Positions 1 to 64,000 of a stretch of 64,000 nt of DNA are shown here, piece by piece. This DNA is from Amphirosellinia nigrospora (taxonomy: Eukaryota > Ascomycota > Sordariomycetes > Xylariales > Xylariaceae), in contig SCHM01000002.1 in the NCBI GenBank assembly GCA_004123355.1, positions 10,823,569-10,887,568 of the forward strand. Reading direction: 5' to 3'. The notes under the pieces are model-generated. The model did not search any database and was not told the DNA's origin. It saw only the letters and a list, made by a program, of their open reading frames with translations. Every line of letters begins with the position of its first letter. Within the stretch, counting starts at the first letter, position 1. The translations under genes and the position numbers were made by a program.

Positions 1-569
1 GCTTCACTCTCATGCTCTGCCAACACGTTGAGGCGGGAACGTGATGATTATGGGTTCTGTTTGGTTTTGGTGTCGTTTTCAATTGCTAATTGGAGGGACT
101 GCCCTCTGCAGATGACGAACTAGGCGTAATCCTCGAGCAGTACAAAGCCTCCGCGGGCGACTCCTATACCGTCATCTACGCCGGCGGCCTTCGGACTGAG
201 AAGCCTCAGACGTACACGGCCGAGTTCACCGATAACGGTGCGGGCCACGCGGAGCTCAAGAGGCAGCTTCACGATGTCAAGGGGGTTAGGAGGCAAGAGA
301 AGAACGACAAAAGACCGCTATTTGAGAAGTACCAGTACTTCACTCCTGGTAAGTTCCATTCACCTGTGTTTCTGTTCTGCAGAGCGATCTGGTAAGATGA
401 GCAGTGGTGCTGATATTGAATGTCTACAGGTATCTTCATGAGTTTGATTGTGCTCATCATTTTGATGTCTATTCTATACGCTGGTATTTCCGCCTTGTCC
501 AGTCTTCAAGTCTCGTATGGGGCCTTCGACAAGGAGATGGGCCCCGCGGCTCAGAAGAAGCAGCAATAG
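1..569 (+). CDS. big1: BIG1-type ER membrane protein, C-terminal part (5' end outside window)
   Basis: Three exons are visible: about 1-40 (continuing from outside the window), 112-348 and 430-569, with stop TAG at 567-569. The introns are 41-111 (branch-like GCTAAT, acceptor CTGCAG) and 349-429 (GTAAGT..CTACAG). The last exon encodes a single hydrophobic membrane helix followed by a short cytosolic tail rich in Lys and Gln (ends MGPAAQKKQQ). This arrangement, a luminal domain ending in YQYFTP and then one helix and the FDKEMGPAA tail, is how I recognise fungal BIG1, which is related to the V-ATPase accessory subunit VOA1/Ac45 family. BIG1 is an ER protein needed for beta-1,6-glucan in the yeast cell wall. 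The family call comes from memory of the tail motif and no search was run. The donor of the first intron (GTGATG) is weak, so the 40-base exon is less certain. Confidence 0.72.
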
Positions 570-1649
570 ATACATAACTATTTGCACTGTCTAATATCTA
601 CCCGGCAACCCGTCTTCCTTTTAGATGAGTTTTAAGGAGGCGAGGCAGCTGGGTAGCGTGCTTTACAAGATATCAATCAAACAAAGTGTACGAATTCTGT
701 CGCCAGGCGTTTGGGGCCAACGGTTTAGTTAGCATAGAAGCTTGAGAAGGGGGTTTCGAGATGTAAAGCTCCCTTTTCGACATCATCATAACTTAAGCAA
801 GAGGATTATGTGTATAACTATCTAGTTAAAGGGCAATAATTTTTTTACGTCTTTGGATTTCTACGACATAGTATATCAAGATCTCGTGAAGTGTGGTAGC
901 AAGTAGATGGTCTATGGCTTTTGTGTCCCTAAAAGTTTTGGGGAGTGGAGGCTTCATATATGCGTAATGGTTGTGGTGATATCGTTCTCTATGAGCGTAT
1001 AAGCTGACTTTTGTCTAACGAAGCCACCCCAATATTCATTTGGTGCTATGCCGCTCTATTATACGCCCTTTTTGCTTTTTCTCCCAGCAGAATTCTTTGC
1101 ACTTTTATCCCCGACTCTGTCGTTGTTGCCCTAACTAGGGACACCAAGTATAGTTACGTTCACCATTGCTGTCGTGAGCAGGATGGTCCCCCTAGAAACA
1201 AAGCGCAGATAAAACCTCTTTTCCGGCTATAGTGGACTTCGCTTCGTCTTGTTCTGGCGGCATCTCTCTCTCTGCCCAGGACTGCTCACACTTTTCTCTC
1301 CCGTTGCTTCCAGCTCGCGCGCCGCGAGGTCTATGCGTTGATCTCCATCTCTCACCCCATCCCCAGCGTTATCCGTACCGACGCCACGCCGGCGACGAAT
1401 ACATGAAAACAGTACCATGAAAAAACCCCTCCTCGTTCGCTCTCCCTCCCGAAAAGAGAAAAAAACAAGGGGGAGGAGAGTGGGAAAACCCACGCCCTCC
1501 AAACTTCGCCCTGAACTCCCACAAATTCAAACTTGGGGAAACAAATGTCCTGCTGCTGCTTTTTTTTTCTTCGGTTCTTGGCCTATTTCTGAAGGCGAGA
1601 GAGAGAGAGGAAAAGTAAGTCCCGGATCAGGATCAGATCAGCATCAGAT
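570..1649. other. Intergenic, convergent 3' ends of BIG1 and TRM112
   Basis: About 1.1 kb between two convergent genes. It holds no reading frame that resembles a protein. It contains an AT-rich trailer after the BIG1 stop, then a purine-rich stretch near 1430-1620 with GAGAG and T runs. Confidence 0.6.
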
Positions 1650-2450
1650 TCAGACGAGGTGGCTGGGCAGCAAGAAGTTGGCGATGCCCTCGCGCACGGC
1701 GTACTCGTGGCCGCAGACGGCGCACACGAGCTTGCCCTCGATCATCTGCGTCTCGAGCAGGAGGCCGTGCAGGTCCCTGAGCGTCTTGGCGTCGGACCGC
1801 AGGGCCTCGGGCGTCGGCGGCGTGGCGGGGAGGGCTGGGAAGCCGAGCTGTTTTTTGGGGGAGAGGAGTTTTAGTAAAATAGGTTTGATATAATAGTCTG
1901 TGAAAGGAAATCGTATCGTGGTTTGGTATTTATTTAGGGGTTGGGTGTTGTTATAGTTATGTGTGAGAGAGAGGTGAATGGCTAGTGGTAGGATGATAGA
2001 GGAGCGGTATGAGATAGGAGAGTGAGTACAGGAGATAGACTAAACGAATCATAAGAGGAAAGAGGATAAGCAGGCGAGATAGAGAGGCCTTCTAGTCATG
2101 ACAGGAGTAAGGAGAGAAGGCGCTTGCGATAGAGCCTCTCATATCACGACAAACCCCTCCAAGCGTAGGTGTTCACTACGCTTCACGGGAACAATAACCA
2201 CCAGCTCATGTTCAGGGATGAAAATTTTGAAAAAACGGGCCCTGGCAAAGTAAATATCACATACCTCGGTAGCAGTAGTAGACAGCGCAGTCCAATCTAT
2301 GCGCGGCAGCAGGTTGACGAGGAAGTCCTCGTTCAGCTCGATATCATCCTGCACGAGCTCGGCGTCCTTGGGGTGCAGCGGGTACGAGTCGGACTGAGTC
2401 TTGCACGTCTTGACGGCGCACGTCAGAAAGTTGAGGCTTAGAACCTTCAT
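1650..2450 (-). CDS. trm112: TRM112, methyltransferase activator (zinc-binding)
   Basis: Two exons on the minus strand: 2265-2450 (ATG at 2448-2450) and 1650-1847 (stop TGA), giving 127 residues, the usual size of the family. The protein starts MKVLSLNFLTC and ends NFLLPSHLV. Both cysteine pairs of the zinc site are present: Cys11/Cys16 near the N-terminus and CAVC near residue 105. TRM112 is the small obligate partner that stabilises several methyltransferases acting on tRNA (Trm9, Trm11), 18S rRNA (Bud23) and translation termination factor (Mtq2). The intron of 417 nt (1848-2264, GTATGT..AACAG) is much longer than the other introns here. Both splice sites keep the reading frame in phase 0, and the joined sequence (TATELGFPALP) matches the expected family spacing, so I see no missing exon. 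Confidence 0.93.
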
Positions 2451-2829
2451 CTCCTCTTTTTTTCTCTCTCAGGGTTTAATACTATTTATCTCTAGTATTG
2501 GTCCTTTTTTATAAGGTAGGAAGGTTGGAGTATGTTTTTTTTCACAGTTGATTGTTTGATTGTAAGTTGGGGGGTGTGACTAGTGGGATGTCAAAATTTT
2601 GGTGGATCTTTTAGATAGATAGATGGCTTCGAAAAATTCCCAAAAAGTTAAGCCAGCCAGCTACCTAAAGTGTAGGTGTATGATAGATAACACCACGCAA
2701 TTGGAACAAAAATTCGACAGCAATTTATCCGTCAACCAAGGCAACATCCTTATCATATAATAATATACAGTTTGTACAACCATCGTACATCTACTTCCTA
2801 GGTCACTCACTGTATAGATCGCACATCAA

Positions 2830-4028
2830 CTACGCCATTGTCTTCTCAAATCCCACATCATCACGCACATCTCGGCGCTGGGTCCAGCGAACGTAGGCTC
2901 CAATAGCGACAATCACCACGAAGAATAGGAACGCCTTCTGGATAACGGACCACCCTTCTGATGATGGAGCCTCTGCCTCCTTGAAGGGGTTACTCTGAGC
3001 GGCCGGAGTGGTTGGAATGGTTGGGATGGTGGGAGTTTCCACCTCGCCTACGACGCCTGCGGCCCATTCAGACGTTCCTGTGAGTCCTGGAAGAACGAGT
3101 AGACTACGTATCAGCAAAATGCACCACAATTAAGGACGAAAGATAAGGAGCGGATGAATCTAATGATGCTTTTTTCTCTTGTCCATTCTTTCCTTTTTTT
3201 TCTTTACGAACCAGCGAGAGGAATGGGAAAAAGGTACATCTGGGTATGTGCAAGTATGTGCAAGTATGTGTCTATAGTTCCACGTGAATACCTTCGGGGG
3301 GAACCTCCAACTCGCCACTGTCCACGATCTTGACCGTCTGCTCGGGCTTGTCGCCCGGCTTGGTCTTGACGTTCTCAATCTTGGTCACAATATCCAAACC
3401 CTCCAGCACCTCGCCGAACACGACGTGTCGGCCATCGAGCCAACTGTATTAGTTCAAGTCAGCCCACTGGTTCCGTATTTTCATGTTCACGTGGGGGGAG
3501 CCTTACGAGGTAATGACGGTAGTGATGAAGAACTGGGAGCCGTTGGTGTCCTTGCCGGCGTTGGCCATGGACAGCAGACCAGGCTTGGAGTGCTTTAGCT
3601 TGAAGTTCTCGTCCTCGAAGCGATCACCGTAGACTGTAATCATATAAGGGTTAGGGAGCGGTCATTTAGCGGGATCGTATCTAGACCACTTGAGACTTAC
3701 TGGACTTGCCACCAGTGCCATCGCCCTTGGTGAAGTCACCACCCTGGATCATGAACTGCTTGATGACACGGTGGAAGGTCGAGTCCTTGTAGCCGTAGCC
3801 CTTCTCACCAGTAGCAAGGGCGCGGAAGTTCTCGGTGGTCTTGGGGACGGTCTTGCCGTAGAGACCGATGACGATGCGGCCTAGCGCCTCGTCGCCATGC
3901 TGGATGTCGAAGTAGACCTTGTGGGTGATCTTAGGACCCTTGCTGGCCTCGGCCGTCTGCGACAGCAACAGAGCACTGAGGCCCAGCAGCAGCAGTGCGC
4001 TGACGAAAAACCGGCGCACGTTAAACAT
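2830..4028 (-). CDS. cypB: Cyclophilin B, ER peptidyl-prolyl isomerase, two possible C-termini
   Basis: Exons 3701-4028, 3507-3633 and 3272-3443 encode 208 residues. A signal peptide (residues 1-25, [16 protein letters not shown]) is followed by the cyclophilin domain with the catalytic and cyclosporin-binding motifs [32 protein letters not shown] and [10 protein letters not shown]. The protein ends HVEL, an HDEL-type ER retention tail, so it should act as a folding isomerase in the ER lumen. A second 3' end is possible. A donor at 3291/3292 inside the last exon (GAAG|GTATTC) and an acceptor at 3087/3086 (TTCCAG|GACTC) are in matching phase and would replace the last six residues with an exon at 2830-3086. 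That exon carries a transmembrane segment ([15 protein letters not shown]) and a basic tail, for 287 residues in all. The ATG at 4028 is chosen because an upstream in-frame extension has only a TTG. Confidence 0.92.
3087..3291 (-). other. Alternative (retained or spliced) intron of cyclophilin B
   Basis: 205-nt candidate intron whose 5' part is the coding end and stop codon of the HVEL form. It has donor GTATTC, a branch-like GCTGATAC near 3110 and acceptor TTCCAG. Splicing removes the ER retention signal and stop and joins the exon that encodes the membrane tail. The phases match (G|GA codon). Confidence 0.55.
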
Positions 4029-4515
4029 GGTCGGCACTCTCTCTATATTGATCAACCAGTGACGGTGGTGGGGGGATTCCTAATTGGCTTTCGAACAGAA
4101 GGAATTGGTCCACCTGTTCGTATGAAAAAGAAGAAGAGGAATGGAGGCGGTTGAAATACTCGGGACGGCGAAAAGGACACAATACCTCGCTCAGGTAGCT
4201 CCACGCTGAGAGCTGCGACAGACCCCTGAAAGGGCGCTACACTATCTTGGTGGCACTTTGAGGATGCGGGGTGTAAGCCAACGGAAAACCAACTGGAACA
4301 GGGCCCCTCCACTGTAATACTCCACTACGCTGGTGGATCCCGTCTATCAGTAAATCAGCCTGATAAAGGATTGGCCCGAGCGTCCGGATCCGATCCAGGC
4401 CAGCGAACATCAGCTTCCGATATTGTGTCGCATTGAACGTCCGCTATTTCATCGAAGACTTCAAGCGTAACGGGTTGGTTTGGCGATTTGGTATTTGACC
4501 AGAACCCAATTCACA
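4029..4515. promoter_or_regulatory. Divergent promoter region of cyclophilin B and uS13m
   Basis: 487-bp intergenic stretch between two divergently transcribed genes, so it must carry both promoters and 5' leaders. No clear TATA box or known ER-stress element was recognised by eye. Confidence 0.5.
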
Positions 4516-5108
4516 ATGGTAAGATTCCAATCTGTGAAATCATGTATAACAATAAATACTAAACTGTGTCAGGTAGCCACTATATTAGGAGCCAACTTCA
4601 ATGAGCTGAAGCTAGTGAAAGTACGCCGCCGTTCCTCATTTTCTCTATTCTGCATGACTCCTTTTTGCGATGGACAACGCGCCACCCAATGGCACGAGCT
4701 AGGCCGTAACGGAATGTGGCGATATGATATGATATGACATGGGCAGGCCGAACGACGGGTACTAACTAGTGTACACAGAAAGCTCTCGAGAGCTTCTACG
4801 GCCTCGGGCCTCAGACCTCGGCACGGATCATGGCAAAGTACACGATCCACCCACGGGCACGCCTGGGGACGATCCCTGCGAAGACGATCACGGCCCTGAC
4901 TGCCGAGCTGTCCAACATGACCATCGAGAACGACGCGCGCCGCATCGTTCAGGATAACATCAGGCGCCTGAGAGACATGGGCACATACCGGGGCCGTCGC
5001 CATGCCATGGGTCTTCCCGTCCGTGGACAACGTACCCGAACGCAGATCGAGACGGCCAAGAAGTTGAACAATCTGGAGCGTGGTGGTTATGGATCGCGGC
5101 TCAATTAG
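4516..5108 (+). CDS. sws2: Mitochondrial small-subunit ribosomal protein uS13m (Sws2 type)
   Basis: Three exons, 4516-4518, 4573-4620 and 4779-5108, give 126 residues. The first exon is only the ATG codon, followed at once by GTAAG. The protein starts MVATILGANF and carries the uS13 helix-turn region GLGPQTSARI and the C-terminal rRNA-binding motif GLPVRGQRTRTQ. The family is the bacterial S13 type located at the head of the mitochondrial 37S subunit, where it bridges to the large subunit. Homology runs to the last exon, so no piece is missing. The length is close to the yeast mitochondrial protein. Intron 2 (4621-4778) has a good branch site, ACTAAC. Confidence 0.9.
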
Positions 5109-5777
5109 AGAGAGAGGCGAGGAGGAAAGGGTTGTGGTTGGGGGGGGGGGAGGGCGGAAGAGAAACCAGGCCGGAATAGTCTAGATGGCCAGATCGTGGA
5201 CGAAGCAGCTTCGATCGAGCAAAAAAAGATGCCGTTTATGAAGACGAAGAAGAAAGCATGGGGTCTGGCGTTATTAGAGGGTTACGGCATGAACTACTAC
5301 TACTACTACAGCCCCCCTTTTTTATGATGTAGGTCTTGTTATCGCTGTATTACCACGAACCTGGGGAACATGTTCCCTTGTACAATACGAACAAGATCCA
5401 CGTCCTCACCCTTGCTCGAAATTTTAAGAGGGAATAAATCGACAAGCTATGCCTCTATATGCAAGTTGTCCGTCTGCACCTTGTATTTGTTTTGCCAAAT
5501 ATTTCGTTCTTGCGATATATTCGTATATGGGGTATGCATATATGGCATCGCACCGAGAAATATGATACTTAAATACTCCTTAGGGGTAGGAGAAAGGGGA
5601 AAAGAGAAGATTTTTCTCTCAATAGTATTCACGAAGCAAGTCATTGACCTAGGCAAACAGTATAGTAGAAACCCGTCTTATTTGCCTATTTAGTTCTTCA
5701 CTCCATATCTTATTAAGTCTTTTGCGTTGCTAAATGCCAGGCCACAGCAAGGCTCACCTCACCACCTGCCACTTCCC
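5109..5777. other. Intergenic, convergent trailers
   Basis: 669 bp between the convergent uS13m and dipeptidase genes. It holds a G run near 5142-5150, a CTA repeat near 5295-5309 and AT-rich sequence. Nothing coding is recognised. Confidence 0.55.
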
Positions 5778-7354
5778 TTAAACATCAGCCATCAACGCTT
5801 CCGTCTCAAAAAGACTTGCTAAGTCATCTTCCATGATCGGTTCGCCCTCAGACTGCAACTTAGCAGCAACCTTTTCAACATCACCCCAAACGCGGAGGAT
5901 GTTGCCGCCGACGATCTTGGCTGCATCGGCATCCGATACTCCACGACGCAGCAGCTCTGCAATGAGATCCGGGTACTTGGAGACATCACCAAGGCCCTCG
6001 GGCGTACTCTGGATGCCGTCAAAGTCACTACCGAGACCCACATGATCGTATCCGATCAAGTCTCCGATGTACGTGATGTGGTTGGCGACGTGGGACAGGG
6101 TGTTGTTAGCCGGGTACAAGTCTGGCACTCCGTTCGGATTGTTGTTATCTACACAGCTCACAAAGTCGGGTGAGAAGTTGACTGTTTATGTTAGCACTTG
6201 GCAGTTTTAGGTCGAGCGCAAGGTCATGTATTCTCTCTTGTAGAGAGCAGGAACCGAAGCAAAGAACTTACTCATGACGACCGAGTTCCGCTCCTTGACG
6301 AGCTGAAGAACATGGTCCGGGACATTACGAGGGTGTGGGCACACAGCATATGCGGAGCTATGGCTGAAGATAATAGGTGCCTTGCTACCAGCCCATCCCC
6401 CGGAGCCGCCACCGAGCACATCCACCATGGTATCGACGCTCGTGTGAGACAAGTCGACGATCATGCCGATGCGGTTCATCTCGTTGATGAGCTGCCTGCC
6501 CTTGAGAGAGACGCCGCCCCAGTACGGCGGCGCCTTGTGGAACGGGTTCTCCCAGAGCGCGGCGTCCGCGTAGATGTTTCCGCAGTTGTGCGTCAGAGTC
6601 GCGTAGCGGACGCCCAGGGCGTAGAACCTGCGCAGGTTGGCGGGCGAGTTGCCTATCTGGTGCAGGCCCTCGATACCTAGCGGCGAGACCAGCTTGCCTT
6701 TTTTGAAGGCCGCCTGGGCTGAGTCGCTGTCCACAATGCCTGAGAAAGTGTCGGGATACGCGGCTTGCAGCCGTGTCATCAGGTCGATTTGTTGCAGCGT
6801 GAACTGGACACCTTGTATCTCATGAGACAGGTTGATCTACTTGGGGAAGAGTTGAGCGGACTCACTGGCGAGGTAGTTTTCAGTTGAGTAGTCTGAGCCG
6901 TTGGCCGGGCAGGGCGTAAATACACTCCAGAAGGCACCGCCGTTTTGGCCTTCCCTTAATCGGGGAAGGTCGACGTGCGAGGCAAAACCTCCCTTTGTGA
7001 AGGGTTCGGTGAAGTTCTCGCCATAAATGTGGTTGTTGTACACGACCCGGATGAGGATGGCCAGATCATTGTGTCCGTCTGTCATGGCGATTAGTAAGTC
7101 ATTGACCATTGTAGACTTATCATCACATCGGGATTCCACGGACCTATCAATGGTGTCTCTGACAGAATGGTATGTACTCTTTCTTCGATAGACATCGGGC
7201 GGGGGCGTTTGTAGCCATAGCATGGCGACCTGGGGTGAAGCAACGACCCGAGGATGATGAAGATAAAGGCGGACGCTATGAAAACCTTGACAATCGACCA
7301 TCGGGGGCGAGGCTGTCTCGTAACCTCGTCGTCGAGAATCCCCTTTTCAGCCAT
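5778..7354 (-). CDS. Membrane dipeptidase (peptidase family M19)
   Basis: Exons 7144-7354, 6866-7078, 6272-6811 and 5778-6181 join in frame to 455 residues. Residues 19-40 form a single N-terminal membrane anchor (type II orientation likely, because basic residues precede it). The M19 zinc-site motifs follow: DGHNDLA near residue 71, DLSHTS, FSHSSAYA and SDFDG in the C-terminal half. The family hydrolyses dipeptides, including beta-lactam-like dehydropeptides, with two zinc ions. In fungi these proteins sit at the plasma membrane or vacuole or are secreted. Which dipeptide this one uses cannot be told. The first intron has an unusual donor (GTCCGT), but the joined D-G-H-N-D motif supports it. 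All four exons are free of stops. Confidence 0.88.
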
Positions 7355-8072
7355 GCTGGCTAAGGCTCAATCTCTCTTATCGAAGGAGTCCTATTCTTAG
7401 TACACCCAAGCTTCCACTTTTGACGGCGGCAAGGTACTGCTGGGTCTGGCCAAAGCTAAACTGTACCGACCCAAACTCCCGTACCTAGGGAGCTAGGTTT
7501 CCAATGACTGAAGCCAAGGATGATTGATATAGATGAATGTTTAGTGAGCTATCGACTTTCTGATATGTAAGCAGTTATTACGAATCCGACCTGTTATTAT
7601 ATCTTACGGACAATGGCAGGTTAGCTCCACCGCGGCTCCCGAACTGGGTGGGCGCAATCCCGTTGGACCCTTGGCTACTGATCCTACCAAATTGGGGACT
7701 TTACCTGAGTGATGCCACTTTCAGCCGTCCTGAGCGAAACCCACCTATGCATAAAGCTGATCATAAGATAACGGAGGATTACGGTACCTAGTCTGCCGTG
7801 TCTGCGTATCCAAACGGAGCATTTCTTACTTCTTGGCGACTAGAGTTGCAACCCGATGTAAAACGACGCAGAACTCACTATATATCTTACTTGCCTTTTA
7901 TCACCCATATAAAGGAAAAGCAGGGTTATCCATATGGAATAACCGTAATTACATGGACTGAAAATTGAACTTCGTTCTGTGAAAAAAAAAAGGAAAGGGG
8001 GGGGGGGGCCAGAAATAATTGTAAGAGACCAGAAGAGATCTTGCGGTTTGAAATTTTGCAAAAAGATGAATG
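7355..8072. other. Intergenic upstream of dipeptidase
   Basis: Promoter and leader of the dipeptidase gene, then AT-rich sequence with a G run near 8000-8009. No gene is seen. Confidence 0.5.
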
Positions 8073-8169
8073 TGGTCAGTATGGGGGTCGAACCCATGAC
8101 CTTCGCATTACTTAGTACAGTGGAATTCTGTATTAGTACGACGCTCTAACCAAACTGAGCTAACCGACC
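8073..8169 (-). tRNA. tRNA-Ile(AAU), with the usual tRNA intron
   Basis: The minus strand folds as a cloverleaf. The acceptor stem GGTCGGT pairs with ACTGACC (one G-T pair), the D arm is GCTC/GAGC, the anticodon stem TCGTA pairs with TGCGA, and the T arm is ATGGG-TTCGACC-CCCAT. The anticodon loop reads CTAATA plus A, so the anticodon is AAU (inosine-34 in the mature tRNA), which decodes isoleucine. A 22-nt intron sits after position 37, the standard place for tRNA endonuclease splicing. A T5 terminator follows at 8060-8064 on the minus strand. The D loop has one T more than the second copy at 9680-9830. Confidence 0.92.
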
Positions 8170-9679
8170 AATTGATTGTTAGAGATCTGAAGCTTTTATC
8201 GGAATCCTGACAGCACAGTAGCACCGTTCTCTCATTCATCACTTTCAACGTCTGTCACAACATACTGAGAATACTTGAATCATGCAGGCTTCGGATTGTT
8301 TTGATGCTATGCTCAAGCATCGCCTTGTTAAAATGAGCACATTGAATCCTACCCAGTAGTCGACACCCGATGTCAACATGCCTGCCGATGTTGAATACGA
8401 CCAGCATCAAACTATCGCAACACTTCTCTCAGGCGAAGCATTGCTCGGCGTTTTGCGGAGGCAGCCGCCACCTAATCGGGACAGCATGAACTTGCCTTGC
8501 TTGTTGAATTCTTCGATAACCGGGATCGCCCAGTCATTACGAGAAGGAGGACTTCGCTTCCATTCTGGCTAATAAACTTGAAGTCTTCTATGCCGCAGAG
8601 ACAAGCCTTTCGAACCAAGATAGCACACGCCGGCCAAGTTTATCGAAGTTGTGATCAGTCCGCCTGATAAGAAAATCAAAATTTGCCTAGAATTCGATAC
8701 GGAAGGTCAATGTCTAAAAGAATCATACTCATCATTGATCATCCAGCAGCTATATTTTATGCGAAACCGGCACTCATCCGCGAGATCACTATGCGCCTCG
8801 ACGCTGGGCTCAACATGATTCTCTAGTTACTCGGCAAGAAGTACACAGTTGACTACTTTCTCAGAGAAGGATCCATCTTTCACTATACTCGCTGGACACC
8901 TAATGGCTTTCAGTATGGCCTGAATGGAGCACCACTAGCAGAATTGCATGCTCATAGGAAACAAGAAACCAACTCGGGGAAGCACTTGAAAATTAGCTGC
9001 TATTCTGCTCTGTTCCTCGAGTGGGCGGCAAGCTATTTAGGGAGGATCCGAATTCGATTCTACAACGAGGCTTGTCGCTTGCCAACGCCATACAAGACAA
9101 GATCAGTGCTAAAATTAGTCATAAAAGCCGAATTCGGACACAAAAATTGGCTGGTCGTTGCCTCAATGATCACGATTCTGGGTCTACTGAAGCACCAAGT
9201 AGTGCTCCCATCTCTGATCAAAGCAGACAACAATCCAGCCAACGCCAAGCGACAGAGAACTCGGAATCAGTGACGTCAAGCTCATTCTCCCCCGGGGAAT
9301 AATGCAATCACTTCAATGGTTGACGCAAACGATTGAAAAGGGGAAGGAGTTTGCAGATTGGAGCAGTCACTTTGCACAATTGTCACCCTATCAACTGTTG
9401 TCAAGAGAACGTGAGATGGCCGTTGCAAAAGCACTTTTTACCCTACGACTTCAAAATATTAACGAGGCTCTTGATGAAAACGAGCGGGATAAAAGAGACC
9501 AAACATAGAGAACGCTCTCCGGGTCAAGCTCCATAGTGTTCGCAAGAAATACGGGGTGGTGATCTAACCAAGACGCCGCAAACATGCAACTGCATCGACA
9601 GACCCAGCGAAATTGATGAACCCATAGAGAAAAATAAACTCTAGGAAAAGGAGGCAAAATTTTCAAAAAGAGAGTTAAA
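8170..9679. other. Decayed sequence between two tRNA-Ile genes
   Basis: About 1.5 kb with interrupted protein-like stretches on the plus strand, for example near 8378-8570, 8740-9060 (with an in-frame stop around 8820) and 9302-9508 (a helical, charged frame). I do not recognise the protein. The stretches change frame and carry stops, so this looks like a broken gene or transposon remnant and not an active one. The short bases just outside each tRNA gene are similar (ATTGATTGTTA upstream, an AAAATTTT and A5 run downstream), which suggests that the tRNA and its flanks were duplicated together. Confidence 0.4.
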
Positions 9680-9830
9680 TGGTCAGTATGGGGGTCGAAC
9701 CCATGACCTTCGCATTACATAGTACAATGGAATTTTGTATTAGTACCTATGGTGGTGGGTTAGCAATGATCATGGAATGCTGAAGATGAGGAAGAACATA
9801 CGACGCTCTAACCAACTGAGCTAACCGACC
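9680..9830 (-). tRNA. tRNA-Ile(AAU) copy with a second, intron-like insert
   Basis: Every arm matches the copy at 8073-8169: the same acceptor stem, anticodon AAU, T arm and a T5 terminator (9665-9669). It also has a standard 22-nt tRNA intron (9716-9737) after position 37. In addition, the 5' strand of the anticodon stem is split by a 55-nt insert (9747-9801). Without the insert the gene would be a normal tRNA. With it, the internal promoter boxes are still intact (A box region TAGCTCAGTTGG, B box GGTTCGACCCC), but the distance between them is stretched to well over 100 nt. Whether a functional tRNA is made depends on removal of the insert. If it is not removed, this copy is a pseudogene. 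Confidence 0.8.
9747..9801 (-). other. 55-nt spliceosomal-intron-like insert inside a tRNA gene
   Basis: Read on the minus strand, the insert begins GTATGT, has a pyrimidine-rich 5' part, a branch-site match TTGCTAAC about 14 nt from the end, and ends CATAG. Those are the signals and the length of the protein-gene introns in this window. Exact removal (GCGTC|GTACTAATA) restores the anticodon stem of the sister tRNA gene. A GTA triplet lies at both edges, so a 3-bp target-site duplication is also possible. Standard tRNA introns lie only after position 37 in nuclear genes, so this is not one of those. Confidence 0.65.
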
Positions 9831-10148
9831 AGTTGATTGTTAAAGGTGCGCGGTTAATTTGCGCTTACCAAAGAATATTGCCGAGATCGGCCATATTGTT
9901 TGGATCAGTCAGCAGACCAATCATGGGCATACATGGTCACCAGTCACGCTGTTGGATGGATGCTCGGGATGGATGCTCGGAAACCGTTTTATTCAGCAAA
10001 GTCTGTGTCGGTTTATGCTTGTCATTTCACATTCTTCGAGGTTCTCCTAGTCCCATGGCAAGATGGATGCGGATGGTCCATCTTTTGCACATTAAGGCTT
10101 CTTTCTGCCGATTGATGACTCTAAAGCAACAAGTTCGTCTGAAAACCA
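9831..10148. other. Intergenic, no gene seen
   Basis: 318 bp between the interrupted tRNA and the ABC-transporter relic. Overlapping open frames on the plus strand have no recognisable product. Confidence 0.4.
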
Positions 10149-10545
10149 TCATGCCAATAAAGACGCGCCACTTGTCCGATAAAGTCTAGAAAATCTCGAG
10201 TTTGAATTCTGCAACAATGTTTGTGGTGTATCAAACTCCATCAAATGGCCCATCTTCGAGTAAAGAGACCTTATCGTAACGGATAATATGCGTCAGGCGA
10301 TGCATCACTGCGATAACAGTGCTGTCTTTAAATTCCGAATCGATGGCATCTTGCATGAAGCCTCCGTCTCGGTATCGACACTGTTTGGTTTCATGTCAGT
10401 AGCTGCGATTAAATGCTTGAAATGATAAACCTTACCTGCTCGTTGCTTCGTCGAGTATCAAGATCCTGCTATTCCTTACCATCGCTCTCGTAAGACAGAG
10501 CAGCTGCAGGCGTGAGCGGCTCTGGGGAGACTTCTTCGGCTCAAG
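10149..10545 (-). pseudogene. ABC-transporter relic (ABCC-type second nucleotide-binding domain)
   Basis: Minus-strand remnant of the end of a multidrug-resistance-type ABC transporter. The Walker B region is clear (SRILILDEATS). It is followed by a plausible intron (GTAAGG..CTGACATGAAACCAAACAG) and then by VDTET, a stretch resembling FMQDAIDSEF, STVIAVMHRL and the tail MEFDTPQTLLQNSNSRFSRLY, ending in TGA at 10149-10151. At least two frame changes are needed (near 10360 and 10250), and the signature loop before Walker B has lost its LSxGQ glycine (it reads SPQSRSRLQ). The rest of the transporter (membrane domains, Walker A) is not upstream. A truncated, decayed copy is therefore the best reading. 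Confidence 0.75.
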
Positions 10546-12698
10546 ACATTGAGATGAACGATTATCGTCCTGTAGTTTGCACTTGACCTAAACCTAAGCG
10601 TAAACAGCACACACGCGCATCATTTATCAACGGAAGCAGAAGGCGAGAGATAAGATCAACGCCTCAAGGTCCCCAGCAAAGAGGAGTTCGGCTTTGACAA
10701 CTTTCATCCCGGATCCTCCGAGTGTTGACCCTACCAATACCTTAACTAGCCAGCTCATGTTGCTGGCGAACAGTGCTCAAATGATGGCAATACTGCTGCG
10801 ACAAGATGGGCAATGGATGGATGTCGGGGAATTCTGGCGTGATGCCATCATTGAAGCTATAGCACACAGGTTCGATGTAGCAATCCAGATCGAGAATGGT
10901 TTTTGTACAACAAAGATGGTCGTGGCATTGCTTTAGAGGATTGCCTTACCCACAAAGATGACATTATCTGCCTGGATACAGAGTCAAGCGGCTTCCCAGC
11001 AGTGTACATCTTGTAATTGTAATATAAGAATTCACCCAGTTTGTTGGCGAGTTAAATTACGGCGCGGAGACTGTGCTAATGTATTCAACAATGATTTTTC
11101 TGCCAGCATCGATGGTGTGCGCGATATGTGGCTTGTGAAGAATGATATATGTGTTTCATCAATATACCTGATGTAAATGGCACGAACTCTCTGCCCGAAC
11201 AGGTCCGATTCATGGTGATGCGGAGAGAGAAACGGAGGCGAGGCAAGGCGTGTCTACCGTTTTGCGAGGGCCGATTGCTAACCGTTCTATTTGCATAAGA
11301 TGCATGCACAAAATCCTAATCTTCATCAATACTTTCGAAATAAAGCGTTAGGATTGGCTCGCATTAGCGCAAACTTCGGATGGACTTTCGCCCGCAAAGC
11401 AGTTGGGTCGTTTAACAGGCGATTCGAGTGATGCTATATTCCTATATCTAGATGTACGTGCAAACCGGGAGGCGATAATTTTGATCGACCTACGTGGATT
11501 TCGACACCAAGACCCTACCCTACGTAAGCTCATAACCCTACCTAATAACATAGCAGGCCTCGGCAGGTAGCAAACGAACTGTGGACACGACAGGGTAGAA
11601 ATGGCGCCAAGTGGGATTGGGTCCCTGTTTATGAGGCCTCGTCGTATTCTTTATATAGAAGGTGGTGTAAGTGCTCATATCCAAACACGAGTTGTGTAGG
11701 GCATAAAATAATAAAAACGGTTAGGTACCGTCCTAGTGGTATCATGATGTAACGTCCAAGAGGCGTATATATGAAACCACTTAGTGACTATCTAGATTGC
11801 CTAGGTGTAAAAAGACGGTCTTCTCGAGTAAGACCTACTTTATTAGGCCAGGGGAATGCGCCGGGATGCATTGTCTTTTTGCTTTATATGTAGGTACGAA
11901 GTACACCTGCATTCTAACAGCAGGTACCTACGTACGTGTACGTAGGTTATACTATGTAGCGTCGCTCAGCCTCTTGATAGAACGCTAAAGTGACACCCTT
12001 GTGCGGCTGGTGCGCTCTACGTGGCCCCTATAGCGTCATCCATCCAATGAGTTTGCATCTTGACAGCGTCCCACCCTCGGGCTTGTTGCGCTGGAATCCT
12101 GGAATCCTGGGCGGGATCCTGGGGACCGGTCAGGGTCAGCGAGACCTGGCTACAAAGTAAGTACTGCAACCTGGAGAAAGTTGAAACACGCCAGGAATTG
12201 TTGATTTCTTTCCTACGCATTTTGACATTTTGTCCGCCTTCTTAGACCATCTTAGTCCAGTTGCCTATCTGTGTACACCGCCGTCCTGCTAACTGCTTTT
12301 CTTTGTTCCTTCTTGGGCCACACGCCAGAATTTCTTTGCTCCTGTTTCCAAGCTGGCATCCTAGGTACCTTGGGCATGCATCATTTACCGAGTGCCTGGC
12401 AGCAGACGACCACGACTAACGAGAGAGATCAGCAGTACCGACGAGCTCTTCGCCACCAACGTATATACATTTGATCTACGCGCGCAGTCGCAAACCATCG
12501 CTCCTTGAACTGACTGCCTGGGCACCTCGACGTTTCTTATTCTTGCGACTAAGCTACGTCTCGATACTGGCTCAGTACCTAGACAGATAGTTGGCGATAA
12601 GCGATTCACAGTCTTTCCCCAGCTCCAGCTAGCGCCAGCGCCGACGCCGACGCCCAACCCGTGAACGAGCCCGCCTGCTGCCACTTTGCGCCGTTGCG
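10546..12698. other. Intergenic, possible relics and promoter of the RhoGAP gene
   Basis: Roughly 2.1 kb. The frame at 10694-10936 (80 residues, plus strand) is protein-like in composition but I cannot name it, and it stops abruptly. The remainder is AT-rich, then from about 12.0 kb becomes the pyrimidine-rich promoter and leader of the RhoGAP gene. A short palindromic run TACGTACGTGTACGTA lies near 11927-11945. Confidence 0.4.
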
Positions 12699-15441
12699 AT
12701 GCCGGGCTTTACAGATTCCTTCTGGACGCCCGACTATGCTGCAGGTGAGAGATTATACTTGACTCCCAGACCCTCCAGTTTCTTGCGACCGCTTGGCTAA
12801 CTCGGTCCATCGCAAAAGGACTGGGCGTCCTGTTCACCAAGCTCCAGCAGGGTGTCCAGGAAGATAGACAAATTTTAACCATAGCCCGCATGAGAGCCGA
12901 GGCCGAGGAGCTCTACGGTCAACGTCTCGGAGACATCGCCCCAGCTGCCGACAAGGTCTCTGGTGGCTTCTCGCGCGATGATGGCGCGAGTGTGAGAAAG
13001 GTACGGACATATCCTATCCTGGGCCGACAAACGGGTACAGGCGCTAACCTAGGCATGCCCCTTCCAGGCGTATGAGGGTGTTCGAACTGAGATGGAAGAT
13101 GCCTCACGAAATCACCGGAAAATCGCCCAAAGTATCAGGGATCTGGTCGTCAACCCTTTTGCGCGCTGGTGTGATGCGCACGAATCCCGCATACAGGACT
13201 CCCAAGACGAGTTGCAGTCTCGTATCAAGGCCCACGATCGGCAGGTCGAGATCGTGAAGAAACTTCGAAGCGCTTATTTCAATAAGTGCCGTTTAGCAGA
13301 AGATATCGAAGAGGAGAACAAACTGGCCTTTCAAGATCCGGAAACGAGCCCTAAGGTCAACAAAAATATCCCCGAGATCAAGGTGTCTACGCAGAAGGAA
13401 GAGCCCGAAGATGAAGTCTACGAGATCGGAGACGAGACATACGAGCCTGAGCAAATCAAGAAGATATTGTCGCATATGATGAACACCATCAAGATGGGGG
13501 AAACCAAGGTCCCAATTCTGGGTACCTACTCGAACACGTCTTGTGGGTCTGATATTGTCGAATATTTGCAAAGACACATGGGGACGACCAGCGTCAGTTA
13601 TTCCGAGCGGATCGGCCAAGACCTTGTCGCGAGTGGTTTTCTTCGATTGGTTGGCAATGTCGGGAACAACTTCGCGAACAGCTCCAAGCTCTTTTACCAA
13701 TGGCGCCCTAAGGCTTTCCAAATGTCTGGTCTTCCAGAAAAGAAAGCTTCGGTCTCCCGGACGTTCTCGATGCCTGCATCAGACAGTGGCTCCGACTCGC
13801 CCGTTGTTGGTGCGGTAAGCGAATATCTTTCTGGTTGGAATGTGCTCAACAACCAGCACCCCAACGAAACCCCGCCGGAACGTATGCGTCGCGAAGCACG
13901 AGAGACAGATGAGAAGTATAAGGCTGGCGTCAGGAAGTTGGATGAGTTGCGCTGCGACTTGGAGGAAGCCATCTTCATTCACCTTAAATTCCTTGAGCGC
14001 TGCGAACTCGACAGACTGAAGGCCATCAAGACAGTCGTTCTCGACTTCTCTGGCACCATCGGCAATGTCATTCCCAGCCTTCAGTCGACGGTTGATCATA
14101 TGATTCTCTATCAAGAAACTATTCAACCGAGCGGTGATTTACGGTATCTCCTGGAGAACTACCGAACAGGGAGATTTGCACCTAAAGTTGTGACGTACGA
14201 GAACTATTATAACAAAGTGGACGAGCAAACATTCGGCGTGGATCTAGAGGCTCGGGCAAGAGCCGACAAGAAACGTGTGCCTATCATAGTCACAACCCTC
14301 CTCACTTATCTGGACCATCATTACCCTGATCTAGAAGGTGACGAAGCTAGACGCGGAATATGGCTTGCGGAAGTGCAGTTAGCTCAAGTCCACAAGCTCC
14401 GAGCAAAGGTAAACAACGGAAAGCCTTTCACGGCAGAGGTCTTGGCCGAGTTCGATATTCCTACAGTCGCTCACTTGTTGAAGCTCTATTTCCTTGAACT
14501 ACCTGGTGCGTCTGAATAACTTCGTAGCATCAAATCCTCGGCTAACATAGGCAGATTCCCTCGTATCCTCCCATGTCTACGAAATCATTAGAACTATTTA
14601 CAATACACCCACAGCTGACAATTCAGACGACGGTCGTGTCCCTGTGCTGCAGCAAACTCTTTCGCAATTACGGTTAACAAATATCGCCACGCTTGATGCC
14701 TGCATGAATCACTTTACGAGATTGATAGACTTGACTTCAGCCGACGAGGACTATGTTCAGAACCTAGCGACAACACTTGCGCCTTGCATTTTAAGGCCCC
14801 GGGTCGATACATCGTTGACGATGGAGGAGAAGCATGCCTGCCGACTTATACGTGATCTGTTCGCCAACAAGGACGCTATATTCGGCGAGCTGAAACGCAT
14901 GTCGAGTCTCTCTCACTCTAGTTCCGTAAATAACAACCGCCCTCGTGCGATAAGCACGGACGAGAGCAACAGACGAGCTCATATGGAGGAACGGCAACGT
15001 GCCTTACTAGAGAAAGCTGAAAAAGCCGGGTCTCGTAGTCGCGCCACGAGCCCAGCACCAGGTCCCCGTAGCAGTCACAGGCGCGATCGTAGTACCGGTG
15101 GCCCTGAGACACGCTTCCCAATTGCCAGCCCAACGTCAGGAAACGAGCGCCATCGCAGCAGCCTCGGCTTAAACACGCTTAAGAGGTCGAGTCTCGAGGT
15201 ACCCGACGGACCCAGCCAACCGACGGCGGAAGTCAATGGAGGCGTTAATGGTGACTCGCCAAAGCATGATGAGGGAGTTATATCCAAGCGTGACAGCTTA
15301 GGACGTTCTAGCGCGCGGTTCGCGGGAGGGCGGCGTGTCACCCTTACTCAGGGAAGCACGCCTTCTACGCCGAAGACCGCTGCTGCTGATGCCCGGCCGG
15401 GTAGCGAGACGCCCACTCAAGACCGGGCGTTACACTGGTAG
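12699..15441 (+). CDS. rgd2: F-BAR / DEP / RhoGAP protein (Rgd2-like)
   Basis: Exons 12699-12744, 12819-13000, 13068-14505 and 14555-15441 give 850 residues with no frame breaks. The N-terminal 200 residues form a charged helical F-BAR/FCH region (MPGFTDSFWTPDYAAGLGVL). Between residues 212 and 290 lies a DEP domain (TYSNTSCGSDIVEYLQRHM). The F-BAR helices continue after it, and a RhoGAP fold follows at about 475-665 (VPHLLKLY-like block TVAHLLKLYFLELPDSLVSSHVYEII). The last 180 residues are Ser/Arg-rich and probably disordered. The order F-BAR, DEP, RhoGAP is that of yeast Rgd2, a GAP for Cdc42 and Rho5 in polarity and cell-wall signalling. The spot where most RhoGAPs carry the catalytic arginine (GIxR) reads GIWLAEV at about 505-511, so catalysis may use another arginine or be weak. 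Confidence 0.9.
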
Positions 15442-16435
15442 ACGCGCCGATGAACGATTAGTAGCGGGTTTTTTTGCGTATGTCTTCCCAGTCGGCGAAT
15501 ATTGAGGGACGAAATAAATTTTGTTCGATTTTGGCACACCTACGTTGCCTCGCATTAATTATTATTGGTAATGCGAGCTTGGAGGGGCGGACATGGGTCA
15601 GATTATACCAATTTTTACTTTTCTTCAACGTGGCGTCGAAAAAGGAAAGGCGGGTAAGTAGAAAAGTTAGAGAGAGAGACAGAGAGAGAGAGAGAAAGAG
15701 AGAGATTTTACTTACTACTCTATCTATCTCCCTACTACCCCTTTTCTACTGATGGCATGGGTTGGCTTTCTCTTAGGACTGACTGGCTGGCCTTTTTTTC
15801 CTCCACGGGGGTACGAACACAAGGGGAAAGAGGAGGGAGAAGGTAGAAAGCACGAGATAGCCAGGAGCGAGCGCATATGTTTTGAATCCGTTACGTTACG
15901 TTACGTTACGCCTTATCTACCTATGTATCAACCAACCAACCAACCAACCAACCAATCGAGCCTGTATGCAGTGTGTGTGTATGTATGTATGTATGTATGC
16001 ATAGGACGCTTTTTATGAGGCAATGGAGAACGCTTTTTTTTGTTTTTAACTGTATTTTTTCTTCTTCTTATCCAATTTGATATTGATTATTCTTTCTAAA
16101 TATGGATTATTATTACTTAAAAGCATTTGCCATACTTTCTTCTCCATCTGCTTATCTGATATTCGGAATATACGCCTAATATGAGCTGGGGTAGGTGAGT
16201 CCTTTCTCTAAATACATCCGGTACTGACCAAGGATAAGCCATGTGCGTGACGGCCCAGCGAAGGAACTTCAAAAATAAATAAATAAGAGCGTAAGCAAAT
16301 AAACCATTTCAAAACTCGGATTATAGACTGGTAAGTAATTTATTTACGGATATACTCCTCACCATCCACGACACCAGGATCTATTTAGGGCAAATGCTAG
16401 GTAACGTGAGTTATGATAATAAGTAAGGCACCATG
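15442..16435. repeat. Convergent trailer region with a cluster of microsatellites
   Basis: About 1 kb between the convergent RhoGAP and AP-3 delta genes. In order it holds a GA-rich run (15669-15705), four or five copies of TTACG (about 15889-15910), six copies of AACC (15929-15954) and GT followed by five GTAT copies (15971-16000). Such simple repeats are typical of 3' ends here. No coding sequence is seen. Confidence 0.8.
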
Positions 16436-19400
16436 TCATCTACTCGATCTCAACCGGCGGTTTCGCCTTTTTTTTTTCGGTTTGATGACGCTTGGTTCTG
16501 CTCCTGCTTGCGCCTCTCCCACACCCTCATCGATAACCGCGACTCTCTCCTTCTTTTTCTTTTTCTTTACCACCTTGACCTCCTCCACAGCCCCTTCTCC
16601 CGCGTCTTCTTCGGCAGCAGGAGTAGACTTCTTCTTCGTCTTACCGGCCGTCTTCTTTTTTCTCTTCTTGACGACCGTGCCGGCGGCGTCAACCCCCTGA
16701 GCGACCTGGATGCGTTCATTGGCACGTTGCATCTCGAGCCGTAGACGCTCAACCTCCTTCATGGCCTGTGCCATCTCGGCCTCCTCGCGCTGCTGCGCCT
16801 CAGGATCATATGCACCGTTGTCAGTGCCGCCCTCGAGGTTCAGGCTTCCGATATTTGTTGAATCAACACCGAGAACAGACTGTTTGAGTCGCCTGGCGCG
16901 CGCCGCTTTCGAAGCCAAAGACCCCGAGTCGTTCTCGGAGTCGTTCTTAGGTGTGCTCTGGCCACTGCTGGCAAGATTCTCATCTGCAGCGATAACAATC
17001 CGCTGGCGCGGTTTCGGCCGCGTAGGCTTGGATAGCTTTGTTGGAGCATGGTTGACGCCGGCACTAAGTTTGTCGAGGTCGAGCTCCATAATAGGGATCG
17101 AATCAACATCTAAGTCGGGACCGTTGGAGTTTTGAAGGATGTTATGTATAGGGGTCGACGACCTTTGCATCGAACCGGTCTCTTGGATATAAAATGGATC
17201 ATCCCGATTCTTTTCTAGTCGATCCAGCTTCCGCCTAGCTACTATGTCTGCGTCGAGATAGGACTCCTCGGTTGGCTGTTGATAAGAGCCAGCTGCCTCA
17301 CGGCGCTCATCCGCCAGGCGTGTAAGCGCGGGCTCGGAAGCAATACTAGTATCAGGGGGTCGTTGGTAGTAATATGTGTCAAATTCATCAGCTTCGTCGG
17401 CTGGGATCGTCATAGACTCAGCAGATGATAACAAAAAATTAAGCTTCGGATTAATAGGTTCGTCGAGATCCAGTCCTTCGGGAAGGGGTACGTTCTTCTG
17501 TGCGCTGGTGGCAACTGATTTTAATTCCGAACCGACAAATAAAGATGGAATTGCTTGTGTGAGCAAGAGTGGAGTATCTTGATAAACCAGCTCGGTAGAT
17601 GCTTCCTGTGCAGATGCAGCCTCTACCGTTAGTTTGAGCAATTCGGTGAATTCCACCGAGCGCTCTTGGACTTCTAGGTTTGGATGGAGAGTCAATGCCT
17701 CAAAAGTATGGACAATGCGAGCCATTAACAGTAATATCTTGGATTTTTGTTCCGCACTCCAACGTGTCAAGTGATCTCCAGCCGTTAACGAGAACACTTT
17801 CATGGCAGCCTGGAGACTGGCCGCCAGCGGTTCTGGTGAGGCTATTCTTGGGATGAGCTGGAGCAATAATCCCAGTGTGTCTTCTGGGGCATCTAGTTCT
17901 GCGGCGTATTCTCCGATAACCCAAGCAACCGGGCCCAATGCCCCTGAATTCAGAGAATGGCCAATGGGCGCATCGTTTTTGAGCTGGGTTGAGATAATTT
18001 CTGCGGCTTGTAGACAGGCGCCGCGGACAGCTTGGACTTTGACGGCGACATTTCTTAACTCGTTACCGATGTTTTCAGAGATATCGCCAGAGTTGGGCCT
18101 CCCAACGGCCAAAGGAGTTTCCGTATCGTCCGTCTTCCGGGGCTTCGGAGCAATGCGTACTAGTTGAGTCAATATGTCTATATACCACTCAAAATCATTG
18201 AGATGCGTATAATTATTTTGAGAACACATATTCAAAATTCTATTGATCACATCAACCCTGTAATCATCCGGGAGGGGTGGCGTTTGGTCGATTGCTTTTT
18301 GCGTTGGGTTTATCGTCCTTTCTAGGTCATCGTCGTCTGAGTCCCCGGGGTTGGAGCTCGACGTATTGGCTCCATTTTTGCGATCTATAGTCAATGACAA
18401 TTTGAGCTGCCTCATAAGACGACTGACTATGGAAACCAGATTGTCATTGCTGACCATGCCCTGTACCAAGTCTAAAGCTTTTATGCGAATAGATATGTCC
18501 GCACTGTCGATGCATTCGAGAATAACGTCTTCCTGCTGCGCAACTAGCCACGGGTGCGTATCAACGATCTTGTTGAAAGCAAGAAGTGCCACGTATTTCA
18601 CTATGCATTATCTCATAAGTAAAGACACGCCTTTTTTGTTTTGGTTTTGATAACTCACGATTAGGATCCCCGTCAACCATGATCATGCTCCGTAGCTTAT
18701 TAACGCAAAGGGAGGCAATCTCTTCTTTCCCAGTTGTATCGTCCCCACTCCCCAGGATACCACCCTGTATAATTCCGTTGATGCATTCATACAACAGAGA
18801 CATAGCAGGTGTGGTCTGGATGATTTCGGTCAAAGGTGGCAAAAGTTTCCGAACGAGCCGGGGTTCGAGGGGTGTGAGAGTAGCAAACTTCAATGTGTTA
18901 GCTAGAGGTTAGGATGATCCGGTGAGAGCATCGTGCAGATTCATACCAACTTGATTAACTTTATTGCCAGCCAGTTGTTACCGCTATCAACGAGTAGTTC
19001 AAAAAGTCTAGGGGCCAAAGACAGAAAATCGTGGGGCCGGCGCCACCCCAATTCGCATATCACATTTACAATAGCAGCGGTGACACTCGGGTCTTCGGAC
19101 CTGTCCATCAATCTGTCTTTGATCTTGGGCCATGCAGCACGAAGAGTCTCGGGATACACTAAGGCCAGCCTATAGAGAGTAACGATTGTTTTCTTTCTAA
19201 TGGCAGGACTGCTGTGACTAAGACGAGGCAATATATCTGAGAGAACAGAGAGCGCGAGAGACGGCGTGATAACGTGAGGGAGAGTTACGATGGGGAGCGC
19301 GATGGTGGTAGCCGATGTTGCCGTCAAATCCTAGACACTCGGTTAGCGATACGACAAGTCAAGGGCAGACGTAGGGCAGCCGACCTTCTTGAGGAGGTTT

Positions 19401-19830
19401 GTAGCCAGCATCAAAACCTCGGTATCCGGGCGAAAGCTCTGGATTGCGCCGAGATAGCCGACACGCTTCTGGTGATACTTGGGGGAGGCCATGACCTCGA
19501 GGACGTTGAAGGATGCCCATGACATGTCATGGCCGAACATTTCCAGGTATATCAGCTTCAGCAGAGCAGTAGCCTTCAGGTCTATGGCACACGACCAGCA
19601 TCAGTCAGCAAACGCTCACAACTGGGTCGAGAAGGGGCAGCTAACCCAAGTCCTGGCTGCGGACCTCGGAGCGACATTCCCTCAAACAGTTTTGTATGTA
19701 CTCCTTCTCATTGCCTTTGTGGCTTCTCAAGCCTCTGATGAGGTCGTAGAGGGACTTTTCAAACCTGACATGCCGTCAGCAATCGGCCTAGCTTCGCAAG
19801 AGGTGGCCGGCGTCGCGGGGGAACGCACAT
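16436..19830 (-). CDS. apl5: AP-3 adaptor complex, delta subunit
   Basis: Six coding exons: 19829-19830, 19646-19764, 19385-19581, 18947-19330, 18659-18887 and 16436-18600, totalling 3096 nt and 1031 residues with all phases agreeing. The first exon contributes only AT of the start codon. The G comes after a 64-nt intron (GTGCGT..TGTCAG), giving MFEKSLYDLIRGL. Residues 1 to about 560 are the adaptin HEAT-repeat trunk (KATALLKLIYLEMFGHDMSW, IKLFATLTPLEPRLVRKLLP, KYVALLAFNKIV). The last 350 residues are low-complexity and end in a Lys/Arg-rich tail. AP-3 delta is a large subunit of the coat that carries cargo from late Golgi/endosomes directly to the vacuole. Length and order match the fungal family. 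The split start codon is inferred from frame and homology, without transcript data. Confidence 0.93.
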
Positions 19831-20437
19831 GATGGACGCGGGCCGCACATCGGCGGTATGAGTTCGGCTGCGTGCCTAGGCTAGAAGGGACGGGGCACGT
19901 CTATAAGTCCGGAGAGCTAGGTAAATGTGTGTTAGGGGAAAGCATCGTCGCGACAGACCGGATGGGCAGTGTAGCACGGGATCATACGCCGCTAGATGCG
20001 ACGGCAGAGCTGTAGGCAACTTCGATATCGAGGTGTGCTTAGGTGATTGCGAATGTTCACAAGACACAGGCTGGACCCCACGTAGGCATTATTTGTGGGG
20101 ATTGGGGATTGGGAGGACTTACCCGGTATGTACGTCAGTGCAAGGTGCCTCTTAGCGGTGTCTACCAGTGTCTACCACCTGAAAATGCCTACCTAACGTT
20201 AGGGGTATCCTGGCAGACATCTCACTAAGGTAGACAGACACGTGAATCCTTCAATCCCTCATACAGAACAGTTGTCCAGCATACTACAGAACCTGAGAGT
20301 GGAATCAATTTATATTTATTGCAGTTCGTCTCTGCCCAATATCACTGTTTGGTGACTCAGGACGTCGATATCTACCATCGGCCCCCCCACCACACTCTGA
20401 ATTTGTGGCAATCGATGTGACTACAATCATCATCACC
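19831..20437. promoter_or_regulatory. Divergent promoter region of AP-3 delta and EMC2
   Basis: 607 bp between divergent genes. It is moderately GC-rich near AP-3 delta and has a CATCATCACC leader just before the EMC2 ATG. No specific factor site was identified. Confidence 0.5.
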
Positions 20438-21577
20438 ATGTCTTCCTCACTCCTCCACCCTCCTAGCCACCTACCTCCAGCTACAGCCTTGCGCCATTCA
20501 CAGCAAGCTCCCAGCATCCTCGAGAACTCTCCAGGCGCCATATCAACCTCTCTTATCCAGTCTATGCTCTCAGCCTCCGAGACGCAAGAGTTATGGACCG
20601 TATATGAGAACCTCTTGCTCTCGTGTCTTCGGACTGGCGATGATGAGTCTGCTCACCAGTGCCTGGGCAGGCTTGTGAACAGATTTGGCGGTGACAATGA
20701 GCGTGTTATGGCCTTGACGGGCCTGCTTAAGGAAGCCACTGCGCCTGATGATGCCACCCTCGATGTAGTTCTTCGAGAATATGACCAGATTCTACAAGAG
20801 AACCCCCCAAACCTGGTAAGATGGCAACGATGCGGTATTAGAACACTGAGAGCTGACGTACACAATTTAGCCCATAGCAAAGCGACGCACTGCATTACTG
20901 CGAGCTATGGGCCGAACTACCGAGGCTGTGAATGCCCTTAACTCCCTACTTGACATGTCTCCTACCGATGCAGAGGCGTGGGGCGAACTCGCCGACCTTT
21001 ATCTGGCCCAAGGCCTATATTCACAAGCTATTTTTGCGCAAGAAGAAGTGCTTATCCTGCAACCAAATGCCTGGAATGTACGTCAATGCCCGCCCCTAGA
21101 TGGTTGGGACCATGTTTCCATGCTAACATGGTGCTTCTAGATCCATGCTCGTCTCGGTGAGATACTCCTTATGGCAGCAAAAACATCCGACGCGCCCAAG
21201 CGACTCACAGAAGCTTTGAAACGATTCTGTCGTAGTATTGAGCTATGTGATAACTACCTGCGAGGCTACTATGGCCTTAAATTGGTACGTAGCTCCATTC
21301 TAAAAATTGTGATCAGTGGCCATTAACTTCATTTAAGACGACCCAACAATTGTTGAACGAGGCAGCTCCGAAAGCCCCGAAACAGACAGAATCAGAGGAA
21401 TGGGCCATTCCGGCATCTAGCACTCTGCAGAAGCTTGATGAAGTAGCCACCGAGAAACTTGCGGAAATCATTCGCCGTAACTCAGCTGGCGAGAAGGATT
21501 GGCAAGGCTATAGTAAAGCCGAGGTAGCAGCAGCACGAGAACTTCTTGAATCGCAGAACACGGCCGTTGTTAGGTAA
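20438..21577 (+). CDS. emc2: ER membrane protein complex subunit 2 (TPR protein)
   Basis: Exons 20438-20815, 20871-21077, 21141-21284 and 21338-21577, all joined in phase 0, give 322 residues. Tetratricopeptide repeats are visible around residues 125-220 (MGRTTEAVNALNSLLDMSP, AEAWGELADLYLAQGLYSQA, CRSIELCDNYLRGYYGLKL). The block DAEAWGELADLYL and the closing region match EMC2, the cytosolic TPR subunit that scaffolds the EMC insertase for tail-anchored and multipass ER proteins. No signal peptide or membrane helix is present, as expected. The ATG at 20438 is used because the frame extends upstream only to a GTG. Confidence 0.9.
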
Positions 21578-24500
21578 TATGGCCCTTAATTCGACGCCAA
21601 TCGGGCAGCACGTTGTCTTGCCTGAGTGACTCTCCATGTGTTGCTGCACCCAACCAACACTGAGTCATATTTGGTATTCCCATCTGGTTGGACCTACAGA
21701 TAAGGCTACAGAATGCACGACAATGCTGGCGTACACAGTGGAGCGCGTATGGTACCCGGTTGGAGCTCTACCCACGAATCCAAGACAGCCTGGTGGGACG
21801 TTGGGCAGAAAGCTGTTCCACATAGAGGCTGCCTGGCAGCAGAACTATCGGGTCCTATCGATCTATAGCATGTTGTCTCCGGGCACGTGTCCCTAGCGGT
21901 ATTCCTTGCTTGTTTCTGGTGGTTGGAATACCGTAAGCAAAGACGCAATTTAATTCATCACGACACATTGTATAGGTATCGTACGTCCATCTTCCCGTAC
22001 CATGTACAGCCAACTTGGTGGTCTTGTCCAACGGCTTAGTCAAGGTGCAATGAATGTTCTACAAGTCGTTGATACAGCTACGGCCACTATGTAATCAAGA
22101 TCGGTATCCACTTTGATTGTCTTGCATAGACGGGTCTAGCCGTGGTTAGTAATGCATCCCTTCGAAAATCTTGCTTATAATGACAACGTGCCACACTGAT
22201 GATCGACGAACGCTACAGCTGCTATCCGCTCCAGTCGAGCGACATCGAATGATTGAGGTGAACGGGGCACTATGTATTTGCTGGCAGCACATAATATCCA
22301 TAATAGCTATCGGGTGGTTGGGAATAGAGGTGAGTTGGCCCTCTCCCACGGGATTGGTGCTATTGGGTTCGTCAAGCAAGCAAGGATGTATGGGCATAAT
22401 TGATGCAGTAAAGTATTTGTAGCAAACAATGGCCGAGTCCGTGGGAACGTCTGGCTTGCCAACGTTGTGACATTTTTGCAAGGTTTCCGAGCATCCAAAC
22501 GACGTATTGTATGGTTCTTGTTTAATTGTGTAGTCAAGAATTGTGTTCTCGACAGATGCTGCACGACTACCCTACCCTACCGTCCCCTGACTACATCCGT
22601 CCTGCAGCGCATGATACCATGCCAAACATCCGAGATCGATCCGGCCATACTCGATGCATGCGACGCTTGAATGATCTTTACATGGTAGACTCTGAAGGCT
22701 CCCATACTTGTACTTGGCCTCTTTCTGATTCATTTGACAATAGGTCGCTATCGGGCACAGGTTTATGGAAAGAACTACAAGCTCGAACTCGGCCGGTTTA
22801 TAGTACCTATTGGGAGTGTTCCTTTCCTCGCCGCTCCAACAAAAAAGTAGCACAATCATGCCCACTCCAACCAGACCAGAAGATCGAGCTGGCGTTGGAG
22901 AAACCCAATGGCGAGATTTAAAGGGCGAGGCAAGCAAAGCGACGGGGTAAGGTGTCCAGAGTATACGACACTGACGAGGCCATTGTGCATACCAACCACT
23001 AAGAGCGCGAGCGGATTCCTTGGTGTTGTTTTCGGTGTAAGTGCACTGACACCATCAATTTCGCTGGTTGAGGCTCCCCTCCACACCTCCCTACCTCCCT
23101 ACTAAATTAAAAAATGACCTGAACGGGTGATCAGGTCTCCCCTCTTTACTGCTCCGACTTGCGTAGTGAGTTCGTCAAGTGGCGAACAACCTGCAGATTT
23201 GGGCAAGGGCAAAGCAAAGGTGCATCTGCCAAAGCAATAATTAATCTCAGCAGCGGTGTGCTGGGTACTATGAGGTAGGTTGGGTAGGCGGTCTCACAAG
23301 CAGCATGTTGTGTACCGCCACCATCTCTTTTGGTCTCCCGAGTCTTTTCCCAGTCCGAGTCGACGCCTTTTTCGGACATTCTTAGTTGTGATTCTCCTCC
23401 AGCATCGCCTCTGAAGCTATGCAAGCTTGAACTGAGGTCCTACCTATCCCTGTGAACAACTCATGTAATGCTTACTTAGTATTCGTTCTTTCGCCCACTC
23501 TTATGCTTCGCCTCATCCAAACTGAATGTCGAATCTTTGCTTTTCTCCGACAGCCTGCTCCCCAGTGTTTAAGCTAAGGATATTGCTGTCAATAACACGA
23601 CCTCTTTTGTCCCCGTACGTAACAACTGTCTGTCTAGTGAGGTGCTTTCATCCACTTCCTATGAACGCGGCATGTTGGCACTCGTATTTTTTATTTTTTT
23701 ATTTCTGGATCAGGCGATTGCATCTTGGGTCGGTCTCTGCACATGAGTTGCTAAAAGGCAGGATGATCCTATCCATGTCCGGAAAGGGAACAGGCCACGG
23801 GAAATCCTCAAGCGGCTGTCTGGTTAGACCCCTCTTATTTAATGCAAGTGTCTAAGAGATAAGAGGTGCATCGTGATCCTGATTGAGGACGGTTGGTCAC
23901 CCATGTCTGCTACCTACCCACTCCCTATGTAGACGGATCGGGTGTACTGCACCTTGGACGCCTGGAAGCACTAGGTTGGATGTAGGTTGGATGTTATGCC
24001 TTGGTTATGCCTTGGATGCCATTTCCTGGCCTCCGATTTGCTCAGCTTGGGAGTCTTGCCGTCGTCTTACCTACAGGATCCACCGCTCTTTGCTAGGTAC
24101 TATACTAGCTATACTGGCGCCGGTGGTGGTGCAGCTCGCGCGCGCACTCGCACTCGTGCTGCTGCTCGATGTCCTTATTACCTACGTAGTTCCAGGTAGT
24201 TCCAGGCATACAGCAAGCACCCCCTCGCTGACACAGGCTCGTGGGCGCTGTGTTAGGTTGTCTAGTGTCCAGGCGCTCCCTCGTGCGCTTGTGTATATCT
24301 ACCGGTCGGCCCTCTGACTCTTCCACCGTCGCCGATTCCTTCGCGACCTAGTCCTAGCACACTACCTGAGGTAGATAGGAGAGAGAGAGGAGCGTGGTAG
24401 ATTGAGCTTCGCATTGCGCATCCGAGGCTACCTACCCTCACGATCCCTCTTCTCCCTGCGGCTTCGATAGCCTCTGCGAGAAGGGGTCCTGCAGATTCTG

Positions 24501-25417
24501 TTTTCTATCACTCCCACTACTGCTGCTACCTATACCTATTTCCAGCCGCGGGCGAATTCATTGGTACATTGTTGGCACTGACCGCCCCAAGAACCCCCCC
24601 AAGGTCCGCATAGGCTCGAGGGCGGGATCGGTTAGTCGCACACTGATACATGCATACATTCATACCCTCTGCCGCCTGCATACAATCACCTACCCATCTA
24701 CGGTTCAGTCCAGATCTAGTCTAGATCGGACTGCCTGGGCTTCCTACGCCCCCCGAGCCACAGGTACATCAGACCTGTCTGGCAGGTACACACGGTCTAC
24801 TTTATACCGCCTACCGCCTGAGCACATAGGTCGCAGACCCCCGCTCTCTCCCTAAGGCTCAGGCTCAGGTTGGACTTGGAACTTGGACCACCCGCCTTTC
24901 CACACACCGCGACACTCGCAGCAACCCAATCCAACCAGTTTTCACGCCCAACTCAGTCACTTTCGCTCCGCTGAGCAAGGATTATCCACGTACTAAATCG
25001 ACCACGGAACGAAAGAACGACCTCAAAACCTTGTTATTAAAACAGCTCCCGTCCCCTGCTTCTTAGTCGCTAGCCCGGCATTTTAGCTGGACCCGACTAA
25101 TTACTCCCGTCATCCTGTCACCCCGCCGCCATTCCTGCCATTCCTTCCCACCATTCCCCTCAAGACCTCGAATCTGCACAACAGAAGCCCTGGCACGTAG
25201 CAGCCATCAACACTCTATTTGTGCCAATTTCCCCGAAGCATCGCCATTCCTAGCCCATTTTTGACTTGCCTGCAAAGGTGTGGATTGGATTTTGTCAGCG
25301 CGGCTCGATACAGGGGTATCGCCTGCATCGACACACATTCGTTAACGAGCCACTTTTTTTGGCTTTCCCTCGACGTCCCGAACGAGCGAACGACATTTAG
25401 CTAATCTCTTACCTCCA
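21578..25417. other. 3.8-kb intergenic region, long pyrimidine-rich leader at its end
   Basis: No frame longer than about 145 residues occurs, and none of them has a recognisable domain. The last 600 bases, before the gene at 25418, are rich in C and T, as in highly used fungal promoters and 5' leaders. A long untranslated leader or a non-coding transcript is possible, but nothing in the sequence proves it. Confidence 0.5.
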
Positions 25418-27712
25418 ATGTCGTAAGCTGCGACTCCCCTTTGGTTCCTTCAAAACCTTCGGAACACGGGATTAATATTCAACAATCCAGGAATTCCAGG
25501 ACGCGTATCCGCATTCGCGCCGGACCTCCTCCTCCTCCTCCTCAAAGTGATTATTACGATTACGACGAAGATCCAAGCAGGGAGAGTACCTCGCCCGACG
25601 AAGAAGAAGAAGAAGACGACGATTGGGAAGACGACGACTTAGTCGACTCCGACGAAGAACTAGAACCCTCAGATTCCGCTTCCAGTCCAGCAAGACCCCG
25701 TGCCTCCGAAAGCCGCCACCCACGTGAGCCTCTTCGACAGCACGTACTCGCCCACCGACCCTCGTCTCACCATCGGGGCTCACGCCCACCTGCAGACAGC
25801 CTGGATCACGAATACGATTACTACGGCCGTGGTGGCGGTGGCGGTGGGTACGCACCACCGGGGGCCGGCTATTATGGCGGCCGCGGCCATCCGCCTGGAG
25901 GGTACCCCCAAAGCCACGCCGGTGCCGGTGCCGGTGCCGGTCCTTATGGTTACGAGCAACGGGTAGTTCCTTATGGACCATATGGTGGGAATAATCCCTT
26001 CGCCCCTGCGCAGAGTGGCGGCAATTATTTCAATAACAACGACCATTGGGGAAGACAGAATGAAATGATGCCGTACGGGCATGGGAACTACTATCCCCAA
26101 GGTTATCAAGTGCCAGGTCATATGCAGCAGTACCACTGGCAGGCTCCGCCACCACCACCCACCGAGATTGCTCCGCCAAAAACCCCCAGTCCTCCTGAAC
26201 CCCCAAAGGAGGATCCTGAGAAGGAGGCCATGAAAAAGCAACTGGCAGAGATCAAGGCAGACCAGGAAAGGAGAGAAGCGGAGGCGAAGCAGAAAGAACT
26301 CGAGGCACGGATCAGGGAGGAGGCTGAAGCAGCGTTTACACGCAAAATGGAGCAGATGCGGAGAGATGAGGAGGTGCGTGCCGAAGAACGAAAGCTCGCA
26401 CTAGAGAAAGCCAAGAAGGAGATCGAAGATGCACGAAGAGAAGCTGACAAGGCAGCCCGTGAGGCTATCGAGGCGGAGCGGAAAGCGGAGGCGGAACGTG
26501 CCAGAAGAGAAGCTGAAGCTATTGCTCGTGCTGAAAAAGACGCACGCGAGAAATTAGAAGCTGAGCGTAAAGCAGAAGCTGAGCGGGCTAAAAGAGAAGC
26601 CGAAGCACTCGCTCGCCTAGAAAGAGATGCACGTGACAGATTAGAGGCTGAACGCAAAGCAGACGCCGAGCGGGCTAAAAGAGAAGCCGAAGCACTCGCC
26701 CGCCTGGAACGAGAGGCACGTGACAAATTGGAAGCTGAGCGCAAAGCTGCTGAGGAAAGACAAAAGAAGGAGGCTGAAGCGGCAGCGGCAGCAGAGGTTG
26801 CAGCAAGAGCCAGGCTGGATGCAGCTATCAAAGCCGAAGCGGAGGCTAAGGCAGCAGCGGCTAAGCGAGCTGAAGAGGAAGCTGCGTGGAAGAAGACCTT
26901 GGAAGAGGAGGCTAGGCTGAAGGCAGAAATCGAGGCACGTAAGAAGATCGAGGATGAGAAGGCAGCTGCTGAAGCTGCCAAGGCTGCAGAAGATGCCAAA
27001 AAGAAAGCCGACGAGGCGTTTAAGAAGATGGCTCTTGAGGAAGCAAAAGCAAAAGCAGAAGAGGCAAATCGAAAGAATCTTGGCAAGGATAAGGCGCCTA
27101 TACGCTTCAAAGATGCCGTCGGGAGGAAGTTTAGTTTCCCTTATCATATTTGCCAGACCTGGGCGGTGAGTCAAAGCAACGAGGTCCTTTTCTGCACAGT
27201 TTGCTAATATCTGGGTCTTTTAGGGTATGGAAGACTTGATTAAGCAAGCCTTCTTGCACGTAGATGTTATTGGTCCTCATGTGCAAGCCGGCCATTACGA
27301 TCTCATCGGACCCAACGGTGAAATTATTCTTCCACAAGTCTGGGACAAGGTGATAGAACCTGACTGGCAAGTGACTATGCACATGTGGCCAATGGACCGG
27401 GGTCCAGGGCCGGCCCCAATGGCACGTCCCGGTGGACCTGCCGGTCCTGGTGGCATGCCAGGCCACCCAAGAGGAGTGCCTTTCGCAGGTGGTCCCATGA
27501 GAGCTGGTCCGGCCGGCCAGCATCGGCAACCCGGCCCGCCACCACCTCCTCCTCCTCATCTTGGTGGCGGTATGAGGCCACAGCAACAAATGGGACCTGG
27601 GCCAGCACCTCATATTATCAATGTCAAACCGGGCAAAAAGCCGACCAAAGGCCAAAAGGGCGTGTTGTCGTGGATGGTAGGCGCAAAACCCGCGAAGCCA
27701 GGCAAAAAGTAA
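25418..27712 (+). CDS. Coiled-coil protein with C-terminal ubiquitin-like domain
   Basis: Exons 25418-25422 (ATGTC), 25491-27165 and 27224-27712 give 722 residues. The segments are: a short basic start and PPPPPP; an acidic stretch with D/E runs (about 30-60); a Gly/Tyr/Pro-rich region (about 115-240); a 300-residue alanine/glutamate/arginine-rich coiled coil with repeats of the type AEAERAKREAEALARLERDA (about 245-540); and a globular piece at about 543-612 (RFKDAVGRKFSFPYHICQTW, then GMEDLIKQAFLHV and GHYDLIGPNGEIILPQVW). The last piece is the ubiquitin-like domain found in many uncharacterised filamentous-fungal proteins. A Pro/Gly-rich tail follows. The function is not known. The architecture suggests a scaffold or filament-associated protein. 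Confidence 0.85.
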
Positions 27713-28715
27713 GCGAACTCTTTTCACGGCTCAGGCCGCTACATGAACACGAGCTAACGTTAGATTTGAAAAGAAAGCGGCAGTAATTCCTTTTTTGAAT
27801 ATGCTTCTACGTGTTTGGGTTGGTTTCATCAGCCAAATCCTTTTCCCATCACGAGCATTGTTCGCAGCGTTTGCATACTTTAACTCCATCTAGACTTCAC
27901 CGGATCCCCTTCTCAGATCGCTTTCCTTGTATGGGCTGATTTCGCATTATACCCCGTCCTAAGATGGATTCATTGTGACTTAAGCGACACTGGCGGACAT
28001 TGGCGCTGGCGTGACTTCGTCTTGTTAAGGACCAGAGGTTTCGACCACATGGCCATCAGGCTTTGGCATTGACTTTGTCTGCTAATCGCAATCTTCTAGC
28101 ATTGGATTAGGCCCAAGTTGGTGGAAATTGTTGTGTTGCTAAATTGTGGCGTGTCGTTGAGATGAGACTCAGAGAGATGAATATATGAACCGCATGTGAG
28201 AACGGGGGTAACGATTCTTATAAGGCGCAAGATGAGGCAAGATAGAGAGACAGTTTGGGTAGGGGGTTTGCGATGTGGGGTAGTCAAGAGTGAAACTTCT
28301 CTACGAGGTCGGCACCAATTTTTGGGATTTTTTGAATAGTTTTGACTTGCTTCGCTTTTTGTAGATTACAAAGATCTCAAATTGTTGATACATTATACAT
28401 CTTTCTACATGCCCGCCATGTGGGTTTGATAGACATCTAGGTTAGGTACAGTTTTCTGCATATTTGTCTCGATATGCAATCAAGAGTGCCCAAGATGCCC
28501 AAGAATATGTGTATCCCCTTCGCAATTGTACAAGTAAGCGAGACAGGGGACGGGTGCCGTACGACAGCCCTTATATTCCTCCTCATATCCTTGTGACGTA
28601 CTATTTTGCCAGACCATGAGAAAAACATTGTTAGCGGAGGATCTCGCCGAGCCTTGTTGGCAAGAACCTTTAGAGCCTGGAGGCTTGAGCGATGGTGGGC
28701 GCAGCAGTTCCGAGT
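27713..28715. other. Convergent intergenic region
   Basis: 1 kb between the ubiquitin-like-domain gene and the COQ10 3' end. AT-rich trailers only. Confidence 0.5.
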
Positions 28716-29445
28716 CTACCCAAGAATCTTATTCGCTCGCTCGACAAAAGCCTCAATCATGACAGGCGCGACCTTGTCGGCGACAGCCGAGCTAACAGCC
28801 CCATACAGCGGGTTCGAAAACTGGAAGCGGATGTTCAGGTTGATATCGCTCCACTCTCTTGTGTTGCCAGCCCGCATAACAGCCTCGTCGCCTCTTCCGT
28901 CTGGTGCAACGGGTGTCACAGTCCACCGTGTCACCAGCGTCTTGAACACGCCTTCCTCCTCCTCTCTGCCGTCCCCACTCGAAGCGGGCACAGACGAGGG
29001 CTCGTCGCTCAAGCCATACCGAGCCAGGACATCTGGCGCGATCCCGCTGCGCGCCCGTCGCCGCTCAAGGCCTCCACGGACGGACCCGGGCACGCAGAAC
29101 ACGCGGCTCGTGTACGTCTGTTCCAGGCCGCCCCAGCCCGCGGTCAGGTCGGCCCTCGTCGGCCACCGCCGGCCGCCGAACTCGGGGTCGTCCTCGCGCG
29201 CCGTCCGCGCCGTCCACGCCGTCACGCGCGAGGTGCTGCAGTACGGCAGGAAGGCGCTGTAGCTGTCGATGTCGGCTATTATGGCGTAGAGGGCGCGTGG
29301 TTATACGGGAGACGGCGGAGGCTGTGAGGGTCTGCGCCGGTAGGGGGCCGAGAGAGATGGAGCTGAGAAATGATCGCTTTTGCCGTTGGGTGGGAAGCTG
29401 GGGTATCCGTGGTCGTGGTCGCGGAAGGAAGGCGGTTGGTGGCAT
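28716..29445 (-). CDS. coq10: COQ10, mitochondrial coenzyme Q-binding START protein (two apparent frameshifts)
   Basis: The minus strand from ATG at 29443-29445 to TAG at 28716-28718. An Arg-rich mitochondrial presequence (MPPTAFLPRPRPRIPQL) is followed by QTLTAS, and in a second frame by RRLPYNHAP. A third frame then runs to the end with LYAIIADIDSYSAFLPYC, DLTAGWGGLEQTYTSRV, NIRFQFSNPLYGAVSSAVADKVAPVMIEAF. This is the START/polyketide-cyclase fold of COQ10, which binds ubiquinone in the inner membrane and is needed for its proper use in respiration. Adding one base at each of two C runs (G runs on the plus strand, near 29317 and 29291) makes 732 nt, or 243 residues, with all conserved blocks in frame. 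COQ10 is normally retained, so I favour sequencing error over true loss. Confidence 0.82.
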
Positions 29446-29993
29446 GGTGTGGTGTTGTTAGAGGGTAAATTAAGAGGGAGTATGTTTTTCTTTGGGTTAT
29501 AAATAATCCATTCTAGAGGGTTCATGGAAAATTAATGTAATTATCTGTCTATATTGTACAAATTCCCGTAAGATTATTATTGTATTGTGTTGTGTTGTAC
29601 TTTTATCGGCGCAATCGAACTGTTAAGACTACAGCTAAGTATCTTGGTAGACTGACTGTGGTACATCTGAATGACGAGTGAGGTCCGATAAGATCTGCGG
29701 CACATGAACACCTTATCGTAAGCCACCCGATTGGTGCTTGGTGCTCGACTAGCGTGAACTAGATTAGGTGCCAATACTGGTCAAGTCTAGCGCACCTGCC
29801 ACAAATAACTCGTTTAGTATTTTAACTTTTAGACCGCTTGCCATTTTCTCTCACCTCTTTTTCTATTTCTTTGCACTCCCTCCAAGTTGTTCAACAAAAA
29901 CAACTTCGAGGATGTCAACAACTTGAAGCAGTCAAGGCTTTGGTGCATACCCCGCATTCAAATGAGGAGATATTGCATCTAATATTCTATATA
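29446..29993. promoter_or_regulatory. Divergent promoter region of COQ10 and the m3C methyltransferase
   Basis: 548 bp between divergent starts, AT-rich. It includes a short TGTATTGTGTTGTGTTGTA run near 29579-29598. No known element was recognised. Confidence 0.5.
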
Positions 29994-31331
29994 ATGACCG
30001 TTGACACAGCTCCCGCCGTCAATCTGGTTCCTTCGCCAGATCTTGAACTGGCGAAACAGACCTCCGCCTTGACTGTGCAGGAGACGATACCAGAGGCAGG
30101 GACCGAGACAAAGTCTGCTCAGATACCTCCTCACCGAAGCCATGACTCGCAGAACAACTTGAAGCGGAGCGATCCCTTCGCGTTCGGCCAGCGCTATTTA
30201 GAGGAGGGCGACGATGTTTTTAGTTTAATGCCTGGGATCACGTGGAGACTGATGATGCGTACAAGGAGTATTCTGAGCAGCAGTTCGCTATGCAGAGGGC
30301 GTCGCCAGTTTTCTGATTTTGATAAGAGTACGTATTGCATCTCAATACTGTTCCCTAGCCTTGTGTTATGATATACACAATAATGCATAGTTCATCTGAT
30401 TATATCTGATGACAACATACAGCCAATAGTCTTTCGCTCCCATCTGACTTGACACTCTCCCTTTGCATCAATCTTAACAAAGCTCGTTATTCTGTGCTTC
30501 GGCTAATGTTATACGGCTATAGACAGGTTCAATGGAGATCCCGCGAGGTTTTGGAACCTCTTCTACAAGAATAATACTGCCAATTTCTTCAAAAACCGGA
30601 AATGGTTGCAGCAGGAATTCCCTGTGCTGCACACGGTTACGGCTGAAGAAGCCGGCCCAAAGATTGTCCTAGAAGTGGGCGCCGGCGCCGGCAACACTGC
30701 TTTCCCCATCCTAGCCCATAACAAGAATCCCAAGTTAAGACTCCATGCTTGTGACTTCTCGAAAAAGGCTGTAGAAGTCATGCGTTCCCACGCCGAATAC
30801 AATACCGATTATATGCAGGCCGACGTGTGGGATGTCGCTAGCGAAGAACTACCACCGGGCGTAGAAGAGAACACTGTAGATGTCTACTAATGGTCTTCAT
30901 CTTCTCTGCTCTCTCGCCATTACAGTGGGAGCGAGCGGTGAAGAATATCCACCGTGTCCTGAAACCAGGCGGTGACGTTTGCTTTCGTGACTATGGTAGA
31001 GGTGATCTTGCGCAGGTTCGGTTCAAGAAGGGCCGCTACCTCGAGGAGAACTTCTACATTAGAGGCGACGGCACACGAGTCTACTTCTTCGAGAAAGATG
31101 AGCTCGCTCAAATATGGAGGGGAGTCTTCGATCAGGAGACGTCTGCCAGTGAAAACACGAATGGGCTAAGTGAACCCGCTCTGATGCTACACAGCATGGC
31201 TCAACCATCAATGGGAAGAGCCCGCTATTTGATATAGACGAGCTTGGCGTTGATAGACGGATGCTTGTGAATAGGGCGAAGAAACTCAGATGTATCGTTG
31301 CTGGATGCAAGGTCGATTTAGAAAAAAATAG
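29994..31331 (+). CDS. trm140: tRNA m3C methyltransferase, METTL2/Trm140 type (several apparent frameshifts)
   Basis: Two exons, 29994-30327 and 30523-31331, with an intron of 195 nt (GTACGT..CTATAG). Conserved blocks are FNAWDHVE, RFNGDPARFWNLFYKNNTANFF, the SAM-binding loop VLEVGAGAGNT, LMVFIFSALSP, HRVLKPGG, RDYGRGDLAQ, GDGTRVYFF and the ending MYRCWMQGRF followed by RKK. The enzyme family adds 3-methylcytosine at position 32 of tRNA-Thr and related tRNAs. The blocks lie in different frames. Indels are needed at about 30224 (-1), 30309 (+1), 30884 (-1), 31181 (-1) and 31289 (-1). After correction the exons total 1146 nt, or 381 residues, ending exactly at TAG 31329-31331. As most sites are homopolymers, assembly error is the likely cause, but a true pseudogene cannot be excluded. 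Confidence 0.82.
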
Positions 31332-31541
31332 ACTATACTTCACGCACCCTTCATGGTCTGTCCATGTACGTTTGACTGATGTTGACATGTGTTGCAAGTG
31401 CCAGGCTACTTGCGTTAAGATTATGGTTATCTACTTCTAACGTACATCTGTACCTGCGCTTCTCCCGTCAACACAAATCCTTAATACCATAAGTTACAGG
31501 TTATGCTTGCTCTCTCTTATCTCATGCACCCATAACCTCAA

Positions 31542-33016
31542 CTAACCGCTCCTGTCCTTAGCCCCAAAGCCAATGGTGTCTAGATATCCCTGCACACCAC
31601 CATACTGCATATCGAGATGTCCGCGGACGCGCTGGACCAGATCCAGCGGACAGTCTCCCCACGCCGGCGTGAGGCCGATCGAGCACATCTCGGCCACGCG
31701 TTCCTTGCGCTCGCTCGAGGCCGGGCTGCGAGAGGAAGGTAGTCGTGCTCTATGGCGTCCATCGGCACACGCAGGATCAGCAGGACTAGCGCTACGATCA
31801 TGCCCGTCCGATCCTTGCCTTGCGTGCAGTGTACCAGGGCCGGCGGGTGTGTGGGCGGATATCAGGGTTTGGAGGGCCTGGTTGGGGTGTGAGTTATATT
31901 CCGCTTTGCTTGCAGGTCGTCGGAGTTGAATAGAGGGATTAAGGTATGGACTTACCTCGACGATCTCGGGCCCAGATTCATCTAGCGTTACGAGGCTCAG
32001 GCCTACGAGGCCCATGGGCTGCATCACTTGTTCGCCTATGATGCGTATTGCTTGTACGCGGAAGCCGAAGATGTATAGGAATATCAACTTTCTGTTTTTT
32101 ATTGGTCGTTGTGATTGTAGTGTTAGTTAGTTTGCTTGCTTGCTTCTCTTGGATTTCCGAGGTATCTATCTCTCTCTCTCTCTTGGACATAGTAGGTATG
32201 AGGTAAATTCTCTGTGAAAAGCCCCAGATAGATATGCGGAAGGAGAAAGAGATAGGAGAAGAGATAGGAACTCATGCTTTTAGTGAGGAAGTTGGAGAGA
32301 GTATGTAAATAAACACGCACATAAAATCCCACCATGATAATTGACGCAGCAGCGCTCGCTCGAGCCGCCGACCCGTCACGCGCACCTCGCGGTAGATCAT
32401 CCCCGGGATCTGCACGGGTTCCGCGAGCGCGCGTTGGACTGCAGGAGCGCCGGGATCTTCAGGTCCGCCTGGCGTTTCTCGGCCTGGGCGGCATGTTCGG
32501 TCCTTGAATATCGCTCACCCCCGTGGTCAGTTTGAGGTTCATCCTGGGAGACAGAGTCGGGCGGTTGTTGGCGCCATATGTAAAAATTGGGATTGAGCGG
32601 CTTGAGTAAAGGAAGGATGTTAGACGCACTTGCTCCGTAGGTCTATAACTGTTCTGATGCCCAGCTCTTCCGTGAGCCGCCTCCGATCGTCCAACGTGGC
32701 GTCATCTGCACGCACACGTTGATTAGAAGCAATGCTCTCTTCCTATATCGTCCACGAAGGGCGTCTGGAGTTGATTCAGGAGACCCTTGGGAACGAACGG
32801 GACATTCGTAGCATTTGATGACGTACCAGGCCGTGCTGAGCGGAATAGTACGCCTTCCCGGACGACTCTATTTTCTTAGTCAGCTGGGTTTCTTTGGATA
32901 TTTTATCGGTGTTATGAGATTCAGAAGATGTGGAATACTTGCTTTCGCCCGAGGTAATCATTTACGATCTTCCCAACATCGCGGAAATTGAGAATATTTT
33001 CAAACTCGATAGACAT
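31542..33016 (-). CDS. Tyrosine phosphatase-like protein (HCxxGKDRTG type), frame-disrupted
   Basis: Pieces appear in the right order on the minus strand: MSIEFENILNFRDVGK from ATG 33016; VVREGVLFRSARPDDATLDDRRRL across an intron; ELGIRTVIDLRSK near 32640-32700; ADLKIPALLQSN and ALAEPVQIPGMIYREV near 32370-32460; MGLVGLSLVTLDESGPEIVE near 31956-32030; then, after an intron (31878-31955), ALQTLISAHTP and the catalytic loop HCTQGKDRTG near 31800-31830, ending GHLDMQYGGVQGYL. This is the family of NFRDLG/HCxxGKDRTG phosphatases (tyrosine-specific or lipid-phosphate). Several frame changes are needed (about 32420, 31840, 31737, 31715), as in the neighbouring genes. The N-terminal exon boundaries are approximate. 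The substrate is unknown. Confidence 0.72.
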
Positions 33017-34915
33017 AGTGGTGGAGCTGTAGGTCTCTTGGGAGTAACGAGAAAACGGTCGAGGAGAATGGTATTTCTAGCTTCTAGGTCTCATTTCTGG
33101 TGTCAAATATTTTTGCTATATGATGTATTATGATGAACCCGGTTTGTGAGTTCCATATTCCTATGATGATGATGGCGCTTAAGCGCAAGTGTTGCCCGGC
33201 CTGAACTGATTAGGCGTAGCGTTGCTTCAAGGTTGTTACACCCATCCACTATGCGAATCCATATCTTGTAAGTTGCCTATTGACGGCGATTATTTACTAA
33301 ACACTCTGAAATCTGCGACCATTCCTTTTGGCATATCGAGTCTGCTTTTTCAACACTTAAATAAGATGCTAGACGGACATAATTCATCTGGGAGGTCCCG
33401 TTATTCACCACCCCTGTTATGTCTATCTCAAGACACAACTTAGGTGGGATCGACAACTAAGGAAACTTCCTCCTGCTTGTATAGAAATGCGCTGATCCCG
33501 AAGCGTGGCCTATACGGCGCCTCTCATCTGTGATTGCAAACTTAATTGCCAAGCACGTGTTATTCTGACAGGGAAAGGACAAATACCGCCGTACCGGCCG
33601 GAATCGTACGACGCAAGCGTTGTGCTTCACAGAAAACGGCGGGGTCAGGGTAACTCTTCGCCGCCTTGGATACTTCGGTCTCAGCGATGGAGTAAAAGCA
33701 AGTACGGCTCTCTAGATGCTTGGTGAAGTCTTCGGCAAAGTTTGCGAGGCCGATGTAACAAATGTCAAAGGTGTTTCAGGGGTCCTTGCCTCTTACTTAG
33801 TTCGTTTAGCTAAGAAGTACCTAGGTAGGTTAATGGACTGTAAACTGCGAAACACTGACAGTTCATCCAGTGTCACTTAGTCGAACAAAGTATACCAATC
33901 TTGAAACCTAACATCTAGAATTCCTTTGTTAACAAAGGTCATTCATATAGTCTACCACGGCTATCAATACATCTCTCTTCATCCCCAAAGAAGTCAGTTG
34001 AGTTTTCCCTGAGGTCGTTGGAATTATTGTTAACTTCCCTCTGATAAAGGTTAACCTGAGTAGGCTGAGTAGGTGTTATGATACCACCTGCGCATACAGA
34101 AATGGACCAATATCACCCAAAAAAACACGCTAGTGTCAATAGTCATGCCAGGGGCATTGAATAACGCTACCTAAGTTCAGTAACGTTAATAATCCCCCGA
34201 TGTCTAGCGTTATCAATGTCCCCCATTATTAGGGGCTATCGCTGGATTCAGCATCATCGCACGCTAGGGTACGATGAATAATGACGTCAATGTGTTTTCA
34301 GAGCCGGAAAGAGGCATTACACACATGTAGTACGCGATCGAGGGCTACCAAACCACAGACATCATCTCCCAATAGTAGCAAGATTAGCATGTATATACAG
34401 TACAGACAGAAAATATACTAGATGCGATATATTCCTTTGCTCCTTTTGGTTTCAGCAAAACTGCTTGATCAATGATTGGGTTTTTGCGCCCCCTATTACC
34501 TGCCTATCGTTCCGATCTATAACAGCTTGTTCGTCTTTGTCTCCTCTCCTACTAGCGAGCGCTATAACGTCATTTACTGTAGCTTTAATATTACACCTCA
34601 CATTTGCTTGCCCATCGTTCACCGGGTCGCCCGACTAACCTATAGAAACCTGGCTGGCTCAGTCTAACATCTATTACTCCGTGAAGCAACCTGCAACATA
34701 CTATCAATACACAGTTTCCTATATCCAGATCCTACTATTAAGCAGCAACAACACTTAAGCGTTTTGTCAGGATAGAATAAAGCTCCCAAACCCGGGCCCC
34801 AGCAGCTTTTGGCCGATCATATCCTAACTGCGAGGTGACCAAGGGCGAGCCCTGCATTATTGCTACAGTTTTGACTGCACGACCGGGTCGGTACAGTGCT
34901 GCTTGCTGTACGGAG
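33017..34915. other. 1.9-kb AT-rich intergenic region
   Basis: No recognisable protein. Short frames of 60-75 residues only. It contains several GTTAAC/GTTAA-type runs around 33.9-34.2 kb. This region must hold the promoters of the phosphatase gene and of the eisosome gene. Confidence 0.5.
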
Positions 34916-37284
34916 ATGCAGGTTTCAGCCAATAGCGCTCGCGCCGCACAGCAGGCTCAGGCGCAAGCTCAAGCTCAAGCTCAACTATACCATGGCCATG
35001 GCCAAGGCCATGACGACAGACACAGGCATCAGCCAATAGGTAGGATTCCTCTTGCGCGTGGCTGAGTCTTATGCTTTTTCACTTGTCTAGACCTTTCACT
35101 TATTTAGACTTTTCTCTTACTTGTACATGACCATGGATGCTAACCGCAGCGTGTCGCATTCCAGTCCACTCGGGACGACTCGTCTACGCCCGGCCGCAAG
35201 ATCTCCCAAGCTTTCCCTCCATCGGTCTTGATGCCAAGGGCTCTGCCGCGAGCGCTGCTGCAACATTAGGTTGGGCCAACAAAAAGGCACCCGAGCCCTG
35301 GAGACCCAGCGCCTCGACCTCTGCCTCGACAGCCGCCATCATGGCCGAAGACTCCAAATCTGCGCTTGCCAGGGAACCTGCAGCTAATAGCCATGGCGCA
35401 AACACTGCTCTCTTGGCTGCGCAGTCTGCCACGGCCCACGGTGCGTCGAAGTCCTCGTCGCCAGACGTCGGTGTTTCTGCAGCGACTTCGGCCTTGAAGT
35501 CGAGTCGCCATAACCCGCGCAACACCAACTCAGGAGCACTAGAGCGACACCGGTCTTTACTCGCTGCTCAAGGCGCCGTGGCCCGACGGCGAAGAGCAGA
35601 GTCCGCGCCGATCCCTCGGGAATCGTACCCGGATGAGGCCAACGCTGCTGCGAACGCCTTAAATGCCGCGACTCGGGCACACCGTCCTACTGTGTCTCGT
35701 GCGCCTCTCGAAGAAACAGGCGCTGTACCCTACACAACCATGAGCAAGCAGATGTTTACGTCACGGCCGCCCGTCAAACCCGAAGTCGATGAACAGAAAC
35801 GAGCTGACGTACTCCACGCATCCGCTATCGCTATGGCCAAGAAGATGTACAATCAGCAGCAAAAGATGATTGAAGCCAAGAAAGCTTACGCCGATAAGGC
35901 AGCCGTGCAAGGCGACCCGGAAGTATCGAGCAGTATAAGTGATGATCCACAGCCCGCCCAACTAACCACGCTTCAAGATGCAGCCTACAAGCAGGCGCAG
36001 GCTCGTCTTGCCAAGATGGAAGAGAAGAATGCACAAAACAAAAACCTTCAAGACTATTACGGAACGACACCCTTGTCCCAGCATCGTTCTATAAAAGGGA
36101 AGCTTAGAAAAAGATCTCTCAGCGACGGGGTCGTCATCGAAGACCAGAGGAGGTCACAACAAATAAGAAAGCAGATGTCCGTTTTTCCAACAAACTGGCA
36201 GAAATTTACGAAACCAAACGACAGACCGATCACGATATATTGCTCGCGATAGCCCAGCGTAACGTACATGAACAATTAAAAGGCATGGATGCAAAGATAG
36301 CAACCGAGACGGGAATGGTCCCTCCTGCCACCTTAACTCAATGGGAACTCCACGCTCATGCCATAGCACAGTCTCGGGCACTCCAGCAAGACAACCAACA
36401 ATCAGGAAAAGTTGATATCGGAGCTGGAATACAAATGGACCAGGAAGCCATCCACGCTATTGCTGCTCGTAGAATCCAGCCCATCCTAGATGAAATCAAT
36501 GCGAAAGCGGAATTGGAGCACGCACGACAGCTAGAGTTACGACTGGACCAGGAGAGGAAGAGAGAAGAACAAGAAATCGAGAAAACTCGACAGAGAGAGG
36601 TTCAGGACATTCAGAAAAAGGTCAAGCGTGAGTAGGTTCGTAATCAGCTTTATGCGCAAAGCTAACCCTGAAAATAGAGCAAGAAAAACTAGAACAAAAG
36701 GAAAAAAGGGCAGAGGAGAAGCAAGAAGCAAAAGCGAGGAAGGAAGAGGAGAAGGCTGCTAAATTTGAACAGAAAAAGCTCGGCCGAGCTGAGAAGACCC
36801 GATCAGCAGAATATGATCCAGGAGTTACAAGGCCGGGATCTCGGGGAAAGACGAACAACAACAACATTCAATCAGCTGGTGTCCCGCCTTTGACGACTCA
36901 AGAAACCGAACCTCAGGCGAGCCCTGAGATGCTGGAAGAAAGTCCGAAGTCTCCGTCTGGCCGAATCAAGAACTGGATCAAGTCGCGGTTCTCGCGCGGT
37001 CCAAGATCACCAACTGAGGATCAGAACAAGGGAAAGGAAACCTCAAAAGGCTTTATCGGGGGCGTCGCCCTAACAGCAAACCGAAGCAACAAGAGCGCCA
37101 CCAGTCTTGGAGCCGAGCCTGAGCCCATCTCGCCCTTAAATAGTACTAGCGGAGACGACTTTTCCGGAGATGAGGTTAGAGATCAGCGCAACATAATGCT
37201 GACACCCCAAGACCTGTCACAGGCTCCTCATCAGCTCGAGTTCAGAGCCCTGCCCGAGATTCTCGTTTTCATGAGAACATATAA
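34916..37284 (+). CDS. eis1: Eisosome protein 1 (two apparent frameshifts)
   Basis: Exons 34916-35039, 35165-36627 and 36678-37284. Exon 1 encodes a Gln-Ala repeat and His/Gly run. Exon 2 encodes ARPQDLPSFPSIGL, SAASAAATLGWA, SAATSALKS, RHRSLLAAQGAVA, DEANAAANALNAATRAH, a KQMF..P region and LTTLQDAAYKQAQARLAKME. After a frame change it continues NKLAEIYETKRQTDHDILLAIAQRNVHEQLKGMD. A strongly charged coiled coil and a Ser/Pro tail follow. The conserved last residues SPARDSRFHENI lie in another frame and stop at TAA 37282-37284. Frame changes fall at T runs (36182-36186 and 37241-37242). One base at each gives 732 codons, or 731 residues. Eisosome proteins organise the furrow-like membrane compartments of fungal plasma membrane. 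Confidence 0.85.
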
Positions 37285-37859
37285 GAACAGAATTTCTGTA
37301 CCGCGTGGCTCCAGAAGCTACGGGAGAGGGAATCCTGCTGGCAAGGTTGAAACCGTAACCGGCCAATGTTCTTTAGTCAAGGAAGGCGTTGTGGCATTGG
37401 GGCAGAGAAAGGTCTCATCCGGTACGATACACGAATTTTGGCGTTCAGGTTTGATATGATGAGCCCACGCTTGTGCGAGGTTTTCTACAATGTAGCTTTT
37501 CCGAGTGGCTTGATTCGCCTCCAAACTTTTTCCATAGCAACATAATGAAGACCCATGACTGTTCCTAATTTGCTAGAACCTTCATGCTAATAGCGGTGTT
37601 CTAGTGTACATAGACCCAGTAACCTTCGTTAGTAGACATAGGGGTTCAAGTTGTTAGTTAAAGTAACAAACAAGATTTGGTAACTTGATATTGTAGAATG
37701 CAATGTGTGTTATACAATTAGGGCTATTCGTACATCAAAGCCTGAAAAGTTCCTACGCAACGCCAGACACCCTGTTTATGTGATGCTATGCCACTCCGCT
37801 TATTCACAAATGTAGGCCGTTTCAATATATTATACATTAAAAACATGATCGTTATGTCA

Positions 37860-38964
37860 TTACACCAGGACTCCTTGCAGTCGGGTCCTGATACCAATAT
37901 TGACGCCTCCACTAGAAGTTGTCAGCATGTCGGCGGGACTTGTGTTGTGTTGGCGGTGATTGGATGGTGGTGCCGCCGCCGCCGCCGCAGGTATGACAGT
38001 GGAATCAGTCAGAGTTCGCTGGCTATCGTGAGTACTCCTCGGCAGCGCCGCGGCCCTGGCATCGGCGTAGGAACCTCTGCGGATCGCTTCCTCCATCTCC
38101 CGCGTGTTCATCGGACGCAGGTCGTAGCGACCACCATGTCGAGTCGCCACGGCGGGCCACAGGTCGATCATGAAGGAGAGGATGTAGAAGGTGAAGACGA
38201 GGGAGACGATCCATTCCAGGATGGCAGCTGTGTTGACGTTGCCCCGTGTCCTAGTTACTCCGAAGCCAATGGCCAACGCAAGCTCCACGATAACGAAAAT
38301 TATCTTGACCCAGAAGGACATGCGCAGGACTCTGTGTTGGCGATATTCTGGTTGGGGGATAGGTTAGCTCGTCGTATTTAAATGTTGGTTGAAGGGAGGA
38401 GGGACGTGGTGGGGCTTACTCTTGCCGAGGCGCTGGAATTCCGCACAGAGGAAAATCGCGGAGACCAGGTATCCTCCAATAAAAGCGCGAGGAAGATATC
38501 GTGCGCTCTGGGATACCGAGCCGTGTCGAAACCGGAGAGGAAGGTGAGGCCGATGGTGCCTACGAAGGCGGCGACGATAGACAGCCCGCTCAGGACTTTC
38601 TCAGCGAGCGAGGTATTGGGGGCGAGGAGACCCCTGTGTCGGAGCAGCCTGTCGGCGATGAAGGAGGCGTCGAGAAAGACGGTGGTCAGGACGCATCCCA
38701 CGACGAATAGCGGCTTGAGCTCAGATGCGCCGACGTCTGAGATGTACGCAATCGTCTGGTTGGGTTCCATCGACGCATATCTCCTCTCGTGCGTGTCGAT
38801 GACCCAGTACAGGAAGAGACCAAGCAGCGTCGCGAGCCATACGAGGCCCGAAATTATCGGGAAGATCTTGGGCTTGTCAGTTCAACCATATCTTTTGATT
38901 GTGTTTGGATCTATGCAGTGCATATAACATTTATTCGACTTACCCAATATGATACGAATGCCAT
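37860..38964 (-). CDS. Sfk1/FRAG1-like multispan membrane protein (one apparent frameshift)
   Basis: Exons 38944-38964 (MAFVSYW, 21 nt), 38420-38872 and 37860-38347. Six hydrophobic stretches are visible: PIISGLVWLATLLGLFLYW, LKPLFVVGCVLTTVFL, VLSGLSIVAAFVGTIGLTFL, IGGYLVSAIFLCAEF, VKIIFVIVELALAIGF and AILEWIVSLVFTFYILSF, followed by a cytosolic Ser/Ala-rich tail. The RAHDIFLAL..IGGYLVSAIF signature is that of the FRAG1/DRAM/Sfk1 family. Yeast Sfk1 helps hold Stt4 PI4-kinase and lipid asymmetry at the plasma membrane. One base is missing at an A run (38481-38484 on the plus strand). Adding it gives 963 nt, or 320 residues. Which family member this is cannot be settled by eye. Confidence 0.8.
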
Positions 38965-39583
38965 GGCGCCCAATCAATCGTCCCTCGCCTCCAAATTCTA
39001 GATGGTGAGTGGTGACGCAGCAGTTGTCAATAATGAGTGTGAACTGAATGTGGGAAAGGCTGTTCTAAAAACTTAGGAAGAGCGTTGGGGAAAGAGGAAT
39101 GTACAATTATGTTTGGTGTTAAGAAAAGTAATCTACAAAAAAGAGCGGGATGATACTATATGAGACAAATGGCGGCATGTTGTGAAGGCCCTAAAGTCCG
39201 CCGATTCCCAATTCCTTATTCCCCCTGCCCCCCGATGACTTCACATAGCCAAGGCACCCGACGTGTCGGCTTACCAGTCCGCTGGCGTCATACCTCAAAG
39301 CCACGCTGGAGCCACGCTTTAGCCTAGTACCAATGCTTCATCGCACCACAAGCGTGCTTAGCCTAGTACTAGTCGCCCAAATTTAGAAGGTTGAAAGGCC
39401 CACCTTAGAGTTGTCATCAAATAAGGGGAGTTATAGTTGGTGACGTCATTAACTTAAAAAACGTTCCTAGCCCATCTTCGGAATCACCGGGTCGATCGGA
39501 GCGGGCTTGACGCCAAATGCCAAGCTTTATAACGGGGCAGTATATTGGTACAGCGGGGCCAATTAAGCTTATCGATATCGCAA

Positions 39584-39829
39584 TCATGCATCTAGATCCT
39601 GGAATCGATCTAACATCTCAATAATCGCAGCCTTGTAATTCCATTTCTCTAGCCTCCCTTCCACCAAGGGAGCCTTCCCCTTGCAGCCAATCATTGTCGC
39701 TACAATCCACCACTTCAACTCGACACATACCATAAACACAACATCGCCCTTCGACAAGCCTGGAAGAATCAAAGCTTCGAGTTTCCAGTAATCGCGCACG
39801 CCTATAGCGCGTCCCAACGTAGAGAACAT
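39584..39829 (-). CDS. Small unidentified frame overlapping the CDK7 start (doubtful)
   Basis: An 81-residue frame (starts MFSTLGRAIGVRDYW, contains GDVVFMVCVELKWW) begins with an ATG that overlaps the CDK7 ATG tail to tail (CATG at 39827-39830). Its composition is protein-like, but I recognise no domain and there is no independent evidence of expression. It could be the antisense of the CDK7 promoter. Confidence 0.2.
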   Translation of the reverse strand: MFSTLGRAIGVRDYWKLEALILPGLSKGDVVFMVCVELKWWIVATMIGCKGKAPLVEGRLEKWNYKAAIIEMLDRFQDLDA

Positions 39830-41121
39830 GGCGGTCTCTCCGTTGATTGTGCATCCAACAAGCGCACTCCAAAACGCTAGAGCGGTGTCTTCGCCCCTTA
39901 AAAACGCAGCTTCAGCTCAGACATCATCAAATGGGACTCCATTGGCAATCCAGGTTGTGCCTAATGCGGCGGCAGCGGCACAATCAACATCCCTTGATCT
40001 TGCCGAGCAGTTGAACGAGGACGAAAAGCGCAAGTATATCAAAGGTTCGCAAAGTTTACGAATGGCTTCTTGCCCCCCTACTTGTAACTAATGGGTTGAC
40101 CCTAGGAAAGAAGCTTGGTGAGGGTACATATGCCAATGTATATCTTGGCTTCCTGCGAAACGACCCCAGCCACCTCGTGGCCATCAAGAAGATCAAAATC
40201 CAGAAAGAGTACACCGAAGGCATGGCACCTGATGCCGTTCGTGAGATAAAGCACCTGCAAGAACTCTCACATCCCAACATCATAACTCTGCATTCCGTCT
40301 TCTCCTCCAAAGATCAGAACCTCAATCTCGTCCTCGAATACCTCCCGCTCGGCGACCTTGAGATGCTCATCCACGACACCGAGAACATACGATACGGTGC
40401 GGCTGATATCAAGGCATGGATGGGTATGTTGACTCGCGCCGTCTGGTTTTGCCATGAGAATTTCATCCTACACCGAGATATCAAACCCAACAATTTGTTG
40501 ATTGCGGGAGACGGCGAGGTCAAACTGGCAGATTTTGGTCTCGCCAGGAGTTTCTCGGATCCATACAGGCCCATGACATCCAATGTCATCACACGGTGGT
40601 ACAGGCCACCCGAGCTCCTCTTCGGCGCCCAGCATTACTCCGGCGCAGTAGATGTCTGGTCTGTGGGCCTGGTCCTTGCCGAACTTGTGATCAGGACTCC
40701 GTATATCGCCGGTAACTCCGAGATTCACCAAATCCAGCTTATATGCCAGGCTGTAGGAACGCCGACTGAGGAGAACTGGCCGGGCGTTACAAAACTTCCG
40801 GAGTATACAGTTGAGAAAGATGTTGTGCCACTGCGAGGCAAAGATCATTATATGGCCTTGTTTGGGACTTTGGGAGCCGAGGGCGTTGATCTCCTAATGA
40901 AGACGCTCAGCCTTGACCCAAAAAAGCGAATCACAGCACGAGATATGCTGAAGCACGATTGGTGGCACAAGGACCCACGGCCAACACGCAAGCAGGACTT
41001 GCCTAAGAAGTCAGGAGGACAGGAGAAGGTCGGTGCCGATTTGAAGAGGCGACCAGGCATCGTAGATGAGGATAGGGGCAGCAAGGTTGCGCGGAAACTA
41101 GACTTTGGCGCTGCCAAATAG
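39828..41121 (+). CDS. kin28: CDK7/Kin28, TFIIH-associated cyclin-dependent kinase
   Basis: Exons 39828-40044 and 40106-41121 give 410 residues without frame breaks. A non-conserved Ala/Ser-rich N-terminal 70 residues precede the kinase: glycine loop LGEGTYANVY, VAIKKIK, HRDIKPNN, DFGLARSF and TRWYRPPELLFG. The activation segment reads MTSNVITRWYR, so the phosphorylatable threonine region TSNV matches Kin28/CDK7, and the C-terminal part LDPKKRITARDMLKHDWW is complete. CDK7 is the kinase of TFIIH that phosphorylates Ser5 and Ser7 of the RNA polymerase II C-terminal domain. The start is not certain: the ATG at 39828 gives a long non-conserved leader, and 40106 is the first base where homology is firm. 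Confidence 0.9.
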
Positions 41122-41349
41122 AATGCATCGGCTCATGGTTTATTCAAAAGCATACGGCACGGCGTTGGTGGATTTTGATGTCTCGGGGGCAGACAATTTA
41201 GGGAATTAGCAGGAGTTGATCCGGTTACTCAGATTCTATGCCGATTCATGCAGGGATGAATCCCGCGTGAAAATATTTTACGGAGTCTGTAGTATAATAC
41301 AACTTTGTACATCTCAACCTGCACGTGCCGACTCACTCTCCTAACCTTC

Positions 41350-42206
41350 TTATTGCTCGGCTCTTTCACGTGCTTCCCTACGCTCGGCGATACGTCTCTT
41401 ATACCGCACTTGGGTCCTTCTACGCTCACCACCGTCGATCTTATGGCCGCGGCGGTCCTCCCACATGCCCTCAGTCACAGTAACGCGGGCGCCATTATCA
41501 CCCCGAGCGGCAGCGCGTACGGGCCGACGATTCTCTTCGCGCCCTCGACATGGTACCCCTGAACCCGCGATAGCTCGGCGGGATCGCACTGCTTGATGGC
41601 GCGGTCCAAGGGGACGTTGACAACGTACTTGAGAGGCGTCTGCGTCACGTCGGCGCCGACGGCGGCCTCGAGAACCCGCAGGTGCGCCACGCCGTCCTCC
41701 ACATGCTTCAGATCGCCCCCGATCCCGTACTGCCCCAGCCGGAACCGCTGCCGCCACCGGATCAGGTACTTGCGCGAGCGCGGCGGCTCGACGCCCAGCT
41801 CCCGCAGCTGCTCCGACGTCAGAGTGAACAGGCTCTCCCAGTCCGGGATCTTGGACGCGTGTTGCTTGAGGTCGCGCCCGATCACGGTTAGGAAGGTCGC
41901 CACGTCCGGCACCAGGGGATTGGGGTGGGGATCTGTGGTGGCTGTGGGGGGTTGACGTCGTCGAGGCTGCGCGCGTGTGGTTTCGTATTGAGGATTGGAG
42001 GGAGAGGATTTGTGGGATGGCGAGAGATGGGTGGTGGTGGTGGATTGGAATACACTGCGGAAGTGTTGCGGCCGCAGGAGTGGCTATGGCAATGTCTTGA
42101 TTAGCATCTATACAGATATCTGGATCTACTCGCGATTGGACCGAGTATTTTATGGAAAAGAAAAAAATAGTTTAGGTAGGAATTGGCTTACCTTCATGCT
42201 TGCCAT
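41350..42206 (-). CDS. fyv4: Mitochondrial small-subunit protein mS41 (Fyv4, IGR motif), one apparent frameshift
   Basis: Exons 42192-42206 (MASMK, 15 nt) and 41350-42083. A Ser/Thr/Arg-rich presequence (residues 6-65) precedes PDVATFLTVIGRDLKQHASKI, which carries the IGR motif, then TLTSEQLRELGVEPPRSRKYLIRWRQ, YGIGGDLKHVEDGVA and AKRIVGPYALPLG. The conserved basic end ARVTVTEGMWEDRRGHKIDGGE is in another frame. One base added at the C run 41501-41504 makes 750 nt, or 249 residues. mS41 is a fungal mitochondrial ribosome component. The donor at 42191 (GTAAGCC) and acceptor at 42084 (CCATAG) agree in phase. Confidence 0.85.
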
Positions 42207-42808
42207 GTTGTGGTTTTTTTATATTACTTTTTCAGATCGATTGGGGCTCTTCTGCATCTTGGTGATGACACATGCACAGGAGGGAGCAGCTGCCGTCGAT
42301 ATCACCAACCTTGCCGTCCGTGGTTGAGGCTCCCAAAAAGTTCAAGCGAGCTGCACTGCAGATCGGTGAAGGAATTTCATTACTTCCGACATGGAGTTGT
42401 AAGTGGATACAACGGCAGCCTAGTCGCTGCGGGGTCGCTGGCAGGCAGAGTTACTTTGGCGGGGTAGATGCGCGTCGCGTCAACCTTACTGGAGGTAGGT
42501 ACATATATGTAGTGCGGCTTAGCGTTCTCGAAGACGCCTATAAGTGAATGCCGATCTAGGTAACATACTGCATACTTCTAACTCTCCCTTCGACCACCCT
42601 TGCCACTCTTATCGTTATTTCTCCAACGTTTAGTTGTCTCATCAAGTCGACGCTCATGATTTCTCCAACGCTCAATGATAAATCATTCCGAGCAACCCGC
42701 GCCGTTTGCCCTTTGTATTGTGACATAATCAACTAAGAACAGTGCGAATACAACTAGACCATATAACCCATCCTCTTAATGTGGTAGCAGACAACAAACC
42801 TGTGGATT
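42207..42808. promoter_or_regulatory. Divergent promoter region of mS41 and the SNF2-RING gene
   Basis: 602 bp between divergent starts. A plus-strand frame (about 42183-42547) overlaps the mS41 first exon but has no recognisable domain. Confidence 0.45.
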
Positions 42809-45800
42809 ATGGCGAGGACAAAATCACAGTCCGCAGGAGGAAGAATAGGGAACGTCGTAACGTCGTCTCATAACGGTGTGTGATTTTTTCAACTTTCTAC
42901 ACTAACATGAGTACACTAACTCTTCCTAGGCCCTTTTCCTCCCTGTTTACTTGCAGCCTTACATGAGCTTGCAGCAGATACGTCGATTGATTCGGACAGC
43001 AGTGGGGGTCGACCGTCTAAACGACATAGAGGAGAGAATGTTGATTCGATTCCTATACTATGTGAAAAGTTGACTCTATCTCGACCGACCAAGAATACTT
43101 CCTCCAATGTTAATCAGATCACCTGCAATGATGCTGGTCGTTATTTCACATTCACTTTCGATGAAGCAGGGCTTATTATCCGATCGAAATCAAACACTCC
43201 AATCAACATTTCGGATTGTATCTTACGCATCAACCAGGATCTCTCGGACGCCACCCGTGCCGCGTTGGAAGTATTGCATCTCAGCCGGGAGGACAGTACA
43301 CAAGAAGGTGCCTTGACGGTGCTAACAACAATATCTCTTGACGAGAGCGATACTATGCATCACATGCACTTCACCTTGAATGTAAATTTCAACAGCGCAA
43401 TATTCACGCTTCGGAACGCTAAACAAAGGAAATTAAGCCAACGCATCCTAGATGTGCTTCAAAACCAGGCCGCCTCAGACGATGTTAGCCCCATTTTGCC
43501 CAGTGCATTCTACGGAGCAGCGTTTATGCCCAGTCGTGGAAGTTTCAACGATTTGGATGCACTTTCAATTCCTGGTCTAGACGCAACATTGTTCCCTTTC
43601 CAAAAAAGAGCTGTTCAGTGGCTGTTGATGAGGGAACAAGTGAAGTATAGCAGCACCGATCCGGATGGAGGTTTGCAGCTTGTGGCACATCCTCAGTCGC
43701 CTAAATCAGTCCTTCCGCTCTCCTTCAAGGCTCTCAACGACGTTAATGGCCAACAGTTTTATATGAGTGATCTATATCACATTGTGACTCGCGACATCAC
43801 TCCTTTTCGTGAAGCCGAGAACAGTCTGCGAGGTGGCATTCTCGCCGAAGAAATGGGCTTGGGCAAAACTATTGAGATCATTTCCTTGATCTTGACGCAC
43901 AAACGTGGTTCTTACCCTATTACCGAGCTGGATTCCCACACGAACAAAGTAATACATCCCACTGGTGCGACGTTGATCGTTACTCCCGACACTCTGCAGA
44001 ACCAATGGATTTCCGAGTTTAAGAAACATGCACCCGGTCTTTTTGTCATGAAATATCCTGGCATAAAGGCTTGGGCCAATAGTAAGTCGTCGAACGCAGA
44101 GCAAGAAGAGAAAAGCCTGGAAAGTCGATCCATCTCCGAGCTCGGAAATTGTGATGTTGTCATTACAACATACGCCATTCTCCAAGCCGAGCTACATTTT
44201 GCCGTAGAACCTCCGGAACGCTCAATGCGATATGAGAAGAGGCACGAGCGCCAGACGTCTCCCCTGGTCCAAATTGGCTGGTGGCGTATCTGTCTTGATG
44301 AGGCCCAGCAGATCGACTCTGGGATCGGTGGTGCCGCCAAAGTAGCCTGTCTTATCCCTCGGGTCAATGCTTGGGCGGTTACAGGCACGCCAGTTAAAGA
44401 TGACCCAAATGACCTTTGGGGTCTACTTTTATTCCTTCGTTACGAGCCATTCGCTTCTTATCAAGTAGTTTGGAAAGCAATGCTCCATACTCACAAAATT
44501 CTCTTTGGTGAGCTATTTAACAGAATCGCAATTCGGCATAGTAAACGGGCCGTTCGCGATGAGTTGAGACTACCATCTCAAAAGCGCTATCTTGTCACAA
44601 TGCCCTTCACAGCAATCGAAGAGCATCATTATCAATCACAGCTCAGAGCCCTTGTTGCGAAAGCTGGTCTAAGCGAGCATGGAACTCCCCTAGGGGAGGG
44701 CTGGGACCCTGACGATTCCTCCGTTATAGAGTGCATGAAGAAGGCGCTTGCAAGTCTAAGGCAAACGATACTCCATCCAGAGCTAGGTTTGAACGAGCGT
44801 GCTAGAGTTGTAGTCTACAAGACGCTAGCAGAGCATCTAGAGACGATGATAGATCACTCAGAATCCTGTATCAAGTCTCACCAACGAAGTTACTTAATCG
44901 CCAAACTAAGTCGAGGTCAACTACTCGAGAACTCGCCAAGAGTTAAAGAAGCACTTAAGATATGGGAGGAAGTGCTAGACGAGGTTGAGCCCAATGTCCA
45001 CGAAGCCCGCGAAGAGTTACAAAGGGCGCTGGAGAATGCTGAACAAGAACAGAGCAAGAGCGCGAGCAATTCAAGTCAAAGTCAAGAACCTTCGGATGAA
45101 GAAGTACTTGAGACAGCAAAAGTGGGTGATTGTCGGCGGAAGCTAAGACTGTTTCTTGATCTACAACATAGGGCGACATTCTTTATTGCCAGCGCTTTCT
45201 TTCAGATCAAGTCTGATGAAACATTCACGCCACAAGGTTCAGACGAGTTCAGACGACTTGAGCAACGTGAAATTGAGGCTATGAACTGGCCCAGAAAATT
45301 CGGAGGGAGATTCTACAAGAACCACAGACAAAGGCTTTAAAGCTGATGAAAAAACTCCAAGAACGTGCAAACACTCAGTCTTTTGTAGAAATCCCCGAGA
45401 TCATAACGTCAGACATACATGGCATAGAATCAGGGCAAATTGCGACAGACTTAAGTACCCTTGGTGCGTCATTGAACGAGCAAGCGGATGTCATTGACGA
45501 CTTGAGGGAGCATGTCATTCAGCTGTTGCTGAAACCTCTTGTGGATGCAGAGTATGAAGAGGAGACAACTGGAGAAGAATACGAGGATTCTACGAAAGTG
45601 CAAGATCATCTAATGGTCTATTCCCGTAAGTAATTCTTGGAACCATTTTCTTCTTGTCATGACAACCTTTAGAGTACAAGTTTTCCTTTTTAGGCCAATA
45701 CGGTGTCAGAGGTCTCTGGAGGTCTTATAGATCATGCTCAGAATAGCGATAGCTAACTATGAGTGTTCCAGTGGCATTGGGAGCCATTATTAGCGACCGC

Positions 45801-47341
45801 CAGCAAGCTCTAACTGGCTTGGCAAACGAACGTATTCGCCATGAGATCACAACTGCCGAAATCGCGGCAAAAGACGGTTTAGGGCATGCACCCGAAAAGT
45901 TGCTAGAACTACTTGAATTGATAAGGGATGTTGAGCCGCAGCCTGGCGGAACTTTTCTACGTGGAATTATTGGGAGACTAAGAGAGCTTTCCACGACACT
46001 CCGTGCTGATGCTGCTCTGGGCAGTAGTCGAGCTAGAATAGAGCTCAAAATCGTCACCACACAACTTAGAGCAACACAAGATATTCTTACGAACCAGAGC
46101 AAGGCTGCCGTAAGCCTTGAAAAAGATCTAGAATTCTTTACTTCAGCTATAAATGCGCGGGTAGAGTACTACCGTCACCTACAATCCATATCCGATAATG
46201 TTGCCCCATTAGCACCGGAAATCAACAACTTCTTCGATGCGACTTGGAATAGCTATCTTACGCAGGAAACCGACTTGAGAAGTAAAACCGAGCACTGGCG
46301 TTCCAATCGCCGCCATCGTGAGTAGAGTATCTCAAAAAATAAATTTGCTCGGCGATAACTAAATTATTATTAGTTCTTCATATGAGGGAGGACTCGAGTG
46401 CCAACGACCCCTGCGCTATCTGCCAAGGTGATGACTTCACAGTAGGAGCAATCACAACGTGTGGGCACACTTTCTGCAAAGAGTGCATTGTGCATTGGCT
46501 AAGATCCAAATATAAATGCCCACTTTGCAAAGCATACCAAAATCCGAGCATGTTAAGCGAGTTTACCAAGAAAGCTCAAGCAGTAGCGAAAAGGCCATCT
46601 CTAAGTTTACGCTCACAATCCGGTTCCAAACGAGGATGGGGAGTGTATACAGGCATCCATGACGACAAGAGACGTGCTATTCAAGATGTCAAGCTCGATG
46701 GTCCTTCATACTCTACCAAAGTCGATACTCTGGTCAAGCATCTCATCTGGTTACAAAGAGAAGACCCAGGAGCAAAATCAATTATCTTCACGCAGTTTCG
46801 AACTTTCTTTAACATTCTCGAGCAAGCCCTAACAGAGCATCGTATCGGCTTCGCGACCTTCACACGCTCCGGGAACAGATCACTCGAAATCCAGCGGTTT
46901 AAAGATGACCCAAGCGTAGAATGCTTGCTCATGGATGCCAAGGCCCATTCTAGTGGGCTCAACTTAGTCAATGCCAGCCACGTCTTTTTCTGCGAGCCGT
47001 TATTGAATACGGCTTTGGAACTTCAAGCAATCGCTCGAGTAGACAGAATAGGGCAGGAACACGAGACGACCGTCTGGCTTTATGTCGTTGAGAACACGGT
47101 GGAAGGAAACATACATACGCTTGCCGAGCGGCGCCGTTTAGCGCATATAGAAGACAATGAAAAGGGTAAGGCTAAAGAGACCACGGATGAGGCACTGGCT
47201 GATTCGACATTGGAGGCGGCCAACTCTCGCGAATTGGAGCAGTCCAGCTGGAGCAGACTGATGGATAAAGCTGACGAGGGAGAGACGGTTGACAAGGGAG
47301 ATCTTTGGGAATGTCTCTTTGGTCACGAAGTCGATGTTTAG
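42809..47341 (+). CDS. irc20: SNF2 helicase with RING finger (SHPRH/Irc20-like ubiquitin ligase), one apparent frameshift
   Basis: Exons 42809-42875, 42930-45625, 45772-46317 and 46374-47341. Total length 4277 nt, one short of a multiple of three; one base added at about 45280 gives 4278 nt, or 1425 residues. SNF2 motifs: GGILAEEMGLGKT (motif I), LIVTPDTLQNQW, DEAQQ (DEAH box) and TGTPV. A RING finger follows (CAICQ..CGHTFCKECIVHWL..YKCPLCK, near 46430-46530), then the second helicase lobe (KSIIFTQFRTFF, GLNLVNASHVFFCEP, QAIARVDRIGQ). The RING placed between the two ATPase lobes is the layout of SHPRH in animals and Irc20 in yeast, a putative ubiquitin or SUMO-linked translocase in DNA repair. 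Catalytic residues are present. The frame break sits between EIEA and ELAQK. Confidence 0.88.
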
Positions 47342-50300
47342 GGAGTTGTCCCTTGTGATACCACCTGTATGAAAATGACTGAATGAAGAAAACGAGGATG
47401 CTACGTGTAATTATAGCTAAATGAAACTGGCGGCTGGAGAATAGTTAGTAACAGAGACCTATTAGCTATTTCATGAAGTTCCTTTGTGGGACATCAGTAT
47501 TGACGCCACCTCGTAGGAAGTAGGTTGGGTAAAGCGTACTATAGTCTTCTATGTTTTGTCACCATTGCATATCTTTCGAGTCGAATGAGGACCGCTAGGT
47601 AACTTGCGCTCCCGAGGTGTAATTACGCCCTGCCCCTTGACCAGACGGCGAAGGTAGCCTGGAGTAGGAAAGCAGATCCTATATGCCGCAACGTCGAACC
47701 AACATTCCTAAATGGAGATTCAATTATAACATCTAATTAGTACGGACAGGGGTTTGAGGCCTTAGATAGTTACCACCTAATAGTTAAAGGGCGAAATTGC
47801 TAGCGTTTGTCATGACGTAGATATGCTACACGGCTATTAGATCTAACTATCAAACCCTTCACGGAAAGTCGAAGTGGATGGATGTCACGCTATCCAAATC
47901 CGGGTGAACAAACGATGGCTCTGCCATCTTTGGGGACATGGTTCTCATATGGGGTTGGTAGGTTTGAGATGAGTGTCGCCTTATTACTCAACTTGTTGTA
48001 TTCTAGAGGTTCTGAGGGTGTTTGTTAGCTTTTGAAGTATATTTCAACGACCAAAAGCAAAGAGATATGCTATCTTGGCTGATATACAACTATCACTAGG
48101 CCGCCCGGCCTCATTTGGCGTTGAAGGAGGTATTAAAATAGATTAACCCCCGCGAGGCTCTGGCTAGATATCCCATCTATCTTTTTTTTTTTAGATAGAT
48201 GAGCATGATGACCTAAATGTAAACCATACTGCTTATCAATTTATCCTCGGTTTTCGATCCAATAGATTGCTTCCTATACAGTATACGTATTCACGGGGTA
48301 GAAGTGTAGCATTATACCTACATACCACCAAAAGCAGAACGTTACCAAGGTGGGCCTATATTCCCGCATCTGAGACGGTACAGACATCATTACTATCATC
48401 AAGTTTCAGCTTAATACCTAGAATACCAATTAGCTCCATAGGCAAATACACCCTTTGAAGTACACTGTTTTTAACTCTTACAGGGTCCCGACTAATGCTT
48501 ATACATCCTGCTATGCGGCTCATGCTGGGAGAAAGTCTGCCATGGCATGAGTCCTACATATCTGCCTCGTCGATAAATCGGGCATGACAGTAAGCCGGGG
48601 CAATATTAATTCCACACCAGGCCCGGTAGACCATGGAATAACGATGGGTATCGATACGAAGATAAAATTCATTAGGCAGTTAAGCCATAATAATGATAAT
48701 ATGCGTGTTAATATTGTACGTGTGGATAAAGGACGGTCATTACTAAAAAAAATTAATAATGTGAATTAGACTGTCCAGTTGATTTGTTGATTTACTGAGA
48801 GATCTTCTGCAGACTGTTTGTATTTTTCAGCGCTTATGCGTGATCACCTAAGATCTACGTTCGCAGATGGGAGTCGATATGTTTTACGTAGGGCGGTAGG
48901 GCCGTGTGTGGTGACATGTAAACTAATAATTCATGCTTTTTCAACTTGGGGGCCAAGTAGGGGATTTTTCCCTCCCAGTCGCATAAGAGATCTAATAGGT
49001 TGGCCCCCGACGAATCTATTGACGGGCATAGATCAGAAAGTTGTTGGAGAAAACTCCAAGCCCCCTCACCAACAACCAAGTCCTACACAAAGAGCTATGC
49101 TGCGGTGAAGATATACGATAAAAAGAAAGTTTATGGTTTTTTCTATGGACGTATTATTCGCTGTTTTGTTGAAGGGAGTAAGATGATGTTTATTTATTAC
49201 AATTAATACTAGGCAAAGTGAAAGTCCGGTCAATATTATCTTAGACAACCATAGTTAGTACTCGAAATTTCTCCCCCATTTTCTCGTGGCCAGCTGAAGA
49301 TTGCTTGAAGCCCTGGGTAGCATACATCTGCGTCGACTCTATGGTTTGCATCCGGGGCCTCCTATTCGTTTGAGTTGGGTTTACTGGTATGTTTGGTAAA
49401 GGCTGGCCCGGTTAAAAACTAAACTCACGGGTCGCTTTATCACAAAGCTATATATCACCGATGCGTGTAAGACGAGCCCTGTGTGTAATGAACAAGGAGA
49501 TATCATACGTGGTCCTCCAAGCATAAAGCTTTCCACCCAGTGAATGATGAGTATGTCAAGCCATATTCAAGGCTATTACAGGGCGAAATTCTTGTTGCAT
49601 TGGAGGTTCTCCGAGGAGCAAATGCTTCACCGATATGACGACAATGTCTCAGCTGCCATGAAACGAGGCTCTACGCTTAGCCAGAGTATGCGTGGACAGA
49701 AAAAGCAGACAAGGCGCATTCGATTGACTCATGGCGTGTATGTAGCTCCTGCAAGGGGGGGTTCAAAAATTCCGTCTATCACACCCGTGCTTCCGGTGAT
49801 TCTCCTCGAGACTGATATCTTTCCTCCATGACAACTTCATCCAGGCACGCAGGACGAATATCACCCTATGATCCACCAAGTGTGGGCAGCGGGATCTGGT
49901 GACCGCGCCCAGTCATTATCTGCTTCACCGCCTCGATCGAAAGAGCGAAGGGCGACGACATAGCCTTGCGATCTTCATGTAGGTCTCGCCGGAAGTTGCT
50001 TCTACTTACATCCTGTCCTGACTCTTTGCGAGGAACATGTTTTGTCAACCGGTATTTGTAATTTTTGCATCAGCAGCATCAAGTTGCTATCGCACCTTCG
50101 TCTTCCGCCTTGGATATCTTATGCCCGAGAGAGGTGTGTGCGATGACGACCGAGTCCTACATGGAAGCGAGCTGTATGTGGGCTTCGCGCATTTGTAAAG
50201 TCATCTATCTCGTTGCCTCAGCTTTTGCCGAGTTATCAATGACTCTGCCCAATGTCGATCGGGCTGATTTTTACATGACCTTGCCCTACCCTTCGTGGGC

Positions 50301-51464
50301 ACATGATGATGATGATGTCTTGGCCGGGTTTCGGAAATCTATTCCCAGGAACTCTTGCCGGAAAGTAAAAGCGAGAGAGCCTCCAATCTTAGGCAACACC
50401 CCTTTCTTCCCCCGCCAGGGTCTTTTTGGGTCCCAAAGAGCCTCAAACGCAGCTCGAAGAAGCACGTAATCGATGTCGTTTAGGTTTACACCTTCGCTCC
50501 TTAACGTCCCAAGTCATTCGAGGAACCATGTTGTTCTGACATCTTGCGCGGACATGGATGTCCGCAGACGAGAGATGTCTGATCTGCCTTGCCGTCATAC
50601 CTCGACTCTTTTGTTAGCCTCATGTATAATGTCTCGGGGAGGGGGTTAGACAAGGAGACCTCGATGAATCCATCTGCGGTAAACACGTTTCGATGTCGTG
50701 CATATGTCGTTGTTGTCTATGGGAATTAAACTAAACTAAACTAACTTAAGTACTGTGCCGCGCGGGACTGGCGGAGCGCAGCAGCCACAGTCGAGGCGCG
50801 CGCCCGCCAGCCCGCCGCAACGAACGGCGTCTCGAAATAGGCAAGCTCTCACCCTCTCTCTACCTAATATGCGCGAGGCCTCACCAGCTAGCAGCTGGCT
50901 GAACTAAACAACAACATGTTCACATCGAAAAAGGCGCGCGCATAAGCGCCCCAAAAGCCGACCTCGGCGCCCGTTTTTTCTTTACCGCCTGGCGAGGCGG
51001 AGAGACAAACGAGTGCGGCGCGTGTCATCGACAATGCTGGTCGTCGACCCGGTGATTCATACGCAAGGCGCTTGTCACACTCACACTCACATACGCGATA
51101 CGACGGCGTCGCCCACGTTATCTGCTATTCCGCCTTGTCTATGTACGACTACTGCAATACCAATCCTGCTAGAGAGCATGGCATTCACCGCGTCTGTGTT
51201 TCGCTTTTACATGCGATACCTCACCTCCCCCCCCCCCCGTCCGGGGGCATTCACTACGTCCACCCCATCCGTCTCGAGCATCATGTAGTCGGCCCCTCTA
51301 AGTCATCGTAGCCTTAAATGTTCCACGACTATGTATATACCGTGTGGTAAAATTTATTGTTAGTGGAGCTAACGTTATCTCGTACGTTCGTCTAACATTA
51401 CCTATTCCGAACGACGGCGTGTATTCTGATAGGACGAAAGTAAAAGACTGGGAATTCGAAACCC

Positions 51465-51487
51465 TGCTCTCTCTCTCTCTCTCTCTT
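51465..51487. repeat. (CT)n microsatellite
   Basis: Run of CTCTCTCTCT type near 51468-51486 inside the gene desert. Confidence 0.85.
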
Positions 51488-51961
51488 CGTCCTCTCCGAT
51501 CTTTCCTAACCGTTCGATACTACGCTGGTTATACTGTAGCTGAGCCCAGGCCCTGTCCAGGGTCATCTATCGTGGGGCGTTTTTTTCTCACTCATACTTA
51601 CACACACTACACACAACACACAAACCCATTCGGCTTGTCATCTCCACGTCTTTTGACGCATGGGCCCCCGATTCCTGGCGGCGTTTGGGAATCTGCCAAA
51701 CGTGCATCCGGACATTTGTTTCCCATCTCACGTCATGCCCAATTTTTTCCAGTCTTGTGTAATCTGATCTGCGGTGTATGCCAATCCAATATTTGTTGTA
51801 GGTAGGATGCGGTTAGCTGGGAAATTCCGGTGCTTGGGTTATATTCATCTGCGTCCCCGGGTATCATTCCTTGCTCAAAACCACCCCTGGCTTCCGTTGC
51901 CACCGTATCTTGGTATCCCGGTAGTGTAAGTAGATTCAAACCCCCCCGACCGGTAGTGGAG

Positions 51962-51993
51962 ATAGGGAGGGGAAGGGAAGGGAAGGGAAGGGA
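51962..51993. repeat. (GGGAA)n microsatellite
   Basis: Five to six tandem copies of GGGAA on the plus strand. Confidence 0.85.
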
Positions 51994-52054
51994 TTGAAGC
52001 GAAGTGTGTAATCTTCTGTCATGATAGTTGTGCGTTTTACAGTACATCGTGCCT

Positions 52055-52075
52055 TGCATGCATGCATGCATGCAT
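52055..52075. repeat. (TGCA)n microsatellite
   Basis: Five tandem copies of TGCA, self-complementary. Confidence 0.9.
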
Positions 52076-52375
52076 CACCGTCTGGCCTCGTTTGTATGCA
52101 GTATCCATCTATCTTGCCGCTTGAGCGTATAGTATAGGGGGACGGACACGGCAATTAAAAAACCAACTGTACTTACTTACTGTACCGCGATTTACTGCCG
52201 GGTTTTTACGTGTAAGGTAAGCTATAGTAGTTCGAAAAAGGGCTTGGGCCTAGAACTTTTTTTTGACGGCTCGTTACCCGTTCAGGGACCCAAGATCGTT
52301 CGGGATCGGTTCCTCCTCCTCATGGTAGATGGAGAGAACCCCATTTCTGATGTTGCGTATACACTACATTACACA

Positions 52376-52394
52376 ATGTAAGTAAGTAAGTAAG
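52376..52394. repeat. (GTAA)n microsatellite
   Basis: Three to four copies of GTAA followed by GTGT. Confidence 0.8.
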
Positions 52395-52610
52395 TGTAGG
52401 TGGATTGCTCCGGACTTGAACGTGAATAGTGTGTACATTACATGGTTCAAAAATCAATAATGCCTCATGTTCCAAGAAGGGTAGTATGAGGCAAGTAAGT
52501 TATTTATAGAGTTAATAGGTACACCGCATTGGGGCATTTTTCGCCTTCACGAATACTACGCGCTAAGCTTCTTTTCGATAGTCTTTTTGTTCGACGGCTA
52601 CTCTCTTCGT

Positions 52611-52634
52611 TGTGGTGGTGGTGGTGGTGGTGGG
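52611..52634. repeat. (GGT)n microsatellite
   Basis: Seven copies of GGT on the plus strand. Confidence 0.85.
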
Positions 52635-55600
52635 CCTTTGCTCGGATCATGAAAAAGGGGAGCATGGGTAAGATATGCGAACCCTGTCTGACACGTGTCG
52701 AGGGGATCCGCAGGGAGGTAACATGGGCTTCTTTTTCGGTTAGTAGATCCTTTTATGCAAGGCATTTTCTTTTTTCTTTTTGGATTTCCCCATCCCGGCG
52801 GTAACGGGTTCATCTGTTCTTTTTTTCTTCTCCAGGTAATGCCAGGATGTTAGACGAGAATAGACAAATACATTGTTCATGCTACCTGATTAGTAGATGT
52901 TTTTTCTCACATCCCATCTTCGTTTCCATGGTATTGTTTACTGAATCCAGTAATGTTCGGCCGAGATAATGTACTATGTAAGCAATATTATCACCTCTCA
53001 GACCGCTATGGTACTTATGTCTAGTGATCCATTTGCTGAGGCTCTCTTCGGGCGGTGCGACCCGAGAGATCTTTGTATCTCGTGATGATTAATTATGTCT
53101 GATCGGTCGATGGAATTGGGGTAATAATAACCTGGTGCTGATATTCCCGTCGATTCTGCCACCATGACGCGCTTAAAGGATCGGCTTCCCAGCGACGTAG
53201 AGACAAGGTGCTGACGACGATCGAGACGGTAACAGAAAGAGGCAAGGTAGGTATTCGCTCGTATCAGTCGGTGTCCGAGTCAGGTCGGGTCAGGTATGTG
53301 GTCGTGCCCTCGCTGTCGATCACTGCAAAGTATGTGCTGTGTAGTCTGTATGTCATGTATGTAAGTCGAGGCATCAGGCCGAACCGGCATGCGAAGAGGG
53401 TTACATCGCGTTCCCTTGTCTCTCCTCAGCCCAGCTCCGCCTCCTTCTCGCCTCTTTTATCCAGCTCCTTTTCAGCTTGTCCACCTGACTTGCCCCGACT
53501 AATTAATTGATTATAATGGCCCCGGCAACGACTTCTGTGCTCGAAACCCACGAGATTATGTCGTAGTAGTTCGTCGAGCGGCATGGTATGGCACACGCTA
53601 CCGCCGCCGGTATCTGCCGGTGCTACTCCGTCATGCCATGGCCCTGTTTTTTAATTCCCGCGGCAGCAGAGAGTGTGTGTGTGTACGTTTTGGAACGTTG
53701 ATTACTTACACGTTCTTGGTCTAAATCTAAATCCGCCTTAGCGGGACTAAACGTGCTTGCATACGATGGGAGCTGCATGCACTCACGCATCATCTAAATC
53801 TATCAACACGTCCGCATGCAGAAAAGTATACACTAACTATTTAAGTACTGTACACACGCGTAAAGAGTACATGATGCACGTGGGTTCGTATTTACGACTC
53901 GTTGAAGAGTCCAGCTGCCATGCCGGATGACTGTCTTTTTCTTCTCTTTCTCTGTCTCACGCACGCACTTTATCCCAGCCCCCCTACCTATCGTACGCAC
54001 TGACAACACGAACGGGGTAGCCTATGGCATGGGGAATCTTCATACACGACATGATAGCTCGGTACCTGGAGGAGGTACCAGCTGGTCGTATTGCTTATTA
54101 TCTCAATAACCCTACCTATAATACCACGTTGGGGTAGGACAGGACCGTGCATGCGAGCATCTCTTGGCTGAACCACGGTCCGGCTCCACGCCCTTTTCAT
54201 GATCGCCACCTTCAGCCTATATGAGAGCACATGGCAAAAGAAGGACTAAACTTTTCAGCCGCAAGTATCTCTACAGCACCGTTAAGGTACGCGAGGTACG
54301 AACAAAGACCGAAACCCAGGTTCGGGCCCAAGCAAGGTAGGGTAGATACTGTAGGTACCTACATGACGCAAAAGAACACGCGAAGCGAGGCAGCCGTGCG
54401 GCGCAGCACAAGCCTCAACTTAACTGTTCCCTCCCACACCTCCTACCTACTACCGGCACACGATGATACGCCCGACGCCTTGGTTTATCCCTCTCATACA
54501 AGTATCACGACTCTTGGCACCTGTTGTCATCTTTCCCCACTTTGTTACCGCGGGAATACCTACGTCTGTGTGGACGGAGGAGGAGGAGGAGGAGAAGGGA
54601 AAGGGGGGCCAAAAAGGAAGCACGGCTGCCTACCTGCATATTCATCGAATACATGGCATGACGGGGGGTCGTATGTCGTGTGCAAGGGCGCGGGGGTCTT
54701 ATGGACTTACCTATCATATCAATCATCGTACTCTTGTCAACGCGGTTTTCTTCATCTGATGTCGAGGCGCCCGAGACGAGCATGTACATGAGGGCTCGGA
54801 ATTGTAATAGAAGAACAGGCGCACGCCGGGTACATCGGCTCTCGGGTAGTCAAGGCAGCCTACAACGAGTCGCACGGGAACGCCCCGTTTGTGGACGAAC
54901 GATCGAGGGCAAGTCTTAACGAGCCAAAATGAGAAGAAAAAATCACTCGTAGGGCTGCATATTCGCCTGCGAGGGCCTTTACGAACGTGGACGTTGTGAA
55001 AAATGGAGACGGATGTGAATATGCATGTAAGTGTACAAGTGGATGCGTCTAATGAAGGGTCTGCTGCTGTAACTGTGCATACCTGGACCTATCCGATATC
55101 ATTGGGCTGGTAATGAAAGGGGCGGAGGCGCAAGTGGCGAGAGGTAATATGTGGTTCTATATATAAATCGATAATGTAGGTAAGTGATGATATTGTATCT
55201 ATATTCTAACGACGACCATTGTACATTAAGACGTGGGTGTGCCTCTAATTTGTCGTTCACCCGCGAATCATATCACTGAATTGGCTCTATCCAACCTGTG
55301 CTCCGAACCCGTGCTCTGGCCGGGGCGAGATAACCATTGGCCCAACGACTCAAGGAAAAACCAACCGAAAAAAGGAGGCAAAGGAAAAAAACTGTCGAGA
55401 TGTAATTGCCGCCCCGGCAATTTATAAGTATCTAAAAAGGAGCGAAACCAAGAAAAATAACATAGCCGGGCCAAATTAGCCACAGCAGAAACCAATAAAG
55501 CCACCCAGAAGTTCCGAATCTCATGCGTCGTTACTATATCGTAATCAAGCCACAGCTTACATAGTCCCTTAATTGGCCCAATTCGGAGCTGCGAAGTTGC

Positions 55601-55678
55601 CGGTCGCTATTATAGGCGGCTGGCCACGATGAATAGGGACTCAATAAGTCAAAGTCAGCGAGAAAAGGCAACGCTCGC

Positions 55679-56606
55679 TCAAGTTCGGTAGGAGGACCCG
55701 TCCCCGCTGGTGGGATCGTAATCTTGATCATAATCGTATTCATAATCGTAATAGTATTGCTGGTCGTCTTGATGGCGGTCGTCACCACCGCTGCTGCCAT
55801 GACTACCCCAGCTCGCCGTCTGCTGCTGCTGGGAAGAGGATGTGTAATAGCCAGAGTATGTGTTGTAGTATTGCGGGTCGTGGGTTTGATTGTCGCGCGC
55901 GCTGCCACGGCGAGTCTCGCTCTCGTGGCCCCGGGCGACGACGTGCCTCACTAAAACCACACGGATTAGTTTTTTGCTTTCCAGCTCGCCCGCAGGGCAC
56001 TTGGTGGGATATTTCTTACTGCTGACGCCGCCCCAAGGTAGGCCAGAGAGGTCATCGTCGTCTGGGCCTAGTTCTCCCGCATCTGGGACACGATAGCTGC
56101 TGCCTGCGTTCTCTTGATTACGGTCATCTCGTTCCGTACGCTCCTTGTGTTCCTTCTGCTTTTCGCCTACCCGCGGAGAGTTAGCGGTGTAAGTCCTTCT
56201 TAAAAGAAATAACAAGGGGGTTGGTCCTCGTACGGAATTTACGCTGGGCAATCCGATTTTGGATACGCCTTCTCTCTTCGGGCTCAGTGACATCGGTCCA
56301 GTCGTCGTTCTTAGTCTTCGATTTGGACTTAGACTTCGACGAGTGCTTCTTGGCGCTCGAGTCGTGGGGATATCTAGATGAATGTGACGACATCTTTGTA
56401 TTTTCTGTCTCCGTCTCCGAACCTTGCTCCGTTGGTACGGCTGTACTGAGCCTTGGGGAAATTGAAGGAGATGTAGTTGGCGTTGTTGTCGATATTGTTA
56501 TCGTGGGAAGTCCCGGTTGTATGTTCACTTGTGATTCGACTCTCTGGAACTGAGTGAGGGTGGCTGAGGACGGTGATATGAATGGATGTTCTTGATTCTC
56601 TGGCAT
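55679..56606 (-). CDS. Short fungal bZIP transcription factor
   Basis: Exons 56234-56606, 56020-56166 and 55679-55950 give 792 nt, or 263 residues. The start chosen is the ATG at 56604-56606 (MPENQEHPF); the frame also runs upstream to a TTG at 56738. The basic region NRIAQRKFR is split from the rest by an intron (56167-56233). It continues EKQKEHKERTERDDRNQENAG, then DLSGLPWGGVS, and after a second intron MRHVVARGHESETRR. This is a short bZIP family in filamentous fungi with a conserved GLPWG motif. The leucine zipper after the basic region is weak or absent by eye. The C-terminus is rich in Tyr, Gln and Asp, probably disordered. The target genes are unknown. Confidence 0.75.
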
Positions 56607-56738
56607 CTGTAGAACGAAAGATTTTTTTTCTTTCGAGTGCTCTTCGTTGCCCTTTAATATATCAGAAAGAATGGCCTGTACTTCGTAACGACTTCCTGCA
56701 AGTCCTAGATTATTACTCTTTGCGTTGGGGTCCGTCAA

Positions 56739-59700
56739 AGCTGGTGCTACTGCTGAATGTAACTATGAGATGAGGCATGAGGTAATGTGCAGGGTTTACG
56801 TTAAAGTCGTTGTCTAACCAGTTACCAAAGATAGATATCGTAGTATTGCCAGGAGCTGATATAGAAGATATGTGCGTCAGTGGACTTTTCTACCTAGGTC
56901 CTATCCTCTTTTTCGAGGCTCTAATGTAGTGTTACGACGTCAGCTGTATCCGCAGACCGGAGAATCAGTTGCAACGATCGGTCTCAAAAGCAGTAACTGG
57001 ATGACAAAACATGGGTGTCACGTTTTGAGCCCCAGTGCGGCTACCTGCCAGTGCAGGCATGCATCCAGTAGCTGGCATCAGGGAGGATTCAAAGAAATGG
57101 ACCCTGGGCTGTGGTATGCAAAAGAAGTGACTCTGTTCACCCTTGCCGGGCACACTAGGAAATCTCCTTGAGCTGTTGATGGAGGCCTGAAGGATTAATA
57201 GTCATATCAAGAACTATGTTGCGCCGGAAAGCATCACGGGGTGCCTTGCAAGCTAAGGGTAGGCCAATTCCTAAGAAGCCTAGTTCTCGGATAGATAGTA
57301 CGAATAGATATGGTTACTATTGTATAAATCTCGAGATAGAAAGCCGCGCGAAGTTGGAACCAGTGGGCGTGACGACCCTGAATTGTGTGGAATTCGGAGC
57401 GAAACACGACTTGTCCCTAGTCTTAAAAGGGCAAGATAGGTTGGACCACCAACAAGAAATACTATGAAAAACCGAGTGAAAGGATCGCGGCCACTTGCTT
57501 TTCCCCTCTCTCTTTCTCGCCTGTAGTGGTGTTCGCCAGCGTCGGCATCATATGGCAAACAGGGGTGAGACTAACAAGTACCAACCAAGCCCAACCCGAA
57601 GTTCGCGGCTGGCAGTGTGGGGGATGGATACTCTCTCATACAGTTTATTGTACATAGTACACATATACAGATGAGTTGTATAAGCCGTGGGCTGCATGAG
57701 TGGCTGACATTTTGGACCGATATGCCCATGGTTCAGTGACCTAGCGTAATATCATCACAGATCCTGGTACTAAGCTGGTCAAGCTAGCCTAGTCTAGGCG
57801 ACAATGATGTAGAAATCATCTAGACAATGCAACGAGGGGTGTATATAGGGAATGTTAAGCTAGGTAACAATAAGAGTCGATTCGAGGGAAGTGGTGCCTG
57901 AGAATACAGTCGTCGTTGTTCACTTGTTGTTATTGATGGACAGCGGCGCTCCTCAGAACGGCGGTCACGCCGGTAAAGTGACCTGGATGATCACCAAGTA
58001 ATTTAGATTTCGATAAGCGAGGAGAGGGTCTGATCGAGTCTTGTGTCGAATACTGCTACACGGTGTACATATTTGGCTGCGTGAATGTAGTAACCAAATC
58101 CTATTTGGTAGTCTAGTAGCTTGGAAGCTTCAAGGTTCTTTAGATTCAGCGCCCCCAGGCGTCTAATCTCTAAGCGAACACCCACCACGCGCGCTTGTGG
58201 GCCGTGCCCGTGTGGGTCACCTTCGGCTACGCGCCTGGTAGTCGTAATAGTTGAGATTTCTAGGGAGGGAGCCACCACATAGTCTAGTTGAATTTCGGAA
58301 AAGTCCGACAACCCATCAGATAGAGTCTAGACTGTCTAAGATTTCCAAAATAAACCAACGCGTCAGCTCTATTAGGGCTGAGAAATGTTCGATATACTGG
58401 TTTATTGTTCCTATTCGGAGGCATGGCCGAACCAGATGCACGTGAATTTATTTGGACGGAAGAGGAGGTGGAAGTCCAGGTCCGGGGGCTGCTGCGCAGG
58501 GGTAGTGTTGTTGGAGCTGCCTGTAAGTACATAGTATATCGATCCACTGGAACCCGCCCATTGATTGATTGCTGGGGGTTGAGAACCGGCGAGACGCGGA
58601 GTTCAATTAATACCCAAAAGGCTAGACAACTCTGGACGGCAAGTTCTGAGCATTCCCGGCGGTTCCTTGGCATGTTTTAGTGTTCTAGTGTTCTCGCGGT
58701 AGATGACGCTGGTGAGGCATGGTCGTAAAGATACTGCTTGCCAAGTACGGCGGACCTATCATCCCAACTCGACCGTCTTTGGCCTGCACAGAAGCAACCA
58801 TAATTGCTGGATACGCTGTCGCGAGCCTAAAGGACGATAGTGATGTCAAACTCCCTCTGTATGGGTCATATCTAGCAGGCGCTAGAATCGCTAGCTGTTA
58901 CCACGTTCGGCGAAGACTTCAAGTCCCAAGGCGCCAGATCAGTCTAACGGCTAAACACTAGATAGGCGCTAAGCGGGTCTCGGTAGACATGAGCGTGGGA
59001 ATCTGCCTTGCCAAGACATCCTTGCGAAATAACAGCTCGCCAGTTGGCCATACTACCTTCAGCAAGGAATGATTCAATAGTCTAACCTTACTTACTGCAC
59101 TTAAACGGATACCTCTCTTGCGGTATGTATGCAATAAGTTACTAAGCATGTGCTTGAGTGACATTGTCTAGGGGATTTCTCAAATTGCTGATCTAGATAA
59201 TCGTTGTTAAGTCGTAGCAAGATTTCCCTTACTGGCCTATCTGGGGCCTCAGCTAACTCAGCTCGAACCCTTAACATGACCTTGCTATGTCATTGGATAT
59301 TAATAGTGAGATAGTCGAGCTCCACGTCACAATACTACATGGCAACTGTCGGACATCATGCCACAGACGAACTGTGCTAATGTAGACGTATTTCATGTTA
59401 AACTCGGTTTGAATACTGAATCTTGTAGCGCGACTTTCCTACAGACCCCAAGAGCTTTGAGAAGTCCGAGAGCCAATTGACTTGCCCAATAATATTTTCC
59501 CGACAGGTCGAGTGAGGGACGAGCGCGGGAGTTTCTCATCGACTAATCTGTCTTTGCTCTAAACATGACTGTCGCCGGAGGAGTCATGAGGTTAATTAGG
59601 TCGTTGACTAGAACGCCATGCCTCGCAGAGCTTGGTTGTTGAATGACTACCGGGTATCCCTGCATTCATGTGGCACCAGCCCTGGCCCACTAGGGAGGGT

Positions 59701-60496
59701 GCCATGCATACGCCTGCCATTTTAGCTCAGGCGCACTCTATGTCTGCAAGGCATTCCCACGATGATCTTCCACCAACTTTGTCTGTTTCCCTAGAAGATA
59801 CGGAATCGGCGGATGACCGGGACAAAGGGAGCACTCAGGAGTCAACTCATCAAAGCGAACGATAGCAATTTTCGGACACCGATCGATACCGCGAAAAGGA
59901 CAGGATCGCCCTGAAGACTTATTTCAGATTTCGCTCGACGAAAGCCTTCCTGGCGCTTACTGGAGACGGTGCGTATGGTGTGATCGATCATGGGATGCCT
60001 GGTACGATCATAACGTTTGGTATCTCGAAAACTATTGCCAGGTAAGGGCATTGAAGTATTCTTATCAGCGCACGCAGTGTTATTCCGCGCAATTCAACAC
60101 TGCTCTCTAAGAAGCGCAGTGTGGTTTCCATAGTCCAGTATGAAACGGTTGCAAATTGTTGCTTGGTTGGTCTCACGACAGCATTATAGGTGAAGCAGCC
60201 AAGGGAGCAGCATCTGGAAATTGGCAAAGCCAACCAACTTGGCGAATAGACGCGCGGACGGACACCAGACGCTTCCTGCCACCGTCTAGATCTTTTGACG
60301 ACTGGGGCGGGCGTTCAACTACCTCGTGATAAGACTAGCGTGGATGCCTATAGCATCTGTCCTCAGATGACGAACTATCGTCGGTACGTCATACCTCCAC
60401 GGACAAGTAACTCTCCTTCCTGTGGACTGAAGCGGAACCGTCGGCCCAAACAGACATCAGCCAGTGCGGGTTGAGCGAGCTACGATGTGTACCGTT
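56739..60496. other. 3.8-kb stretch without recognisable genes
   Basis: Includes the bZIP upstream region. Several frames of 60-130 residues exist in the 58.0-58.7 kb and 59.7-60.2 kb parts, but none is supported by a domain or by matched exons. A frame near 59.87-60.06 kb contains a glycine-rich LTGDGAYGV piece that is too short to name. AT-rich in parts. Confidence 0.45.
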
Positions 60497-63289
60497 TCAC
60501 ATGATCTGGCACTCTAATCCATACATAGCCCTCTCGACATCTCGCTTGACTTGATACCAATCAGCCCGCCTCTCGGCGTATTCATACACCTCTTCAGCTC
60601 GAAACACGCCGCCGAAACGGTCGCTATCAGCGATGATTGTTGCCATTTCTTTCGCATGCCGGGCATCAATCAGATAGATCTGGCTAAGTTCTCGAAGTGC
60701 TTTGAAATACACTAGCAGGTCTTGATTCTTGAGCGTCCGGATGTATTCAAAGTACAAAGTCATATCCGCAATCAGGTTCACGGCGCCCTCCGTGCTGACG
60801 CGTTGCCGTTTAAGGTGCTTGCATAGGGCCGTGAATAAACGTAGTCCAACCTCGCCGTTGAAGACGTCGAGCATGGTCTTTTCTGTGCTACCTATTAACA
60901 TCTTGGTGTGAGACGAGACCAACTCAGTTATGCGTTTGGCCGTAACGGTTGGTCCAATATCGAAACCGTTTGATAGCCCGTTTCCCCGAGAAGACCGTGG
61001 TGGAGGATTGTAGTCTGTAGTGAGCTGCGTAGTAGCACACAAATATTCGACCTCATCCATAAGCACGTCAATGCCTTTGTTGAGCCCCGCAGCGACATTT
61101 TCGTCGAGCATCTGCTCGAACTTTTTCTTCGCTAAGCCGGCTGGATCCATGAAATCGTTCTTGTCGGCAATCTTGGGTGCTGCGAGTTGCTGTTCGTAGA
61201 AGACATCAATCATCTGCGAGATGATATCACCCACATTTACTAACTCAATGAACATGACGAGTGGCGCAACAGCGGTCTGGCTGTGATCACTTATCTCGCG
61301 AGGATTGTAGCGTGATAGATGGTCGACTGCTTTGCCAAATCCGTTCTTTACATGTGTTTGGCCGAGAACTTTGATCAAAGCTACAAATATTGCCTCGCAT
61401 TGCTCCCGAGCCTCTTCACCTACTTGCCCACCTAGCCGAACGAATTTGGCGGCTCGGCCTAAGTTCTCCTTAGCGGTGTGTACTAGATCTAACGCAACCT
61501 CGATGCTGAAAAGACTTTTAATCCCTTCAAGTCGATTTGCCATGAGTGCAGCCTTCGCTTTCAACTCGTCTGTTGGTGCTTCATGAGGTAGAGGGCTGCT
61601 TGACCGATCTGAAGGATTTCCAAGACCGGGTGTCTGAGGCCGAGAGGATGCTGGGGTGCCGGCTATCGAGGGGCGGAACGCTGAATTCGTGGTAGTTGTT
61701 GTTGATGCGGGTTTACTGCTCCCGAAGGCGCTAGGGAGGACAGAAACGGGCATCATTACAACCTTCTTGAAAGAACTCAAGAAATCATTCTTGTCCGCCT
61801 GCCGATTAAAGTTCCCCATGTAAAAGGATTCCACAGTAGCATCTTGTTCGGAAAGCTTCTGTTCCCAGTTACTAACCTGGCGCTCGGCGTGCGAGGTGAA
61901 GTTCTCTAGTTCTTCCTGGAGATATAGGTCCATATGTGGCTCAAATAACTTGAGGCATATTGCCTTCATATGATCCTCGGCAGAAAGCTCTGAACCATCG
62001 GGTGACTCCAGTGACTGCACAAATTGCATGCATTGCTCAAACAGGCCTGACATGGCTTTAAGATAGGCTGCTGTATGTCTATCATGAGTTATGTCCAACA
62101 ATGGAGTGATATATTCCATGATAATATCCTCACGGACTTTATCAATAAATGCCCAGAAGACAGTGGCTGGTTGAGGAAATATGCGGCTGATGTTGGAGCT
62201 TTGTTCATTCAACTTGTGTAGGAGCAATTCGAAAAATGCACGAGAAGGCTCTAGCGTAATGTCGTCGTGGATGCTTGATTAATGCATTCAATAGGATTTC
62301 CAAGTTCCTCCCGATCATTAAATATTGGATGCTTTTGGATGAAGAGATCTGTAGCTGCGTTGCCGCCATTGAGCGAGTGTAGGACGTGGGCATACCGTCG
62401 CATTCTGCCATCAACGTCCCAGAATTCGTAGCCCTGCTCGAACTCACGCAACACGGCGCCCTCGAAGATGGCCACCATGTTTGAAAGTTTTCCTACTCTC
62501 TGCGACCAACCATCAGTCCAGTCGCACTTGCTGAACACCTGCAAATTCGACAGCATTTGAGCCTGCCTCTCAGGATCCCGGAATACTTTGAAGATAACAG
62601 GTTCAGTATGGGTTTTCGCCTGCGCTAGGTCAGAGTAGAAGGGTGCTAATGCACCGTACACTTTGGCAAATTCCTGCCGCGCATGGCCCCGCACACTACG
62701 AACATTCTTGAGGATGTTGAGAAGCGCCGTAGGGTCTTCCATAGGGGATTTGGACTGGTTCGGATTCAGGCTTAAGGTTTCAAAACCATCTGCCGTGGCT
62801 GCTGGCTGTCGAGCAGATTCGATAGCCGCTGCCATACGCCGCTCCTCCTCTATCGCAGCATCAAAAATAGTCATGCTCCCATCTTTGTTGACTGAGGAAA
62901 TGGAACCCCCATTTGTAGATGCTCGAGTAGCTGCATCACGCTTTCTTTTCATAGCTTCCTCGAACCTCCTTTTCGCTTCCAAATCGCTCCAGAGGCCCAT
63001 ACTCTTTAGCCTAGCAACCCATCTTGTATCATCATAGACCATTTCACGCATACGGGAAGGACGTCCTAGCAAATCGCATGAGATCGGGAACAGGTAGATA
63101 ATCGAGGATGGAGACGATGACTTCTGCAGAGACGTGTTAGACCCAGCGTGGCGACTGTGACTGAAGTCAAGAGAAATTACCAGCAGGTAGTGCTGCCTTC
63201 GAGTCTATCATAGAGGTGGCTCGCAGGGCGCTTAGGATGCTTGCCTTGGGAAGCGCAGCTGGCTGCGGTGTACGGTTGTAGGTTGCCAT
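60497..63289 (-). CDS. rcy1: Recyclin-1 (F-box protein of endosome recycling), two apparent frameshifts
   Basis: Exon 1 63181-63289 (ATG at 63287-63289) and exon 2 60497-63123. The total is 2736 nt, exactly 912 codons, after one +1 and one -1 correction, so 911 residues. An F-box lies near residues 36-60 (LPAEVIVSILDYLPVPDLMRFA). Downstream is the Sec10-like helical region (FVQSLESPDG, MDLYLQEELENFTSHAERQVSNWEQ, VIEFIELVNVGDIISQMIDVFYEQQL-type block, FGGVFRAEEVYEY). Recyclin-1 recruits Skp1 and acts in recycling of Snc1-type SNAREs from endosomes to the plasma membrane. Frame changes are at 63056-63057 (extra base in an AA run on the plus strand) and 62269-62270 (missing base in a GG run). 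The ending DVERAMYGLECQIM is intact. Confidence 0.88.
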
Positions 63290-63821
63290 GTTGATCGGCT
63301 GATCCCACCGTCTACGGCTGCTGGATTCTGTTCTGCAAGAGGTTCGTCCATAGAATTGTTTGATAAGTGACCTGAAATACCTAGGGGAAGCTGGACGGGG
63401 GATTAGGTCGTCTTCTCGGGCAATTTGTCTTCTGCCATGGATATCAGAGCTCTGCCAGAACGGGGCTTGCTGCCTCCCAACTATTAAGATTTACTTTGTA
63501 GATGTCACGATGTGGAGCGAGGGAGCGAGCGAGGTGCTACCTGGTGAGTATGGAGTCACTGGGGCAAGGCTTTGATTGGCCAGTAGCTGTACTTACCACG
63601 AGCTACTTGTCTCACCGCCTCCGCCTTTTGTTGGCCCCGCCAACTTGGACGGCAGAAATGCCGACCCACTTTAACTTTTTCCCCCAGCATACCTCAAGTT
63701 TGCGCCTGCATTATGAGTCCTCGATAACTTTTATGAGTGATTTCCGAAGGAACCTCTAGAAGCCCAATTTAACTTCGTTAATCGGTTGTTCAATTGGCAC
63801 GCCCATCGAACAACCGCAAAA
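63290..63821. promoter_or_regulatory. Divergent promoter region of recyclin-1 and the last gene
   Basis: 532 bp between divergent starts. No recognised element. Confidence 0.45.
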
Positions 63822-64000
63822 ATGGAGAGTGAAGGTCCTTGGCAGCAGTTGGACATCGGCAAGCTGCGACAAGAAGCAGAGACCAAGGGTAAAGTGCATT
63901 CTATTCCTCAATATGGATTTTTCTGTTGACGGTTGCCAGAGGCGAGGATCAAGAAACAACACGAGCAGCGACTTGCTCGACAAGAAGCCCGCAAAGAGAA
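63822..64000 (+). CDS. Unidentified gene, 5' part only (3' end outside window)
   Basis: Exon 1 63822-63888 starts MESEGPWQQLDIGKLRQ and exon 2 starts at 63940 after an intron (63889-63939, GTAAAG..GCCAG), reading EARIKKQHEQRLARQEARK before the window ends. The splice phase agrees. The start of the protein is strongly charged and helical. There is too little sequence to name it. Confidence 0.6.

Follow-up and report, generated by a model that had tools for sequence, protein, structure and literature searches.

The 55-nt insert inside a tRNA-Ile(AAU) gene of the window (the whole stretch of 64,000 nt that was analysed, C4:10823569-10887568 of genome G000, which has 48.1 Mb in 11 contigs) is, judging from its sequence features, very probably (roughly 0.85) a spliceosomal intron of the U2 type in a Pol III tRNA gene, and would be removed by the spliceosome. 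An earlier note on this DNA had proposed a spliceosomal-type intron next to the ordinary tRNA intron of this gene, and the proposal was supported, as the insert goes beyond chance and has relatives in the same genome: at least seven insert-bearing tRNA genes, two for tRNA-Ile(AAU) and five for tRNA-Lys(CUU), were found besides one U6 gene. The type of intron is ordinary, and it is the host gene that is unusual; no report of a spliceosomal intron in a nuclear tRNA gene was found in the open-access literature searched. The parts of the gene, which lies at C4:10833248-10833398 on the contig, and its sister gene are as follows, in window positions.

9680-9830, minus strand: tRNA-Ile(AAU) gene, interrupted by two introns that differ in kind (by sequence reading and parsing)
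9802-9830, minus strand: 5' exon, 29 nt, tRNA positions 1-28, containing the A box
9747-9801, minus strand: putative spliceosomal-type intron, 55 nt, between positions 28 and 29, GTATGT ... GCTAAC ... ATAG
9738-9746, minus strand: middle exon, 9 nt, positions 29-37, anticodon AAU
9716-9737, minus strand: ordinary tRNA intron, 22 nt, at 37/38, with internal stem TACAA/TTGTA
9681-9715, minus strand: 3' exon, 35 nt, positions 38-72, with B box GGTTCGACCCC
9680, minus strand: discriminator base
9665-9669, minus strand: T5 run, a Pol III-type terminator
8073-8169, minus strand: sister tRNA-Ile(AAU) gene, which has the ordinary 22-nt intron but lacks the 55-nt insert

The 22-nt intron, the internal promoter boxes and the T5 terminator, which the earlier note had described as kept, were all found, with the A box TAGCTCAGTTGG and the B box both whole and their starts 122 nt apart, or 67 nt without the insert. 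The branch site of the insert is GCTAAC, with 13 nt from the branch A to the end, and the insert boundary slides over a GTA repeat, which gives four equivalent registers, one of them GT-AG. None of 400,000 shuffles of the insert carried the combination of GTRWGY, RCTRAY at 6 to 36 nt before the end, and YAG. The mature tRNA without the insert equals that of the sister gene save for one T fewer in the D loop, in agreement with the claim that removal of the insert restores the sister's anticodon stem. A second gene with this insert adds evidence that depends on no null model: a DNA search of the genome with the gene gave seven matching pieces, among which, besides the gene itself, C4:4204260-4204407 spans the whole query including the insert, at 93%.

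This second copy carries a 52-nt insert at the same site, GTATGT..ACTAAC..CTAG, and by eye its flanks are unlike those of the first. The two mature tRNAs are identical at 73 of 73 positions, while the inserts agree at 49 of 52 with a 3-nt gap and the ordinary introns at 18 of 22; the comparison of the exon with all intronic differences gave p = 0.013 (Fisher), and the comparison of the exon with the insert alone (52 positions) gave p = 0.07, which is not significant. In a score test against shuffles, none of 1,000 reached the score of the two inserts, for the whole inserts and for the donor-to-branch stretch alike. The stem of the ordinary intron is retained despite changes, being TACAG/CTGTA in the sister, TACAA/TTGTA in the gene at 9680-9830 and TACGG/CTGTA in the second copy. 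Every member found of the tRNA-Ile(AAU) family lies on C4. With 5 of 5 candidates scored, the five loci are the gene at 9680-9830, its second copy, the sister, C4:7535923, which is damaged, and C4:1204314, which is truncated; three undamaged genes were found, two with the insert and one uninterrupted. When CTAATA with a B box behind it was scanned for, seven matches were obtained (control 2), of which four are the Ile loci with a B box and three are apparently unrelated.

The second family was seen in the tRNA-family search through L068 with a span of 136 nt, odd 55-nt hits at L075-L077 and a 54-nt hit below the cut-off at L063, which was first noticed as a split DNA match (in a DNA search with the best 40 of 133 candidates scored). 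Read by eye, these five loci are tRNA-Lys(CUU) genes with a T-stem insert of 55 to 63 nt, all at one T-arm site between positions 52 and 53. Nine tRNA-Lys(CUU) loci were found by DNA search (17 of 17 candidates scored), three uninterrupted, five insert-bearing and one decayed; in the decayed copy, L113 (C1:12141474-), GTGAGT stands after GCGG and no 3' exon was seen by eye in the 281 bases fetched. The exons agree with the uninterrupted sequence at 72 of 72 positions in L075 and L077 and at 71 of 72 in L068, and, in the damaged copies, at 71 of 71 plus a 1-nt gap in L076 and 69 of 71 plus a 1-nt gap in L063; over the ten pairs of copies, 68 to 72 exon positions agree. The Lys inserts end in AG before GTTCGACCCC, which regenerates the B box at the junction, the G of the AG doubling as the first G of the B box.

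Comparison of the Lys inserts with one another was based on a score test against shuffles, which replaced a percent-identity comparison of whole inserts in which five of ten pairs fell below, two at and three above the 95% shuffle level. The results showed that whole inserts beat shuffles in seven of the ten pairs (0 to 17 of 1,000 shuffles reach the score), and that the three remaining pairs, all involving L068, do not beat shuffles even with the signals included. With the donor and the branch-to-end parts taken out, none of the ten pairs beats shuffles (107 to 957 of 1,000 reach the score). Because whole inserts beat shuffles and the donor-to-branch stretch does not, the likeness of the Lys inserts is confined to their splice signals, and old spliceosomal introns in paralogues have this look.

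A trailer was also observed behind the tRNA-Lys(CUU) genes L011-L013, L068 and L075-L077, and more weakly L063, which consists of conserved CTCAATTCCYGATGCC, a hairpin, GCAAC and a T run. The hairpin is common to genes with and without the insert, and four of its seven pairs are changed on both sides, which none of 500 shuffles reached (seven of the eight genes, L063 left out); the trailer may be another small RNA, or an element for processing, within one transcript. Among the copies with inserts, the four that are best preserved have, by eye, trailer letters in common that are distinct from those of the uninterrupted copies, and this fits one gain of the intron before the copies multiplied.

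In the best match to U6, at C4:5776774-5776924 (68.9 bits), the catalytic stretch is interrupted between ACAGAGAAGAT and TAGCATGG by an insert of 51 nt, GTAAGC..ACTAAC..CAG. A second, diverged U6-like gene, L101 (C4:10119272-10119370, 67.4 bits), is without insert and has CCAGAGAGG instead of ACAGAGAAG, plus a T run. L100, beside the U6 gene, contains a stretch which by eye we take to resemble the start of 5S rRNA and which was not reported by the family scan of L100. The earlier note was wrong to state that transcripts of Pol III are not known to be substrates of the spliceosome: U6 is transcribed by Pol III, its fission yeast gene contains an mRNA-type intron, as described in a section of PMC10484740, and a U6 gene here has one as well.

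Across all eight inserts (two Ile, five Lys and one U6), which are 51 to 63 nt long, the donor GTRWGY is present in 8 of 8, exactly one RCTRAY is present per insert with 9 to 13 nt from the branch A to the end (8 of 8), and the acceptor YAG is present in 7 of 8, including both Ile inserts, with AAG in L068. The fungal intron consensus given in part of PMC5832005 is GTRWGT, RCTRAY and YAG with a branch distance of 6 to 36 nt, and the donor GURWGY is given for published fungal introns in part of PMC12403724. When shuffles were required to have GTRWGY, RCTRAY 6 to 36 nt before the end, and YAG, which L068 itself lacks, only 0, 1, 1, 4, 0, 1, 2 and 1 of 400,000 per insert did so. Exact removal of the inserts restores the exon as compared with uninterrupted paralogues for the tRNAs or the family consensus for U6, with small exon defects besides in L063 and L076. 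Repeats at the insert edges, GTA for the Ile insert, GT for the Lys inserts and none for U6, may be chance.

The gene-internal signals are kept as well: the B box is complete in all seven insert-bearing tRNA genes, the A box TAGCTCA is present in six of them, with TAACTCA in L063, the box starts lie 99 to 122 nt apart, and T runs follow all seven. The spliced Lys forms fold into a cloverleaf in L068, L075, L076 and L077 and more weakly in L063, and the folds of the spliced Ile forms resemble that of the uninterrupted sister. For unspliced forms, the T arm is lost in L063, L076 and L077 and most arms are lost in the Ile gene at 9680-9830, while most arms are retained in L068, L075 and the Ile gene at C4:4204260; since several unspliced forms thus keep most arms, folding alone does not decide. 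Four introns were inferred in protein genes of the window, with donors GTGAGT, GTAAGT or GTAAGC; they were chosen with the same motifs and only show that such introns occur in the window. One of these inferred introns, at 6182-6271, brings the open frame of a peptidase M19 gene to its end.

The tRNA census gives minimum numbers, as the best 63 of 1,644 candidates were scored and the known gene at 8073-8169 was missed. Two pattern scans for more cases beside a B box did not rise above chance. The first gave 21 hits in comparison to 17 in the control, seven of the 21 being the tRNA-Val anticodon; its pattern was unable to fit the Lys site, as the AG and the start of the B box have one G in common there. 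The second gave 68 hits in comparison to 65, and L063 and L077, both already known, are among the 68. One of the 21 hits, a tRNA-Arg(ACG) gene, contains an intron of the ordinary type at 37/38, and ordinary introns were also seen in three tRNA-Phe genes. Exact insert patterns were found neither in the virus contigs (viral_contigs) nor in the prokaryote contigs (genome_contigs), collections that include no fungal relatives. As for gene finding, ARAGORN names the insert-bearing Ile genes His and Leu and the sister at 8073-8169 Tyr or Thr, and calls Lys at none of the five Lys loci with inserts.

Among the readings that compete with a spliceosomal intron, the idea of the earlier note that the insert arose by chance and killed the copy, extended to all the genes as tRNA pseudogenes that are never processed, has in its favour that several family members are damaged (L063, L076, L113 and the Ile loci at C4:7535923 and C4:1204314) and that functional-looking uninterrupted sisters are present. 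It is nevertheless very unlikely, as the splice signals are far above chance and are alone conserved among the Lys inserts, the boxes, trailers and T runs are retained, and the mature Ile sequence is the same over 73 nt at two loci while the inserts and the ordinary introns differ. For Lys, three of the five insert-bearing genes match at 71 to 72 of 72 exon positions, two of them (L075 and L077) at all 72. Moreover, two of the three undamaged tRNA-Ile(AAU) genes carry the insert, although ATT and ATC make up 3.9% of 4,338 codons in nine open frames of the window in comparison to 3.55% for GTT and GTC, which are read by tRNA-Val(AAC) with seven genes in the tRNA list. If the tRNA-like sequences were instead parts of Pol II transcripts, whose introns would serve those transcripts and not tRNA maturation, normal cap-coupled splicing would be supplied; yet the upstream flanks of the seven loci differ by eye, the common part is the tRNA gene (for Lys, plus the trailer), and Pol III boxes and T runs are retained, so that we give this explanation almost no weight.

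In Cyanidioschyzon merolae, tRNA introns away from 37/38 are cut at a bulge-helix-bulge by tRNA endonuclease, and it is also hardly probable that the inserts are ectopic introns of this type. No bulge-helix-bulge common to the inserts was seen: when the GT-AG register is taken, the two Ile genes form 2 and 3 pairs in the 4-bp central helix, and L068, L063, L075, L076 and L077 form 4, 0, 1, 1 and 0, respectively, although this measure is a weak one, given that four known 37/38 introns scored 1 to 3 of 4. The endonuclease would explain neither GTRWGY, RCTRAY and YAG nor the likeness of the Lys inserts in signals only, and the inserts, at 28/29 in Ile and 52/53 in Lys, lie away from 37/38, the usual place in nuclear tRNAs of eukaryotes other than some algae. 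As to where a spliceosomal intron would have come from, the introner-like origin raised in the earlier note did not hold up: used as a query against the genome at E up to 10, the insert matched nothing but itself and the paralogous Ile gene (2 of 2 candidates scored), and the Lys inserts are unlike between donor and branch site. An introner should recur in the genome in numerous copies that are nearly identical. Introners have a target-site duplication of 3 to 9 bp, although not in all families, according to the portion of PMC9860276 consulted. Reverse splicing is a possible origin of the inserts, and the U6 intron is thought to derive from it, as stated in part of PMC10484740.

Several known systems resemble what is described here. 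The mRNA-type intron of fission yeast and other fungal U6 genes is likewise spliceosomal and interrupts a short, structured RNA made by Pol III (PMC10484740, in part). The difference is that U6 sits in the spliceosome. A tRNA is not a part of the spliceosome, and must also fold for tRNA-processing enzymes. Fungal U3 snoRNA introns, as described in part of PMC5832005, share GT-AG and RCTRAY in a small structured RNA and interrupted as well as uninterrupted copies per genome, but the host RNA is another; U3 and U6 were stated in 2017, in a passage of that source, to be the only small structured RNAs known as often interrupted. In red algae and in the nucleomorphs of cryptomonads, ectopic tRNA introns also lie outside 37/38, in the D, anticodon or T arm, but are described as bulge-helix-bulge or without defined motif, with no GT..branch..AG signals mentioned in the portions of the descriptions consulted. 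An ordinary nuclear 37/38 tRNA intron (22 nt) is kept in the Ile genes, whereas the new inserts lie at 28/29 and 52/53 and have splice-site motifs. An ITS/5.8S stretch on contig C10 has features that suggest the fungal order Xylariales. Sequence-similar introns and stwintrons that spread in Hypoxylaceae and Xylariaceae offer a case of intron gain in possibly the same order, but the relevant parts of PMC8469720, PMC12403724 and PMC9024468 describe repeated families in protein genes, and the inserts here form no repeated family. In a text search, tRNA was not mentioned in the main texts of these three papers.

For the inserts as spliceosomal introns, the following course can be proposed. Pol III would transcribe the insert-bearing genes from boxes A and B, which are unbroken in the sequence, and the spliceosome would recognise GURWGY, RCURAY and YAG in the short transcript and excise 52 to 63 nt. 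Comparison with the uninterrupted sisters shows which stem excision would rebuild, namely the anticodon stem for Ile and the T stem for Lys. In Ile, tRNA endonuclease would additionally remove the ordinary 22-nt intron at 37/38, and the spliceosome probably acts before it, because the insert breaks the anticodon stem. The Lys intron is most likely old, with one gain after which the copies would have multiplied and all but the splice signals drifted. Some of the insert-bearing copies may be decaying, given the exon damage of L063 and L076, the altered A box of L063 and the loss of the 3' exon in L113, and the function of the interrupted copies is not strictly needed, as uninterrupted copies exist (one undamaged Ile and three Lys).

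It seems rather likely that the spliceosome is a regular tRNA-maturation enzyme in this fungus, with two tRNA families depending on it at two sites and the Ile precursors passing the spliceosome and then tRNA endonuclease. If true, this would link two RNA-processing routes thought separate, spliceosomal splicing and tRNA maturation, and would mean that the spliceosome acts on Pol III precursors of about 125 to 150 nt besides U6. The genes also make up a class that a tRNA finder misnames or overlooks, and, with interrupted and uninterrupted sister genes side by side, would offer a natural system in which to ask how the spliceosome acts on Pol III precursors.
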